From a bacterium (GTDB lineage Bacteria; JACRDZ01; JAQUKH01), in contig JAQUKH010000020.1 of assembly GCA_028719205.1 (NCBI GenBank), positions 1 to 49,187 of the forward strand: a DNA stretch of 49,187 bases, read 5' to 3'. A program made the position numbers and the translations under genes. The stretch's first letter is position 1. Each line of letters opens with the position of its first letter. This document shows positions 1-49,187 of the stretch, piece after piece. The notes beneath the pieces were generated by a model. That model saw nothing but the letters and a program-made list of their open reading frames with translations, was not told the DNA's origin and ran no database searches.

Positions 1-1885
1 CAAGTATATGGAACTGGTCAGGGTCTTTAAAATGCTGTTCATCTTTCGGGAACACTCCTATCACTCCAACAGTTTTTTCAGAACCTGTAAAAGGCAGATA
101 AATACCGTTAGCACCAGGCAATGTCTCAGTGCTTTTTCCGGCGGGTTTTTTATTTTCATAAACCCATTCTACTACCGCGTAATCATTTGAATTAACATCT
201 ATTTCCTTGATTTTTCCAAAACCTGGAATAAGTTTTTTATTTTCATCCGGTATAAAAATAACTGCCTTACACTGGAAAAATCCTTCGACATGTTTCAATG
301 AAATTGAAAAAAGCTCTGCGGGATAAGAACTCTTTGATAAGTCTCTGCTTATGGCATATAACGCCTGCGTGCGGTCCTCACGGATCCGCATGGCGGCATT
401 TTGCCTCTGCAGCTGACCGGTCAAATGAGCTATGCTGAATCCAACCGTCAGCATTACCGCGAAAGTTATAATATATTGAATATGCGCTACCGCGAAAGTA
501 TAATATGGCGGCACAAAGAAAAAATCAAAAAACATTACGCTTAAAAACGACGCTATAATTGAAACTCTTCGTCCATATCTAAAAGCAAGCCATGTTACTC
601 CCAGAAGATAAAACATTATTAAATTCACGACATTCAGATAGGGATGTAATATTTTATTAATAAGTGTACAAAAAATAACCACGCCAAAAGCCCAGCCGAT
701 ACCTTTCCGGGATATAGGAGGGATCACCATAGGCCTGATTTTTTCCTGTTCCTCTTCTGATTTACTGCTCAATAAATATAGATCGATCTCTCCGCTTTTA
801 CGCGCGATCTTATCGATCACCGAACCAAAAAGAATTTCTTTTAATCTTGGTTTCCCTGGTTTTCCAACTATTATTTTGTTTATATTTTTCGAGAGTGCAT
901 AGGCTATTAAAGTTTCAGCAATATCCTGCCCGCTTAACGTTACTGTCGCAGCACCGAGTTTTTCAGCAAGCCGCATCATCTCAGAAACTCTGTTTTTGCC
1001 TTCCTTGTCTATCAGTGCGGGGGTTTCGACATACGCAACAATCCAATCCACGCCTAGATCTGAGGCGATTCGTTTTCCTGACCTGATCAACCGCACAGCC
1101 TCCGGGCTTGGGCTTATACATACCAGAAATCTATCCTCAATGTTCCATACCTTTGAAATTGAATGTGTTTGTTTAAATGATTGTAGTTTAGAATCCACTC
1201 TATTCGCTGTGTAACGCAAAGCAAGCTGGCGCAACGCGATAAGATTTCCCGGCTTAAAAAAATTTTCCGCCGCCCGTACAGCCTGTTCAGCAAGATATAC
1301 TTTACCTTCTTTAAGCCGCTTCAGGAGTTCTTCAGTAGGAAGATCAACAAGCTCTATATCATCCGCCCTTTCAATAAAAGTATCCGGAACCGTTTCACGA
1401 ACTATTATTCCGGTGATCTGCGTTACTACATCATTTAAGCTTTCACAGTGCTGAACATTTAAAGTTGTATAAACGTCTATACCTTTATCAAGAAGCTCTT
1501 CAATATCCTGCCATCGTTTAATATGCCGTGAACCAACAGCATTTGTATGAGCTAATTCATCAATAATAATGAGCTGGGGATTTCTTTTTAAAGCGGAATC
1601 AATGTCAAATTCAGGCAGTTTAACGTTCTTGTATTCTATGTTTTTCCTGGGCAGGATCTCTAATCCCTCTAAAAGTGCCTCTGTCTCAGCACGTTTGTGT
1701 GTCTCAACGAAACCGATTGCGACATCAACACCTTCTTTTTTCCGATGCCTCGCGGCTTCAAGCATTGTGTAAGTTTTCCCCACACCGGCCATTGCCCCAA
1801 AGAAAATCTTGAGTTTGCCCCTGTTTGTTTCTTCTTCCTTAACTCTCTCCAATATTTTATCCGGATCAGGCCGCTCTATTTCCAT
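1..1885 (-). CDS. kdpD: KdpD sensor histidine kinase, N-terminal part (cut by left edge)
   Basis: Sensor kinase that controls kdp transcription in response to potassium limitation. The frame is open from an ATG at 1885 to the edge of the window. The N-terminus has the KdpD P-loop GAMAGVGKT (about residues 30-38) and a Walker-B-like IIIDELAHTNA. A universal-stress-like segment (about 240-370), four closely spaced membrane segments (about 390-490) and the start of a GAF-like domain follow. The histidine kinase core lies outside the window, as would any kdpE. It is the last visible gene of the kdp operon, 34 bases after kdpC. The ribosome binding site is weak (AAGG, rather far upstream), so translation may depend on kdpC. 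Identity is secure from the domain order and the motifs. Confidence 0.95.
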   Translation of the reverse strand, partial: MEIERPDPDKILERVKEEETNRGKLKIFFGAMAGVGKTYTMLEAARHRKKEGVDVAIGFVETHKRAETEALLEGLEILPRKNIEYKNVKLPEFDIDSALKRNPQLIIIDELAHTNAVGSRHIKRWQDIEELLDKGIDVYTTLNVQHCESLNDVVTQITGIIVRETVPDTFIERADDIELVDLPTEELLKRLKEGKVYLAEQAVRAAENFFKPGNLIALRQLALRYTANRVDSKLQSFKQTHSISKVWNIEDRFLVCISPSPEAVRLIRSGKRIASDLGVDWIVAYVETPALIDKEGKNRVSEMMRLAEKLGAATVTLSGQDIAETLIAYALSKNINKIIVGKPGKPRLKEILFGSVIDKIARKSGEIDLYLLSSKSEEEQEKIRPMVIPPISRKGIGWAFGVVIFCTLINKILHPYLNVVNLIMFYLLGVTWLAFRYGRRVSIIASFLSVMFFDFFFVPPYYTFAVAHIQYIITFAVMLTVGFSIAHLTGQLQRQNAAMRIREDRTQALYAISRDLSKSSYPAELFSISLKHVEGFFQCKAVIFIPDENKKLIPGFGKIKEIDVNSNDYAVVEWVYENKKPAGKSTETLPGANGIYLPFTGSEKTVGVIGVFPKDEQHFKDPDQFHIL

Positions 1886-1919
1886 AGCTGATATAATACC
1901 TTATTTTAATAATTTTTTG

Positions 1920-2492
1920 TTATTTAAATTCATCCAATTCCAGATTTAATTCCAGCACATTTACAACCGGCTCGCCTATTAATCCCAGTAAACGCCTGCT
2001 AGCGCATTTCATGACGGCATTTTTAATTTCATCAGGTGGCATATTTCTAATCCGTGCTACACGGGGGATCTGGTAGAATGCAGCAGCCAGACTGATATGC
2101 GGATCCAATCCGCTCGCTGAAGATGTAACAAGGTCAACAGGAACAAGATTTATATTCTCAGGATCAGCTTCTTTTAACGCTTTAACACGCGCTTTTACCA
2201 CGTCAATTAACTCGGGATTTAACGGCCCGAAATTTGAACCTCCGGATGACGCGGCATTATACGGCGGCGTTGTCGCTGAAATCCTGCCCCAGAAATATTT
2301 CGGATCGGAAAAGTCCTGTCCGATAAGCCTTGAGCCTATCGGTTTCCCATCTTTGTAAATTATACTCCCGTTTGCCTGCCTGGAAAATAAACCCTGCGCA
2401 ATTCCTGTAACAACAAGGGGATAAATAACGCCTGTGATAATTGTTAAAATTAAGAATATAAAAAAAGCCGGACGAATTTGTTTTGTGAACAT
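1920..2492 (-). CDS. kdpC: KdpC, potassium-transporting ATPase subunit C
   Basis: Accessory subunit of the high-affinity K+ pump KdpFABC, anchored by one N-terminal membrane helix (about residues 8-30) with the rest periplasmic. The 190-residue length is normal. Family landmarks are the segments SRLIGQDFSDPKYFWGR and TSSASGLDPHISLAAA and the C-terminal LNLELDE. The start is supported by AGGAG six bases upstream. It lies 63 bases after kdpB; that gap holds a short inverted repeat (CCCC..ATCAGG paired with CCTGAT..GGGG). Confidence 0.97.
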   Translation of the reverse strand: MFTKQIRPAFFIFLILTIITGVIYPLVVTGIAQGLFSRQANGSIIYKDGKPIGSRLIGQDFSDPKYFWGRISATTPPYNAASSGGSNFGPLNPELIDVVKARVKALKEADPENINLVPVDLVTSSASGLDPHISLAAAFYQIPRVARIRNMPPDEIKNAVMKCASRRLLGLIGEPVVNVLELNLELDEFK

Positions 2493-2555
2493 GTTTTCTC
2501 CTAAAAATCCCTCCTGACCTCCCCTATCAGGGAAGAAACAGGAATCCTGATGGGG

Positions 2556-4643
2556 TTAAACCAAATGTAACGCGACCAGAATCATATCAATTACTTTTAT
2601 CCCTATAAATGGTGTAATAATTCCACCTAATCCATATATCAAAAGATTATTTCGAAGCAGTTTACTCGCCGGCATTGGCCTATACGGCACACCTCGCAAC
2701 GCCAGCGGGATAAGAAATATAATAATAAGCGCGTTAAAAATAACCGCTGATAAGATCGCACTCGAGGGTGTAGCAAGTTTCATAATGTTAAGCGCGCCGA
2801 GAACCGGATACGTACCGACAAACGCCGCAGGAATGATCGCAAAATATTTTGAGATATCATTCGCAATACTGAAAGTAGTCAATGATCCTCTTGTCATAAG
2901 AAGCTGTTTCCCAATTTCAACAATTTCAATAAGTTTTGTCGGATTGGAATCGAGGTCCACCATATTTCCTGCCTCTTTCGCGGCCTGGGTTCCCGTGTTC
3001 ATCGCGACAGCGACATCCGCCTGAGCGAGTGCCGGAGCGTCATTGGTTCCGTCTCCTGTCATCGCGACAAGCCTGCCCCCCGCCTGCATATCACGTATAT
3101 ATTTCAACTTTGTTTCAGGTGTAGCCTGCGCGAGAAAGTCATCCATCCCGGCTTCAGCGGCTATTGCCGCGGCTGTCATCGGATTATCGCCTGTGATCAT
3201 TACGGTTTTAATTCCCATCCGGCGAAGTTCTTCAAACCTTTCCTTGATCCCGCCTTTTACAATGTCTTTCAGATGGATAACACCAAGCACATTTTTATGT
3301 TCCGCAACAACAAGAGGAGTTCCGCCGGTTTTTGATATGGATTCAATTGATTTTTTTAGATCTTCAGGGAACGACCCGCCTGATTTTGCAACATAAGCTT
3401 CAACAGCGTCAACTGCTCCTTTTCTGATCGCGCGGCCATCCCCAAAATCCACCCCGCTCATCCGTGTCTGCGCTGTGAAAGGAACAAATTTTATATTTAG
3501 TTCGTGAATTTTGCGGCCACGAATGCCATATTTTTCTTTCGCGAGTATTACAATACTTCTCCCCTCCGGGGTTTCGTCCGATAGGGAAGAGATTTGCGCC
3601 GCGTCCGCTAAAGCTTCAACGGTTACACCTCTGGCAGGTATAAACGCGACTGCCTGACGGTTACCAAACGTTATGGTTCCTGTTTTATCCAGAAGTAAAA
3701 CGTCCACATCCCCTGCGGCTTCAACCGCGCGTCCTGACGTAGCAATAACATTAGCCTGTATCATCCGATCCATACCGGCTATACCGATCGCTGATAACAA
3801 ACCACCGATCGTAGTTGGTATCAGACATACAAGCAACGCGACTAATACTGTAACCGTTATCGGAACACCCTGGCCTGCAGTATTAACACTGTAGATCGAA
3901 AATGGTAAAAGTGTAACGGTTGCTAACAGAAATATTATAGTAAACACCGCGAGTAAAATACTAAGAGCGATCTCATTAGGTGTTTTCTGCCTTTTCGCGC
4001 CTTCTACCATGGCAATCATGTGATCCAGAAAGGTCTCTCCCGGATTCACGCTGATCTTCACAACTATCCAGTCAGAAAGTACCCTCGTTCCTCCTGTAAC
4101 CGCGCTTCTGTCTCCGCCGAATTCCCTTATGACCGGAGCGCTTTCGCCGGTGATCGCGCTTTCATCAACAGACGCGACGCCTTCGACGATTTCACCATCC
4201 ATAGGAATAAAGTCACCTGCCTCAGCTAAAACAACGTCTCCTTTCCTGAGTATAGCAGCGGAAATCAATGAGATCTCACGTTTTATTTTACAACTGCCAT
4301 CAACATAATTTAAAAGCTTTTTTGCTTGTGTGTCTTTCCGGGCTTTCCTTAAACTTTCTGCTTGAGCCCTGCCACGCCCCTCTGCCATGGCCTCCGCGAA
4401 ATTCGCAAAAATAACTGTAAACCACAGCCATAATGAAATCGCTAGGATAAAACCCGCGGGTGCTTCGCCCTTTCCTAAAATAGCCTGAGCGTATAAACCT
4501 GTAGTAAAAATACTTCCGATCAAAACCACAAACATTACCGGATTTTTTATCTGATGTCTCGGATCTAATTTTTTTATAGAATTAACCATTGCAGGACCTA
4601 AGATAGACCAATTGAATAAAGATTCTGATTTATGTGATTTCAT
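2556..4643 (-). CDS. kdpB: KdpB, potassium-transporting P-type ATPase subunit B
   Basis: Catalytic subunit that hydrolyses ATP to drive K+ uptake through KdpA. It is 695 residues long, typical for the family. Visible P-type motifs are TGES (about 165-168, actuator domain), DKTGTIT (phosphorylated Asp at about 319) and [20 protein letters not shown] (hinge of the P domain). Membrane segments flank these as in KdpB, and the KdpB-type helix [18 protein letters not shown] is present. AGGAG precedes the ATG with normal spacing. A palindromic element (4655-4716) separates it from kdpA; the operon otherwise keeps the usual order. Confidence 0.98.
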
Positions 4644-4654
4644 GTATCTCCTAA

Positions 4655-4716
4655 TGTAGGGGCGAACCCATGTGTTCGCCCTTTTATTTGGGCAGACACG
4701 CGGGTCTGCCCCTACA
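4655..4716. repeat. TGTAGGGG-type palindromic element, copy 1 (kdpA-kdpB gap)
   Basis: The element begins TGTAGGGG and ends CCCCTACA, so its ends are inverted repeats. Inside are two hairpins: GGGCGAAC paired with GTTCGCCC, and GGGCAGAC paired with GTCTGCCC. It fills the kdpA-kdpB gap and leaves the kdpB ribosome binding site intact. Related elements lie at 6577-6632, 12649-12680 and 13043-13088. Confidence 0.75.
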
Positions 4717-4718
4717 AA

Positions 4719-6455
4719 TTACATCATTAAATGTTCCACGATCGGGCCCAACGCCAGAGCCGGGAAAAATGTTAATGCCCCGACAATCAAAACGATCATA
4801 ACCAGAAATACTATAAAAAGAGGCGTATGAGTCGGTAAAGTTCCCTGGCTCACCGGTATTATCTTTTTCTTTGAAAGAGAACCCGCAATCGCGAGTGTGG
4901 GAATAGCCAGCCAATAGCGCGCGAAAAACATTGCTATACCCAAAGTCAGATTATAAAATATTGTATTTACGTTTAATCCGGCAAAAGCGCTTCCATTATT
5001 ATTTCCGGCTGAAGAAAAAGCATATAAAATCTCGCTAAAACCGTGCGGCCCCGGATTTAATATTCCAGCCAGTCCCTGCGGCAAAACAACAGCAATAGCA
5101 GTCCCAAAAAGAACAAGCATGGGAGGAATTAAGATACAAATACTTGCCATTTTCATTTCATAAGCTTCTATTTTTTTGCCCAGAAATTCCGGTGTGCGTC
5201 CGATCATCAGCCCTGATATAAATACTGCCACGATCGCGAACATTATCATTCCATAAAGCCCTGAGCCTACACCGCCAAAAACTACCTCGCCTATTTGTAT
5301 CAGCCACATCGGAATTAATCCTGATAAGGGCATATACGAATCGTGCATAGAATTTACGGAACCATTTGAGGCCGCAGTAGTAGCGGCAGCCCAGATTGAC
5401 GAATTAACAATTCCCAAACGGGCCTCTTTCCCTTCCATATTACCGCCGTTCTGAAAAACAACCGCGCTCTGGTCAACACCAAGATTCAGTATTTTAGGAT
5501 TTCCTTTTTGTTCATACGCAATAATTCCAAGCAAACATGGTACGAAAATAATCATCATTGCCGCTATAAAAGCCCATCCCTGCCGCCTGTCTTTAACCAT
5601 ATATCCAAAAGTGTAACATAAGGCGGCAGCTATCAAAAGTATCGAGAGCATTTCTAAAAAATTTGCCAATGCTGTAGGGTTTTCAAATGGATGAGCGGAA
5701 TTTACATTAAAAAATCCTCCACCATTTGTGCCTAACTGTTTAATCGCGATTTGAGAAGCCGCGGGGCCAAGAGGAATTGTCTGCCCGAAAATATCTTTTC
5801 CATCTTTGTCTTTCGATATTTGAAGCAGAGAAGTCTCAGAATAAGGTTTAAAAGTCTGAACTACGCCTTGTGTCACCAAAATCACAGCAAGAACAAGAGA
5901 AAGCGGGATTAAAATATAGAGCGTGGACCTCACCAGATCCACCCAGAAATTACCGATCGTTTCCACCTGCTTTTGCACAAATCCTCTGATAAGCGCTACA
6001 AGAATAGCCATGCCGGTTGCCGCGGACACAAAGTTTTGTACAGTTAATCCAACCATTTGGGTAAGATAACTTAAAGTTGTTTCTCCGCCATAGGCCTGCC
6101 AATTGGTATTTGTGGCAAAGCTTATTGCCGTATTAAACGACAAATCAAACGGCACTCCAGGCATACGCATGGGGTTTAAAGGAAGATATGCCTGAACACG
6201 CTGTAGAATATAAACAACAAAAATCCCTATTATGTTGAATAACATCATGGCAACGGCATATTCTTTCCACACCATACCTGTTTCAGGATTAACACCGGAA
6301 ATCTTATAAATCCATTTTTCAAATGACGCAAACCACACGTTAATACCGGCAGGTTTTCCTTCGTATATTTTCGCCATGTAAATTCCCAATGGTTTAACGC
6401 ACAAAAGCAGTATCCCTAAATATATAGTTACCTGAACCAAATTATTCCAGTTCAC
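4719..6455 (-). CDS. kdpA: KdpA, potassium-translocating subunit
   Basis: Membrane channel-like subunit that binds and moves K+. The protein from the chosen GTG start is 578 residues, the usual KdpA size. An upstream ATG would add 30 residues that overlap kdpF and look unlike KdpA, while GGAGG lies five bases before this GTG and the sequence then opens directly with a membrane helix and KPLG. Selectivity-filter-like segments are visible: AYGGETTLSYLTQM and GTNGGGFFNVNSAHPFENP. About ten hydrophobic segments are present. It starts 14 bases after kdpF, so the two are probably translationally coupled. Confidence 0.97.
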   Translation of the reverse strand: MNWNNLVQVTIYLGILLLCVKPLGIYMAKIYEGKPAGINVWFASFEKWIYKISGVNPETGMVWKEYAVAMMLFNIIGIFVVYILQRVQAYLPLNPMRMPGVPFDLSFNTAISFATNTNWQAYGGETTLSYLTQMVGLTVQNFVSAATGMAILVALIRGFVQKQVETIGNFWVDLVRSTLYILIPLSLVLAVILVTQGVVQTFKPYSETSLLQISKDKDGKDIFGQTIPLGPAASQIAIKQLGTNGGGFFNVNSAHPFENPTALANFLEMLSILLIAAALCYTFGYMVKDRRQGWAFIAAMMIIFVPCLLGIIAYEQKGNPKILNLGVDQSAVVFQNGGNMEGKEARLGIVNSSIWAAATTAASNGSVNSMHDSYMPLSGLIPMWLIQIGEVVFGGVGSGLYGMIMFAIVAVFISGLMIGRTPEFLGKKIEAYEMKMASICILIPPMLVLFGTAIAVVLPQGLAGILNPGPHGFSEILYAFSSAGNNNGSAFAGLNVNTIFYNLTLGIAMFFARYWLAIPTLAIAGSLSKKKIIPVSQGTLPTHTPLFIVFLVMIVLIVGALTFFPALALGPIVEHLMM

Positions 6456-6469
6456 ACAATCCTCCAGTT

Positions 6470-6559
6470 TTAAAATAATTCCGGTTTTAAAAGCGCTACT
6501 ACAAGATAAATAAGTAAAAGTAACGAAACAATTGCACCAATACAATAAATAGCTGACAT
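6470..6559 (-). CDS. kdpF: KdpF, 29-residue stabilising peptide of the Kdp pump
   Basis: This 29-residue single-helix membrane peptide begins MSAIYCIGAIVSLLLLIYL and ends VVALLKPELF. The family pattern is a hydrophobic helix, a YLV..AL core and a C-terminal PE.F, all of which are present. KdpF stabilises the KdpABC complex in other bacteria. AAAGGA lies just upstream of the ATG. Position directly before kdpA is diagnostic. Confidence 0.93.
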   Translation of the reverse strand: MSAIYCIGAIVSLLLLIYLVVALLKPELF

Positions 6560-6576
6560 AAAATTCCTTTCTGAAA

Positions 6577-6632
6577 TGTAGGGGTTCGATTCATCGAACC
6601 CAAAAAAGGGCTTGATAAATCAAGCCCCTACA
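6577..6632. repeat. TGTAGGGG-type palindromic element, copy 2
   Basis: The element starts TGTAGGGG and ends CCCCTACA. It contains the hairpins GGGTTCGAT / ATCGAACCC-like and GGGCTTGAT / ATCAAGCCC. It lies between the small open frame at 6640-6720 and kdpF, again between two genes of the same operon and strand. Confidence 0.75.
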
Positions 6633-6639
6633 ATAATTA

Positions 6640-6720
6640 TTACACCCTGCCACAAAGCCTAATAAATCCAAATGAAATCGCGGCTAACAAAATTATTACC
6701 CCTATAAACAAAATTTCCAT
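6640..6720 (-). CDS. 26-residue membrane peptide at the head of the kdp operon
   Basis: An ATG preceded by AGGGGATAAA opens a 26-codon frame starting MEILFIGVIILLAAISFGF and ending IRLCGRV. It is one hydrophobic helix with a short basic, Cys-containing tail. It is the first open frame after the riboswitch terminator. Small peptides ending in a similar (R/L)CERL-like tail are familiar to me upstream of kdpF in other genomes, but I know of no experimentally established role. It could be an extra subunit, a leader peptide or a regulator. Coding status rests on the ribosome binding site, hydrophobicity and position. Confidence 0.7.
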   Translation of the reverse strand: MEILFIGVIILLAAISFGFIRLCGRV

Positions 6721-6739
6721 TTTATCCCCTAAATAAAAT

Positions 6740-6762
6740 AACCAGAGAATGTATCTCTGGTT
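6740..6762 (-). terminator. Terminator of the kdp riboswitch expression platform
   Basis: A 9-bp stem (AACCAGAGA paired with TCTCTGGTT) with a five-base loop is followed on the minus strand by an AU-rich tract (ATTTTATTT). It lies between the riboswitch aptamer and the first kdp open frame. Ligand-bound ydaO riboswitches favour termination, so c-di-AMP would repress kdp. Confidence 0.85.
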
Positions 6763-6773
6763 ACATCTCTATT

Positions 6774-6930
6774 ATACCTACGAGGTTAGCTGTCGGGCTA
6801 AGGTTGAGAACCTTTATCCACCTAAGCTGGATTTGTCCATCTCAGGCGAATATGCGCCCCAAGGATCTTTCGATCGAATCTGGGTCCCCCGTTTTCTTCA
6901 TTATTAAGAATAAAGAAGAAACTCGGCTTT
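6774..6930 (-). ncRNA. c-di-AMP (ydaO/yuaA-type) riboswitch upstream of kdp
   Basis: Minus-strand sequence contains the conserved ydaO blocks in the right order: GCCGAG at the 5' side, ACGGGGGACCCA, then TTGGGG, and at the 3' side AGCCCGACAGCTAACCTCG followed by GTAGGT. The 5' GCC and 3' GGT can close P1. A terminator follows. Potassium uptake genes are established targets of c-di-AMP riboswitches, and cytosolic K+ raises c-di-AMP in studied bacteria, so the placement fits. Boundaries are approximate. A 7-bp hairpin (TGGAGTA / TACTCCA, 6946-6962) lies just upstream, close to the likely transcript start. Confidence 0.92.
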
Positions 6931-6974
6931 TAAAAAAATTCATTTTGGAGTAGTATACTCCAGTATTTATATAT

Positions 6975-7006
6975 ATACAAGTATAAAATCCCATTTTCAG
7001 GTAACC
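6975..7006 (-). promoter_or_regulatory. kdp promoter of the GGTTACC-N16-TACTTGTAT class
   Basis: On the minus strand GGTTACC (7000-7006) is followed after exactly 16 bases by TACTTGTAT. The same two blocks with the same spacing occur before amt and before the barrel-protein gene. There is no good sigma-70 -35 box at the right distance. I infer an alternative-sigma promoter, with transcription starting about 40 bases before the riboswitch. The rest of the 428-base gap between the kdp sORF and the next gene holds the riboswitch, its terminator and the plus-strand promoter at 7103-7131. Confidence 0.7.
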
Positions 7007-7102
7007 TGTTTTAACTATTAGCATTACTAAAAATTCATTTTGACATAGAATACAATCATATTTATAAAATAGCAAATCTAAAAAACAATTAAAAATCTTC
7101 GG

Positions 7103-7131
7103 ATTGACTTTTTTATGATTTTGTTATATAT
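7103..7131 (+). promoter_or_regulatory. Sigma-70-type promoter for the 7149 gene
   Basis: TTGACT, a 17-base spacer and TATATT lie directly upstream of the gene starting at 7149, divergent from the kdp promoter. Confidence 0.65.
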
Positions 7132-7148
7132 TACGCGCGGAGTTTAAT

Positions 7149-7517
7149 ATGCTTACTTTTTTAAAAAAATATAAAAAAATATTTATTATAGGAATTGTAT
7201 TTTTTTTCAGCAATGCTTCGGGATTTGACTATGAGGCTTGTTTAAAATCCCAAAGCAATGTAAAAAAAACAGGATGGTCTTTTACAGGCCGAAATGATTC
7301 TCCCCACAATTTAAAACAAATTTCTCAAAATTTTGAGATCGGCATCACCACTTTTGAGATTAAAGAAGCCGCAGAAAGGTTTTACAGATTATTATTAAAG
7401 GATTCCTGTTTTGGTGTTAACTCCATTACAAAAATATATACTTTAATCGATATTTCATCTTCAATAAAACTTAGTTCTATTCCTATTTTCCTCAAGGATT
7501 GTTCCCTTCTTATTTGA
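7149..7517 (+). CDS. Small secreted protein of unknown function
   Basis: This 122-residue protein has a basic N-terminus and a hydrophobic stretch (about residues 10-25) ending ASG, consistent with a signal peptide. The mature part has three cysteines and no motif I recognise. GGAG lies six bases before the ATG, and a good promoter lies upstream, so it is probably expressed. It sits alone between the kdp operon and the pyrophosphatase gene. Confidence 0.6.
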   Translation: MLTFLKKYKKIFIIGIVFFFSNASGFDYEACLKSQSNVKKTGWSFTGRNDSPHNLKQISQNFEIGITTFEIKEAAERFYRLLLKDSCFGVNSITKIYTLIDISSSIKLSSIPIFLKDCSLLI

Positions 7518-7645
7518 ACATAAATCCTATTCCGCAAAATATTAATAAATTTAAAGTATTACCTTGTTCTAAATACCTTACTAAGATTGAACTCGATTGA
7601 TTATAATTTAAAGTTTTGTATAAATAGCATTATATGGAGGAAAAA

Positions 7646-10045
7646 ATGAGACTGAGACCAAATTCTGTCAAAATTACATCAGGTGCAATATTTTTGCTTA
7701 TGATCAATCTGATACAATCAGCCAGGGCAGGCGAAGCAGACCTGATCTTGCCTGATCTATCTTCTGTCAGTTTCTTCAGCATAAACGGGCATTCTCTTCT
7801 TTTATATGGCATGTCGATATGCGTATTCGGATTTATTTTCGGTTTAATACAATTCCTGGATATTAAAAAAATGAACGTTCATTCTTCAATGAAGGATGTT
7901 TCAGAGCACATTTACGAAACCTGTAAAACATATCTGTTCGAGCAGGGAAAGTTTATCCTGATGCTTGAGATAATAATAGGAGTTGTGCTTTTCCTGTATT
8001 TTAAATTGTTAAAAAATCTTTCTCTCACAAGCGTCAGTATTATCCTTCTTTCAAGCCTTATAGGAATAATGGGCAGCTATTTTATTGCATGGTTTGGAAT
8101 GCGCATAAACACCATGGCAAATTCCGCTACCGCTTTTAAAAGTTTAGAAGGGAAACCTTATCCGGTTTCTTCTATACCATTGAAAGCCGGGATGAGTATC
8201 GGAATGCTACTGGTAAGTGTAGAATTATTTCTGATGCTTTGCATCCTTTTATTTATTAAAGCGGAATACGCGGGGCCCTGTTTTATCGGTTTTGCTATCG
8301 GTGAATCGCTGAGCGCGTCGGTGCTTAGGATAGCCGGCGGTATTTTTACGAAAATCGCCGATGTCGGCTCAGACCTTATGAAAATAGCCTTTAACATAAA
8401 AGAAGATGACGCGCGTAACCCGGGTGTTATCGCGGATTGCGCGGGCGATAACGCGGGCGATTCAGTAGGCCCTACCGCGGACGGTTTTGAAACTTACGGC
8501 GTAACCGGAGTCGCACTGATCACCTTTATTTTAGTCGCTGTTAAAGACCCGATCTTCCAGGTACAACTTCTGGTTTGGATCTTCGTAATGCGTTTGATCA
8601 TGATCATCGCAAGCGGCTTATCCTACTGGATAAACAATATATATAATTCCGCGCGTTATTCCAACGCTAAAGAGATGAATTTTGAACTGCCTTTAACTTC
8701 ACTTGTATGGATCACTTCGATTGTATCCGTTATTATGACGTTTATTTTTTCTTATCTTTTGATCCCAAATCTTGGAGACGGAGAGTTGTGGTGGAAACTG
8801 GCGACGATCATTACCTGCGGTACAATGGCCGGAGCGCTCATCCCTGAACTCGTAAAGGTTTTTACTTCTACTGAATCACAGTATGTAAAGAACATTCTGC
8901 ATTTTTCAAGAAAAGGCGGAAGTTCCCTTAATGTTCTCGCCGGATTAACTGCCGGAAATTTCAGCGCCTACTGGATGGGAATAGCTATTATGCTTTTAAT
9001 GGGCATAGCCTTCGGGGTAAGCGGCGAGAATATGGCAATCTATATTCATAATCCGGCAATATTCGCGTTCGGCCTTGTCGCGTTCGGCTTTTTAGGAATG
9101 GGGCCGGTTACCATAGCGGTTGATTCCTACGGCCCTGTGGCTGATAACGCCCAGTCAATTTTTGAACTTTCCGTTATCGAACATATCCCAAATATCAGTA
9201 AAGAAATTGAAAAAACATATGGTTTCAAGCCTGATTTTGAACTGGCTAAACATAACCTTGAAGCCAATGACGGAGCAGGAAATACATTTAAAGCAACATC
9301 CAAACCGGTACTCATCGGCACCGCGGTTGTAGGCGCTACTACCATGATCTTTTCTATCATCGCCATTCTTACTCAAGGTTTAACGATCAATATGGATAAA
9401 TTATCTATCATATATCCTCCTTTTTTCCTGGGGCTTATTGCCGGAGGATCGGTAATTTATTGGTTTACCGGAGCATCCATGCACGCGGTCACCGCAGGCG
9501 CGTATCACGCAGTATCCTTTATAAAGGATAATATAAAACTTGACGGAGAAAAAGCCTCGGAAGAAGCAAGTAAAAAGGTTGTGGAGATTTGCACTAAATT
9601 CGCGCAAAAAGGTATGATAAATATTTTTCTCGCGATCCTCTTCAGCACACTTGCCTTTGCCTGTGTAAACCCATTCTTCTTTATCGGCTACCTTATCGCC
9701 ATCGCCATATTCGGCCTGTTCCAGGCGATCTTTATGGCAAATGCCGGAGGCGCTTGGGACAACGCTAAAAAAGTAGTGGAAGTTGATCACAAGGACGAGA
9801 AAGGGTCAGACTTTCATGCCGCCACGATCGTAGGTGATACTGTCGGCGACCCTTTTAAAGATACTTGTTCAGTCGCCATTAATCCTTTGATAAAATTCAC
9901 TACTCTTTTTGGTTTACTGGCAGTCGAAATAGCCATTGAGTTAAACCAGACATTAAATTATATTCTTGCGGGAATTTTATTCGTTTTTTCCATGTATTTT
10001 ATTTTACGTTCGTTCGGCGATATGACGATCCATAATATTGAATAA
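7646..10045 (+). CDS. hppA: Membrane-bound proton-translocating pyrophosphatase (divergent type)
   Basis: Hydrolyses pyrophosphate and pumps cations (probably H+) across the cytoplasmic membrane. The chosen start follows GGAGG; an ATG four codons upstream overlaps that site. At 799 residues with about 16 hydrophobic segments it is longer than classical forms (about 670-770). Active-site segments are KEDDARNPGVIADCAGDNAGD and, near the C-terminus, NAGGAWDNAKK and GDTVGDPFKDT. The segment GAGNTFKATSK has Lys where K+-dependent enzymes have Ala, which marks K+-independent forms. The GDSVGPTADGFETYG wording differs from plant and classical bacterial enzymes and suggests a separate subfamily. Confidence 0.93.
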   Translation: MRLRPNSVKITSGAIFLLMINLIQSARAGEADLILPDLSSVSFFSINGHSLLLYGMSICVFGFIFGLIQFLDIKKMNVHSSMKDVSEHIYETCKTYLFEQGKFILMLEIIIGVVLFLYFKLLKNLSLTSVSIILLSSLIGIMGSYFIAWFGMRINTMANSATAFKSLEGKPYPVSSIPLKAGMSIGMLLVSVELFLMLCILLFIKAEYAGPCFIGFAIGESLSASVLRIAGGIFTKIADVGSDLMKIAFNIKEDDARNPGVIADCAGDNAGDSVGPTADGFETYGVTGVALITFILVAVKDPIFQVQLLVWIFVMRLIMIIASGLSYWINNIYNSARYSNAKEMNFELPLTSLVWITSIVSVIMTFIFSYLLIPNLGDGELWWKLATIITCGTMAGALIPELVKVFTSTESQYVKNILHFSRKGGSSLNVLAGLTAGNFSAYWMGIAIMLLMGIAFGVSGENMAIYIHNPAIFAFGLVAFGFLGMGPVTIAVDSYGPVADNAQSIFELSVIEHIPNISKEIEKTYGFKPDFELAKHNLEANDGAGNTFKATSKPVLIGTAVVGATTMIFSIIAILTQGLTINMDKLSIIYPPFFLGLIAGGSVIYWFTGASMHAVTAGAYHAVSFIKDNIKLDGEKASEEASKKVVEICTKFAQKGMINIFLAILFSTLAFACVNPFFFIGYLIAIAIFGLFQAIFMANAGGAWDNAKKVVEVDHKDEKGSDFHAATIVGDTVGDPFKDTCSVAINPLIKFTTLFGLLAVEIAIELNQTLNYILAGILFVFSMYFILRSFGDMTIHNIE

Positions 10046-10055
10046 TCAAAAACAG

Positions 10056-10091
10056 ATAATCAGGGGCTCCGAAAACGGAGCCCCTGATTAT
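10056..10091. terminator. Bidirectional terminator between hppA and glnK
   Basis: A perfect 16-bp stem (left arm 10056-10071, right arm 10076-10091) with an AAAA loop, rich in G+C in its inner part and flanked by AT-rich runs on both sides. It serves the two convergent genes hppA and glnK. Confidence 0.92.
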
Positions 10092-10094
10092 TAT

Positions 10095-10436
10095 TTACCC
10101 GATTGCCTCCGGACCTCGTTCATCAGTACGGATACGCACACATTCGTTTAGATCAAGAACAAATATTTTACCGTCACCTGTTTCGCCCGTTTTGGAGCCT
10201 TTGCTGATAGCTTTTATTGTCTTCTCGACAAAATTATCGTTAACAGCGATCTCTAAACGAATTTTTCTTAACAGGTTACCCGTTTCTCTCGCGCTGCGGT
10301 AAACCTCGGTTACACCTTTCTGACGGCCATGCCCTAATACCTCGCTTACCGTGATAAGATTTATGTCGGACTTATATAGTTCTTCTTTTACTTCTTCTAA
10401 TTTATATGGTTGAATTATTGCTATAATTAATTTCAT
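10095..10436 (-). CDS. glnK: Canonical PII nitrogen regulatory protein (GlnK/GlnB)
   Basis: Trimeric signalling protein that senses ATP/ADP and 2-oxoglutarate and usually docks on Amt to block ammonium import. The start at MKLIIAIIQPYKL is chosen because AAAAAGGAG precedes it; an upstream extension would add nine poorly fitting residues. It is 113 residues long. The T-loop keeps the modifiable Tyr (GVTEVYRSARE), the B-loop reads TGETGDGKIF and the C-loop RIRTDERG. It follows amt on the same strand with 95 bases between, the classic amt-glnK pair. Its leader carries the two-hairpin element at 10454-10530. Confidence 0.96.
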   Translation of the reverse strand: MKLIIAIIQPYKLEEVKEELYKSDINLITVSEVLGHGRQKGVTEVYRSARETGNLLRKIRLEIAVNDNFVEKTIKAISKGSKTGETGDGKIFVLDLNECVRIRTDERGPEAIG

Positions 10437-10453
10437 TGTTTTCTCCTTTTTCA

Positions 10454-10530
10454 ATGAGCACATTACTTATGGAACACGAAGTGTGAACAGAAGTAATAGT
10501 GCGAATTGAACCCCGATGAACATCGGGGTC
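10454..10530 (-). repeat. Two-hairpin leader element, copy at glnK
   Basis: Read on the minus strand: hairpin 1 ACCCCGATG / CATCGGGGT (10510-10529), linker TCAATTC, then an extended hairpin closed by GCAC / GTGC (10458-10502) with inner ATTACTT / AAGTAAT pairing, then CTCATT and the ribosome binding site of glnK. The same framework occurs before the APC-PII gene with a different but still paired inner stem, and in a shorter form before amt. Confidence 0.75.
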
Positions 10531-10531
10531 T

Positions 10532-11761
10532 TCATTCCAATATTGTATACGCCCTCTCATGATGCTGGGTAAGATCCAGCCCCATAAGTTCTTCTTTTTC
10601 GGTAACACGCATACCGATCATTAAATCCACAACTTTATAAATAATCACAGTTAATATAACAGAATATACTATTGTAGCCAGAACAGTAACCGCCTGAACC
10701 ATAAACTGTTTAGGATTCCCGAAAAATAAACCGTCCGCACCGGCTGGATTTACCGCCTTTGAGGCAAATAATCCGGTAGCCAACGCGCCCCATATGCCTC
10801 CCATACAATGCACTCCAAAAACATCCAGCGAATCGTCGTATTTCAAAGCTGGTTTTATAACACTTACGGCAAAAAAACATATAACGCTGACAAACATTCC
10901 TATAACAATCGCTGACATTACACTGACAAATCCCGCAGCCGGAGTGATGGCAACCAAACCCGCCACAATACCACTCACCGTCCCAAAAATTGTAGGTTTA
11001 CCGTTTTTCAACCATTCAATAATTGCCCAGGTCAGCCCCGCGGCAGCCGCTGAAGTATTAGTAACTACAAAAGCGTTAACCGCCAATCCATTCGCGGCAA
11101 GGGCGCTACCCGCATTAAAACCGAACCAGCCAAACCATAATAAACCGGTCCCTAAAACGATAAAAGGCAAATTATGCGGAGTTGGCGTGCTGTGTTCGAT
11201 ATTTTTCCGTCTGCCGATCAAAATTGCTGTAACTAAAGCGGCAACACCCGCGCTTATATGAACAACTGTTCCTCCGGCAAAATCAAGCGCGCCCATATTT
11301 TTAAACCATCCGCCGACTCCCCATACCCAATGGCAAACGGGATTATAAACAAGGGTCGCCCACAAAATTGTAAATAACAAAAATGCTGAAAATTTCATCC
11401 TCTCGGCAAAAGCACCGATGATCAAGGCAGGCGTAATTATGGCAAACATTCCCTGATATATCATGAATGCCTGGTGAGGAATAGTCGCGGCATAATCCGC
11501 ATAAGGTTCAAAACCCACCCCGTTCAAACCAAGCCACTGAAGGCCACCAATAAATCCATTTCCAGGAGCAAATGATAAACTGTAACCGTATACGACCCAT
11601 TCAATGCTTATTACGCATAGAATTATAAAACATTGCATTAAAATACCTAATATATTTTTTCTTCTAACCATTCCGCCATAGAAAAATGCCAGTGCCGGGG
11701 TCATTAGCATTACTAATGCCGCTGAAAACAAAACGAAAGCTGTGTCACCTGAATTTATCAT
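10532..11761 (-). CDS. amt: Ammonium transporter Amt
   Basis: Trimeric membrane channel for ammonium. It is 409 residues with about 11 membrane segments. Family landmarks are FFYGGMVRRKN near the N-terminus, DFAGGTVVHISAG with the first pore His and the conserved Asp, and DVFGVHCMGGIWG with the second pore His. No long signal peptide is present, and the C-terminal tail is cytoplasmic as needed for PII docking. glnK follows. The leader is complex: an alternative promoter, tandem ANTAR-type hairpins, an intrinsic terminator and the two-hairpin element precede the ATG, so transcription elongation and possibly translation are regulated. Confidence 0.97.
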   Translation of the reverse strand: MINSGDTAFVLFSAALVMLMTPALAFFYGGMVRRKNILGILMQCFIILCVISIEWVVYGYSLSFAPGNGFIGGLQWLGLNGVGFEPYADYAATIPHQAFMIYQGMFAIITPALIIGAFAERMKFSAFLLFTILWATLVYNPVCHWVWGVGGWFKNMGALDFAGGTVVHISAGVAALVTAILIGRRKNIEHSTPTPHNLPFIVLGTGLLWFGWFGFNAGSALAANGLAVNAFVVTNTSAAAAGLTWAIIEWLKNGKPTIFGTVSGIVAGLVAITPAAGFVSVMSAIVIGMFVSVICFFAVSVIKPALKYDDSLDVFGVHCMGGIWGALATGLFASKAVNPAGADGLFFGNPKQFMVQAVTVLATIVYSVILTVIIYKVVDLMIGMRVTEKEELMGLDLTQHHERAYTILE

Positions 11762-11772
11762 TTTATCCTCTC

Positions 11773-11826
11773 AAATGAGTCCCGATAACAATCGGGACGA
11801 GTTTGACCCCGATTTTACATCGGGGC
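11773..11826 (-). repeat. Two-hairpin leader element, copy at amt
   Basis: On the minus strand, hairpin CCCCGAT / ATCGGGG (11807-11825) is followed by the linker TCAAACTC, hairpin GTCCCGAT / ATCGGGAC (11779-11798) and then CTCATTTGAGAGG, which includes the amt ribosome binding site. Order and flanks match the copies at glnK and the APC-PII gene. Confidence 0.7.
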
Positions 11827-11897
11827 ATGTTTTAGTTTATACTTTGCCTTCTTTGATAACTTACTCATTTATATATACAACTGTATAAATACAAGGC

Positions 11898-11945
11898 AAA
11901 AAAAAGACGCGCATAAAAGACATAATTGTCTTTGATGAACGCCTC
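11898..11945 (-). terminator. Regulated intrinsic terminator in the amt leader
   Basis: The minus-strand stem starts AGGCGTTCATC and returns with GATGCGCGTCT-like pairing (15 of 17 positions paired) around the inner stem AAAGAC / GTCTTT, followed by eight Us. Its 5' arm contains GTTCAT, which is also the 3' arm of the upstream hairpin P2, so the two folds exclude each other. Confidence 0.85.
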
Positions 11946-11985
11946 TGTTCATTGCTTATATTTTATTCAGCACTGCATTGTGCCT
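11935..11985 (-). promoter_or_regulatory. Tandem ANTAR-type hairpins in the amt leader
   Basis: P1 (about 11969-11985) is GGCAC[AATGCA]GTGCT. P2 (11935-11952) is ATGAAC[AGAGGC]GTTCAT. Both loops have six bases with A at 1 and G at 4, the established recognition pattern for ANTAR antiterminator proteins. P2 overlaps the 5' arm of the terminator that follows. Ammonium and nitrogen genes are known ANTAR targets. Confidence 0.82.
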
Positions 11986-12015
11986 GATTATTTGATTAAA
12001 CAATTGTATTATTAA

Positions 12016-12049
12016 TAATACAAGTAAAATATTACCTATTTTGGTAACC
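12016..12049 (-). promoter_or_regulatory. amt promoter of the GGTTACC-N16-TACTTGTAT class
   Basis: GGTTACC (12043-12049) and TACTTGTAT (12016-12024 region) are 16 bases apart on the minus strand, identical to the kdp and barrel-protein promoters. The first ANTAR-type hairpin begins about 30 bases downstream. Confidence 0.7.
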
Positions 12050-12058
12050 TAATAGTTT

Positions 12059-12397
12059 TTACAAAGCTTTTTCGCCTTTTTCGCCTGTTCTGATCCTTAT
12101 GGCATTTTCAATATTGTGTATAAATATTTTCCCGTCTCCAATTTCACCTGTTTTTAAATTATCAATTATTGTATTAACAATCGCTTCCACATCCTTATTG
12201 TTAACAACAAGTTCCAGTTTTGTTTTAGACATAAGTTCCACGCTAGAATCTTCACCTTGCCGCTTACAGGTTACACCTTTCTGCCTGCCATATCCTTCTA
12301 TCTCTGTAATCGTTATACCCAAGTAACCGACTGTTTCTAAAACCTTAAACACTATATCGAGTTTTTCAGGCCGAATTATCACCTCTATTTTTTTCAT
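12059..12397 (-). CDS. PII-family protein with divergent T-loop
   Basis: This 112-residue PII homologue keeps the nucleotide-binding parts: GYGRQKGVT before the T-loop, TGEIGDGKIF (B-loop) and RIRTGEKG (C-loop). The T-loop reads GVTCKRQGEDSSVELMSK and lacks the Tyr used for uridylylation, so partner choice and covalent control should differ from glnK. GAGG lies upstream of the ATG. It sits between amt and a small HTH gene; the amt promoter lies in its 3' flank. Its partner could be amt, the APC permease or an enzyme; the sequence does not say. Confidence 0.92.
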   Translation of the reverse strand: MKKIEVIIRPEKLDIVFKVLETVGYLGITITEIEGYGRQKGVTCKRQGEDSSVELMSKTKLELVVNNKDVEAIVNTIIDNLKTGEIGDGKIFIHNIENAIRIRTGEKGEKAL

Positions 12398-12453
12398 TTT
12401 TTATTACCTCAATTATTTAATTAAACAAATGAATAAACGAAAGGCAAAAAAAA

Positions 12454-12633
12454 TTAATCTATTTCCAATTTTGTTTTTACCAGATTCGCGTAAACTTTAT
12501 TGATGCGATTAGTCTTTAACCATCTTTCGATTGTAGCGATCTGCACATCAAGGATCTTAGACAGATCATAAAGCGTGTATTTCTTGACCTCTTTTATCCT
12601 GATTATTTTTTCAATTAATTCTTTATCTATCAT
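12454..12633 (-). CDS. 59-residue helix-turn-helix protein
   Basis: The frame opens at an ATG preceded by AGGA with six-base spacing and encodes 59 residues. The core (about residues 18-45) reads YTLYDLSKILDVQIATIERW, a plain helix-turn-helix of the kind seen in MerR/Xre-like or excisionase-like DNA-binding proteins. There is no other domain. It is flanked by two PII genes on the same strand, 56 bases before the next PII gene, so it is likely co-transcribed with them and may regulate the island. I cannot assign a family more exactly. Confidence 0.75.
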   Translation of the reverse strand: MIDKELIEKIIRIKEVKKYTLYDLSKILDVQIATIERWLKTNRINKVYANLVKTKLEID

Positions 12634-12648
12634 GTTATTTCCTAAAAT

Positions 12649-12680
12649 TGGTAGGGGAGGGTTTCAACCCCGCCCCTACA
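12649..12680. repeat. Short TGTAGGGG-type palindromic element, copy 3
   Basis: GGTAGGGG at one end, CCCCTACA at the other, with an inner GGGTTTCAACCC palindrome. It separates the PII gene at 12689 from the HTH gene. Confidence 0.65.
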
Positions 12681-12688
12681 TTAATAAT

Positions 12689-13027
12689 TTACAATGCTTT
12701 TTCACCTTTTTCTCTGGTGCGTATCCTTACTACATCTTCAACAGGATATATAAATATTTTACCATCTCCTATTTTTCCTGTAAAAGCGGCTTCACATATA
12801 GCGTTAATAATCTTATCCAAATCCTCATCTTTTGTCACGATCTCGATCTTTGCCTTGTTGATCAATTCCATTTTATATGTTTTACCGCGTAATTTCTGTT
12901 CCAGGCCTTTCTGTTTCCCGTGCCCTTCAACCTCGCTGATCATCAAACCCGGGTGGCCGACTTTCTCTAAAATAGAAATTACGTCGCCGACTTTCGAAGG
13001 CCGGATCACTGCTTCTATTTTTTTCAT
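12689..13027 (-). CDS. PII-family protein with divergent T-loop
   Basis: A second 112-residue PII homologue in the cluster. It keeps GHGKQKGL, TGKIGDGKIF and RIRTREKG for nucleotide binding. The T-loop region GLEQKLRGKTYKMELINK is highly basic and differs from both glnK and the PII at 12059; its only Tyr is not in the canonical context. AAAGGA precedes the ATG. The gene lies 74 bases after the APC-PII fusion gene and may be read from the same transcript. Confidence 0.92.
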   Translation of the reverse strand: MKKIEAVIRPSKVGDVISILEKVGHPGLMISEVEGHGKQKGLEQKLRGKTYKMELINKAKIEIVTKDEDLDKIINAICEAAFTGKIGDGKIFIYPVEDVVRIRTREKGEKAL

Positions 13028-13042
13028 TTTATATTCCTTTCA

Positions 13043-13088
13043 TTGGGCGGGTTTACCTGCCCGCCGCAGGCAGGAAACCCGCCCTTAC
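13043..13088. repeat. GGGCGGGT palindromic element, copy 4
   Basis: A nested palindrome: outer arms GGGCGGGTTT and AAACCCGCCC, inner arms CCTGCC and GGCAGG. It ends CCCTTACA rather than CCCCTACA, so it is a diverged relative of the other copies. It lies between the APC-PII gene and the following PII gene. Confidence 0.65.
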
Positions 13089-13101
13089 AGATTATATTAA
13101 T

Positions 13102-14970
13102 TTATATTGCCTTTACTCCCATCTCTCCTGTACGTATACGCATGACTTCCGACGCGTCGGTCACAAATATTTTACCATCCCCAATATTCCCCGTACGGGC
13201 CGCTTCGCTTATAATATCCATAATTTTAGGTACATCCCACTCTTTGACAACAACATCTATCCTTATTTTTGGAAGGAAATTTATTGTATCACTGCCAGGA
13301 TCTCCATCAGCTTTACCTTTTTGCCGTCCGAAACCTTTTACCTTAGTTACTGTCATTCCCATAATAAAATCTTCCTCTTTAAGAACTTCAACAACAAGGT
13401 TAAGATAATCCGGCCGGATCATACACGACACCATTTTTAAACGGTTTGTTTTACGAACGGTGGTTACCGCTACATAAAGAACAGTTATTAACGCCCATGC
13501 GCCGGCAATAACAAAACAGATCTGCGCTTCCGCCTTTGAATCAGCATTACCAATAGAATACAAATAAATTATCGCGGCAAGCATAATAACGTTTGTTATA
13601 ACTCCCAATACCGGAACAATAACATGTTTTACAACACTGAAATCCTTTCTATCTTTGAACGCTACGATAGTCCAGATACATGTCAAACCATAAAGAACAA
13701 ACGTTCCGAAATTTGATGCAAGTGTAATACCAACTAAACCGACTACCGACCGGATACCAACGGCCGCGATTATCGACGTGGCTATTATCAATACAGCCAG
13801 TGTCATGTAAGGAACACCTGTCTCCGCGTGCAAAAAAGAGAAGTCTTTCGGCAGTTCCCGGTCATCAGCCATACCCGCAGTTACCCGTATGGCGGTATTC
13901 ATACAACTCAAGGTCGTACCTATTATCGCGATTGCTACAGTAAGTGCCATGGTGATCATCAAGCCGAATCCGATCCCGTTAAAGAGAGAATTACCAAGGA
14001 TCTTTGTAAGGTCTCCGATCGGCGCACTTGACGCCGCAGCCGCCGCCATACCGGTCAGTGTGGTCCCGTTAACTAAAACTGTTAACTTTTCATTAACCAT
14101 ATATCCCGCAGCTAAATACTCCAGTAGATAAGCAAACAATCCCTGGATCACAAGAGAAAGTATAATCGCTTTCGGTAATGTATTCTGCGGGTTTTCGGTT
14201 TCTGATGCTAAAGCAGTACAGCTCTCAAAACCAACAAGGATCAAAATCGCGATTGTGGACTGGATAAGCACACCGTTAAACGAATGCGGTTTAATTACAT
14301 CAATCGCGCCCGAAAAGGACCATTGAGCTGCAACCTGTGGATTTGAAATTCGATACCATATGGCCAATCCGCTGAAAATAACTAACGCGGCCCATTGGAT
14401 AATATTGATCCAAAGCGCTGTAGTTGTTGAACCGGTTATTCCGCGATATGCAATGTATCCTGTTACAGCTGAAAATATGATACAAAATAATGTAAGGGTC
14501 GATACTGATAAAGCTGCTCCGGTAAACTGTGTATAAATATACCCGACAAGAGTCGCCATCATCGCCACCATAACCCCCGGATATACCCAATAGAAAAGAT
14601 GCGCCGACCAGCCTGTAACGATCTTTGCGATACGGGCAATTGATTTAGGCCCGCTTTCTTTTTCTTTACGGCTGTCCAAAAAAGCCCTTTCGGCAAAATA
14701 GACACAGCTTGCAAAACCCGCTTCGGGATAAATTCTCGCGAGTTCCGCGTACGCGAGAGCAGTCAGCATCGCGACTATCAAGGCAAGTACAATACCGGCC
14801 CAGATATCACTCGCGACCGATGCCCCGTTTGGAGCCGTGGCCGCTGCCTGCAGCTGGAAAGTGATCCATAAAAACGCCCCGGGCGCTATTAAAGCCATCG
14901 CGTTCACCGTAGCACCTAACAATCCCAGTTTAGGTTTTACTGTTTTTGTTGTAATTTCATTGTTTGACAT
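13102..14970 (-). CDS. APC-family amino acid permease fused to a C-terminal PII domain
   Basis: A 622-residue fusion. Residues 1 to about 505 form an APC-superfamily permease with about 12 membrane helices, including the helix-1 region LGLLGATVNAMALIAPGAF and the segment LVGFESCTALASETENPQNTLPKAI typical of amino acid/polyamine transporters. Residues from about 512 form a complete PII domain: KMVSCMIRPDYLN, GFGRQKG, TGNIGDGKIF and RIRTGEMG. The T-loop (KADGDPGSDTINFLPK) lacks the canonical Tyr. The frame is continuous, so this is not a sequencing join. A covalent PII could gate the permease with 2-oxoglutarate and adenylate state. The substrate is unknown. GGAGG precedes the ATG, and a two-hairpin element lies before it. 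Confidence 0.95.
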   Translation of the reverse strand: MSNNEITTKTVKPKLGLLGATVNAMALIAPGAFLWITFQLQAAATAPNGASVASDIWAGIVLALIVAMLTALAYAELARIYPEAGFASCVYFAERAFLDSRKEKESGPKSIARIAKIVTGWSAHLFYWVYPGVMVAMMATLVGYIYTQFTGAALSVSTLTLFCIIFSAVTGYIAYRGITGSTTTALWINIIQWAALVIFSGLAIWYRISNPQVAAQWSFSGAIDVIKPHSFNGVLIQSTIAILILVGFESCTALASETENPQNTLPKAIILSLVIQGLFAYLLEYLAAGYMVNEKLTVLVNGTTLTGMAAAAASSAPIGDLTKILGNSLFNGIGFGLMITMALTVAIAIIGTTLSCMNTAIRVTAGMADDRELPKDFSFLHAETGVPYMTLAVLIIATSIIAAVGIRSVVGLVGITLASNFGTFVLYGLTCIWTIVAFKDRKDFSVVKHVIVPVLGVITNVIMLAAIIYLYSIGNADSKAEAQICFVIAGAWALITVLYVAVTTVRKTNRLKMVSCMIRPDYLNLVVEVLKEEDFIMGMTVTKVKGFGRQKGKADGDPGSDTINFLPKIRIDVVVKEWDVPKIMDIISEAARTGNIGDGKIFVTDASEVMRIRTGEMGVKAI

Positions 14971-14987
14971 AAGAATTCCTCCTTTTT

Positions 14988-15056
14988 AATGAGCACATCG
15001 TCCCGATGTCCTTCGGGATGATAGTGCGAATTGAACCCCGATGCAACATCGGGGTC
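14988..15056 (-). repeat. Two-hairpin leader element, copy at the APC-PII gene
   Basis: On the minus strand, hairpin ACCCCGATG / CATCGGGGT (15035-15055) is followed by TTCAATTC and a second hairpin closed by GCAC / GTGC (14993-15027) whose inner stem is TCCCGA / TCGGGA. CTCATT and the GGAGG site follow. Compared with the glnK copy the closing pairs and flanks are identical, while the inner stem has changed on both sides and still pairs. Confidence 0.75.
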
Positions 15057-15108
15057 TAATTCAGTCTACAATTCAGCTTCGCTTTTAACTTGCTAAATTA
15101 TGACTTCA

Positions 15109-15816
15109 TTAGAAGTTAATATCTAATTGTGTTGTTACCGTATTATTTACAGTTATCTTATCATTGTTATAAATGGTATAAGCAAAAATGATACTTGTAT
15201 TTGGAGCAAAAAGATAAGAAAAACCCAAACTTGTTGAGCCGTAAAAACTTTTGCCGGACGCATAATCAACTGCAGCCCACACTTTGTCTGAAATTGCTTT
15301 ATCCCATGTAGCGATTAATCCGGTATTTGCCTTGTCGCCAATTTCATCTACCAACAATTTTTTATTTCCGATATAATAACCAAGTGAAATCCTCCCGATA
15401 GGATTAAATGTTTTAGCAACTACTCCGTAAATAATATTGTAATCAGTCACATCTTTTTTTGTGCCGGCATTACATAACCCAAATGCTATAGCCGGAATAA
15501 CCTCTTTTTCAGAAAACCCATATTTTGCATTAAATTGTACCGGATTTTCAGAAGGCTCAAAAAAATCAATACCCACTTCTAAATTTTTAACCAGCCCATA
15601 AGTTAACCCGACATCTGTAGGAAATGCAACCGGATGATCTTTGTTATCTTTTACCGAGAAATAATTATCGATACCCAAATGCCATGTTTTTACAGCCTGT
15701 ATATCCGTTGAAGGATTCCATATCTGGGTTGAAGGTGTAGCGTGAGCAAAATTCATAACACAGAAATTAAACGCAAAAACCAGAACAAACAATTTTATCA
15801 TTTTAAACTTTTTCAT
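15109..15816 (-). CDS. Outer-membrane beta-barrel protein of the nitrogen island
   Basis: A 235-residue exported protein. The start MKKFKMIKLF is chosen because AAAAGGAG lies just before it; a longer frame uses a TTG inside the terminator region. A signal peptide (about residues 1-26, ending AHA) is followed by alternating strands such as VGLTYGLVKNLEVGIDFF and YNIIYGVVAKTF, and the protein ends in Phe, as barrel proteins do. It resembles small putative channels or porins of unknown substrate. It lies 138 bases before the APC-PII gene on the same strand; with its nitrogen-type leader it may let nitrogen compounds through the outer membrane. The substrate is inference only. Confidence 0.78.
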   Translation of the reverse strand: MKKFKMIKLFVLVFAFNFCVMNFAHATPSTQIWNPSTDIQAVKTWHLGIDNYFSVKDNKDHPVAFPTDVGLTYGLVKNLEVGIDFFEPSENPVQFNAKYGFSEKEVIPAIAFGLCNAGTKKDVTDYNIIYGVVAKTFNPIGRISLGYYIGNKKLLVDEIGDKANTGLIATWDKAISDKVWAAVDYASGKSFYGSTSLGFSYLFAPNTSIIFAYTIYNNDKITVNNTVTTQLDINF

Positions 15817-15837
15817 TTTTCTCCTTTTTGACGCCAA

Positions 15838-15885
15838 ATAAAAAAGGCGCTCATTTTATCCATCCTGGATTAAAATAACGCCTTT
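15838..15885 (-). terminator. Regulated intrinsic terminator before the barrel-protein gene
   Basis: A long stem with two single-base bulges joins AAAGGCG...ATCC to GGAT...CGCCTTT around the loop AGGAT, followed by TTTTTTATTT. It lies wholly in the leader, so it attenuates rather than ends a gene. The 5' arm overlaps the downstream ANTAR-type hairpin. Confidence 0.85.
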
Positions 15886-15908
15886 GTAGTTTTTACACTT
15901 CTATGTGT
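15871..15908 (-). promoter_or_regulatory. Tandem ANTAR-type hairpins in the barrel-protein leader
   Basis: P1 (15895-15908) is ACAC[ATAGAA]GTGT. P2 has the loop AAAGGC (15880-15885) closed by CA / TG, with a 2x2 internal loop and further AAAA / TTTT pairs, so it is weaker. Both loops have A1 and G4. P2 overlaps the terminator. Confidence 0.68.
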
Positions 15909-15914
15909 TTCTAA

Positions 15915-15948
15915 TTATACAAGTAATAATTTGATAAGATTGGTAACC
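15915..15948 (-). promoter_or_regulatory. Barrel-protein promoter of the GGTTACC-N16-TACTTGTAT class
   Basis: GGTTACC (15942-15948) and TACTTGTAT (15917-15925) stand 16 bases apart on the minus strand. The GGTTACC block overlaps the sigma-factor 3' flank. The first leader hairpin starts about ten bases downstream, consistent with a start near 15910. Confidence 0.7.
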
Positions 15949-15956
15949 GGAAGTAC

Positions 15957-16475
15957 TTATTTCCAAACATACTTCCCGCATTTCCCTCTGATCTTATTTG
16001 TTATTTTTATTACGGCAACATGGGATATGTCCAATTTATCGCCTATTTCCCTTGTTGTTAAACCTCTAGCTATTAAGTTTAATACATCCTTTTCACGCTT
16101 ATCAAAACTTTTCATTAAATTTTCTACTATGATCTTGTTGTTTAGATTATCCAGATCATTTTCTGAATGTTTGTCTCTCAGGGATAATATTTCCTTCGAT
16201 GATGTATTTTCATCATCAAGCAAAGCCTCAATACTTACAAATTTCATGTCGGTATTTACCCTGCGGAGATAATTTTTAAGATAGAAATAACAACCTTGCA
16301 GGATATAGCTGTCTGTTTTGTTTTCTAATTTTCCTTCCTGATATTCCAGCCAGAGATGCAGTAATGATTCCTGAAGCAGGTCATCATCATTAAAGAACGT
16401 AAAATGCCCGTTCAATTTATATGTGATATTTTTTAATGTCGGAGATATTCTTTCTACAATAGTATCAAAATTCAT
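15957..16475 (-). CDS. ECF-like RNA polymerase sigma factor
   Basis: A 172-residue protein with the two-domain sigma-70 layout. Region 2 (about residues 10-75) includes NDDDLLQESLLHLWLEY, the core-binding DLxQE pattern; region 4 (about 118-168) reads KREKDVLNLIARGLTTREIG followed by a recognition helix DISHVAVIKITNKIRG. No anti-sigma gene is adjacent. The start MNFDTIVERIS is chosen because GGAGG lies just upstream; a longer frame would run through the terminator hairpin. The gene has a sigma-70 promoter, a long leader with ANTAR-type hairpins and two terminators. It sits directly upstream of the barrel-protein gene, whose GGTTACC promoter is a candidate target. Confidence 0.85.
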   Translation of the reverse strand: MNFDTIVERISPTLKNITYKLNGHFTFFNDDDLLQESLLHLWLEYQEGKLENKTDSYILQGCYFYLKNYLRRVNTDMKFVSIEALLDDENTSSKEILSLRDKHSENDLDNLNNKIIVENLMKSFDKREKDVLNLIARGLTTREIGDKLDISHVAVIKITNKIRGKCGKYVWK

Positions 16476-16484
16476 TTTTCCTCC

Positions 16485-16533
16485 AAAAAAAATGGCGTTC
16501 CTTAAATCCATCACCGGATAAAAGGAACGCCAT
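16485..16533 (-). terminator. Second regulated terminator in the sigma-factor leader
   Basis: An 18-position stem (16 paired) from ATGGCGTTCC to GGAACGCCAT with loop GGTGAT on the minus strand, followed by eight Us and, at once, by the GGAGG ribosome binding site. The 5' arm overlaps the hairpin GGAAC[TATGGC]GTTCC (16524-16539), whose loop has G4 but T instead of A at position 1. Confidence 0.88.
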
Positions 16534-16539
16534 AGTTCC

Positions 16540-16579
16540 AAAAAAAAATGCCTTCCCGCGGTTCTGCCCGTGAGAAGAC
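16540..16579 (-). terminator. First regulated terminator in the sigma-factor leader
   Basis: On the minus strand GTCTTCTCACGG pairs with CCGCGGGAAGGC (one mismatch, some G-U pairs) around the loop GCAGAA, followed by nine Us. The 5' arm GTCTT is also the 3' arm of the upstream ANTAR-type hairpin at 16575-16590. Confidence 0.85.
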
Positions 16580-16609
16580 ATCAATGTCTTTTTAATACTT
16601 CTTTGTATT
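16575..16609 (-). promoter_or_regulatory. Tandem ANTAR-type hairpins in the sigma-factor leader
   Basis: P1 (16594-16609) is AATAC[AAAGAA]GTATT and P2 (16575-16590) is AAGAC[ATTGAT]GTCTT. Both loops have six bases with A1 and G4. They start at the likely transcription start, three bases separate them, and P2 shares five bases with the terminator that follows. This is the cleanest copy in the window. Confidence 0.87.
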
Positions 16610-16618
16610 TATGACATT

Positions 16619-16646
16619 ATTATAACACAAAATTTATTTATGTCAA
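16619..16646 (-). promoter_or_regulatory. Sigma-70 promoter of the sigma-factor gene
   Basis: On the minus strand TTGACA (16641-16646), a 16-base spacer and a perfect TATAAT (16619-16624). Transcription would begin just before the first ANTAR-type hairpin. Confidence 0.88.
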
Positions 16647-16691
16647 TAATATTATTTAATAAAATCATATCAATTTAATTCATACAACTTT

Positions 16692-16726
16692 AAAAAAAGC
16701 GCCCCGATTTCAATCGGAGCGCTTTT
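16692..16726. terminator. Intrinsic terminator downstream of the glutamate synthase gene
   Basis: AGCGCcCCGATT pairs with AATCGGaGCGCT, flanked by A7 on one side and T5 on the other, so it can work on both strands. On the minus strand it lies 27 bases after the glutamate synthase stop codon. Confidence 0.9.
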
Positions 16727-16752
16727 TGCCCTAATATTGCTGCAAATTAAAA

Positions 16753-18345
16753 CTACTTACCGTCAATTATTTTTTCTGCTTCTTTGCGGTAATTATCCAT
16801 TACATAAGGTATTCCTGATATTTTAGTAGCTTCTTCAGTTAAACTCATAACGTCTTTTCTTGAGATGGTTGACAAATTAAAATTACGGGACCCGGCCATT
16901 AATTGCTGTAACCCGACTTTAATTCTCTGGGAAAAGGTATAAATTCCAACCGCGCCTAATGGAATGTCCTTCATATCCTTGCCATATTTTTCAGCGAGTT
17001 CTTCATAACAAACAAATATTTCCTCCGGTTTGGCACCAAATTCTGATACTGCGTTTGGTAAATTGTTGGTCTTAATCCAATGATCGATATTTTTACCTAC
17101 AAAACCCGGTATCATCAATGCCCTTCCCATACAAACCGCCTTAACATACGGGGCACCCATGGCAATTACCTTAAATACATGATCTTCTAATGAAAAACCG
17201 CCGGCAATCGCGATATCAGGAACACGCATTTTTTTCTTAGTTAGTTTCTGACAAAATTCATACGCGAGAGATTGCAAATAGAATGTAGGTATACCCCATT
17301 CCTGCATCATTCTCCATGGTGACATCCCTGTTCCGCCAGGCGCGCCGTCAATTGTCAAAAGGTCTATCTTTGCCTCTGAACAGTATCTGATAGCCTGCGC
17401 TAATTCCACCATAGAATACGCGCCTGTTTTTAGAGTGATCCTTTCAAATCCTAAACCGCGCAAACGTTTAATTTCCTTCATAAAACCTTCTTGCGAAACA
17501 AAACCAAGACGGGAATGCCTTTCAAATTCTTTTATTGCTCCCGCTTTATACGCCTGATGAACTGCATTGTCTGTAGGATCAGGTGTCACTATATAACCGC
17601 GTTTTTTTAATTCTATAGCCCTGTCCAGTGATTTAACTTTTATTTCTCCTCCGATACACTTTGCTCCCTGTCCCCATTTTAATTCTATAGTATTTAATTT
17701 ATGTTTTTTTATTACATATTCAGCCACCCCTAAACGAGTATCTTCAACATTCATCTGAACTAATATTTCACCATAACCTTCGTGAAATCTTTTGTAAAGC
17801 GCGATACGCCTATCCATTTCAGGCGAATTTGTAATTTTACCTTTGCTGTCCAATTCCAGTTTTGGGTCAATACCGCAAACATTTTCACCGCACACAAGCG
17901 TTACACCGGATATTGCCGCGCCTATAGAAAAATGTTCCCAATTTTTACGGGCAATTTCCGTGGATCCCAGCGCGCCGGTAAAAATTGGAGCCTTCATTTT
18001 TACTTTTTTTGTCCATCCATATTCTGTTTCTGTATTTACCGCGGGAAAAATCGCTGTGTCCGGATTACCGTCAATACCCTTTGGTAAACCTTTCGCTCCC
18101 TGCGCGTAGCCCTGGATATTCAAATGTGAATAATCTACAGGATAATTTTTGTCGCCGCCCGCTGTTATTTCACCAAATGGGCCGGGATAAATTACTTCTC
18201 TGCCTCTAAATGATGATTTAAAAACTTCACAATTACCGCGACAGGATTCAAGACATCTCGAACACAAACCCGAGCATGGAACCACATTTTTTGAGCGGTT
18301 TGATGTTCTGGTTGCATCATTACCACCAGGGCTTCGTAAATTCAT
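16753..18345 (-). CDS. GltB-type FMN-binding glutamate synthase family protein
   Basis: A 530-residue stand-alone version of the glutamate synthase central (FMN) domain, which makes glutamate from 2-oxoglutarate and glutamine-derived ammonia. The barrel shows KAPIFTGALGS, GENVCG, EILVQMN, ELKWGQGAKCIGGE, KTGAYSMVELAQAI, TIDGAPGGTGMSPW and IAIAGGF. A Cys-rich N-terminus (CSGLCSRCLESCRGNC, about residues 20-35) is typical of the archaeal-type short forms. No glutaminase domain or small GltD subunit is adjacent. The start follows AGGAG with nine-base spacing. Its leader has a sigma-70 promoter and two ANTAR-type hairpins, tying it to the nitrogen regulon. The exact reaction of short forms is uncertain. 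Confidence 0.88.
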   Translation of the reverse strand: MNLRSPGGNDATRTSNRSKNVVPCSGLCSRCLESCRGNCEVFKSSFRGREVIYPGPFGEITAGGDKNYPVDYSHLNIQGYAQGAKGLPKGIDGNPDTAIFPAVNTETEYGWTKKVKMKAPIFTGALGSTEIARKNWEHFSIGAAISGVTLVCGENVCGIDPKLELDSKGKITNSPEMDRRIALYKRFHEGYGEILVQMNVEDTRLGVAEYVIKKHKLNTIELKWGQGAKCIGGEIKVKSLDRAIELKKRGYIVTPDPTDNAVHQAYKAGAIKEFERHSRLGFVSQEGFMKEIKRLRGLGFERITLKTGAYSMVELAQAIRYCSEAKIDLLTIDGAPGGTGMSPWRMMQEWGIPTFYLQSLAYEFCQKLTKKKMRVPDIAIAGGFSLEDHVFKVIAMGAPYVKAVCMGRALMIPGFVGKNIDHWIKTNNLPNAVSEFGAKPEEIFVCYEELAEKYGKDMKDIPLGAVGIYTFSQRIKVGLQQLMAGSRNFNLSTISRKDVMSLTEEATKISGIPYVMDNYRKEAEKIIDGK

Positions 18346-18409
18346 GAAATTAAATCTCCTTTCATAATAATTATGCACATATTGCCTATTTTTTAGGCAT
18401 ACTCAAAGC

Positions 18410-18488
18410 AAAAAAAAACCTGCTTCACCATTTTCTGGACGCCATTGTCCACTTATTCGGTAAAATTACCTTGCGCCATTGCAAGATA
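18410..18488 (-). promoter_or_regulatory. Tandem ANTAR-type hairpins in the glutamate synthase leader
   Basis: P1 (18467-18488) has an 8-bp stem (TATCTTGC with GCAAGGTA, one G-U) and loop AATGGC. P2 (18436-18451) is TGGAC[AATGGC]GTCCA. The two loops are identical and have A1 and G4. A run of nine Us follows at 18418-18410, but I cannot draw a strong stem directly before it, so the terminator is unproven. A small GCCTA / TAGGC hairpin lies further on (18384-18399). Confidence 0.78.
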
Positions 18489-18510
18489 CGGGTTTTCTTA
18501 ATAAAAGAAA

Positions 18511-18538
18511 ATGATAATACAAAATAAACTTTTGTCAA
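18511..18538 (-). promoter_or_regulatory. Sigma-70 promoter of the glutamate synthase gene
   Basis: TTGACA (18533-18538), a 16-base spacer and TATCAT (18511-18516) on the minus strand, about 20 bases before the first ANTAR-type hairpin. Confidence 0.75.
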
Positions 18539-18564
18539 GAGTATTAATGCGGAATTTATAAGAT

Positions 18565-20214
18565 CTATAATTTAAATTTACCAACTACCCCTTTTAAATC
18601 AGATGCTGAATTGGCTAGATTCTCGGCGGAATCACTCATTTCCTGCATGGAAGTATTTTGTTCCTCGTTATTTGCGGTTACCGCTTCGATACTTACAACG
18701 GATTGTTTAGCAATGTTTGATATTTTATCTATAGCTTTTAATACTTGTACTCCCTCTGTTACTCTTTCTTGTCCGGATAAAAAAATGTTTTTAGTAAGGC
18801 TTGAAGCTTCCTGTGCCTTTTTGTCTATTTCCCCTAAAAAATCGGCGATTTTGATAACACGATCTTTTCCCTCTTGTACTTCTTTTGAACTTTCCTGAAT
18901 TGAATTAACTGTACGTTTGGTTTCAGTCTGGATTGATTTGATAAAATTATCTATTTTTTTTGTGGCAACCGCGGAACCCTCAGCCAATTTACGTACTTCT
19001 TCTGCAACTACCGCGAATCCCCTTCCTTGTTCACCTGCTCTTGCAGCTTCAATAGCAGCATTAAGTGCTAAAAGATTTGTCTGGTCAGCAATGGAAGAAA
19101 TCGTATCGGTTATCTGCCCAATTTCCAGTGATATCAGTCCTAACTTCTGAACTACCTTGGTAGTCTCTAAAATTGTATTTGTAAGTTTTTCTATTTTCTC
19201 AACTGCTTCTTTAGACGCGTTCTTACCTGCCATAGCCTGATTACTGGTCTGTTCAACTGCTTTACTCGCCGCATCTGCGTCTGACACCAATTGTGTCAGG
19301 TTTATTGATGATTTTTTCATAATTTCCATAACTTTTTTTACTTCTTCCGCTTGATTAACCGCTCCGTTATTTACCTTTTCAAGCGCGGCAGAATTCTGTT
19401 GCGCTGTGACATTTAACTGATGGACCGAACCGGATAATTGTTGTGAAGATTCGGCCACCTTATTCGCATTTTCACCGACCTGAAAAATCATTTTTCTCAA
19501 ACTTTCGTTCATCTTAATAAAAGTTTTAGCCAAATGCCCTATTTCATCGTCGGAACTTACTTTATTTAAATCTTTTTCCGCTAAATTCCCTACAGCAATT
19601 TCCTGAGCTACACCAATTACGTTATATAAAGGTTCAACAATAGTCTTTTTCATTAATAAATAAAAAATAAAACTCCCGAGTATCAAAGTTAGAATCCCTA
19701 CAAGTATTAAAGATAAAATGGTTTCTCCAATAAAAGATGAAGAATAACCCATTCGCAGAACACCCATCTTAACTCCTGCTGAAATAATCGGAAGCCTTGT
19801 TTCCAGAACATTTTTTTCTTGAGGATTTTTTTCCGTAGTTAAGGTTCCCGTGGCTAACGCCTGTTTTTCAAAATCAGTTTGATTCAGATATTGGTCCTTT
19901 AACTTTTCTTCTGACGATGCCACACATCTTCCGTCATTCCCCACCAAAATAGCATATTTCACATCAGAATCATTTTTTTTAGCCTCCTGCAACATCGAAG
20001 CTAATTTATCCCACTCACCTACCATCATTAAGTCCTGTGACGCGATTGCTAAATTAGAACTAACAATCATAGCTTTACTTCCCGCGCCTACTAATAACTT
20101 TCCTCTTACTCTGTAAACCGTTAAAAAAATAATCAGCGCCGTCACCGATACCATAATCAGCAAGAAACTAACTATTACTTTTAATTTCAAACTTATTCTC
20201 ATAAAATTAAACAT
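18565..20214 (-). CDS. Methyl-accepting chemotaxis protein
   Basis: A 549-residue chemoreceptor. An N-terminal helix (about residues 10-32), a small periplasmic sensor segment of about 140 residues, a second helix (about 180-202) and a HAMP region lead into the signalling coiled coil. The hairpin tip shows [20 protein letters not shown] followed by [20 protein letters not shown], the universal CheA/CheW-contacting motif. The ATG comes ten bases after the stop of the binding-protein gene, with a weak ribosome binding site, so the two are likely co-translated. The sensor may read the neighbouring binding protein; the ligand is unknown. Confidence 0.95.
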
Positions 20215-20224
20215 TTTTTATCAC

Positions 20225-21394
20225 TCACTTTCCTATATTTTGCCAATTCTTGATTCCCACAAATTTTCCGTCCTGGATCTTAGTAATCCAGACTCTATTC
20301 AATCCTACATGGTCATCAGCTCCATAACTAATGGTTACTCCCCCTATATCCAAAGATTTGATATTTTCAACCGCGTCAATTAATCCTTCGCGTGTTAATG
20401 TTTTCCCTGCCTTTTTTAATCCTTCAACTAAAACTACAGCATTAACAAAACCTTCCAGGCTTACAAAACTTGGAGAATCCTGAGGATAAGATTTTTTTAA
20501 AAAAGTTAGATATTGGCTAATCAATATCATATTTATATCTGTGTAAGGGGGCATTACCTGAGTAACAATAACATTTTCAGTATCCTTTCCCAGCTCTTCT
20601 TTCAGGGCTTCAGGGCCAACAAACGATACAGTATGAAAAATGGTTTTAGACATTCCATTTTTTTTTGCTTCTTTTACAAATTTAGACAAGGGATCATAAG
20701 TTCCAACCATAATTACTGCTTCAGGATCTGTGTTTTTTATCTTTTTTAAGCCTTCTTCTATATTTACCGTATTTCTATCAAAACTGCCATAGCCTACCGG
20801 TGTTATTCCATATTTTTCCAAAGCAATTTCCGTCCCTTTCTTTACGGCTTCCCCAAAGGCATCATACTGATAAAAAACAGCTATTTTTTTAAATTTCAAT
20901 TCATTTACAAAATAATCTATAATAACCTTCGCCTCTTCATAATAAGAAGCCCTGATATGAATGTTATAATGAACTAAAGGGTTTCTTAAAACCTCTGCAC
21001 CGGTAAAAAAACCTACAACTGGAACTTTTGCATTGACCCAAACAGGTTGAGCCTTCACAGCTGTTGGGGTACCTACATAGCATGTAAGCGCGAAAACCTT
21101 GTCCTGCTCTAACAGTTTTTTTGTATTTAATACACAAGTTAAAGGGTCATAATTATCATTATAAAATTTTACGTTGATCTTCCTTCCATTTACTCCTCCA
21201 TGTTCATTCACATAGTTTATATATGCCATTAACCCATGAGATGTCTGAATCCCTAAAAAACTTGCTGATCCTTCTAAAGGCAGAGATGAACCTAAAAGAA
21301 TTTGGTCATTCGTTATTCCGGGATCAGCCGCAATAATGGAATTAACAGATAGCATTAATAAACTAAAAACTACCAAGAGAGCTTTATGCCGCAT
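20225..21394 (-). CDS. Periplasmic binding protein, branched-chain amino acid / urea type
   Basis: A 389-residue exported ligand-binding protein of the LivJ/UrtA class (Peripla_BP_6). A signal peptide (about 1-22) precedes DPGITNDQILLGSSLPLEGSA, the family N-terminal signature; further matches are NEHGGVNGRKINVKFYNDNYDP and a C-terminal GGVTISYGADDHVG. AGGAG precedes the ATG. No ABC permease or ATPase genes follow; instead a chemoreceptor gene is attached. It may serve chemotaxis or a remote transporter. The ligand could be an amino acid, an amide or urea. Confidence 0.9.
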   Translation of the reverse strand: MRHKALLVVFSLLMLSVNSIIAADPGITNDQILLGSSLPLEGSASFLGIQTSHGLMAYINYVNEHGGVNGRKINVKFYNDNYDPLTCVLNTKKLLEQDKVFALTCYVGTPTAVKAQPVWVNAKVPVVGFFTGAEVLRNPLVHYNIHIRASYYEEAKVIIDYFVNELKFKKIAVFYQYDAFGEAVKKGTEIALEKYGITPVGYGSFDRNTVNIEEGLKKIKNTDPEAVIMVGTYDPLSKFVKEAKKNGMSKTIFHTVSFVGPEALKEELGKDTENVIVTQVMPPYTDINMILISQYLTFLKKSYPQDSPSFVSLEGFVNAVVLVEGLKKAGKTLTREGLIDAVENIKSLDIGGVTISYGADDHVGLNRVWITKIQDGKFVGIKNWQNIGK

Positions 21395-21492
21395 TGTTAA
21401 TCTCCTTTCTAAATAAAAAGCTTTTCAAAACAATTACTTATCTTTATTTCGGATATTTTAGATGAATACTTTACACTATTTAAATTTCGCGC

Positions 21493-21521
21493 TTGACAAA
21501 AAGATATCAAATACGTATTAT
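21493..21521 (+). promoter_or_regulatory. Sigma-70 promoter of the flavoprotein gene
   Basis: TTGACA (21493-21498), a 17-base spacer and TATTAT (21516-21521), 36 bases before the ATG at 21558. Confidence 0.85.
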
Positions 21522-21557
21522 TAAATTTACAAAAGATAAATCTATCATTAAAAAATT

Positions 21558-22136
21558 ATGGAAATTACAGCGATCCTTGGAAGCCCCAGAATTGAAGGAA
21601 ATTCTGAAATTCTGCTAAAAGAAACAGTCAGGGCCGTTGAAGAAAAAGGGCACAGGGTAAAGATCTTCCGCCCCAGTATAATGAATATTTCTCCATGCAC
21701 AAATTGCGACGGTTGTTTAAAAACCGGCATATGCGTGATCAGGGATGATATGGATATTATATCCAAGGCGATCAGAACCAGCGACCGGTTTATACTTGCC
21801 TCCCCTATTTTCTTTTTCGGCTTAACGGCACAGATCAAAACAGTCATTGACAGGTGCCAGTCATTCTGGTGCGAGAAATATTTGCTAAAAAAACCTGTAC
21901 CTGAAGGCCCTGATGGAAGAAAAGGATTACTGCTGATGACAGGCGGAATGAATAAGGAAATTGAGTTTACATGCGGAGAAGCCACAGCCAAAGCATTTTT
22001 CAGGACAATAAACGTCCAAAAGCATGAAACTCTTTTCTATCCTAAAATAGACGCTAAAGGAGCAATTAAAAACCACCCGACTGCGCTAAAAGATGTTTAT
22101 GAAGCCGGCAAAAGATTAGTCAGCAAAAATATATAA
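21558..22136 (+). CDS. Iron-sulfur flavoprotein / NADPH-dependent FMN reductase family
   Basis: A 192-residue flavodoxin-like protein. GSPRIEGNSEILL at the N-terminus is the FMN phosphate loop. CTNCDGCLKTGIC (about residues 47-59) is the compact cysteine motif of the Isf family, which binds a [4Fe-4S] cluster; SPIFFFGLTAQIK is the family's third signature. Such proteins pass electrons between ferredoxin and other acceptors in anaerobes. It is a single gene with its own promoter, convergent with the hydrogenase operon (3 bases between stop codons). No partner is evident. Confidence 0.9.
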   Translation: MEITAILGSPRIEGNSEILLKETVRAVEEKGHRVKIFRPSIMNISPCTNCDGCLKTGICVIRDDMDIISKAIRTSDRFILASPIFFFGLTAQIKTVIDRCQSFWCEKYLLKKPVPEGPDGRKGLLLMTGGMNKEIEFTCGEATAKAFFRTINVQKHETLFYPKIDAKGAIKNHPTALKDVYEAGKRLVSKNI

Positions 22137-22138
22137 CC

Positions 22139-22306
22139 TTACTTTAACTTTGGCGCTATTACTTTATTTAGCTTAGGTGCGGAAACTCTTGGAACCATAA
22201 CCCTTTCAAGTTTTGGCATAGAAACTCTTGGCGCGGTAACTTTTTCAAGCTTTGGCGCGGTAACTCTGGGAACGGTAACTCTTGGAACTTTTGGGACATC
22301 AATCAT
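22139..22306 (-). CDS. 55-residue protein made of four 13-residue repeats
   Basis: After MID the whole protein is four tandem 13-residue units: VPKVPRVTVPRVT, APKLEKVTAPRVS, MPKLERVMVPRVS and APKLNKVIAPKLK. The pattern is xPKLxKVxxPRVx: rich in Pro, Val and Lys/Arg, with no Cys and almost no acidic residues. The start follows AAAAAGGAGAAGAAA; an upstream ATG lies before that site. It is the last gene of the periplasmic hydrogenase operon, 87 bases after the maturation protease. I recognise no family. A basic repeat peptide of this kind might bind a membrane surface, an acidic protein or nucleic acid. Confidence 0.7.
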   Translation of the reverse strand: MIDVPKVPRVTVPRVTAPKLEKVTAPRVSMPKLERVMVPRVSAPKLNKVIAPKLK

Positions 22307-22393
22307 TTTCTTCTCCTTTTTATATAACAATTTTTGTTATTATCCGCTATTTTATTAATTTTTTCAATAAATATTTAATATTTTTTATCTTAT

Positions 22394-22852
22394 CTAAATT
22401 TCTTTTTTTACCAATTCAATTATTTTTGGGATTTTTCTTTTTATCAACGGAGACAGCTCCATCTTCCATGAAGAATGTTCTTTCGGCTCGATACCGATAA
22501 TTATCACTTCAGGCATTATTGCAGTTGTCATTGACAGCAAATTTAATGTTTCATGAAAATCAACCTGGTGCAGAGAAAGAATTTTAGATTCGTCCTTTAC
22601 TAAATCTTCAGGAACCAGGCGGTAAATTATTCCCGGTTTTTTTCCTCCCCGGACACAGTCGATCACAATGATTTTTGTCCTGCCTTTAATATATAAAAGC
22701 AGGTCTAATCCTGCCGTACCGCCATCGATCACTTCAACATTTTCAGGCAAGGGCATCTTCATCATCTGTTGAGCGACATGCACCCCTACGCCTTCATCTT
22801 TGAGTAAAATATTTCCAATCCCCAAAATAAGTGTCGTTTTAACTTTTTTCAT
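22394..22852 (-). CDS. [NiFe] hydrogenase maturation protease
   Basis: Endopeptidase (HyaD/HybD/HycI family) that trims the C-terminal tail of the large subunit after nickel insertion. It is 152 residues. The Ni-sensing residues are visible as the Glu in GIGNILLKDEGVG, the Asp in IIVIDCVRGG and the His in LSLHQVDF. It starts 2 bases after the large-subunit gene and its target is evidently the tail of that subunit (13 residues after the last His). Confidence 0.96.
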   Translation of the reverse strand: MKKVKTTLILGIGNILLKDEGVGVHVAQQMMKMPLPENVEVIDGGTAGLDLLLYIKGRTKIIVIDCVRGGKKPGIIYRLVPEDLVKDESKILSLHQVDFHETLNLLSMTTAIMPEVIIIGIEPKEHSSWKMELSPLIKRKIPKIIELVKKEI

Positions 22853-22854
22853 CT

Positions 22855-24306
22855 TTATACTTCAAATATTTTCATTTTCTTTTTCGCGCCAAGAACATGT
22901 ACCGCGCACGCGATACACGGGTCAAATGAACGAACAACCCTGACAAGTTCAATAGGATTATTATCATCCTTCACCGGCGTACCGACTAACGCCTGTTCAA
23001 TAGCGCCGGGCTGCCCGTTATCATCGCGCGGTGAGCCATTCCACGTAGTCGGAACCACCATTTGATATAGCGCTACTTTACCGTTTTCAATTCTCATCCA
23101 ATGCCCGAGCGCGCCTCTGGACGCTTCAGTCAATCCAACCCCCTCACCTTCTTTTGGTATAATATAGGGAGTATGCACAGGCTCGCCCGGTTTTAATTGA
23201 ATTATCCATTTTTCCATCGCGTCCGCGCACATTTTTGTTTCTAACGCGCGCGCGGCATGCCTGCCGAGAACAGAAAACACTTTAGTCTCGGATATTCCCA
23301 ATGATCCTGCCGTTTTCACTAAGATCGGATCCTGCTTCCGGTTAATAAACATACGCGCCAAAGGCCCTACCTCATGAACTTTATTGTCATACCGGGGAGC
23401 TTTTAACCATGAATAAGCTCCCACCTTATCCAATGACGGTGTCGTTTTGCCTTTACTGGGATGCAGGCCTCCGTTATCATCGTTATACCAGGCATATTTC
23501 ACTTGTTCTGTAATTTTAGCCTGGTTGAATTCCTCATCCTTGCCATCAGTAAACGTGCCTGCTTTAATTAGTTTCTTACCGTCAGCATCGGGATAAACAC
23601 CATAAGAAAGAAAATTTTTACATCCAATACCGATATCCCAATAATCTGAATAAACTTTCGCGATTTCAACTACTGTCGGTATGTATTTATTTTCAATAAA
23701 AGATTTTATCTCTTTTAGCCGCCGAAGAAAATCATTAATTTTGTCCACTGTTACAGTTTCCGTAGCACCTCCCGGAACAGTCCCGCACAGGCCCGGAGCC
23801 CTTCCTCCGAAAATAGCAAGCATTTCATGAGCTTTCATCCTGATATCCAGAGCCTGTATATATTGCCCGACTGCATTTCCATTTGCCTCTTTAGACAGCC
23901 GATAATCTCCTTTATACCGCGGAATAAACGGGGGTGTATCAGGCCCGACCATATAATCCAGCGCGGCAAGATGATAAAAGTGGAGGATATGCGACATTAA
24001 ATTATTGCTTGCCTGTATTAAATTACGAAGTATCCTGCCGTTATCAGGCGGTGTAACTTTAAATGCTTCGTCAGCGCATAAAATAGCGGCCTGCGCGTGA
24101 GATACCGGGCATACCCCGCATATACGCGCGGTAAGCACGTGCGGGTCAACCGGGTTTCTGCCTATAAGTATGGTTTCAATTCCGCGATGCATCGCACCCG
24201 TACTGTACGCGTTTACCACTTTGCCGTTTTCAATTTCAACTTCAATTTTTAAATGTCCTTCAATACGCGTCACCGGATCAATAACTATTTTATGCATATT
24301 CATCAC
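22855..24306 (-). CDS. Periplasmic [NiFe] hydrogenase large subunit (group 1 type)
   Basis: Catalytic subunit that splits or makes H2 at a Ni-Fe centre. Of 483 residues; the two pairs of nickel ligands are ARICGVCPVSH near residue 60 and SFDPCIACAVH near the end. The C-terminus continues VLGAKKKMKIFEV after the last ligand His and is expected to be cut off by the next gene's protease. It follows the small-subunit gene by 40 bases. With its Tat-exported partner it is an uptake-type enzyme. The family resembles HynB/HyaB; no cytochrome b subunit is encoded next to it. Confidence 0.97.
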   Translation of the reverse strand: MMNMHKIVIDPVTRIEGHLKIEVEIENGKVVNAYSTGAMHRGIETILIGRNPVDPHVLTARICGVCPVSHAQAAILCADEAFKVTPPDNGRILRNLIQASNNLMSHILHFYHLAALDYMVGPDTPPFIPRYKGDYRLSKEANGNAVGQYIQALDIRMKAHEMLAIFGGRAPGLCGTVPGGATETVTVDKINDFLRRLKEIKSFIENKYIPTVVEIAKVYSDYWDIGIGCKNFLSYGVYPDADGKKLIKAGTFTDGKDEEFNQAKITEQVKYAWYNDDNGGLHPSKGKTTPSLDKVGAYSWLKAPRYDNKVHEVGPLARMFINRKQDPILVKTAGSLGISETKVFSVLGRHAARALETKMCADAMEKWIIQLKPGEPVHTPYIIPKEGEGVGLTEASRGALGHWMRIENGKVALYQMVVPTTWNGSPRDDNGQPGAIEQALVGTPVKDDNNPIELVRVVRSFDPCIACAVHVLGAKKKMKIFEV

Positions 24307-24346
24307 CTGCCTTTATTTATCTTTTTTTTGTTGTTTTGGATGTCCG

Positions 24347-25237
24347 TTAAAATAATGGTGAAAATTTGTCCGGCCAGCCGGGTTCAGTACAACCCCTGCA
24401 GCCCGCGCCGCTTTGTACGCACCAGCTCACACGATTATTCCATAACCTTTGAGGACAATCCGCGTAGGTTACAGGGCCCTTACACCCTAATTCATATAAA
24501 CAACCTTCTTCACTAAAATGTTTCGCGAATTTATTTTTATCGTAATCCCTCCGCCTCTCACAATTATCATGTATACATTTTCCGAAAAACATTTTCGGTC
24601 GCCCATAAAGATCTAATTCAGGCATTCCAAAAAGCAAAACATGAGAGATCGTGCCCATCATCCAATCAGGGTGCGGAGGACAACCCGGTATATTGATCAC
24701 CGGTTTTTTTAAATATTCCTGAACTCCTACCGCGCCGGTATAATTTCCGGCAGCCGCAGGAATGCCTCCATACGCGGCACACTGTCCCACGGCTATTATC
24801 GATTTTGCCGAATCGCCTAATCTTGTTACCCATTCACCCATCGGAATACCTTCACCATCCTTCTCCCCGATCTCGCAGTATTTACCGCTCTTTGTCGGAA
24901 TCGATCCTTCAATGATCAGTAAATACTCCCCTTTTTTATTTTTTATCGCGTCTTCATATACCGATAAAGCCAGGCCGCCGGAAGCAGCCATTAAATTAGG
25001 ATGAAATTCCAGGCTTATTATTTCCATCAATACTTTTTTAATATCCGGATGCACGGAATTTAGCAGTGAAACCGAACATCCTGAACAATTCATTCCCTCT
25101 AACCAAATTACTGTTGGCTTACCCCCCGCAGCGGCTGTTAAGGCTCTATATACTTCAGGAATAAGTACCTGCGAAAACCCGGCAGTTAATGCTAAGCCGC
25201 TGCACATTTTTAAAAATTTTCTTCGAGTTAAAGCCAT
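24347..25237 (-). CDS. Periplasmic [NiFe] hydrogenase small subunit with Tat signal
   Basis: Electron-transfer subunit with three Fe-S clusters, 296 residues. The N-terminus MALTRRKFLKMCSG has the twin-arginine motif, and a hydrophobic stretch follows, so the heterodimer is exported folded. Cluster ligands appear in GMNCSGCSVSLL, GQCAAYGG, PGCPPHPDW, IHDNCERR, GCLYELGCKGP, DCPQRLW, SWCVQSGAGCRGC. There is no C-terminal membrane helix: the protein ends soon after the last cluster (GWPDKFSPLF). That suggests a soluble periplasmic enzyme that hands electrons to a cytochrome c, as HynAB does to cytochrome c3. Confidence 0.97.
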   Translation of the reverse strand: MALTRRKFLKMCSGLALTAGFSQVLIPEVYRALTAAAGGKPTVIWLEGMNCSGCSVSLLNSVHPDIKKVLMEIISLEFHPNLMAASGGLALSVYEDAIKNKKGEYLLIIEGSIPTKSGKYCEIGEKDGEGIPMGEWVTRLGDSAKSIIAVGQCAAYGGIPAAAGNYTGAVGVQEYLKKPVINIPGCPPHPDWMMGTISHVLLFGMPELDLYGRPKMFFGKCIHDNCERRRDYDKNKFAKHFSEEGCLYELGCKGPVTYADCPQRLWNNRVSWCVQSGAGCRGCTEPGWPDKFSPLF

Positions 25238-25260
25238 TTATTTCCCTTCGTATTTTATAT

Positions 25261-25329
25261 GTTATCCCCTTCGAGGATAACAAGAACTAGAAGCGGAAAG
25301 AACCTGGCTTTCAGCCAGAACCTTTCGCT
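25261..25329 (-). other. Two hairpins in the hydrogenase leader
   Basis: On the minus strand a long imperfect hairpin (AGCG..AAAG..CTGGCT with AGCCAG..CTTT..CGCT, loop GAA, 25292-25329) is followed by GTTATCC / GGATAAC (25261-25281). Both are upstream of the small-subunit ribosome binding site. They have no U-tract and no ANTAR-type loops. Function unknown; stabilisation of mRNA is possible. Confidence 0.5.
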
Positions 25330-25351
25330 TAAGTCTTGTTTATTATAAAAC

Positions 25352-25390
25352 AAAAAAAAGGGCATCATTTTTTAAATGATTACCCTTTAC
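25352..25390 (-). terminator. Intrinsic terminator downstream of asd
   Basis: AAAGGG(TA)ATCATTT pairs with AAATGATGCCCTTT, followed by Us on the minus strand, about 75 bases after the asd stop codon and before the hydrogenase leader. Confidence 0.88.
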
Positions 25391-25464
25391 TTTCTAACTT
25401 GACCTTTTTTATTTTCACGGAAGACATACTTTAACCTTTTGCCAAGTATTTATAGATATTTTGT

Positions 25465-26478
25465 TTATAAACTTTCCTTAATTAACACTTCAGCGATCTG
25501 CACAGCGTTTGAAGCCGCGCCTTTCAGCAGATTGTCGCTTACGATCCACATATTCAATCCTTTAGGTATCGATTCATCCTCGCGTATACGCCCTACAAAC
25601 ACTTCATATTTATCCTCAGCGTTTATAGCTAACGGATATATGTTATTTGACGGATCGTCCTCGACAATAACTCCGGGAGCTTTTTCAAGGATATTCTGAG
25701 CTTCTTCTTTTGTTAATTTTTTTTCTGTTTCTATATTTACACTCTCGGAATGGCTCCTGAATACCGGCACACGAACGGTCGTAGCCGTAACCATAATTGA
25801 ATCATCTTCCATTATTTTTTTTGTTTCATTAACCATTTTCATTTCTTCTTTTGTATAACCGTTTGGCATAAAAGAATCAATATGCGGCAAGCAGTTAAAT
25901 GCTATCTGATGAGGATATACCTTGGGCGGATATTTACTTTTACCGACCAGGGCTTTTGTCTGTTCTAAAAGCTCAATTATCGCCTTTGTGCCTGTTCCTG
26001 AAACAGCCTGAAAAGTAGTAACAACAACCCTTTTTATTTTAGCTTTATCATGAATAGGTTTTAAAGCGACCACCATTTGTATAGTGGAACAGTTCGGATT
26101 GGCAATGATCCCCTTGTGTTTTTTTATCATATGCGGATTAACCTCAGGCACAACCAGCGGAACATCTTTATCCATCCGAAACGCGCTTGAATTATCAATA
26201 ACCACCGCCCCCGCCTTTGCCGCGATAGGAGCGAATATTTTACTTCTTTCCGCGCCCGCTGAAAAAAGCGCGATGTCCACGCCTTTAAAGGAATCTTCTT
26301 TTAATTCCAGCACAGGGAATTCCTTCCCCTTAAAAATTATTTTTTTCCCGACAGAACGCGATGACGCCAAAGGCACAATATTTTTCACAGGGAATTTTCT
26401 GCGTTCCAGTGTTTTTATCATCTCCTGCCCGACCGCCCCGGTCGCGCCCACTACCGCCACAACATAACTCTTAGACAT
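25465..26478 (-). CDS. asd: Aspartate-semialdehyde dehydrogenase
   Basis: Reduces aspartyl phosphate to aspartate semialdehyde for lysine, threonine and methionine synthesis. It is 337 residues, as usual. VVGATGAVGQEM is the NADP-binding loop, ANPNCSTIQMV carries the catalytic Cys, and QAVSGTGTKAIIEL and VPVFRSHSESVNI contribute the substrate site and active-site His. It is a single gene between polX and the hydrogenase operon. Confidence 0.97.
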   Translation of the reverse strand: MSKSYVVAVVGATGAVGQEMIKTLERRKFPVKNIVPLASSRSVGKKIIFKGKEFPVLELKEDSFKGVDIALFSAGAERSKIFAPIAAKAGAVVIDNSSAFRMDKDVPLVVPEVNPHMIKKHKGIIANPNCSTIQMVVALKPIHDKAKIKRVVVTTFQAVSGTGTKAIIELLEQTKALVGKSKYPPKVYPHQIAFNCLPHIDSFMPNGYTKEEMKMVNETKKIMEDDSIMVTATTVRVPVFRSHSESVNIETEKKLTKEEAQNILEKAPGVIVEDDPSNNIYPLAINAEDKYEVFVGRIREDESIPKGLNMWIVSDNLLKGAASNAVQIAEVLIKESL

Positions 26479-26523
26479 ATAACTCCTTTCTAAATTTAAA
26501 ACATATTATATCAAAATTTGTTT

Positions 26524-28230
26524 TCACTTCAACCAATTTTTTAAATCCTTAAGATTAAAGGTATTCAATACATCTTTTTTCTCAAGCCATCCCCTGCGGG
26601 CGACGCTGACGCCGAATTTCATCATCCATAATTGTTCGGTGTTATGGGCGTCGGTCCCGATTGCCAGTTTTACCCCGGCCTCTTTTGCCCGGCGTGAGTT
26701 TATATCATTCAGATCCAGGCGCGTATAATACGCGTTAATTTCAAGGGCTATGTTTTTTTCTTTTGCCTTTTTAATGACCTTTTCAATATTAATATGATAC
26801 GCGTCACGCTCACCGATCAACCGTCCGGTAGGGTGCGCGAATATCGAAACATACGGATTGTCCATCGCGTCAAGCACGCGTCCTGTCAGCATATCCTCAT
26901 CCTCTTTGAATCCTGAATGTATCGATGCTATGACAATATCGAGCTTTTTCAATAAATTATCCTGCAGGTCAAGAGTTCCGTCACTTTTAATATTAACCTC
27001 ACTACCTTTAAGAAGCTTGATACCTGTAATTTCCTTATTAATTGTATTTATTTCTTCAATCTGCTCTTCCAATTTTTCAGGCTTCAAACCATGCGCGATA
27101 TGAAGCGATTGTGAATGGTCCGTTATCGCGATATATTCATAACCCATTTTCCTGCCTGTCTCGGCAATTTCCCTGAGAGAATTACTGCCGTCGCTGTAAC
27201 GCGAATGGACATGAAAGTCCCCCCGGATGTTTTTATGTTCAAGAAGCTCTGGCATCCGCCCTTTAACAGCAATTTCAATTTCTCCCCGGTCCTCACGCAT
27301 TTCAGGAGGTATAAAAGGAAGTCCGAGCACTTTATAAATTTCTTCTTCCTTTTTCCCGCCAAGCTTCACATCATCCCGGAATATCCCATATTCATTGATT
27401 TTAAAGCCGGCTTTTTTTGCCATATCACGAAGTTTTATATTATGGTTTTTTGATCCGGTAAAATATTGAAGCGCGGAACCGAAACTTTCTTCAGGAACAA
27501 AACGCAGGTCAACCTGTATTCCATCCTCAACCCGTATGCTTCCTTTCGTTTCTCCGGATGCGAGAACCTCTTTAACTCCTGGATATTTTTTAAAGTGTTC
27601 GATTATTTCAGGCCCGTTACTGCCTGTAACTAAAATATCTATATCGCCTATTGTTTCCTGCATACGGCGCAGGCTGCCCGCCGGAACCGCCTTTTTTATT
27701 TCTTTTATCTTAAAAAGATATCCAAGGATATTTTCAACAAGCGGATAGGCCAAACCTAAATTAATGCGCCCTTTACTGCTCTCGAATACTTCCACACCTC
27801 TCAAAATATTTTCTTCTTTTTTTTCTCCAAAACCTTCTAATTCCCGAAGTTTGCCATCGCTTATCGCCTTTTTCAAGTCATCAATATTTTTTATCCCCAA
27901 CTCCCTGTTTATTTTAGAAACCCCTTTTGGCCCTAATCCGGGAACGGATAATAAACCCACCAGGCCATCAGGGACTTCTTTTTTTATTTCTTCATACCGT
28001 TCAATTTTGCCGGTTTTAATAAATTCCTCGATTTTTTCAGTCATACCACTGCCTATACCCGCGATTTCTTTAAGCTTTCCCTGCTTATCAATTTCTTCAA
28101 TATCCGAAGCCAGGTCCTTAAGTATCCGCGAAGCTTTACGATAGGCGCTTATTTTAAATATATTTTCGCCTTTTAACTCCAAAATATCAGCAATATGTTC
28201 AAAAATAACGGCTATTTCGTGATTTTTCAT
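26524..28230 (-). CDS. polX: DNA polymerase X family protein with PHP domain
   Basis: Repair polymerase with nuclease activity, 568 residues. The N-terminal helix-hairpin-helix and Pol-beta-like part includes GIGSGMTEKIEEFI, VPGLGPKGVSKI and the palm GSLRRMQETIGDIDILV with two catalytic aspartates. From about residue 340 the PHP domain shows GDFHVHSRYSDG, AITDHSQSL, FAHPTGRLIG and GTDAHN, the metal-binding His and Asp residues. Both halves look intact. It lies divergent from rpsT. Confidence 0.97.
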   Translation of the reverse strand: MKNHEIAVIFEHIADILELKGENIFKISAYRKASRILKDLASDIEEIDKQGKLKEIAGIGSGMTEKIEEFIKTGKIERYEEIKKEVPDGLVGLLSVPGLGPKGVSKINRELGIKNIDDLKKAISDGKLRELEGFGEKKEENILRGVEVFESSKGRINLGLAYPLVENILGYLFKIKEIKKAVPAGSLRRMQETIGDIDILVTGSNGPEIIEHFKKYPGVKEVLASGETKGSIRVEDGIQVDLRFVPEESFGSALQYFTGSKNHNIKLRDMAKKAGFKINEYGIFRDDVKLGGKKEEEIYKVLGLPFIPPEMREDRGEIEIAVKGRMPELLEHKNIRGDFHVHSRYSDGSNSLREIAETGRKMGYEYIAITDHSQSLHIAHGLKPEKLEEQIEEINTINKEITGIKLLKGSEVNIKSDGTLDLQDNLLKKLDIVIASIHSGFKEDEDMLTGRVLDAMDNPYVSIFAHPTGRLIGERDAYHINIEKVIKKAKEKNIALEINAYYTRLDLNDINSRRAKEAGVKLAIGTDAHNTEQLWMMKFGVSVARRGWLEKKDVLNTFNLKDLKNWLK

Positions 28231-28247
28231 TTTAATTTATAAAATAG

Positions 28248-28276
28248 TTGACAATAAATTAATAATTTTGTATAAT
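28248..28276 (+). promoter_or_regulatory. Sigma-70 promoter of rpsT
   Basis: TTGACA (28248-28253), a 17-base spacer and TATAAT (28271-28276): a full consensus promoter in front of a ribosomal protein gene. Confidence 0.93.
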
Positions 28277-28332
28277 CTCAAATTAATGTTAGTTATCAGG
28301 AACTGATCACTTCGTGAAAAGAAAGGTCAAAT

Positions 28333-28605
28333 ATGCCAATACATGATTCCCCAATAAAACAAATGCGTAAAGACAAAAAAAGAAATTTACAAAACAAACA
28401 AGCTAAATCTACTTTAAGAACAGCTGTCAAGAAAATATATACCGCGACAACTGCTGATGAAAAACAAAATAATTTCAAAGTAGCGGCAAAATTATTAGAT
28501 AAAACCGCTCAAAAGCAGACTATCCATTGGAAAAATGCCGCGCGTAAAAAATCAAGATTGGCGATCTATATAAACAAACAGCAAAAAGAGACCAAAGCAA
28601 AGTAA
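28333..28605 (+). CDS. rpsT: Ribosomal protein bS20
   Basis: A 90-residue, very basic helical protein of the small ribosomal subunit. Typical segments are SPIKQMRKDKKRNLQNK, STLRTAVKKI and the C-terminal IHWKNAARKKSRLAIYIN. GAAAGG lies upstream. It is transcribed alone from a consensus promoter and converges on holA with 2 bases between the stop codons, the usual neighbourhood. Confidence 0.96.
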   Translation: MPIHDSPIKQMRKDKKRNLQNKQAKSTLRTAVKKIYTATTADEKQNNFKVAAKLLDKTAQKQTIHWKNAARKKSRLAIYINKQQKETKAK

Positions 28606-28607
28606 CA

Positions 28608-29603
28608 TTATTTTGAAAAAGATATCAACAGGGATTCAAAGGCTATTTCCGGCTTTGATATCCCTCTTTTTATTTCATAATCCGCCTGCAGCATTCTTTT
28701 GAAAATATTTTTTAATCCGTCCCATGTAAAATTTTTCATTTCCTGAAGATATTTTGTTACAAATGTAGGATTCATTTTAATTATTTTAGATATCTCTAAC
28801 GGGCTTACCCCCTCTTCATTCATTTCTTTAACCTGCCAGATAATACGAAAATGACGGATCAATAAGCCGAGAACAGCAATAAAATCATCACCTTTATTTT
28901 TTAATTGATTAAATATTTTCAAAGCTTTATCAAGCCTTCTTTCCCCTATAGCGTCGGATAGTTTAAATATATTTTCAATATCACCGGAACTGATCAATTC
29001 CAGTACATCTTTTTCCTCAATAGTTTTTCTGTCTCCGACAAAAATAACAAGCTTTTCAATTTCATTGTCTAAACTTCTTAAGGAATTTCCAGCCAGTTCC
29101 TGTAAAATTTGCGCGCACTCATGCGAAATTAATTTTCCTTTCTGTTTCGTTTTTTCCTGTATCCAGGATGGCACCTGATTTGGAAAAAGCGGCCAGAAAT
29201 GGCTTATAACCGCGTCCTTGGAAGTTAAAAATATAGATTGTAATTTGTTTTTTGAATCTATTTTTTCATCAATAAGCACAAGACAGCTTGACCTGGAAGG
29301 ATTCTCGCAATAGGAGACCAAAAGTTTTTTATCTTTTATGGAATTCACACCCTGAACAACAACTAATCTTTTATCGCCGAAAAAACCGGCTGTTTCTACT
29401 TTTTCCAAAATTGTTTGTATGCTGGCCTCGAAACCATACATCATATCATAATTAAGTTCTTCATCACCCTTTGTTATTAATTTTTCCTTAATTAATCTTA
29501 TTCCCTCATCGATCAAATATTCCTCCGCCCCGGCAAATAAATAAAGGGGAGCGATCTCCCCCTTTTTAAGTTTTCTAAAAAGAATCTGATAATCAATCTT
29601 CAT
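28608..29603 (-). CDS. holA: DNA polymerase III delta subunit
   Basis: Clamp-loader subunit that opens the sliding clamp, 331 residues. Recognisable parts are LYLFAGAEEYLIDEGIRLIK at the N-terminus, GFFGDKRLVVVQG, and LQELAGNSLRSLDNEIEKL followed by SSGDIENIFKLSDAI, the family's C-terminal core. It follows lptE, a pairing also found in proteobacteria. The short gap between the two has repeated GAGCATAG units next to the ribosome binding site. Confidence 0.95.
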   Translation of the reverse strand: MKIDYQILFRKLKKGEIAPLYLFAGAEEYLIDEGIRLIKEKLITKGDEELNYDMMYGFEASIQTILEKVETAGFFGDKRLVVVQGVNSIKDKKLLVSYCENPSRSSCLVLIDEKIDSKNKLQSIFLTSKDAVISHFWPLFPNQVPSWIQEKTKQKGKLISHECAQILQELAGNSLRSLDNEIEKLVIFVGDRKTIEEKDVLELISSGDIENIFKLSDAIGERRLDKALKIFNQLKNKGDDFIAVLGLLIRHFRIIWQVKEMNEEGVSPLEISKIIKMNPTFVTKYLQEMKNFTWDGLKNIFKRMLQADYEIKRGISKPEIAFESLLISFSK

Positions 29604-29641
29604 ACTTCTTCTCTATGCTCCATGCACTATGCTCTATGCTT

Positions 29642-30151
29642 CTAGTACCATCCGATTATTACCCTGCGGACAACTGATCTTGCTAATTTTGAAAGTACAT
29701 TTTCCTTAGCCTCAGACTCAGTCATAACGATCTGGCCGCTTCTTAACGTGGTAAAATATGTAATATTTTCTCTTATCCCTTTTTCAATCCAGAGCGGTTC
29801 TTTTCCATCTTTTTCCCAGAATGAGATCTCTATCAATATGGATAATTCTTTTTCAATTGGATTATTATATTCATCAGTACTTGTTGTCAGAAGATTATAA
29901 GCTACAATCTTTCCTTTAATCAACGCGTCAGCATTATCAATATTTGTAACTTTAAGCCTGCCATGTGATATAAATTCCTGAATAACCTTATCTGTAAGTC
30001 TTTCCTCTAAACCATATTCAAAAGTATCATTTTTAAAAACAGATACCGCCACATTTTGAATATTATCCGGCAAAACAGACTTGGTAGTATAAGCGCAGCC
30101 TGCAGCAACAAAAGAAATTAAAATAAATACTATCTTGGATCTTTTACCCAT
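29642..30151 (-). CDS. lptE: LptE-like LPS-assembly lipoprotein
   Basis: Outer-membrane lipoprotein that plugs the LptD barrel during LPS export. It is 169 residues. A signal peptide ends in the lipobox AAGC (Cys about residue 19), followed by SVLPDNIQNVAVSVFKNDTF, the LptE-family opening, and EERLTDKVIQEFISHGRL. Synteny with holA supports the call. It is evidence for an LPS-bearing outer membrane. Confidence 0.88.
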   Translation of the reverse strand: MGKRSKIVFILISFVAAGCAYTTKSVLPDNIQNVAVSVFKNDTFEYGLEERLTDKVIQEFISHGRLKVTNIDNADALIKGKIVAYNLLTTSTDEYNNPIEKELSILIEISFWEKDGKEPLWIEKGIRENITYFTTLRSGQIVMTESEAKENVLSKLARSVVRRVIIGWY

Positions 30152-30196
30152 TATGATTTTATTATAGCAATATTCTTTAACAAAACAAGCTTTTTT

Positions 30197-31507
30197 TTAG
30201 AATTGAGGTAAAAAACTTTTCTTTCTCCGCAGCCTGTGATATTTCAACGCGAACCGGTGAGCTTCATCCCGGATCCTCCTGAGATAATTAAGCTCCTCAG
30301 AATCAAAAGGTAATTTAACCGGAATATTTTCCAAAGGCCGGAATAATATTTCTTCTTTTTTGGCGAGCCCGAAGATCGGAATATCCGCTATTTTCAAATC
30401 ACGGAGTTTTGAGTAAGCCGCGTTCACCTGGGTTAAGCCGCCGTCTATTAAAATCAGATCAGGTAATACCGTTTTTTCTTCCAACCGCCTTTTATATCGT
30501 CTAAAAACTACCTCTGCCATCATGCGGGGATCATCAACACCCTCAACCGTTTTTATTTTAAAACGCCTGTATTCCTGCGGAACCGCTATTCCGTCTTTGA
30601 AATATACCAGACTGCCGCATGGATTTTCGCCCGCGATATTTGAAATATCAAACGCCTCAATTACCCGTGCGATTTTATTTAAATTCAGGGAACTGGAAAG
30701 CTTTTCCGAAATATGATCAACTTTCCTTTTTATTTCAATTTTAGGATAACTCATCCCGTTTACATTCTTAGCAACCAGAGCTTTCTGCCTTTCAATTAAA
30801 CCCCTCAGAGAAAATAAGTAATCGCGGAATTGAGCTGCATCCTCAAATCTTTTCTCCTTCGCTGCGGCATTCATTTTATTTTCAAGGTCTTTTATAATAT
30901 TTTTATAATTACCTTTAAGTATTTTATCAAGATTACTAACTAACTCCTTATAAATGCTGCTGTTGATTTCGCCTCTACAGGGCCCAACGCAATGTTTGAT
31001 AAAATAATTAAGGCAGGGCCTCTTATCCTTTAACCGCTCTCTGCAAGTCCTGAGAGGAAACAGCTGATTAATAAATCTTAAAAAATTTTTCAGGTCTTTA
31101 ACCTTAGTATACGGGCCGTAATATTTTGCCCCGTCATCCTGTTTTCTTCTCACAAGAACCAACCGGGGAAAATCTTCTTTTAATGTCAGTTTCAGGTATG
31201 GGTAAGCTTTATCGTCCTTCAGGTCCACATTATATTTAGGAATATTTTTTCTTACTAAATCCCTTTCCAAAATTAAAGCGGATTCCTCAGAATCTGTTGC
31301 AGTAAAATCTATGTCATCAATTTGTTCTATAAGGCGTAAAGTACGAAGCGGCTTTTGTGTGGAAGAAAAATAACTGCGGACTCTTTTTTTAAGAGAAATT
31401 GCTTTTCCAATATAAATCACTTTCCCTTTATTCTTAAAAAAATAAACCCCCGGCCCATCAGGAAGTTTATTAACCAGAGTTTTTAAATGATTTTTACTAT
31501 TCATCAA
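30197..31507 (-). CDS. uvrC: UvrC-type excinuclease without C-terminal HhH domain
   Basis: Nuclease subunit of nucleotide excision repair. At 436 residues it is short for UvrC (about 600). Present are the GIY-YIG domain (GPGVYFFKNKGKVIYIGKA, about 17-35), the UVR motif (NAAAKEKRFEDAAQFRD, about 210-230) and the RNase-H-like domain with AFDISNIAGENP, LILIDGG and RRIRDEAHRFA. It stops at HRLRRKKSFLPQF, just where other UvrCs continue into the double helix-hairpin-helix. No frameshifted remainder follows. Both catalytic domains look intact. It overlaps the HU gene by 11 bases. It could be a true UvrC variant or a specialised Cho-like paralogue. Confidence 0.88.
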   Translation of the reverse strand: MMNSKNHLKTLVNKLPDGPGVYFFKNKGKVIYIGKAISLKKRVRSYFSSTQKPLRTLRLIEQIDDIDFTATDSEESALILERDLVRKNIPKYNVDLKDDKAYPYLKLTLKEDFPRLVLVRRKQDDGAKYYGPYTKVKDLKNFLRFINQLFPLRTCRERLKDKRPCLNYFIKHCVGPCRGEINSSIYKELVSNLDKILKGNYKNIIKDLENKMNAAAKEKRFEDAAQFRDYLFSLRGLIERQKALVAKNVNGMSYPKIEIKRKVDHISEKLSSSLNLNKIARVIEAFDISNIAGENPCGSLVYFKDGIAVPQEYRRFKIKTVEGVDDPRMMAEVVFRRYKRRLEEKTVLPDLILIDGGLTQVNAAYSKLRDLKIADIPIFGLAKKEEILFRPLENIPVKLPFDSEELNYLRRIRDEAHRFALKYHRLRRKKSFLPQF

Positions 31508-31778
31508 CTACTTCTATTATTTTGAATTCCTTTCCTGGTTTAAAAAACGGGACCTTTTTTGATGGTACAGAAACTTTTTCCCCTGTTCTCGGGTTTCTTC
31601 CCATTCTCGGACGGCGAGTACGAACTCCAAATGTACCTAAGCCTCTAATTTCAATCCGTTTACCTTCTTTTAACGCCTGGCGCATCGCGCTTAAAATACA
31701 CTCAAAAACCTGTCCTGCTTCCAGTTTATTAAGATTAACCCTCTCTGCGATTATTTCCACAAAGTCAATCTTATTCAT
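31497..31778 (-). CDS. HU/IHF-family DNA-binding protein
   Basis: Small nucleoid protein of 93 residues from the start MNKIDFVEIIAERVNL, which has AAAGGA upstream at good spacing; a start three codons earlier is possible. The beta-arm signature is GLGTFGVRTRRPRMGRNPRTG. It overlaps uvrC and follows accC closely, so it may be in the acc operon. Confidence 0.95.
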   Translation of the reverse strand: MNKIDFVEIIAERVNLNKLEAGQVFECILSAMRQALKEGKRIEIRGLGTFGVRTRRPRMGRNPRTGEKVSVPSKKVPFFKPGKEFKIIEVVDE

Positions 31779-31814
31779 CCAGCCCATCCTTTCTTTTAAA
31801 ATAAAATACTAATT

Positions 31815-33158
31815 TTATTTCTTACCCCAAACATTTTCTATGAAATGAGTATCAATTTCTCCCCTTTTAAACAAATCATCTCTCATAATTTCCAAATGGA
31901 AAGGAACAGTTGTCTTAATACCTTCGACAACAAATTCAGATAAAGCTCTGTCCATACGGGCTATAGCTTCTTTTCTGTTTTTCGCGAAAACGATCAGCTT
32001 TCCGACCATAGAATCATAAAAAGGCGAAATCGTATAACCGTTATAAACATGAGTGTCCACTCTTACACCCGGCCCGCCTGGAATAATAAATTTAGTAATT
32101 TCACCCGGACACGGAACAAAATTATTGTCCGGATCTTCAGCATTTATACGGCACTCAATCGCATGCCCGTTAAAGTTAATTTGGCTCTGGTTATATCCAA
32201 GCTTTTCTCCTGCCGCTACCCTTATCTGTTCCTTTAATAAATCGATGTTAGTAATAAACTCAGTTACAGGATGCTCTACCTGAATTCTCGTATTCATCTC
32301 CATAAAATAAAATTTCTTATCTTTATCTGCCAGGAACTCCATTGTTCCGACACCTGCATATCCTACGGCTTTAGCTCCTTTAACTGCCGTTTCACCCATT
32401 TCTTTTCTAATCTCGTCATTTATTAAAGGCGAAAATGCCTCTTCAATTAATTTCTGGTGTCGGCGCTGAATCGAACACTCCCTCTCTCCCAGATGAACCA
32501 TCTGTCCATGTTCATCTCCTAAAAGTTGAATTTCTATATGTCTGGGCCTGTCTATATATTTTTCTATATAAACGCTGTCATTTCCAAAAGCCGCCTTTGC
32601 TTCCGCTTTCGCTGCCAGAAATGACTTCGCGAGATTTAATTCAGTATGTACGATGCGCATGCCCTTCCCGCCGCCTCCAGCCGCAGCTTTAATTATAACA
32701 GGATAGGTTATTTCTTTAGCGATCTTAACAGCTTCAATTTCATTTTCAACATTACCGCTTCCTTTAACAACCGGTAACCCGGCTTCTTCCATTATTTTCC
32801 GGGCTTCAATTTTATTACCCATTTTTCTAATAGCTTCCGACGACGGCCCTATAAATTTTATCCTGCAGGACTCGCAAATTTCCGCGAACCTGTAATTTTC
32901 CGCTAAAAAACCATAACCCGGATGAATGGCTTCAGCGTCAGTAATTTCAGCGGCGCTTATAATATTGGGAATATTCAAATAACTCTTATCAGTTTCAGCG
33001 GGGCCAATACAAATAGCCTCATCAGCTCTTTTTACATGCAGAGACTCACGATCCGCTTCAGAATAGACGGCTACTGTCTTTATACCTAATTCTTTACACG
33101 CCCTGATTATTCTTAAAGCAATTTCTCCACGGTTAGCGATCAATATTTTATTAAACAT
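31815..33158 (-). CDS. accC: Biotin carboxylase subunit of acetyl-CoA carboxylase
   Basis: Carboxylates biotin on BCCP using ATP and bicarbonate, the first half of malonyl-CoA synthesis. It is 447 residues, as usual. Motifs include [24 protein letters not shown], the Gly-rich ATP loop [28 protein letters not shown] and [14 protein letters not shown]. It lies 12 bases after accB. Confidence 0.98.
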
Positions 33159-33170
33159 ATTTTTTTCTTC

Positions 33171-33599
33171 TTATATTACTGTCAATTTAAAAAGCGGCTG
33201 GCCATACATAACAGACTGCCCATTTTCTATCAATATTTCTTTTACTTCTCCATCTTTATCCGAAACTACTTCTTTAAAAACCTTCATAGCTTCAACAAAA
33301 CACAGTTTATCGCCGGACTTGACTTTATCTCCCAATTTCACCATGATCTTCTTTTCCGGCCCGGAGACAAGATAACAAGTTCCCACTAACGGAGCTTTTA
33401 TTAAATGAATCTTATCTTCCACACCCGGAGTTGCAACAGAAGTTTTTATTTCAGAGGATAAATTTTCTTTTTTAGCATAAGTTATTTTTTCAGGGCGCTT
33501 TATGAATATTTTTTTGCCGCCACGTTCCCATTCAAATTCAACAATTCCTGAAGAACTGATGATCTTGAATATCTCGTTTACCTGTTCCGAGTTCTGCAT
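33171..33599 (-). CDS. accB: Biotin carboxyl carrier protein
   Basis: Carrier subunit of acetyl-CoA carboxylase, 142 residues from the start MQNSEQVNEI, which AAGGA precedes. The C-terminal lipoyl-like domain contains EAMKVFKEV with the biotinylated Lys; the N-terminal helix and linker are normal. A consensus promoter on the minus strand (TTGACA 33662-33667, 17-base spacer, TAGAAT 33639-33644) drives accB-accC. Confidence 0.96.
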   Translation of the reverse strand: MQNSEQVNEIFKIISSSGIVEFEWERGGKKIFIKRPEKITYAKKENLSSEIKTSVATPGVEDKIHLIKAPLVGTCYLVSGPEKKIMVKLGDKVKSGDKLCFVEAMKVFKEVVSDKDGEVKEILIENGQSVMYGQPLFKLTVI

Positions 33600-33638
33600 A
33601 GTATTTTCCTTTTCATTATCAATTAAGAATACCATTGG

Positions 33639-33714
33639 ATTCTATCATTCTCTTTATCTCATGTCAAGAGAATCCAAATAACTTATTGACAATCAAGGTG
33701 TTTTTAAGTATTAT
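33639..33714. promoter_or_regulatory. Divergent sigma-70 promoters for accBC and the acyl-CoA dehydrogenase
   Basis: Minus strand: TTGACA (33662-33667), 17 bases, TAGAAT (33639-33644). Plus strand: TTGACA (33686-33691), 17 bases, TATTAT (33709-33714). The -35 boxes are 18 bases apart, so fatty-acid synthesis and oxidation genes share one control region. Confidence 0.88.
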
Positions 33715-33752
33715 TTTAAAAATTGATTATTTCTTAATAAGGAGAACTGCAT

Positions 33753-34895
33753 ATGGATTTTAATTTAACACCAGACCAGGAACTAATTATTAACGCAGCC
33801 AAGGAAGTATGTCTTGGTGAATTTTCTAAAAGATCAAAAGAAACAGGTGAAAGCAGCGCGTTTCCTAAAGAAAATGTAAAGCTGATGGCGGAAATGGGTA
33901 TGGCAGGTATTCCGTTTCCTGAAGAATATGGCGGATTGGGCTCCGATTTTCTTACATGGACCGTTATAGGCGAAGAAATATCACATGCCTGCGCCACAAC
34001 CGGAACAATATTCGGAGCGCATATGCTGGCATGCTACCCCATATTTATTTTTGGAACTGAAGAACAAAAGAAAAAATTTCTTACGCCATTGGCAAAAGGT
34101 GAAGCATTAGGAGCATTCGGCCTTACTGAACCAAATGCGGGTTCTGACGCAAGCGCGGTTCAAACATACGCCGCGAAAGACGGTGATCATTATATACTTA
34201 ACGGCACAAAGTTATTTATTACCAACGCCGGCGCGGCCGGTATTTACGTAGTGATTACAAAAACAGCGCGAGATAAAGGCGCTCGCGGAATGACCGCCTT
34301 TATTGTTGAAAAAGACACTCCCGGATTTAAAATAGGAAAAAATGAAAAGAAAATGGCTTTTCCCGGGCTTCCTAATTGTGAATTAATATTTGAAGACTGC
34401 CGTATTCCTAAAGAAAACATGCTTCTCTCCGAAGGCAAGGGATTCCGTGTCGCCATGCAGACCCTCGACGTGGGACGGATCGGGATCGGCATAGGCTCCT
34501 GCGGCCTGGCGCGGGCAGCCTTTGAAGAAGCATTAAAATATTCTAAGGTCAGAAAACAATTCGGCGTACCGATATCTTCTTTCCAGGCTGTCCAGTTCAT
34601 GCTCGCGAATATGGCGACCGAGATCGAAGCAGCAAAACTCCTTGTCCTTAAAGCCGCCAGCCTGAAAGACAGCAACGGAAAATTTGAAAAATTCGCGGCT
34701 ATGGCTAAAGTTTATGCTTCTGAAATGTGCATGCGTGTAACAAACCAGGCAGTTCAGATCCACGGCGGATACGGTTATACAAAAGAATACGCGGTTGAGA
34801 GATATTTCCGCGAGGCAAAACTTTTTGATATCGTTGAGGGCACATCTGAAATTCAGCGGGGTGTGATCGCTAATCACATTTTAAAGGAATCTTAA
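33753..34895 (+). CDS. Acyl-CoA dehydrogenase
   Basis: FAD enzyme that oxidises acyl-CoA to enoyl-CoA and passes electrons to ETF. It is 380 residues. Signature segments are GAFGLTEPNAGSDAS and, near the C-terminus, QIHGGYGYTKEYAVERYFREAK cut by the catalytic region IVEGTSEIQR with the base Glu. AAGGAG lies upstream. It is followed by etfB after 3 bases. Chain-length specificity cannot be read; it is closest in pattern to short-chain (butyryl-CoA type) enzymes. Confidence 0.95.
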   Translation: MDFNLTPDQELIINAAKEVCLGEFSKRSKETGESSAFPKENVKLMAEMGMAGIPFPEEYGGLGSDFLTWTVIGEEISHACATTGTIFGAHMLACYPIFIFGTEEQKKKFLTPLAKGEALGAFGLTEPNAGSDASAVQTYAAKDGDHYILNGTKLFITNAGAAGIYVVITKTARDKGARGMTAFIVEKDTPGFKIGKNEKKMAFPGLPNCELIFEDCRIPKENMLLSEGKGFRVAMQTLDVGRIGIGIGSCGLARAAFEEALKYSKVRKQFGVPISSFQAVQFMLANMATEIEAAKLLVLKAASLKDSNGKFEKFAAMAKVYASEMCMRVTNQAVQIHGGYGYTKEYAVERYFREAKLFDIVEGTSEIQRGVIANHILKES

Positions 34896-34898
34896 TCC

Positions 34899-35693
34899 AT
34901 GCTAAAAATTATAGTCTGTATCAAGCAGGTGCCTGACACAAGTGAAATAAAAATAAATCCGCAAACTAACACACTGATCAGGGACGGCGTTCCAAGTATA
35001 ATTAATCCCTTTGACAAAAACGCGCTTGAAGAGGCAATAAAGATCAAAGAAAAAATACCTTCTGAAATTTCAGTAATAACAATGGGTCCGCCTCAGGCTC
35101 AGGAAGCTTTAAAAGAATCATTAGCAATGGGCGCTGATAACGCGTACTTATTATCAGACAGAAACTTCGCGGGAGCTGATACCTGGGCTACATCTTACAC
35201 CCTTGCTAAAGCAATAGAAAAAATCGGCCATTTTGACCTTATAATTTTAGGAAAACAGGCTATTGATGGAGATACCGCTCAGGTCGGGCCTGAGCTGGCC
35301 GAGCAGTTAAATATTCCTCAAATCACATATGTTAAAAAATTAGATCTGGTTATGGAAGAACCGGCCAAAATTATAGCGGAACGGTTGCTGGAAGACTGCA
35401 CAGAAACAGTTGAATGCCGGCTCCCTGTGCTTATTACAGTTACAAAAGAGATAAATGAACCAAGGCATCCTTCTCTCAAAGGAGTTTTAAAGGCAAAGAA
35501 AGCTGTCATCCCCGCATGGAATAAAGAAAGTATTTTTTGTGATGATGATAAGATCGGTTTGAACGGATCTTTCACGCAGGTAATGAAAATATTCACCCCG
35601 CCTGTCCGCACTGAACGTGAGACACTTTCAGGGACTCCTGAAGAGATGTCCAAAATACTTGTTCAAAAACTTAAAGAAAGAAAGATTATATAA
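34899..35693 (+). CDS. etfB: Electron transfer flavoprotein beta subunit
   Basis: Beta subunit of ETF, 264 residues, carrying electrons from the acyl-CoA dehydrogenase. ICVKQVPDTSE-like opening (IVCIKQVPDTSEIKI), SLAMGADNAYLLSD, GKQAIDGDTAQVGPELAEQL and the C-terminal MSKILVQKLKERKII are family features. The partner etfA, normally next, is absent: the next gene is convergent. etfA must be elsewhere if this ETF works. Confidence 0.95.
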   Translation: MLKIIVCIKQVPDTSEIKINPQTNTLIRDGVPSIINPFDKNALEEAIKIKEKIPSEISVITMGPPQAQEALKESLAMGADNAYLLSDRNFAGADTWATSYTLAKAIEKIGHFDLIILGKQAIDGDTAQVGPELAEQLNIPQITYVKKLDLVMEEPAKIIAERLLEDCTETVECRLPVLITVTKEINEPRHPSLKGVLKAKKAVIPAWNKESIFCDDDKIGLNGSFTQVMKIFTPPVRTERETLSGTPEEMSKILVQKLKERKII

Positions 35694-35701
35694 TACTGTT
35701 T

Positions 35702-36763
35702 TTATTTACTTTCCTTAACAAATTTTGTAATCATATCCCCTATTTGAGAAGTAGATAATTCCCCGCCCGCTGATAAATTTTTAATATGTTTCTCTGATAG
35801 CGCCTTTATGATCGCGTTTTCAATCAGGGCGGCGCCCTTTACCTCTCCCAAATATTCCAGCATCATTGCCACGGCCGATATAGCTGCCAACGGATTAATT
35901 ACATTTTTTCCCGCGTATTTAGGAGCCGAACCGTGTATCGGTTCAAACATTGAAACGCCTTCAGGATTTATATTCCCTGAAGCCGCAATCCCTAAACCGC
36001 CCTGTATCATCGCTCCAAGATCCGTAATAATGTCCCCAAACATATTCGAAACAACAATGACATCGAACCATTCAGGATTTTTCACAAACCACATCGTTAT
36101 CGCGTCAACATAAGCGTGATCTTGTTTAATCCCAGGATATTCTTTTCCGACTTCCGCGAAAACCCTGGTCCAAAGGTCATGGGCGTAAGTCAAAACATTT
36201 GCCTTGTCGCACATATAAAGATGGTTCCTTTTGGCTCGTTTTTTGGTAAATTCAAACGCATAACGAATACAGCGTTCCACACCCTTTCTTGTAGCTATCA
36301 TTTCCTGCATCGCTATTTCGTCCTTAGTCCCTTTTTTGAAAAAACCGCCAATACCAACATAGAGATCCTCTGTATTTTCTCTGACAACCACAAAATCAAT
36401 ATGCTCAGGCCCTTTATCTTTTAACGGCGTCCATACATTCGGATATAATTTTACAGGCCGTAGATTAATATATTGATCCAATCCAAAACGGATAGCCAGA
36501 AGTATTTCTTTCTCGAGGATCCCCGGTTTCACTCCCGGATGTCCTATCGCGCCAAGATAAATAGCATCAAACTGTTTTAATTCATCAAGCGCCCCGGGAG
36601 GCAAAGTCTCTTTTGTTTTCAAATACCGCTCGCCACCGAAATCATAATGTTTGAGTTTGTATTGAAAACCGGCCTTTTCAGACGCCGCTTTTAGTACTTT
36701 CAATCCTTCATTTAATACCTCAGGTCCTACGCCATCTCCTGGTAATACTGCAATATCAAACAT
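35702..36763 (-). CDS. 3-isopropylmalate / isocitrate dehydrogenase family protein (LeuB-like)
   Basis: NAD-dependent beta-decarboxylating dehydrogenase, 353 residues. The start MFDIAVLPGDG is chosen because GAGGAGG precedes it. Segments GDGVGPEVLNEGL, VVRENTEDLYVGIGG, DAITMWFV, NMFGDIITDLGAMIQGG and FEPIHGSAPKYAGKN are typical. The RENTEDLY wording is nearer to isocitrate/tartrate-type members than to classical LeuB, so the substrate is open; many anaerobe leuB genes look like this. It is a single gene with no leu neighbours here. Confidence 0.82.
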   Translation of the reverse strand: MFDIAVLPGDGVGPEVLNEGLKVLKAASEKAGFQYKLKHYDFGGERYLKTKETLPPGALDELKQFDAIYLGAIGHPGVKPGILEKEILLAIRFGLDQYINLRPVKLYPNVWTPLKDKGPEHIDFVVVRENTEDLYVGIGGFFKKGTKDEIAMQEMIATRKGVERCIRYAFEFTKKRAKRNHLYMCDKANVLTYAHDLWTRVFAEVGKEYPGIKQDHAYVDAITMWFVKNPEWFDVIVVSNMFGDIITDLGAMIQGGLGIAASGNINPEGVSMFEPIHGSAPKYAGKNVINPLAAISAVAMMLEYLGEVKGAALIENAIIKALSEKHIKNLSAGGELSTSQIGDMITKFVKESK

Positions 36764-36949
36764 AATTATCCTCCTCAAAATTATTATTAAAAGCTAATAT
36801 TATAGCAATTTATTTAAAAAAATCAACCATTTTAATAATTTTTATATTTTATAAAATTAAAATTATTTAATTCTATTTTAACCTGTTTCTTATCTTTATT
36901 TTGTTAAAAATATATAAGAAAATTAAAATATTTAAATGGAGGTGTATTT

Positions 36950-37327
36950 ATGGACACAATTCTTATTGTAGATGACGAAGTTCATATCAGAAGAGTTTAT
37001 AACAAATTATTCAGCGAAGAAGGATATAGAACACTTGAGGCTTCGAACGCTGTAAACGCGTTAGACTTATTGAAAAAGGGCGGGATTGACCTTATTTTAC
37101 TTGATATTAATATGTATGATATTACCGGTGATACATTATATGATATTGTGAGTTTATTTTATAAAAGAATTAAAGTTATTGTTTCAAGTGTTTGTTATAT
37201 CGAAGACCAGAAAAAAATTATTGAAGGGGCTTTCGATTACTATAATAAATCAGATGGAATAAACACACTACTTTTAAAAGTTGAAAAAGCTTTAAAAGAA
37301 AAGGCATTCTTTATGAAGGCTTCTTGA
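36950..37327 (+). CDS. Stand-alone response regulator receiver domain
   Basis: A 125-residue CheY-like protein. VDDEVHIRR has the acidic pair, LILLDINMYD carries the phospho-acceptor Asp (about residue 52), SS in VIVSSVCY and the Lys in YYNKSDG complete the site. There is no output domain. GGAGGT lies upstream of the ATG. It overlaps the 3' end of the convergent rluD-like gene by 17 bases. Its kinase is not evident. Confidence 0.9.
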   Translation: MDTILIVDDEVHIRRVYNKLFSEEGYRTLEASNAVNALDLLKKGGIDLILLDINMYDITGDTLYDIVSLFYKRIKVIVSSVCYIEDQKKIIEGAFDYYNKSDGINTLLLKVEKALKEKAFFMKAS

Positions 37328-38228
37328 TCAATTTTACAGCTTGTTTCATATCTTTCGGTATGGGACTTGAAAATTCCATATATTTATTTGTAATGGGGTG
37401 TGTAAAACCAAGTACAGCAGCGTGTAAGGCCTGCCGGTCAATAATATCTGACTTTTTGCCATATAGCGCGTCTCCGATAACAGGGTGTTTTAGATAAGAA
37501 AGATGTACCCTGATCTGATGTGTCCTGCCTGTCAGTATCCTGACCTCTATTAAACTAACACCGTTAAATTTTTCTAATATTTTAATTTTGGATATGGCAT
37601 TCCTGCCGCTTGAAAGATTAACCGCCATTCTTTGCCTCTGTACTTTATGCCGGCCGATCGGTTCATCAACAGTTAATTCACTCTTATCCATTTCACCGTT
37701 AACCAGCGCGATATACTTTCTTGTGATCGTCCTGTCCTGCCATTGTTTAACCAATCCCGCGTGAGTAATATCATCCTTCGCGGCAACCATAACGCCGGTT
37801 GTATCTTTATCCAGGCGGTGAACGATTCCCGGGCGAAGATAACCATTAATACCTGAAAGGTTCTTGCAATGATACAAAAGCGCGCTTACCAGTGTTCCTG
37901 AATAATTGCCTTTCGCGGGATGAGTAACCATACCCTTCGGTTTATTTATCACAATAAGATGATCATCCTCATAAAGTATTTTTAGAGGTATCTTTTCGGG
38001 CTGTATATTTATTTTTTCAGCCTCGGGAATTTCCACCAAAATAATATCCTCAGGCTTTACTTTATAACGGCATTTATTTTCTAAACGGCTGTTAATTCTT
38101 ATTTTTGAATTTTCTATCAGGTTCTGGATCCTGCTCCGTGATATTCCGATTTTTTGCATGCTTAAATACAAATCCAGCCTTTTGTCTTTATCTTCTTCAA
38201 GAACTTTGATTTCCTTTATTATGCTCAT
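37311..38228 (-). CDS. RluD-type 23S rRNA pseudouridine synthase
   Basis: A 305-residue RluA-family enzyme. An N-terminal S4 domain (about 15-75: ISRSRIQNLIENSKIRIN) precedes the catalytic part with RPGIVHRLDKDTTGVMV (catalytic Asp) and RILTGRTHQIRVHL. The layout matches RluD rather than RluA/RluC, but the exact target uridines are inference. It follows the glycosyltransferase gene after 8 bases. Confidence 0.93.
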   Translation of the reverse strand: MSIIKEIKVLEEDKDKRLDLYLSMQKIGISRSRIQNLIENSKIRINSRLENKCRYKVKPEDIILVEIPEAEKINIQPEKIPLKILYEDDHLIVINKPKGMVTHPAKGNYSGTLVSALLYHCKNLSGINGYLRPGIVHRLDKDTTGVMVAAKDDITHAGLVKQWQDRTITRKYIALVNGEMDKSELTVDEPIGRHKVQRQRMAVNLSSGRNAISKIKILEKFNGVSLIEVRILTGRTHQIRVHLSYLKHPVIGDALYGKKSDIIDRQALHAAVLGFTHPITNKYMEFSSPIPKDMKQAVKLIKKPS

Positions 38229-38236
38229 TACATTTA

Positions 38237-39358
38237 TTATCTCAAAAATAATTGTTCAAGTTTTTTTATATTTTTGTTTAAATCAAATTTTTCTTCAACC
38301 TTTTGTAAAGCCATTTTTCTTATACTGTCCACTCCAATATTATCAGATAATACATCAATAACTTTTTGAGCAATAATTTCACTGTTTTCATAAGGTATTA
38401 AAAATCCATCAATCCCGTCATCTATGATCTCCTGTGTCCCCTGACTTTTGGTAGCGATCACGATCTTCCCTAGCGCCATTGCCTCTATTATAACCAGGCC
38501 AAACGCTTCTCTTTTAGAGGGAAGTATTAATATATCCAATGAATTCATAACTGCGGGAACATCAGACCTGAAACCGGTAAATATTACATCATCTGAAATA
38601 TTCAATTCCCTGACAATATTCTCTAAGTAATTCCTATATCCTTTTTCTTCCCCTTTTGTTTCTTCTCCGACAATAAATATTTTAACTTTAGGAATATTTT
38701 TTAAAATTGCCGGTATTGCCCGCAGCATATATTCATGCCCCTTTCCATCCTGCAAACGGCCAACCACCCCTATCAAATAATAATCTTCCGCAATATTATA
38801 TTCTTTTCTTAAAATATTTTTATGCAGCGCTTTTTGCCTGAATTTTTCGACATCTATTCCGCAATAGATCACATCGATTTTTTCCGGTATTATATGCGTT
38901 GTATCTATTAAACTTTCTTTTATCGCGCCTGTAATCGCGATAGCTCCGGCAAGTGAACGATATAAGACATTATGGAATATATCTTTCTTACGGTAATGAG
39001 ATTCCATATGCCTTGTAAAATATATTTTTTTGCAGCCTGCCATTTTTCCCGCAGGTATAACGATCCACAAATCCTTAGCCATATGGCTGTGAACAATATC
39101 AATTTTATTTTCCTTAATAATTTTTTTCAGTTTCCAGATAGCTGACAGATCGATATATTTTAACCTGTTTTCCAAATTAATAATTCGCAGATTATCCTTT
39201 TTTGCCGCTTTTTCAGCTTGTGAACCTTCAGGACAGACTACAATTACATTATGCCCTATTTCCCCCAATGCCCGTGCTGTAATAGGCATCTGCATCTCAA
39301 GGCCTCCCCACGCACGTGAAAAATTTATTTCCAGAATATTTAATATTTTATTATGCAT
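38237..39358 (-). CDS. Family 4 (GT-B) glycosyltransferase
   Basis: A 373-residue retaining glycosyltransferase. The N-terminus ILEINFSRAWGGLEMQMP has the donor/acceptor glycine loop. VGRLQDGKGHEYMLRAI and the EAFGLVIIEAMALGKIVIA region (E-x7-E motif) mark the GT4 family. It likely acts in LPS or cell-surface glycan synthesis. No ribosome binding site is seen; an extended -10 (TGATATAAT) lies 8 bases before the ATG, so the mRNA may be leaderless. Confidence 0.9.
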   Translation of the reverse strand: MHNKILNILEINFSRAWGGLEMQMPITARALGEIGHNVIVVCPEGSQAEKAAKKDNLRIINLENRLKYIDLSAIWKLKKIIKENKIDIVHSHMAKDLWIVIPAGKMAGCKKIYFTRHMESHYRKKDIFHNVLYRSLAGAIAITGAIKESLIDTTHIIPEKIDVIYCGIDVEKFRQKALHKNILRKEYNIAEDYYLIGVVGRLQDGKGHEYMLRAIPAILKNIPKVKIFIVGEETKGEEKGYRNYLENIVRELNISDDVIFTGFRSDVPAVMNSLDILILPSKREAFGLVIIEAMALGKIVIATKSQGTQEIIDDGIDGFLIPYENSEIIAQKVIDVLSDNIGVDSIRKMALQKVEEKFDLNKNIKKLEQLFLR

Positions 39359-39480
39359 AACAAAATATTATATCATAGTTTATTTTAAAAATAATTTTAT
39401 ATTCTATATTATTTATTATTTTTTTTTAAAATAATATGATATAATTTACACTTTAATAATTATATTGGGATGGAGGAAAT

Positions 39481-39924
39481 ATGAATAAAAATATAAAAAT
39501 TTTTTATATTTTAATTTTAGCCTTTATTTTTGCGCCTTCAATTGCTTTTTCTTATTTTATGGTCATAGATCCTATTCAAAATCGTGTTCCTGTGGTTTAT
39601 TTTAACCATACAAAACATCTTGATAAACAAAACGGGCTTGGTTTCGCTTGCGAAAAATGCCATCATGAATTAAAAACACCCGAACAAAAGCCGACCAACT
39701 GCCCTTCCTGTCATAATGTAGGGCATGACGAATCTCAATTAGAAGAAAAAAATCTTCCACCTCGCCTTAAAGTTGCTTATCATAATATGTGCAGAGGCTG
39801 TCATACGGAAAATAAAAGAAAATACAAAGGTGCACCCACTTCTGAATGCGGCGGCTGTCACATAAAAGAACTGGAAAACTTTATACAGGAAAAAAATAAG
39901 AAGAATAAAGATCAGGAAAAATAA
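39481..39924 (+). CDS. Tetrahaem class III cytochrome c (cytochrome c3-like)
   Basis: A 147-residue exported haem protein. The signal peptide (about 1-24) is followed by NHTKHLDKQNG, supplying axial His, and four haem motifs: CEKCH, CPSCH, CRGCH and CGGCH. The size and number fit cytochrome c3. It would work in the periplasm as a carrier of electrons, plausibly from the periplasmic hydrogenase at 22855-25237, which has no membrane cytochrome of its own. TGATATAAT lies upstream and GGAGG precedes the ATG. The C-terminus is a Lys-rich tail. Confidence 0.93.
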   Translation: MNKNIKIFYILILAFIFAPSIAFSYFMVIDPIQNRVPVVYFNHTKHLDKQNGLGFACEKCHHELKTPEQKPTNCPSCHNVGHDESQLEEKNLPPRLKVAYHNMCRGCHTENKRKYKGAPTSECGGCHIKELENFIQEKNKKNKDQEK

Positions 39925-39933
39925 AATCATTTA

Positions 39934-40020
39934 GCCGAAGTGGTGAAACTGGCATACACGCATGATTCAGGTTCATGTAGGAGCAATCCTGTGGGGGTTC
40001 AACTCCCCCCTTCGGCACCA
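39934..40020 (+). tRNA. tRNA-Leu (anticodon CAG)
   Basis: An 87-base tRNA with CCA encoded. The acceptor arms are GCCGAAG and CTTCGGC, the anticodon stem is CATGA / TCATG with loop TTCAGGT (anticodon CAG), a long variable arm (AGGAGCAATCCT) marks class II, and the T arm is GGGGGTTCAACTCCCCC. It reads CUG. Confidence 0.97.
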
Positions 40021-40080
40021 TTATAACCTCAATTTACTTAATCCAGCGAATATAGAACTACCTACTAAAACTTAACATTA

Positions 40081-40200
40081 CGGGAGTTGAACAGGAAAGA
40101 GGTTTGGAGAAAACGTGAGTTTTCTTCAAGGGGTGACAGTGAGCAAAGCGAACGCCAGAGGGGCGAAGCCCCTATGGAAAGCGAAGCGCTCAACGCCCCC
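40081..40200. other. Structured intergenic element downstream of tRNA-Leu
   Basis: About 120 bases dense in hairpins: GAAAAC / GTTTTC (40109-40123 region), AGGGGC[GAA]GCCCCT (40159-40173) and AGCG / CGCT (40180-40189). The ends, GGGAGTTGA and TCAACGCCCCC, can pair. The left end also matches, inverted, the T arm of the adjacent tRNA. No open frame fits. It may be a small RNA, a miniature mobile element or a tRNA-derived repeat. The rest of 40021-40296 shows only the terminator. Confidence 0.5.
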
Positions 40201-40244
40201 CTGTAGAATACTATAACTTAGCAATACAAAATTGACCGGGAAAT

Positions 40245-40281
40245 AAAAAAGGGGCAAAAAACTTTCGTTTTCGCCCCTTAT
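40245..40281. terminator. Intrinsic terminator downstream of the foldase gene
   Basis: AAGGGGC pairs with GCCCCTT around an inner AAAAC / GTTTT stem, followed on the minus strand by TTTTTTATT. It lies 15 bases after the stop codon of the minus-strand gene. Confidence 0.88.
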
Positions 40282-40296
40282 ATTTTCTTGTTTTAA

Positions 40297-41214
40297 TTAC
40301 ATTCCCGGCTTAATCGTCCTACCGCTTTTATCATGTCCTTGCGGCATACCGGTATGAGGCATTGTGCTTTGATCATCTGCCGCAAAATTTATTTTTTTCA
40401 AAACATCCTGATTGACTTCTGCAGGAATTTCTTTTTTAATTTCTTCAAGCCAACTATTAACACTATCCGTCTGTTTCTTACTAATTAATCTATTCCTTAT
40501 TTCTTCTTTTTCAGGTTCCGTCCGTTTAATAATATGATACCCAAAAGAAGTTTTTACAGGCTCGGATGAAATCTCACCTATTTTTAGCGCGAAAATCGCA
40601 TTATCAAATTCGGGAACCATATCTCCTTTAGAAAAAGTCCCTAAAGCCCCGTTATTTTTTTTTGCTGTGGGATCTTCTGATAACTCTACGGCTAATTTTG
40701 CAAAATCTTCGCCTTTTTTAACTCTTTTTAAAACATCTTTTGCTTTATTTTCATCTTTCAAAAGAATATGGCTCGCGCTTGCAACTGAATTGCTTTCTTT
40801 TATTTCTTTTTCCACTTCTTCATCTGTTATTTTAACAGATTTAGTCAACTCTTCACTTTTTGAAACAAAAAGCTCCTTCGCGAGGATATTATCTGTAATG
40901 CTCGCAATAATTTCTTTTACTTCTTCTTTTTTATCGATACCAATAGCCTTAGCTTTTTCAGCTAATACTTTTTCTTTAACAATTTCTTCAAGAAATTTAA
41001 TTTTTCCTTCTTCTCCCGCAAACATCATTTTGTACTGAGGCGGAATATTGTTATATTTTTGCTCAAATTCCTTAACTGTAATTTTAGAATTACCTATTTT
41101 TGCAACAACCGCGTTCCCATCAACTGTTTGGGAACCTGTTTTTTTCTCACAAGCAAGCGAACATAATACAAAAAACACTATGAACAATAAACTTCCGAAC
41201 CTTTTCTTTCCCAT
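40297..41214 (-). CDS. PpiC-type peptidyl-prolyl isomerase lipoprotein (SurA/PrsA-like)
   Basis: A 305-residue extracytoplasmic foldase. The signal peptide ends in a lipobox (SLAC, Cys about residue 22). A SurA-like N-domain (VAKIGNSKITVKEFEQKY) precedes one parvulin domain: ASHILLKDENKAKDVLKRV, FAKLAVELSEDPTAKKNNG-like core and GEISSEPVKTSFGYHIIK. It probably assists folding of exported proteins or barrel proteins. It is a single gene. Confidence 0.93.
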   Translation of the reverse strand: MGKKRFGSLLFIVFFVLCSLACEKKTGSQTVDGNAVVAKIGNSKITVKEFEQKYNNIPPQYKMMFAGEEGKIKFLEEIVKEKVLAEKAKAIGIDKKEEVKEIIASITDNILAKELFVSKSEELTKSVKITDEEVEKEIKESNSVASASHILLKDENKAKDVLKRVKKGEDFAKLAVELSEDPTAKKNNGALGTFSKGDMVPEFDNAIFALKIGEISSEPVKTSFGYHIIKRTEPEKEEIRNRLISKKQTDSVNSWLEEIKKEIPAEVNQDVLKKINFAADDQSTMPHTGMPQGHDKSGRTIKPGM

Positions 41215-41324
41215 TTTTTTTACCCTTTCTTTTTTGCGAATTTTAAACCACTATATTATAATATAAAAATAGTTTTAAAGCTACAAGTATTTTATACCGC
41301 TATTTATAAATTTCAACGAAATTA

Positions 41325-41352
41325 TTGACATAATATTATAAGATGTTAAAAT
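41325..41352 (+). promoter_or_regulatory. Sigma-70 promoter of the UbiA-family gene
   Basis: TTGACA (41325-41330), a 16-base spacer and TAAAAT (41347-41352), about 40 bases before the ATG. Confidence 0.75.
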
Positions 41353-41393
41353 ATTACAGATATTGAATATTTTCATAATTCAAGGAGAAATAA

Positions 41394-42314
41394 ATGGCTT
41401 TTAAGGATTGGTTTCTTGAAACAAGGCCTCAGTTTATTATTTTATCTGTAATTTTAGTATTATATGGAACTACTGTCGCTTTTTATCACAACAGCTTCAA
41501 CTTATTTGTTTTTATATTAGCTATGGCCGGTTTGACCAGCATGCATATCAGCTGTAATGTCCTCAATGATTATTATGATTATAAAAGCGGCATTGACCTG
41601 CATACCGCGCCTACGCCTTTTTCCGGCGGGAGCGGATTTTTACCTTCGGGAAAATTAAATCCATCCGGTGTTTTTATATTAGGAATATCAACAGCTTTAA
41701 TCGGAGTAATTATCGGAATTTATTTTTGTATTACAGTAGGCTGGGGCTTACTGCCTATTGTTATTGTCGGCACTATTGCCACCCTTTTTTATAATACTTT
41801 TTTTTCAAAAATAATGCTGGGCGAAATATTCGCAGGTCTGGGGCTGGGATTACTTCCAATCATGGGAACTTATTTTGTATTTACCGGCAGATATGATATA
41901 CAGGCTGTATTTGCCGGCATACCCCCATTTTTTTTAGTATTCAATCTTTTGTTTTTAAACGAATTCCCTGACGCTGAGGCAGATAAAATAGGCAAAAGAA
42001 AACACTTTGTGATCGTTTTCGGTCCAAAAATATCCGCATGGATCTACACAATATTCAATCTTTCAGTCTATCTCTGGGTTATTTTTGGCATTTTATCCGG
42101 GATCATGCCGGTCTGGACCATCCTTTGCCTTTTAACATTGCCGCTGGCGTTTAAAGCTATTCAAGGCGCGTTAAAATTCAGGAACAACAGAGATAAATTT
42201 ACCCAAGCGCAAGGCGCTAATGTTGGAATGGTTCTAATTACCCAGATTTTATTAGCAACAGGTTATTTTATTTCACATTGGAGCGATATAAGAATATCCT
42301 GCTGTAATTTTTAA
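41394..42314 (+). CDS. UbiA-superfamily prenyltransferase (MenA-like)
   Basis: Integral membrane enzyme that joins a polyprenyl chain to an aromatic ring. It is 306 residues with about nine helices. The first Asp-rich motif is NVLNDYYDYKSGID and the second is NEFPDAEADKIGKRKH. The GFLPSGKLNP segment resembles MenA-type enzymes, so menaquinone synthesis is likely, but no men genes adjoin. AAGGAG precedes the ATG. The haem lipoprotein gene follows after 3 bases. Confidence 0.9.
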   Translation: MAFKDWFLETRPQFIILSVILVLYGTTVAFYHNSFNLFVFILAMAGLTSMHISCNVLNDYYDYKSGIDLHTAPTPFSGGSGFLPSGKLNPSGVFILGISTALIGVIIGIYFCITVGWGLLPIVIVGTIATLFYNTFFSKIMLGEIFAGLGLGLLPIMGTYFVFTGRYDIQAVFAGIPPFFLVFNLLFLNEFPDAEADKIGKRKHFVIVFGPKISAWIYTIFNLSVYLWVIFGILSGIMPVWTILCLLTLPLAFKAIQGALKFRNNRDKFTQAQGANVGMVLITQILLATGYFISHWSDIRISCCNF

Positions 42315-42317
42315 AGT

Positions 42318-42707
42318 ATGCTTAAGCACATTATTTTAATCCTTTTATTTTTATCTATAAGCTGTACAAAAGAACCAAAGCAAAAACTCAGGCCTACCTT
42401 TTCATCTATATCTAGAAATGTCTTTATTAAAAAATGTTCTCTTTACACATGCCATTCCAGTGCTTTTGCTGACAAATCCGGCAAACTTGACCTGTCTGGC
42501 AAGGATTCATATAATAATCTGATAAATATTCCCAGCAAGGCTTATCCTGAAATTAATAGAATTACCCCTGGTAAACCTGACGAAAGTTTACTCCTCCAAA
42601 GATTAGAAGGTAAAATTATTGTCAGTATCCCCTTGGAGAGGGATTGTGTTACGAAAGAGGAAATAGATATAATCAGAGAATGGATAAAAAAAGGTGCGGT
42701 TCAATGA
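42318..42707 (+). CDS. Lipoprotein with a CX4CH haem-like motif
   Basis: A 129-residue lipoprotein: a short signal peptide ends in SISC (lipobox Cys about residue 16). CSLYTCH is a CX4CH motif, then LDLSGKDSYNNLINIPS and RITPGKPDESLLLQRLEG, and a C-terminal IDIIREWIKKGAVQ. This order is that of a widespread planctomycete-type cytochrome c domain found in surface redox proteins. Haem binding by CX4CH is plausible, not proven. The gene is coupled to the UbiA gene and overlaps the convergent hydrogenase gene by 7 bases at its 3' end. Confidence 0.75.
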   Translation: MLKHIILILLFLSISCTKEPKQKLRPTFSSISRNVFIKKCSLYTCHSSAFADKSGKLDLSGKDSYNNLINIPSKAYPEINRITPGKPDESLLLQRLEGKIIVSIPLERDCVTKEEIDIIREWIKKGAVQ

Positions 42708-43966
42708 ACTGAACAGGAAATACACGGATCGTATGACCTTACCAGCATCTGACATAATAGTTCGATTTCACTGTCTGAATAACCTTTTTTCGAATAATCC
42801 TTAACCAGTTTATTCAGATCTTCACGGATATTCGCGTGATTTTGACCGGTCGGTATAATAAAATCACAATGAACGATCCTTCCTTCTTCATTATATTCAT
42901 TACAATGGTATAAAATTCCTCTTGGAGCTTCAACAGCCCCTACGCCTTTTCCCTTTTTAGGTTTAATTTTAATATCCTCAGGGCTAAGATCCATATTCAA
43001 TACCTTTTCAAAAAGTTCCAATGTTTCATAAACAGCATGAAAACACTCTACCAATTGAGCGATGTTATTCATAAATGGATTATAACAAATTGCCTTAAGT
43101 TTAAAATTTTCACAGATTTCTTTTGCTTTCGGGTGTAACAGGTTAAAATTATTATTGATCCTGGCTAATGAGCCTACCGCGAAAGAATCCCTGCTTAATT
43201 TTGCAAGTTTCGAAGTGGACCAATCGGACATAAATTCGTTTGTCATTTTTTTATATTCACTTTCCGGCTTCAGCACGCCGTCTGAAGACATTAATTGACC
43301 GCCGATCCACGGATAATTATTTTCACCCTTTAAAGATACAAATTCTGTTTCCCTTTCAAAATCAGGTATTTTTAAACTCATAAATATTTTTGATGTCTCA
43401 ATTAGATCAGGGACCGAATTAAGCAGATCCTTTTGTAAAATTAAAAGGCTTTCCTTTGAAGGAAATTTCGTAAATCCGCCTACAACCATTGTCATCGGAT
43501 GGGTATTCCTCCCCCCGATAACATCACACATATCATTAGCTATTTTTTTTAATCTCAAAGCTATCTCTGCAGCGTTTTTGTTCTTTGTGATAATAGGGAA
43601 AATACTCCCTTCACCTAAAAAATCAGGCAACGCCAGAAAATAAAGATGAAGTATATGGCTCTGAAGGGTCTCGGCATTCATTAAAATACGGCGAAACAAT
43701 TCAGTTTTGCCGCTTATTTTGACATCAAAAGCATTCTCAGTAGCACGAATACTTGCAGTAGAATGCGCTATCGAGCAAATACCGCATATTCTTGAAACAA
43801 TAAGTGAAACATCATCAAAATGCTTGTCAACCATCATTGCTTCAAAAAATCTGGGGGTTTCTATTACCTGCCACTCGGCTTTCTTTATCCTTCCGTTTCT
43901 GACTTTAATATCAATGGTACCATGGCCTTCCACTCTGGTTAGATAATCTTTTTCATTATGCATCAA
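42701..43966 (-). CDS. Cytoplasmic [NiFe] hydrogenase large subunit (group 3b-type, HydA-like)
   Basis: Catalytic subunit of a four-gene bidirectional hydrogenase, 421 residues. The N-terminal nickel ligands are in SRICGICSIAHS (about 58-69) and the C-terminal pair in SYDPCISCSVH. The protein ends exactly at that His: there is no cleavable tail, so no maturation protease is needed. Other features are FTKFPSKESLL and EAPRGILYHCNEYNEEG. Gene order 4Fe4S subunit, flavin subunit, small subunit, large subunit is that of sulfhydrogenase-type enzymes using NAD(P)H. Confidence 0.94.
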   Translation of the reverse strand: MMHNEKDYLTRVEGHGTIDIKVRNGRIKKAEWQVIETPRFFEAMMVDKHFDDVSLIVSRICGICSIAHSTASIRATENAFDVKISGKTELFRRILMNAETLQSHILHLYFLALPDFLGEGSIFPIITKNKNAAEIALRLKKIANDMCDVIGGRNTHPMTMVVGGFTKFPSKESLLILQKDLLNSVPDLIETSKIFMSLKIPDFERETEFVSLKGENNYPWIGGQLMSSDGVLKPESEYKKMTNEFMSDWSTSKLAKLSRDSFAVGSLARINNNFNLLHPKAKEICENFKLKAICYNPFMNNIAQLVECFHAVYETLELFEKVLNMDLSPEDIKIKPKKGKGVGAVEAPRGILYHCNEYNEEGRIVHCDFIIPTGQNHANIREDLNKLVKDYSKKGYSDSEIELLCQMLVRSYDPCISCSVH

Positions 43967-44719
43967 TTACTCCTTAAAAGCACTGAATAACTCAAATTTA
44001 TCCCTGATCTGTCTTTCTGTAAAACCATTTTTAATCATAATTGTCTTCATAAATTCAATATTTGGTTCTTCCGCGGGGCCGCGACATCCAATACAACTAT
44101 TGCCATTTGACGGGCATCTTGCCCCGCATCCCGCGCGGGTAAGAGGGCCCATGCATATTTTCCCCATTTCATACAGGCATATATTCTGTTTCTCTTTACA
44201 TCTGAAGCAAACCGGATGTTTTAAATACCTGAATTCCCTGCCCAGCGCTATGCTCTGAACTATCGCCTCCACCTCCGATTTATTGACGGGACACCCATAA
44301 ATGTAAAAATCAACCTTAACGACCTCATTAACCGCCATAACCTTATCGTTAGTTTCGATCGGGCAATTACCATAGACCTCTTTTTTTACCCATTCGATAT
44401 CCTTAAATTTATTTTTTAATTTATTTATGCCTCCAAAACTAGCGCAAGTCCCGAACGCGACTAATATCTTTGCCTTTTCTCTTATTTTTTTCAGCCTGTC
44501 AATTTCATCTTTTCTGGTAATACTTCCTTCAATAAAAGCTATGTCATAATCATTATTTCTCTCGGTTAATATTTCTCGAAAATTCACAACCTCAACCAAT
44601 GATATAAAATCAAGCAACTTATTTTCATTATTCGCGATTTGAAGCTGGCATCCCTCGCAACATGAAAAATCAAAAAATGCCGCTTTTGGTTTAATTAATT
44701 CAACACCTAAATATTGCAT
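43967..44719 (-). CDS. Group 3b-type [NiFe] hydrogenase small subunit (HydD-like)
   Basis: Electron-transfer subunit of 250 residues. FFDFSCCEGCQLQIAN carries the proximal cluster cysteines; FGTCASFGGINKL and YGCPVNKSEVEAIV follow, and the C-terminus has CFRCKEKQNICLYEMGKICMG, GCGARCPSNGNSCIGCRGP for further clusters. No Tat signal, so it is cytoplasmic. It directly abuts the large-subunit gene. Confidence 0.95.
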   Translation of the reverse strand: MQYLGVELIKPKAAFFDFSCCEGCQLQIANNENKLLDFISLVEVVNFREILTERNNDYDIAFIEGSITRKDEIDRLKKIREKAKILVAFGTCASFGGINKLKNKFKDIEWVKKEVYGNCPIETNDKVMAVNEVVKVDFYIYGCPVNKSEVEAIVQSIALGREFRYLKHPVCFRCKEKQNICLYEMGKICMGPLTRAGCGARCPSNGNSCIGCRGPAEEPNIEFMKTIMIKNGFTERQIRDKFELFSAFKE

Positions 44720-44720
44720 C

Positions 44721-45632
44721 TTAAATTGCCTCTTTTAAATTCATAACTGTCCAGTAATCAAAAACCGGCCCGGAAAGGCAGGTATACGTCGAACCAACAT
44801 TGCACCGGCAGCATTTACCCATACCACAATGCATACGCCTTTCCAAAGATACAAACATATTTTCCATCGGGATACCGAGGTCATTAAGTTTATTGCAAAC
44901 AAATTTAAACATAACTGGCGGCCCGCAGACAATGGCGTGGGTATTGGAAGTATCAATTACAATTTCATTAAAAAGATCTGTGATCAACCCCACTCTTCCA
45001 CTCCATTTTTTATCAGGATTTTGAACTATCGTAAAAAGTTTTATCCCATCGGTTTTTTTCCATGTTTCATATTGATATGTAAAAAGCATCTGGTTTGGAT
45101 CATTTGTTCCATACATAATAAAAATATCTTTAAACATATTGCGATTTTCTTCCACATAATAGATCGCGGACCTTAACGCGGCTAGCCCTAACCCGCCCGC
45201 TATAAGAAGAACATTTGCATTCGCAAACTTTTCCATTGGAAAATGCGTTCCGAATGGGCCTTTTATCCCTACACTAGCCCCCCTTTGCATTTTATGCAGA
45301 AATTTAGTAACACGCCCTTGTTTACGGATACAAAGTTCAACCACACCGCGGCGTGAAGGCGACGAAGAGATTGAGAGCGGAATTTCTCCAAAACCGGGTA
45401 CTTCAAGCATTAAAAACTGGCCCGGCTTAAAAGAAAACCTTTCACGTTCATCCTGATCAATAATTTGTATCTGAAAAAGCTTTTCCAGCGGAGTAAGTTC
45501 AATTATCCCTGTAATTTCAGATTTATAAGTTTTTTCAAAATTACCAAGATCAGTTTTGCGGTTCAACCGGCCACCGGTCTTTATCTTTTTATTATCGCTT
45601 AACACATCCTGATATTTAAGAGATAAATCCAT
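44721..45632 (-). CDS. Group 3b-type hydrogenase flavin / NAD(P)-binding subunit (HydG-like)
   Basis: A 303-residue ferredoxin-NADP reductase-like subunit from the start MDLSLKYQD, chosen because GGAG precedes it. It has an FAD motif (FKPGQFLMLEVPGFGE, SISSSPSR), an NAD(P)-binding part (LLIAGGLGLAALRSAI, IVCGPPVMFKFV) and a C-terminal [2Fe-2S] motif (CGMGKCCRCNVGSTYTC). It exchanges electrons between NAD(P)H and the Fe-S chain. Confidence 0.94.
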   Translation of the reverse strand: MDLSLKYQDVLSDNKKIKTGGRLNRKTDLGNFEKTYKSEITGIIELTPLEKLFQIQIIDQDERERFSFKPGQFLMLEVPGFGEIPLSISSSPSRRGVVELCIRKQGRVTKFLHKMQRGASVGIKGPFGTHFPMEKFANANVLLIAGGLGLAALRSAIYYVEENRNMFKDIFIMYGTNDPNQMLFTYQYETWKKTDGIKLFTIVQNPDKKWSGRVGLITDLFNEIVIDTSNTHAIVCGPPVMFKFVCNKLNDLGIPMENMFVSLERRMHCGMGKCCRCNVGSTYTCLSGPVFDYWTVMNLKEAI

Positions 45633-45682
45633 ATTTAACTCCAATATTTAGTTACAATTTATTACTTATATCCTAAAACTAC

Positions 45683-46717
45683 CTATTCTCTGATTGATGA
45701 AATAACCTCTGGCACGGTAATTCCGGCAAGGCACGCTTCTCCACACCTTCCACACCCGACACAAAGAGATTCTTCATACGCTTCTACAAATCCGCGATGT
45801 TTATGATAATACCGGTATTTTAAACGGATATGCCTTTCCGGCCGGAAATTAAAACCTCCTGCTACTTCCGCGAAATCAATTAAAGTACAGGCATGGAGAA
45901 TTTTCAGTTTTTCAGCTTGTTGAAATTTCAAATCAATTTTTTCTTCGATCCCATAACAATAACAGGTAGGACAAACTCGCGCGCAGCTTCCACAACCCAG
46001 ACATTTATCGCCCCATTCCTTCCAGACATCAGACTGAAATTCCATATCCAGGATTTTAGTCAGGTCAGTTACATCTATTTTTGCGGTAAATTTTTCCGCT
46101 TTCAATCTTCTTATTCTTTTATATTCATCATCGTCTTTTTTCGTAATATCTTTTGTCGTAACTTTTTTCAGAAAATCAAAAGCAACGTTGCTGAATATTT
46201 CAATGAAATATCTGTCACCAATATCTATTAAAAACATATCACAGCCATGTTGAACGGTATGTGTTCCTACTGAGCGACAAAAACAAAAAGGTTTTGGATC
46301 ACAGTCCATGCCAATAATAAATGTATTTTTTCTCCTGATAGTATAATAAGGAGAAGGATAATCACCTAACATTAAAACTTTATCTAATTTATTTAATGAA
46401 TTAATATCACAGGGATGCAAGCCTAAAAGAATACGCGGCACTTTGGTTTCATAATTAATATTTTGCTGCCATGAACTATTTTTAATTTCAAAACTTGAAA
46501 TTGCCTCACGGTACGGAAGGAAAAAACGTCTTGGAGGATATTTTAATATATCATAATTGAAATCTATTTCTTTAAAATCGTTCACTAAGCGAAGGTCATA
46601 AATTGGTTTATTATTTTTGTCCTTCGCGATTTTCTGTGGCGCGAAAAAACTATTATTCTCGATAAGAATCTCTAAAAATTTATTGAAATCTTTTTTATCT
46701 ATTGTCTTAAAGATCAC
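45683..46717 (-). CDS. Group 3b-type hydrogenase 4Fe-4S subunit (HydB-like)
   Basis: A 344-residue subunit with two ferredoxin-type cluster motifs, GCGSCARVCPTCYCYG (about 240-255) and CVGCGRCGEACLAGITVPEV (about 318-337). The N-terminal half matches the anaerobic sulfite reductase A / HydB fold (FFLPYREAISSFE, GLHPCDINSLNKLDKV). It is the first gene of the operon. Confidence 0.94.
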   Translation of the reverse strand: MIFKTIDKKDFNKFLEILIENNSFFAPQKIAKDKNNKPIYDLRLVNDFKEIDFNYDILKYPPRRFFLPYREAISSFEIKNSSWQQNINYETKVPRILLGLHPCDINSLNKLDKVLMLGDYPSPYYTIRRKNTFIIGMDCDPKPFCFCRSVGTHTVQHGCDMFLIDIGDRYFIEIFSNVAFDFLKKVTTKDITKKDDDEYKRIRRLKAEKFTAKIDVTDLTKILDMEFQSDVWKEWGDKCLGCGSCARVCPTCYCYGIEEKIDLKFQQAEKLKILHACTLIDFAEVAGGFNFRPERHIRLKYRYYHKHRGFVEAYEESLCVGCGRCGEACLAGITVPEVISSIRE

Positions 46718-46761
46718 AGATCTTCCGCCAGCCTTTCTCCAATAAACTTCAAATTATGAAT

Positions 46762-47994
46762 CTATTTCAATGAATCTAAAACAGGCTTACCTAACCCGAA
46801 TTTTGATATTCTATTCTTCAAGGAATCCATCACATAAATATTTCCCCGGCTATCCACCGCCAACTGGCTAATAGCCTTGAGGCCGCCATTATGATCCCCA
46901 TCGAAACTCGACAACAATACTCCCTCCCAATCATAAACATATACAGTCTTCCCATCTGTTCCATAATAATTACCACTCTTATCTGATACGATTATCTGGC
47001 ATAAATAAAGAGGAATACCCTCCTGTACTAAAGGAATCGGAATAGTGCTTGTTAAATATTTATCAGAAGTATAAACTCTAATTTCATATTTTAACTTCTT
47101 ATCTTCTTCAATTTGCTTTAATATTCTTCCTTTATCTTCCTTCAGGCGTTTCATTTCTTCACTATTTTCTTTTTGTTTGTCTTTGATGTTTTCTCTTGTA
47201 TTCTTTTCTATCTGCGCTAATCTATCCTTCCAAAAATCAATATCTTTAGCAATAAACGCTAATCTGGCATTATATGCATTAATTTGAGCTAAATCGTTAT
47301 CAGCTTTTGCCTTTATTTTACTTTTATCCGCTAAGGATGCAGTTCCAAATTCAAATTCTTTCCAACTATTATCGTAGTCAAATTTTACTGCATCTAATGC
47401 CCATGTAGTATCTCTTATCTCATCCCGGTAATCTAAAAATCTTTGCGCAATCGAAGCTGTCTCCCCATTATCCGGTATTTCAATGGGTTGTGATAATTCT
47501 TTTATATTATCCTCTATTTTACTTAACTCATCATTGTATTCATTAGTTTTAAATTCTTTTCTTAAATAAATTAAATAATAATTACCTTTATCGTCAATAT
47601 TGATCAGTTTAGCATCATCATCTAATGAAAAACTTGTGATCAGATCTTTCTGAGGAGATAATTTCTTTATTTTATTTTGCTGTAAAATATAGATATTGCC
47701 GGAACCGTCCGCCTTGGTCGGGATCTGAATACGTTCATTCAAATGGTTAACCAAAACGCCTGATGAATTATATGTAAATGTACCATCTACATTAACAACA
47801 AATAAATTGTCATCCCAATCTACAAAAATTTCCCCATTTTTGCTTTCAAAGCTTGAAATATAATAATATACAGGCGACTTACTGGTGTAAAACTTATAAC
47901 CGATATTTTCTTGCGATTTTGCGTTTTCTTGTGCTAAGGCCGTTACATTAATAATCAGGCTTATAATAATAAACAGTATAATCTTTTTATTCAT
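46762..47994 (-). CDS. Secreted propeller-like protein with a coiled-coil insertion
   Basis: A 410-residue exported protein of unknown role. The signal peptide (about 1-21, ALA) is followed by beta-propeller-like repeats (GEIFVDWDDNLFVVNVDGTF, SGNIYILQQNKIKKLS, KGNYYLIY), then a helical, highly charged segment (about 155-300: RFLDYRDEIRDTTWALDAV to KEDKGRILKQIEEDKKL) and again propeller repeats (SGNYYGTDGKTVYVYD, DSRGNIYVMDSLKNRISKFG, the last NHL-like). A long coiled coil thus interrupts the propeller. It may be a surface or periplasmic scaffold. Confidence 0.75.
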   Translation of the reverse strand: MNKKIILFIIISLIINVTALAQENAKSQENIGYKFYTSKSPVYYYISSFESKNGEIFVDWDDNLFVVNVDGTFTYNSSGVLVNHLNERIQIPTKADGSGNIYILQQNKIKKLSPQKDLITSFSLDDDAKLINIDDKGNYYLIYLRKEFKTNEYNDELSKIEDNIKELSQPIEIPDNGETASIAQRFLDYRDEIRDTTWALDAVKFDYDNSWKEFEFGTASLADKSKIKAKADNDLAQINAYNARLAFIAKDIDFWKDRLAQIEKNTRENIKDKQKENSEEMKRLKEDKGRILKQIEEDKKLKYEIRVYTSDKYLTSTIPIPLVQEGIPLYLCQIIVSDKSGNYYGTDGKTVYVYDWEGVLLSSFDGDHNGGLKAISQLAVDSRGNIYVMDSLKNRISKFGLGKPVLDSLK

Positions 47995-48118
47995 TTTTAT
48001 TCTCCTCTATGGTTGCCTCTTTTGTAATAATATACCAATAATTTATTTTTTGCAACTTTAAAATTATAACATATATTTTCATATATTGTTTTTATATATT
48101 TCAACTACACCCTTGTGA

Positions 48119-48134
48119 TATAATTTACTTAATG
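48119..48134 (+). promoter_or_regulatory. Extended -10 directly before the bioF-like start codon
   Basis: TGATATAAT ends 7 bases before the ATG at 48132, so transcription would begin at or next to the start codon. No ribosome binding site is present. The glycosyltransferase gene at 39358 has the same layout on the minus strand (TATAAT 39367-39372, 8 bases before ATG). Confidence 0.6.
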
Positions 48135-49187
48135 AAAACTAATTCAATTAAATTATTTATTAATAAATCACTGACAAAAATTGACAAAGATAACCGCAGA
48201 ACACTTAAAATTATCGGCTCAGCTCAAGATAAATATATATTGATCAACGGAAAAAAAACGCTGAATTTATCTTCAAATGATTACCTTGGATTGGCTAATG
48301 ATAATCGTCTTAAAGACGCAGGGATTAAAGCTTTGCGAGAGTATGGAACAAGTTCTTCTTCATCAAGGCTGATTTCCGGGAATATAAAAATACATGAAGA
48401 ATTAGAAAATGCTTTAGCTGAATATTTCCAGACAGGATCATGTCTTTTATTTAACAGCGGTTACCAGGCAAATCTCGGTGTGATTCCTGCTTTAATGGAT
48501 AAAAATGATGAAATTATCTGCGACCGGCTTTGCCATGCAAGTATTATCGACGGCATTTTACTATCGGGTGCCAGATTCAGGCGTTTTCCTCACTTTGATT
48601 ATGATATATTAGAAAATATACTTAAAAAATTACCTCAAAAAACAAAAAAACTTATTATTACGGAAAGCATATTCAGCATGAATGGCGATATTGCGGATAT
48701 TCCGGCATTATTGGAACTTGCGGTCAAATATAATTGTTTATTATACATTGATGAGGCGCATAGTTTGGGGATCCTCGGAGAAAAAGGAAAAGGCATTTTA
48801 GAAAAATATAATATTGATCCTGAAAATAATAATATAATAAGATTAGGTACACTTGGTAAAGCATTTGCAAGTTTCGGCGCTTTCATATTGGGAAATAAGA
48901 ATTTACGGGAGTTTTTAATAAACAAATCCCGCAGTTTCATATATTCTACTGCCATCCCGCCATCCGCCTCCGCGATAAGTTTAACCTCATTAAAAATAAT
49001 AGAGTCTGAACCGAAACGGCGGAAAGATCTTTGGGATTCGACTTTTTATTTTATTCAAAAACTCAAGGAATCCGGATTTGATACATTGAATACTCAAAGT
49101 CCGATAATACCGGTCCTTTTAAAGGATAATAAAACAACAATGAAATTCAGCCAAAGGCTAATTGAAAAAAATATATTCAGTCCCGGG
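48132..49187 (+). CDS. Alpha-oxoamine synthase (BioF/Kbl family), 5' part
   Basis: PLP enzyme joining an amino acid and an acyl-CoA; the frame is open from the ATG to the right edge (352 codons). Motifs are LNLSSNDYLGLAND, SRLISGNIKIHEELE, LYIDEAHSLGILGEKGKG with the PLP-contacting Asp, and RLGTLGKAFASFGAF with the Schiff-base Lys. The pattern fits 8-amino-7-oxononanoate synthase (bioF) best, with glycine C-acetyltransferase as the alternative. The C-terminus is outside the window. Confidence 0.9.
   Translation, partial: MKTNSIKLFINKSLTKIDKDNRRTLKIIGSAQDKYILINGKKTLNLSSNDYLGLANDNRLKDAGIKALREYGTSSSSSRLISGNIKIHEELENALAEYFQTGSCLLFNSGYQANLGVIPALMDKNDEIICDRLCHASIIDGILLSGARFRRFPHFDYDILENILKKLPQKTKKLIITESIFSMNGDIADIPALLELAVKYNCLLYIDEAHSLGILGEKGKGILEKYNIDPENNNIIRLGTLGKAFASFGAFILGNKNLREFLINKSRSFIYSTAIPPSASAISLTSLKIIESEPKRRKDLWDSTFYFIQKLKESGFDTLNTQSPIIPVLLKDNKTTMKFSQRLIEKNIFSPG

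Follow-up and report, generated by a model that had tools for sequence, protein, structure and literature searches.

Results

What connects an ammonium transporter, several PII proteins, a sigma factor and a glutamate-synthase-domain protein that are encoded together on a 49,187-nucleotide stretch of bacterial DNA (hereafter the window)? The original prediction, made from the letters of the window alone, proposed a layered nitrogen regulon in which an ANTAR protein encoded elsewhere relieves terminators in leader transcripts and a sigma factor reinforces some of the same genes. Its gene set was borne out: Amt (profile match to TIGR00836, 483 bits), GlnK, two further PII proteins, a permease-PII fusion, a glutamate-synthase-domain protein (Glt) and the sigma factor are all encoded here (Table 1). 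The nitrogen-gene observation in the window is thus confirmed, and comparison with other genomes, at the level of sequence, strengthens it. Homologues of the permease-PII fusion with approximately 70% identity occur in L020 and L021. The barrel protein, whose homologue in a sister species is 88% identical, is predicted to possess a signal peptide and 12 strands, with a likeness to KdgM/NanC-type porins.

The putative sigma factor of the window is a true ECF-type sigma. This two-domain protein of 172 aa scored 49.6 bits against TIGR02937 (sigma70-ECF; cut-off 42.9) across residues 3-168, spanning both domains, and all top structural matches to its model in Foldseek were sigma factors. A phage origin was rejected following the lack of any match among phage records, and a role as sigma54 replacement was rejected because sigma54 occurs in the same genome.

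Table 1. Positions of the genes and regulatory elements within the window.
Feature	Position	Strand	Remarks
c-di-AMP riboswitch (ydaO/yuaA), between promoter and kdp	6760..6938	-	RF00379, 62.7 bits
Sigma-type promoter of kdp	6976..7006	-	no ANTAR leader after it
glnK (PII)	10095..10436	-	start taken as the ATG behind AAAGGAG
Two-hairpin repeat before glnK	10454..10528	-	genus-wide
amt, ammonium transporter	10532..11761	-	TIGR00836
amt leader terminator hairpin	11906..11943	-	-14.3 kcal/mol, then 8 U; overlaps P2
amt ANTAR element	11935..11984	-	P1 GGCAC[AATGCA]GTGCT, P2 ATGAAC[AGAGGC]GTTCAT
Sigma-type promoter of amt-glnK	12019..12049	-	
PII protein a	12059..12397	-	PF00543
Small helix-turn-helix protein	12455..12631	-	similar protein in same cluster of sister species L109
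PII protein b	12689..13027	-	PF00543
Amino-acid permease-PII fusion	13102..14970	-	PF00324 + PF00543
Two-hairpin repeat before permease-PII	14989..15054	-	genus-wide
Outer-membrane 12-strand barrel (porin-like)	15109..15816	-	structure prediction
Barrel leader terminator	15846..15882	-	-14.4 kcal/mol, then 6 U
Barrel ANTAR element	15874..15909	-	P1 ACAC[ATAGAA]GTGT (4 bp); P2 AC[AAAGGC]GT, 2 bp only
Sigma-type promoter of barrel, probably also of the permease-PII-to-PII genes behind it	15918..15948	-	
ECF-type sigma factor	15957..16475	-	TIGR02937 + structural matches of its model
Sigma leader, second terminator	16493..16531	-	-25.1 kcal/mol; 5' arm overlapped by hairpin P3 GGAAC[TATGGC]GTTCC
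Sigma leader, first terminator	16549..16579	-	-17.9 kcal/mol
Sigma ANTAR element	16574..16609	-	P1 AATAC[AAAGAA]GTATT, P2 AAGAC[ATTGAT]GTCTT
Sigma70-type promoter of sigma gene	16619..16646	-	TTGACA-16-TATAAT, 12/12
Glutamate-synthase-domain protein (glt)	16753..18345	-	PF01645
glt ANTAR element	18436..18488	-	P1 TATCTTGC[AATGGC]GCAAGGTA, P2 TGGAC[AATGGC]GTCCA
Sigma70-type promoter of glt	18511..18538	-	TTGACA-16-TATCAT

A shared promoter and ANTAR-type leaders

The genome-wide scan for GGTTACC-N16-TACTTGTA that the original prediction had called for returned exactly three copies, before amt, the barrel gene and kdp. They lie on the minus strand at 7006, 12049 and 15948, and in each the gap separating GGTTACC from TACTTGTA is exactly 16 bases. 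With the pattern GGTTACC-N14..18-TACTTG, three copies were found in the 2.59 Mb genome, all inside the window, and the reversed control gave none. Among Omnitrophota, the same promoter stands ahead of amt, glnA, PII genes, porins, hcp and nif, and spacer positions that had not been selected for are also conserved (A in 93% after GGTTACC and T in 91% before TACTTGTA). No description of a GGTTACC/TACTTGTA promoter was found in the literature searched.

An ANTAR protein encoded elsewhere in the genome, on whose existence the original prediction had staked itself, is present: the genome contains one ANTAR gene, encoding a GAF-ANTAR protein (G000:C3), which lies outside the window and is not adjacent to the sigma gene. 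Four ANTAR-type leaders had been proposed. Those of glt, the sigma gene and amt each contain a pair of hairpins with stems of at least 5 bp and A..G.. hexaloops, whereas P2 of the barrel leader is weak (2 bp). By chance, 1.8 such pairs are expected in a window-sized sequence; these three all reside in nitrogen-gene leaders. Each has the two hexaloop stem-loops of an ANTAR target, the loops having A as their first and G as their fourth base. With lengths of 15 nt in glt, 16 nt in amt and 3 nt in sigma (roughly 5 to 20 in relatives), their linkers fall within the 2 to 25 nt described between the stems of ANTAR target RNAs (PMC8164766). A covariance model trained exclusively on sequences from other genomes matched the barrel (37.4 bits), amt (33.6 bits) and sigma (22.4 bits) leaders together with one further site elsewhere in the genome; this model is tuned to sigma-type leaders, the glt leader scores low with it, and glt-type leaders elsewhere may be missed.

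The terminators predicted for these leaders are strong and overlap P2 in the sigma, amt and barrel leaders (-14 to -18 kcal/mol, with a second sigma terminator at -25), but a search of the glt leader found no strong one. A known riboswitch in the nitrogen leaders was rejected, there being no Rfam match above the gathering score; within the window, the sole Rfam matches were the kdp c-di-AMP riboswitch and one tRNA.

A genus-wide repeat and a possible potassium branch

Three nitrogen genes had also been credited with a shared two-hairpin element. Two clear copies (glnK and permease-PII) and one degenerate copy (amt) were recovered, but the element is not specific to nitrogen genes. The pattern TTCGNACTAT-N14..44-GTNCTCAT occurs six times in this genome and nine times in the sister species, often directly 5' of a start codon (rplT, tsf, rpsD, frr, mlaD, lpxI and an oxidoreductase gene). 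We rejected it as a nitrogen element because it is a genus-wide repeat with many copies before housekeeping genes, rplT, tsf and rpsD among them.

Naming kdp as the third gene of the promoter set was correct as regards the GGTTACC promoter, but its transcript has a c-di-AMP riboswitch in place of an ANTAR leader. As a conserved target, kdp was rejected, KdpA being found in only 3 of 13 related genomes; in G100 and G104 the promoter sites found lie on contigs other than those of kdpA. We tentatively retain a link to potassium because the sister species has the promoter, with one mismatch, ahead of trkA-trkH.

Conservation across Omnitrophota

Across 237 Omnitrophota genomes, 38 carried both the sigma factor and the promoter, 29 the sigma factor only, 4 the promoter only and 166 neither (Fisher p 3e-21). 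Furthermore, 41 of 62 promoter sites were no more than 10 kb from the sigma gene. Both figures, together with the score of the protein above the ECF cut-off, speak against an ANTAR regulon without a sigma circuit, in which the leaders are real, GGTTACC is an ordinary activator site and the sigma-like protein has another job. That explanation could draw on the best Pfam match of the protein, a LuxR-type helix-turn-helix, on the recognition of sigma70 region 2 in just 2 of 14 homologues, and on the absence of the exact promoter from 29 of 67 sigma-bearing genomes, a shortfall partly explained by variants such as AGTTACC. The rigid 16-base spacing of the boxes in all exact sites, however, fits a -35/-10 pair for one protein, and we consider this alternative unlikely.

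Within 14 sigma-bearing genomes, a C[A..G..]G hairpin of at least 4 bp followed the promoter within 110 bases at 26 of 31 sites (0.6 expected) and a strict hairpin pair at 18 of 31 (0.0 expected); hairpins upstream of the promoter, taken as a control, numbered 0 of 31. Held-out promoter sites behaved similarly, with the hairpin at 22 of 28 (0.5 expected) and the strict pair at 12 (0.01 expected). Reciprocally, when 30 leaders were chosen by the RNA model only, 23 had the promoter (at most three mismatches) within 70 bases upstream. The leader was present in 48 of 67 sigma-bearing genomes against 6 of the 170 others, and in 54 of 177 genomes with an ANTAR protein. ANTAR was co-present in 65 of the 67 sigma-bearing genomes, within 6 kb of the sigma gene in at least 19; Omnitrophota homologues of the sigma gene have a GAF-ANTAR gene as neighbour. 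The intergenic regions of the sigma gene itself contained ANTAR-type hairpins in 13 of 19 cases (0.65 expected); in relatives, this gene usually has its own ANTAR-type leader behind a sigma70-like promoter. In L015/L029, a single cluster unites gltB, gltD, GAF-GAF-ANTAR, nadE, sigma, porin, amt, glnK and glnA.

Might the hairpins instead be ordinary attenuators or terminators of a sigma regulon in which the ANTAR protein has no part? P2, frequently a short stem, overlaps the terminator, which could itself account for part of the sequence conservation. A minority of sequences form the fourth P2 pair, and the pairing evidence is modest, given short stems and a largely invariant P2. P1, however, lies outside the terminator; its stem is nevertheless formed in 100% of sequences and shows compensatory change, and A1 and G4 of the loop are kept. 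Moreover, none of the 60 genomes lacking ANTAR has a leader of this type, leaving this explanation very improbable. Chance or an annotation artefact, in which a nitrogen cluster merely happens to contain unrelated palindromes and AT-rich words resembling promoters, could point to the absence of any excess of sigma70-like sites over shuffles in the region and to the two-hairpin part having proved a general repeat, but for the promoter and leaders the shuffle, upstream, reversed-pattern and held-out controls already refute it, and we give it almost no credence.

Discussion

The original interpretation as a whole is partly supported. The sequence and its conservation establish the parts of the system, their positions and their co-occurrence, and very probably these constitute a nitrogen regulon with two serial locks, the sigma factor and the GAF-ANTAR protein. 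The wiring proposed earlier, from ANTAR to the sigma gene and its targets and from the sigma factor to amt and the barrel gene, is supported by its conservation in other genomes.

We infer that the GAF-ANTAR protein would bind the paired hexaloop hairpins in nascent leaders and keep the overlapping terminator from forming, both the signal, low nitrogen, and the direction of regulation being presumed. Its first target would be the sigma-factor gene (probably also glt), which lies behind an ordinary promoter of the sigma70 type. Next, the ECF-type sigma factor would recognise GGTTACC-N16-TACTTGTA and initiate transcription there, the predicted nitrogen targets being amt-glnK, the barrel/permease-PII/PII genes and a glutamine amidotransferase on C51, with nif, glnA and hcp in relatives. 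Because the target transcripts start with ANTAR hairpins, the GAF-ANTAR protein would be required a second time; the logic would be that of a coherent feed-forward loop acting as an AND gate. Where a promoter has no leader, as before kdp in this genome and trkA-trkH in the sister species, the sigma factor alone would suffice, coupling potassium uptake to the circuit.

ECF sigma factors (TIGR02937) share with this protein the two-domain form and -35/-10 boxes at fixed spacing. Differences are that no adjoining anti-sigma partner gene was noticed here and that the sigma level is seemingly set by antitermination of its own leader. In Geobacter, the GnfK/GnfR nitrogen-fixation cascade, which Ueki and Lovley are said to have described in 2010, reportedly applies an ANTAR-type antiterminator to nif and glnK/amtB under a second level of transcription control; that cascade reportedly combines a phosphorylated response regulator and sigma54-type control. 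Here, by comparison, a GAF-ANTAR protein is paired with an ECF-type sigma, and sigma54 is present too.

ANTAR nitrogen regulons are already known: in the account of Ramesh et al. 2012 (PMC3369931), as far as it bears on these elements, two A1/G4-hexaloop hairpins, the second overlapping a terminator, precede PII, amt, glutamate synthase and nitrogenase genes. The Omnitrophota circuit shares the hairpin pair, the terminator overlap and the nitrogen targets. The relevant parts of that account, however, report no dedicated sigma factor, whereas here the sigma gene is apparently itself a target, with its promoters fused to leaders. The sensor domain here is GAF, for which, according to that paper, there was no characterised example. 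In the literature searched, no account turned up of an ANTAR nitrogen regulon that incorporates a dedicated sigma factor, nor, apparently, of nitrogen control in Omnitrophota.

We think it reasonably likely that an undescribed class of nitrogen control is widespread in Omnitrophota and the lineage of the window, in which one GAF-ANTAR protein stands over both the gene and the target promoters of a dedicated ECF-type sigma factor, a single sensor gates transcription start and then readthrough, and potassium uptake forms a sigma-only branch. Being compact and portable, the promoter and leader would allow the double lock to be rebuilt and tested in E. coli. In this reading an ANTAR protein would be placed above a sigma factor, and GAF-ANTAR, a widespread but hardly studied architecture, now has a clear predicted target set. 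For Omnitrophota, a large uncultured phylum, the gain is a concrete circuit whose promoter, RNA element, sigma factor and sensor can each be named, together with a predicted target list of amt, glnA, PII, porins, hcp and nif.

Promoter and genes of the nitrogen cluster

A pattern search of the 2.59 Mb genome for GGTTACC-N14..18-TACTTG returned exactly three sites, all within the window and on one strand, in agreement with the original prediction of a GGTTACC promoter at two cluster genes and kdp. The spacer to TACTTGTA was fixed at 16 bases at all three sites, and the reversed pattern gave no site in the same genome. Permitting one mismatch revealed a fourth site, AGTTACC, before a class I glutamine amidotransferase gene. 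The sigma factor gene and the glutamate-synthase-domain gene (glt) possess strong sigma70-type promoters instead.

Pfam and NCBIfam recognised four PII domains, Amt, the glutamate synthase domain and the permease-PII fusion. The sigma factor (172 aa) exceeds the sigma70-ECF family cut-off across its full length, and its predicted structure, two helical domains joined by a flexible linker, matched sigma factors. The barrel protein is predicted to form a 12-strand outer-membrane barrel with a shape near that of KdgM/NanC porins. The proposed grouping of these proteins, glnK included, was confirmed. Several genomes encode a small helix-turn-helix protein (LSKILDVQIATIERWLKT, ~60 aa) within or behind these promoters (window; relatives' loci L109 and L045).

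Locations of the features described (window numbering unless a contig or locus is named)
Feature	Location	Strand	Remarks
Nitrogen cluster	10095-18538	minus	Transcription order: glutamate-synthase-domain gene, sigma, barrel, permease-PII fusion, PII, small helix-turn-helix gene, PII, amt, glnK, terminator
kdp upstream region	6760-7006		Sigma-type promoter, then c-di-AMP riboswitch
Small helix-turn-helix gene	12455-12631
Two-hairpin repeat	10454-10528; 14989-15054		Also contigs C1, C6, C17 and C29 of the same genome (G000); nine places in the sister species (G001)
Fourth promoter site	C51:4460		One mismatch
nifH-nifI1-nifI2-nifD, sister species	L014 15256-20000		Same promoter and leader upstream

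ANTAR leaders

The leaders of glt, sigma and amt each contain two hairpins (P1 and P2) whose hexaloops retain A1, G4 and a closing C-G pair; the barrel leader combines a good P1 with a minimal P2, such that the prediction of four ANTAR-type leaders held fully for three genes and in part for the fourth. In the sigma, amt and barrel leaders, P2 shares its 3' part with a strong terminator, in line with the antitermination model of Ramesh et al. 2012 (PMC3369931), in which a terminator overlaps the second hairpin. The terminator also predicted for glt was searched for and no clear one was found. In the gaps between nadE and sigma, the second hairpin is often GGAC[....]GCCC, with an A.C mismatch beside the closing C-G pair (loci L020, L021, L023, L024 and L026).

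A covariance model trained solely on other genomes' leaders gave four matches in this genome. Those at barrel, amt and the C51 amidotransferase coincide with promoter sites; the fourth, at sigma, is weaker. Base-pair change in P1 was present in both alignments; with such short stems, invariant in part, the evidence for pairing is modest. By loop, linker and overlap criteria the leaders belong to the ANTAR target RNAs, with putative binding.

A two-hairpin repeat (CCCCGATG..CATCGGGG, then TTCGCACTAT...ATGTGCTCAT), originally assigned to the circuit through three cluster genes, was dropped, as it occurs genus-wide before the start codons of many housekeeping genes. It lies directly 5' of the ribosome-binding site, in several cases of translation genes (rplT, tsf, rpsD, frr), and may be a separate RNA element.

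Coupling of promoter and leader

At 31 promoter sites from 14 sigma-bearing genomes, a hexaloop hairpin of at least 4 bp followed within 110 bases at 26 (0.6 expected from dinucleotide shuffles) and a strict pair at 18 (0.0 expected); none of the 31 had such a hairpin upstream. Among 28 sites found later and without earlier use, hairpins followed 22 (expected 0.5) and pairs 12 (expected 0.01). Reciprocally, 23 of 30 leaders picked by the RNA model alone had the promoter (up to 3 mismatches) within 70 bases upstream. P1 starts ~7 to 13 bases downstream of TACTTGTA at most barrel/porin-type sites, so that it would be close to the transcript 5' end, and farther away at others, e.g. amt and glnA.

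Genes behind the promoter comprise amt, glnA (two types), PII, permease-PII, porins, hybrid cluster protein, glutamine amidotransferase and nifH-nifI1-nifI2-nifD; nifH of an Omnitrophota genome (L150) also lies behind the same promoter and leader. The kdp promoter in the window is without an ANTAR element, as is a one-mismatch promoter upstream of trkA-trkH in the sister species (L106). As two species carry the promoter at two different potassium systems, a nitrogen-potassium control link is plausible.

Proposed feed-forward wiring and its distribution

The ANTAR-domain protein predicted to be encoded elsewhere was found: the genome holds one such gene, for a GAF-ANTAR protein of 240 aa (contig C3). 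Several Omnitrophota genomes encode an orthologue (~55 to 60% identity) immediately 5' of nadE and the sigma gene, and in a more distant genome (L015/L029) gltB, gltD, GAF-GAF-ANTAR, nadE, sigma, porin, amt, glnK and glnA form a single cluster. Records titled Planctomycetales (L018) and Clostridia (L029) carry the locus; given what the locus contains, these organism names look doubtful.

Hexaloop hairpins occurred in 13 of 19 intergenic regions before nadE or sigma (expected 0.65), often downstream of a sigma70-type promoter and with terminators, and in held-out genomes the RNA model also matched a sigma-gene leader (L150). Together with the target leaders, these make the feed-forward part of the original prediction well supported as wiring, shorn of its two-hairpin component: the ANTAR protein would act on the sigma gene, and both would act on the target genes, with putative function. 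In one genome (G286, L077) the promoter precedes a GAF protein resembling the ANTAR protein, a possible positive loop.

Nitrogen genes are already known to be under ANTAR control (PMC3369931); the system described here shares the ANTAR nitrogen leaders and appears to add an ECF sigma factor. In a search reaching few subscription papers, we found none that connects an ANTAR regulon with an ECF sigma factor and no description of the GGTTACC-N16-TACTTGTA promoter.

The 237 Omnitrophota genomes surveyed included 67 with the sigma gene, 42 with the exact promoter (62 sites, against 2 for the reversed control) and 177 with ANTAR, counts that are lower bounds because the genomes are drafts and promoter variants exist. 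Sigma and promoter co-occurred in 38 genomes, with sigma only in 29, promoter only in 4 and neither in 166 (p 3e-21). Of the 67 genomes with sigma, 48 had the leader type and 65 had ANTAR; the leader type was also found in 6 of the 170 genomes without sigma, but in not one of the 60 without ANTAR. These counts suggest that ANTAR is the wider system, to which the sigma factor would be a common addition.
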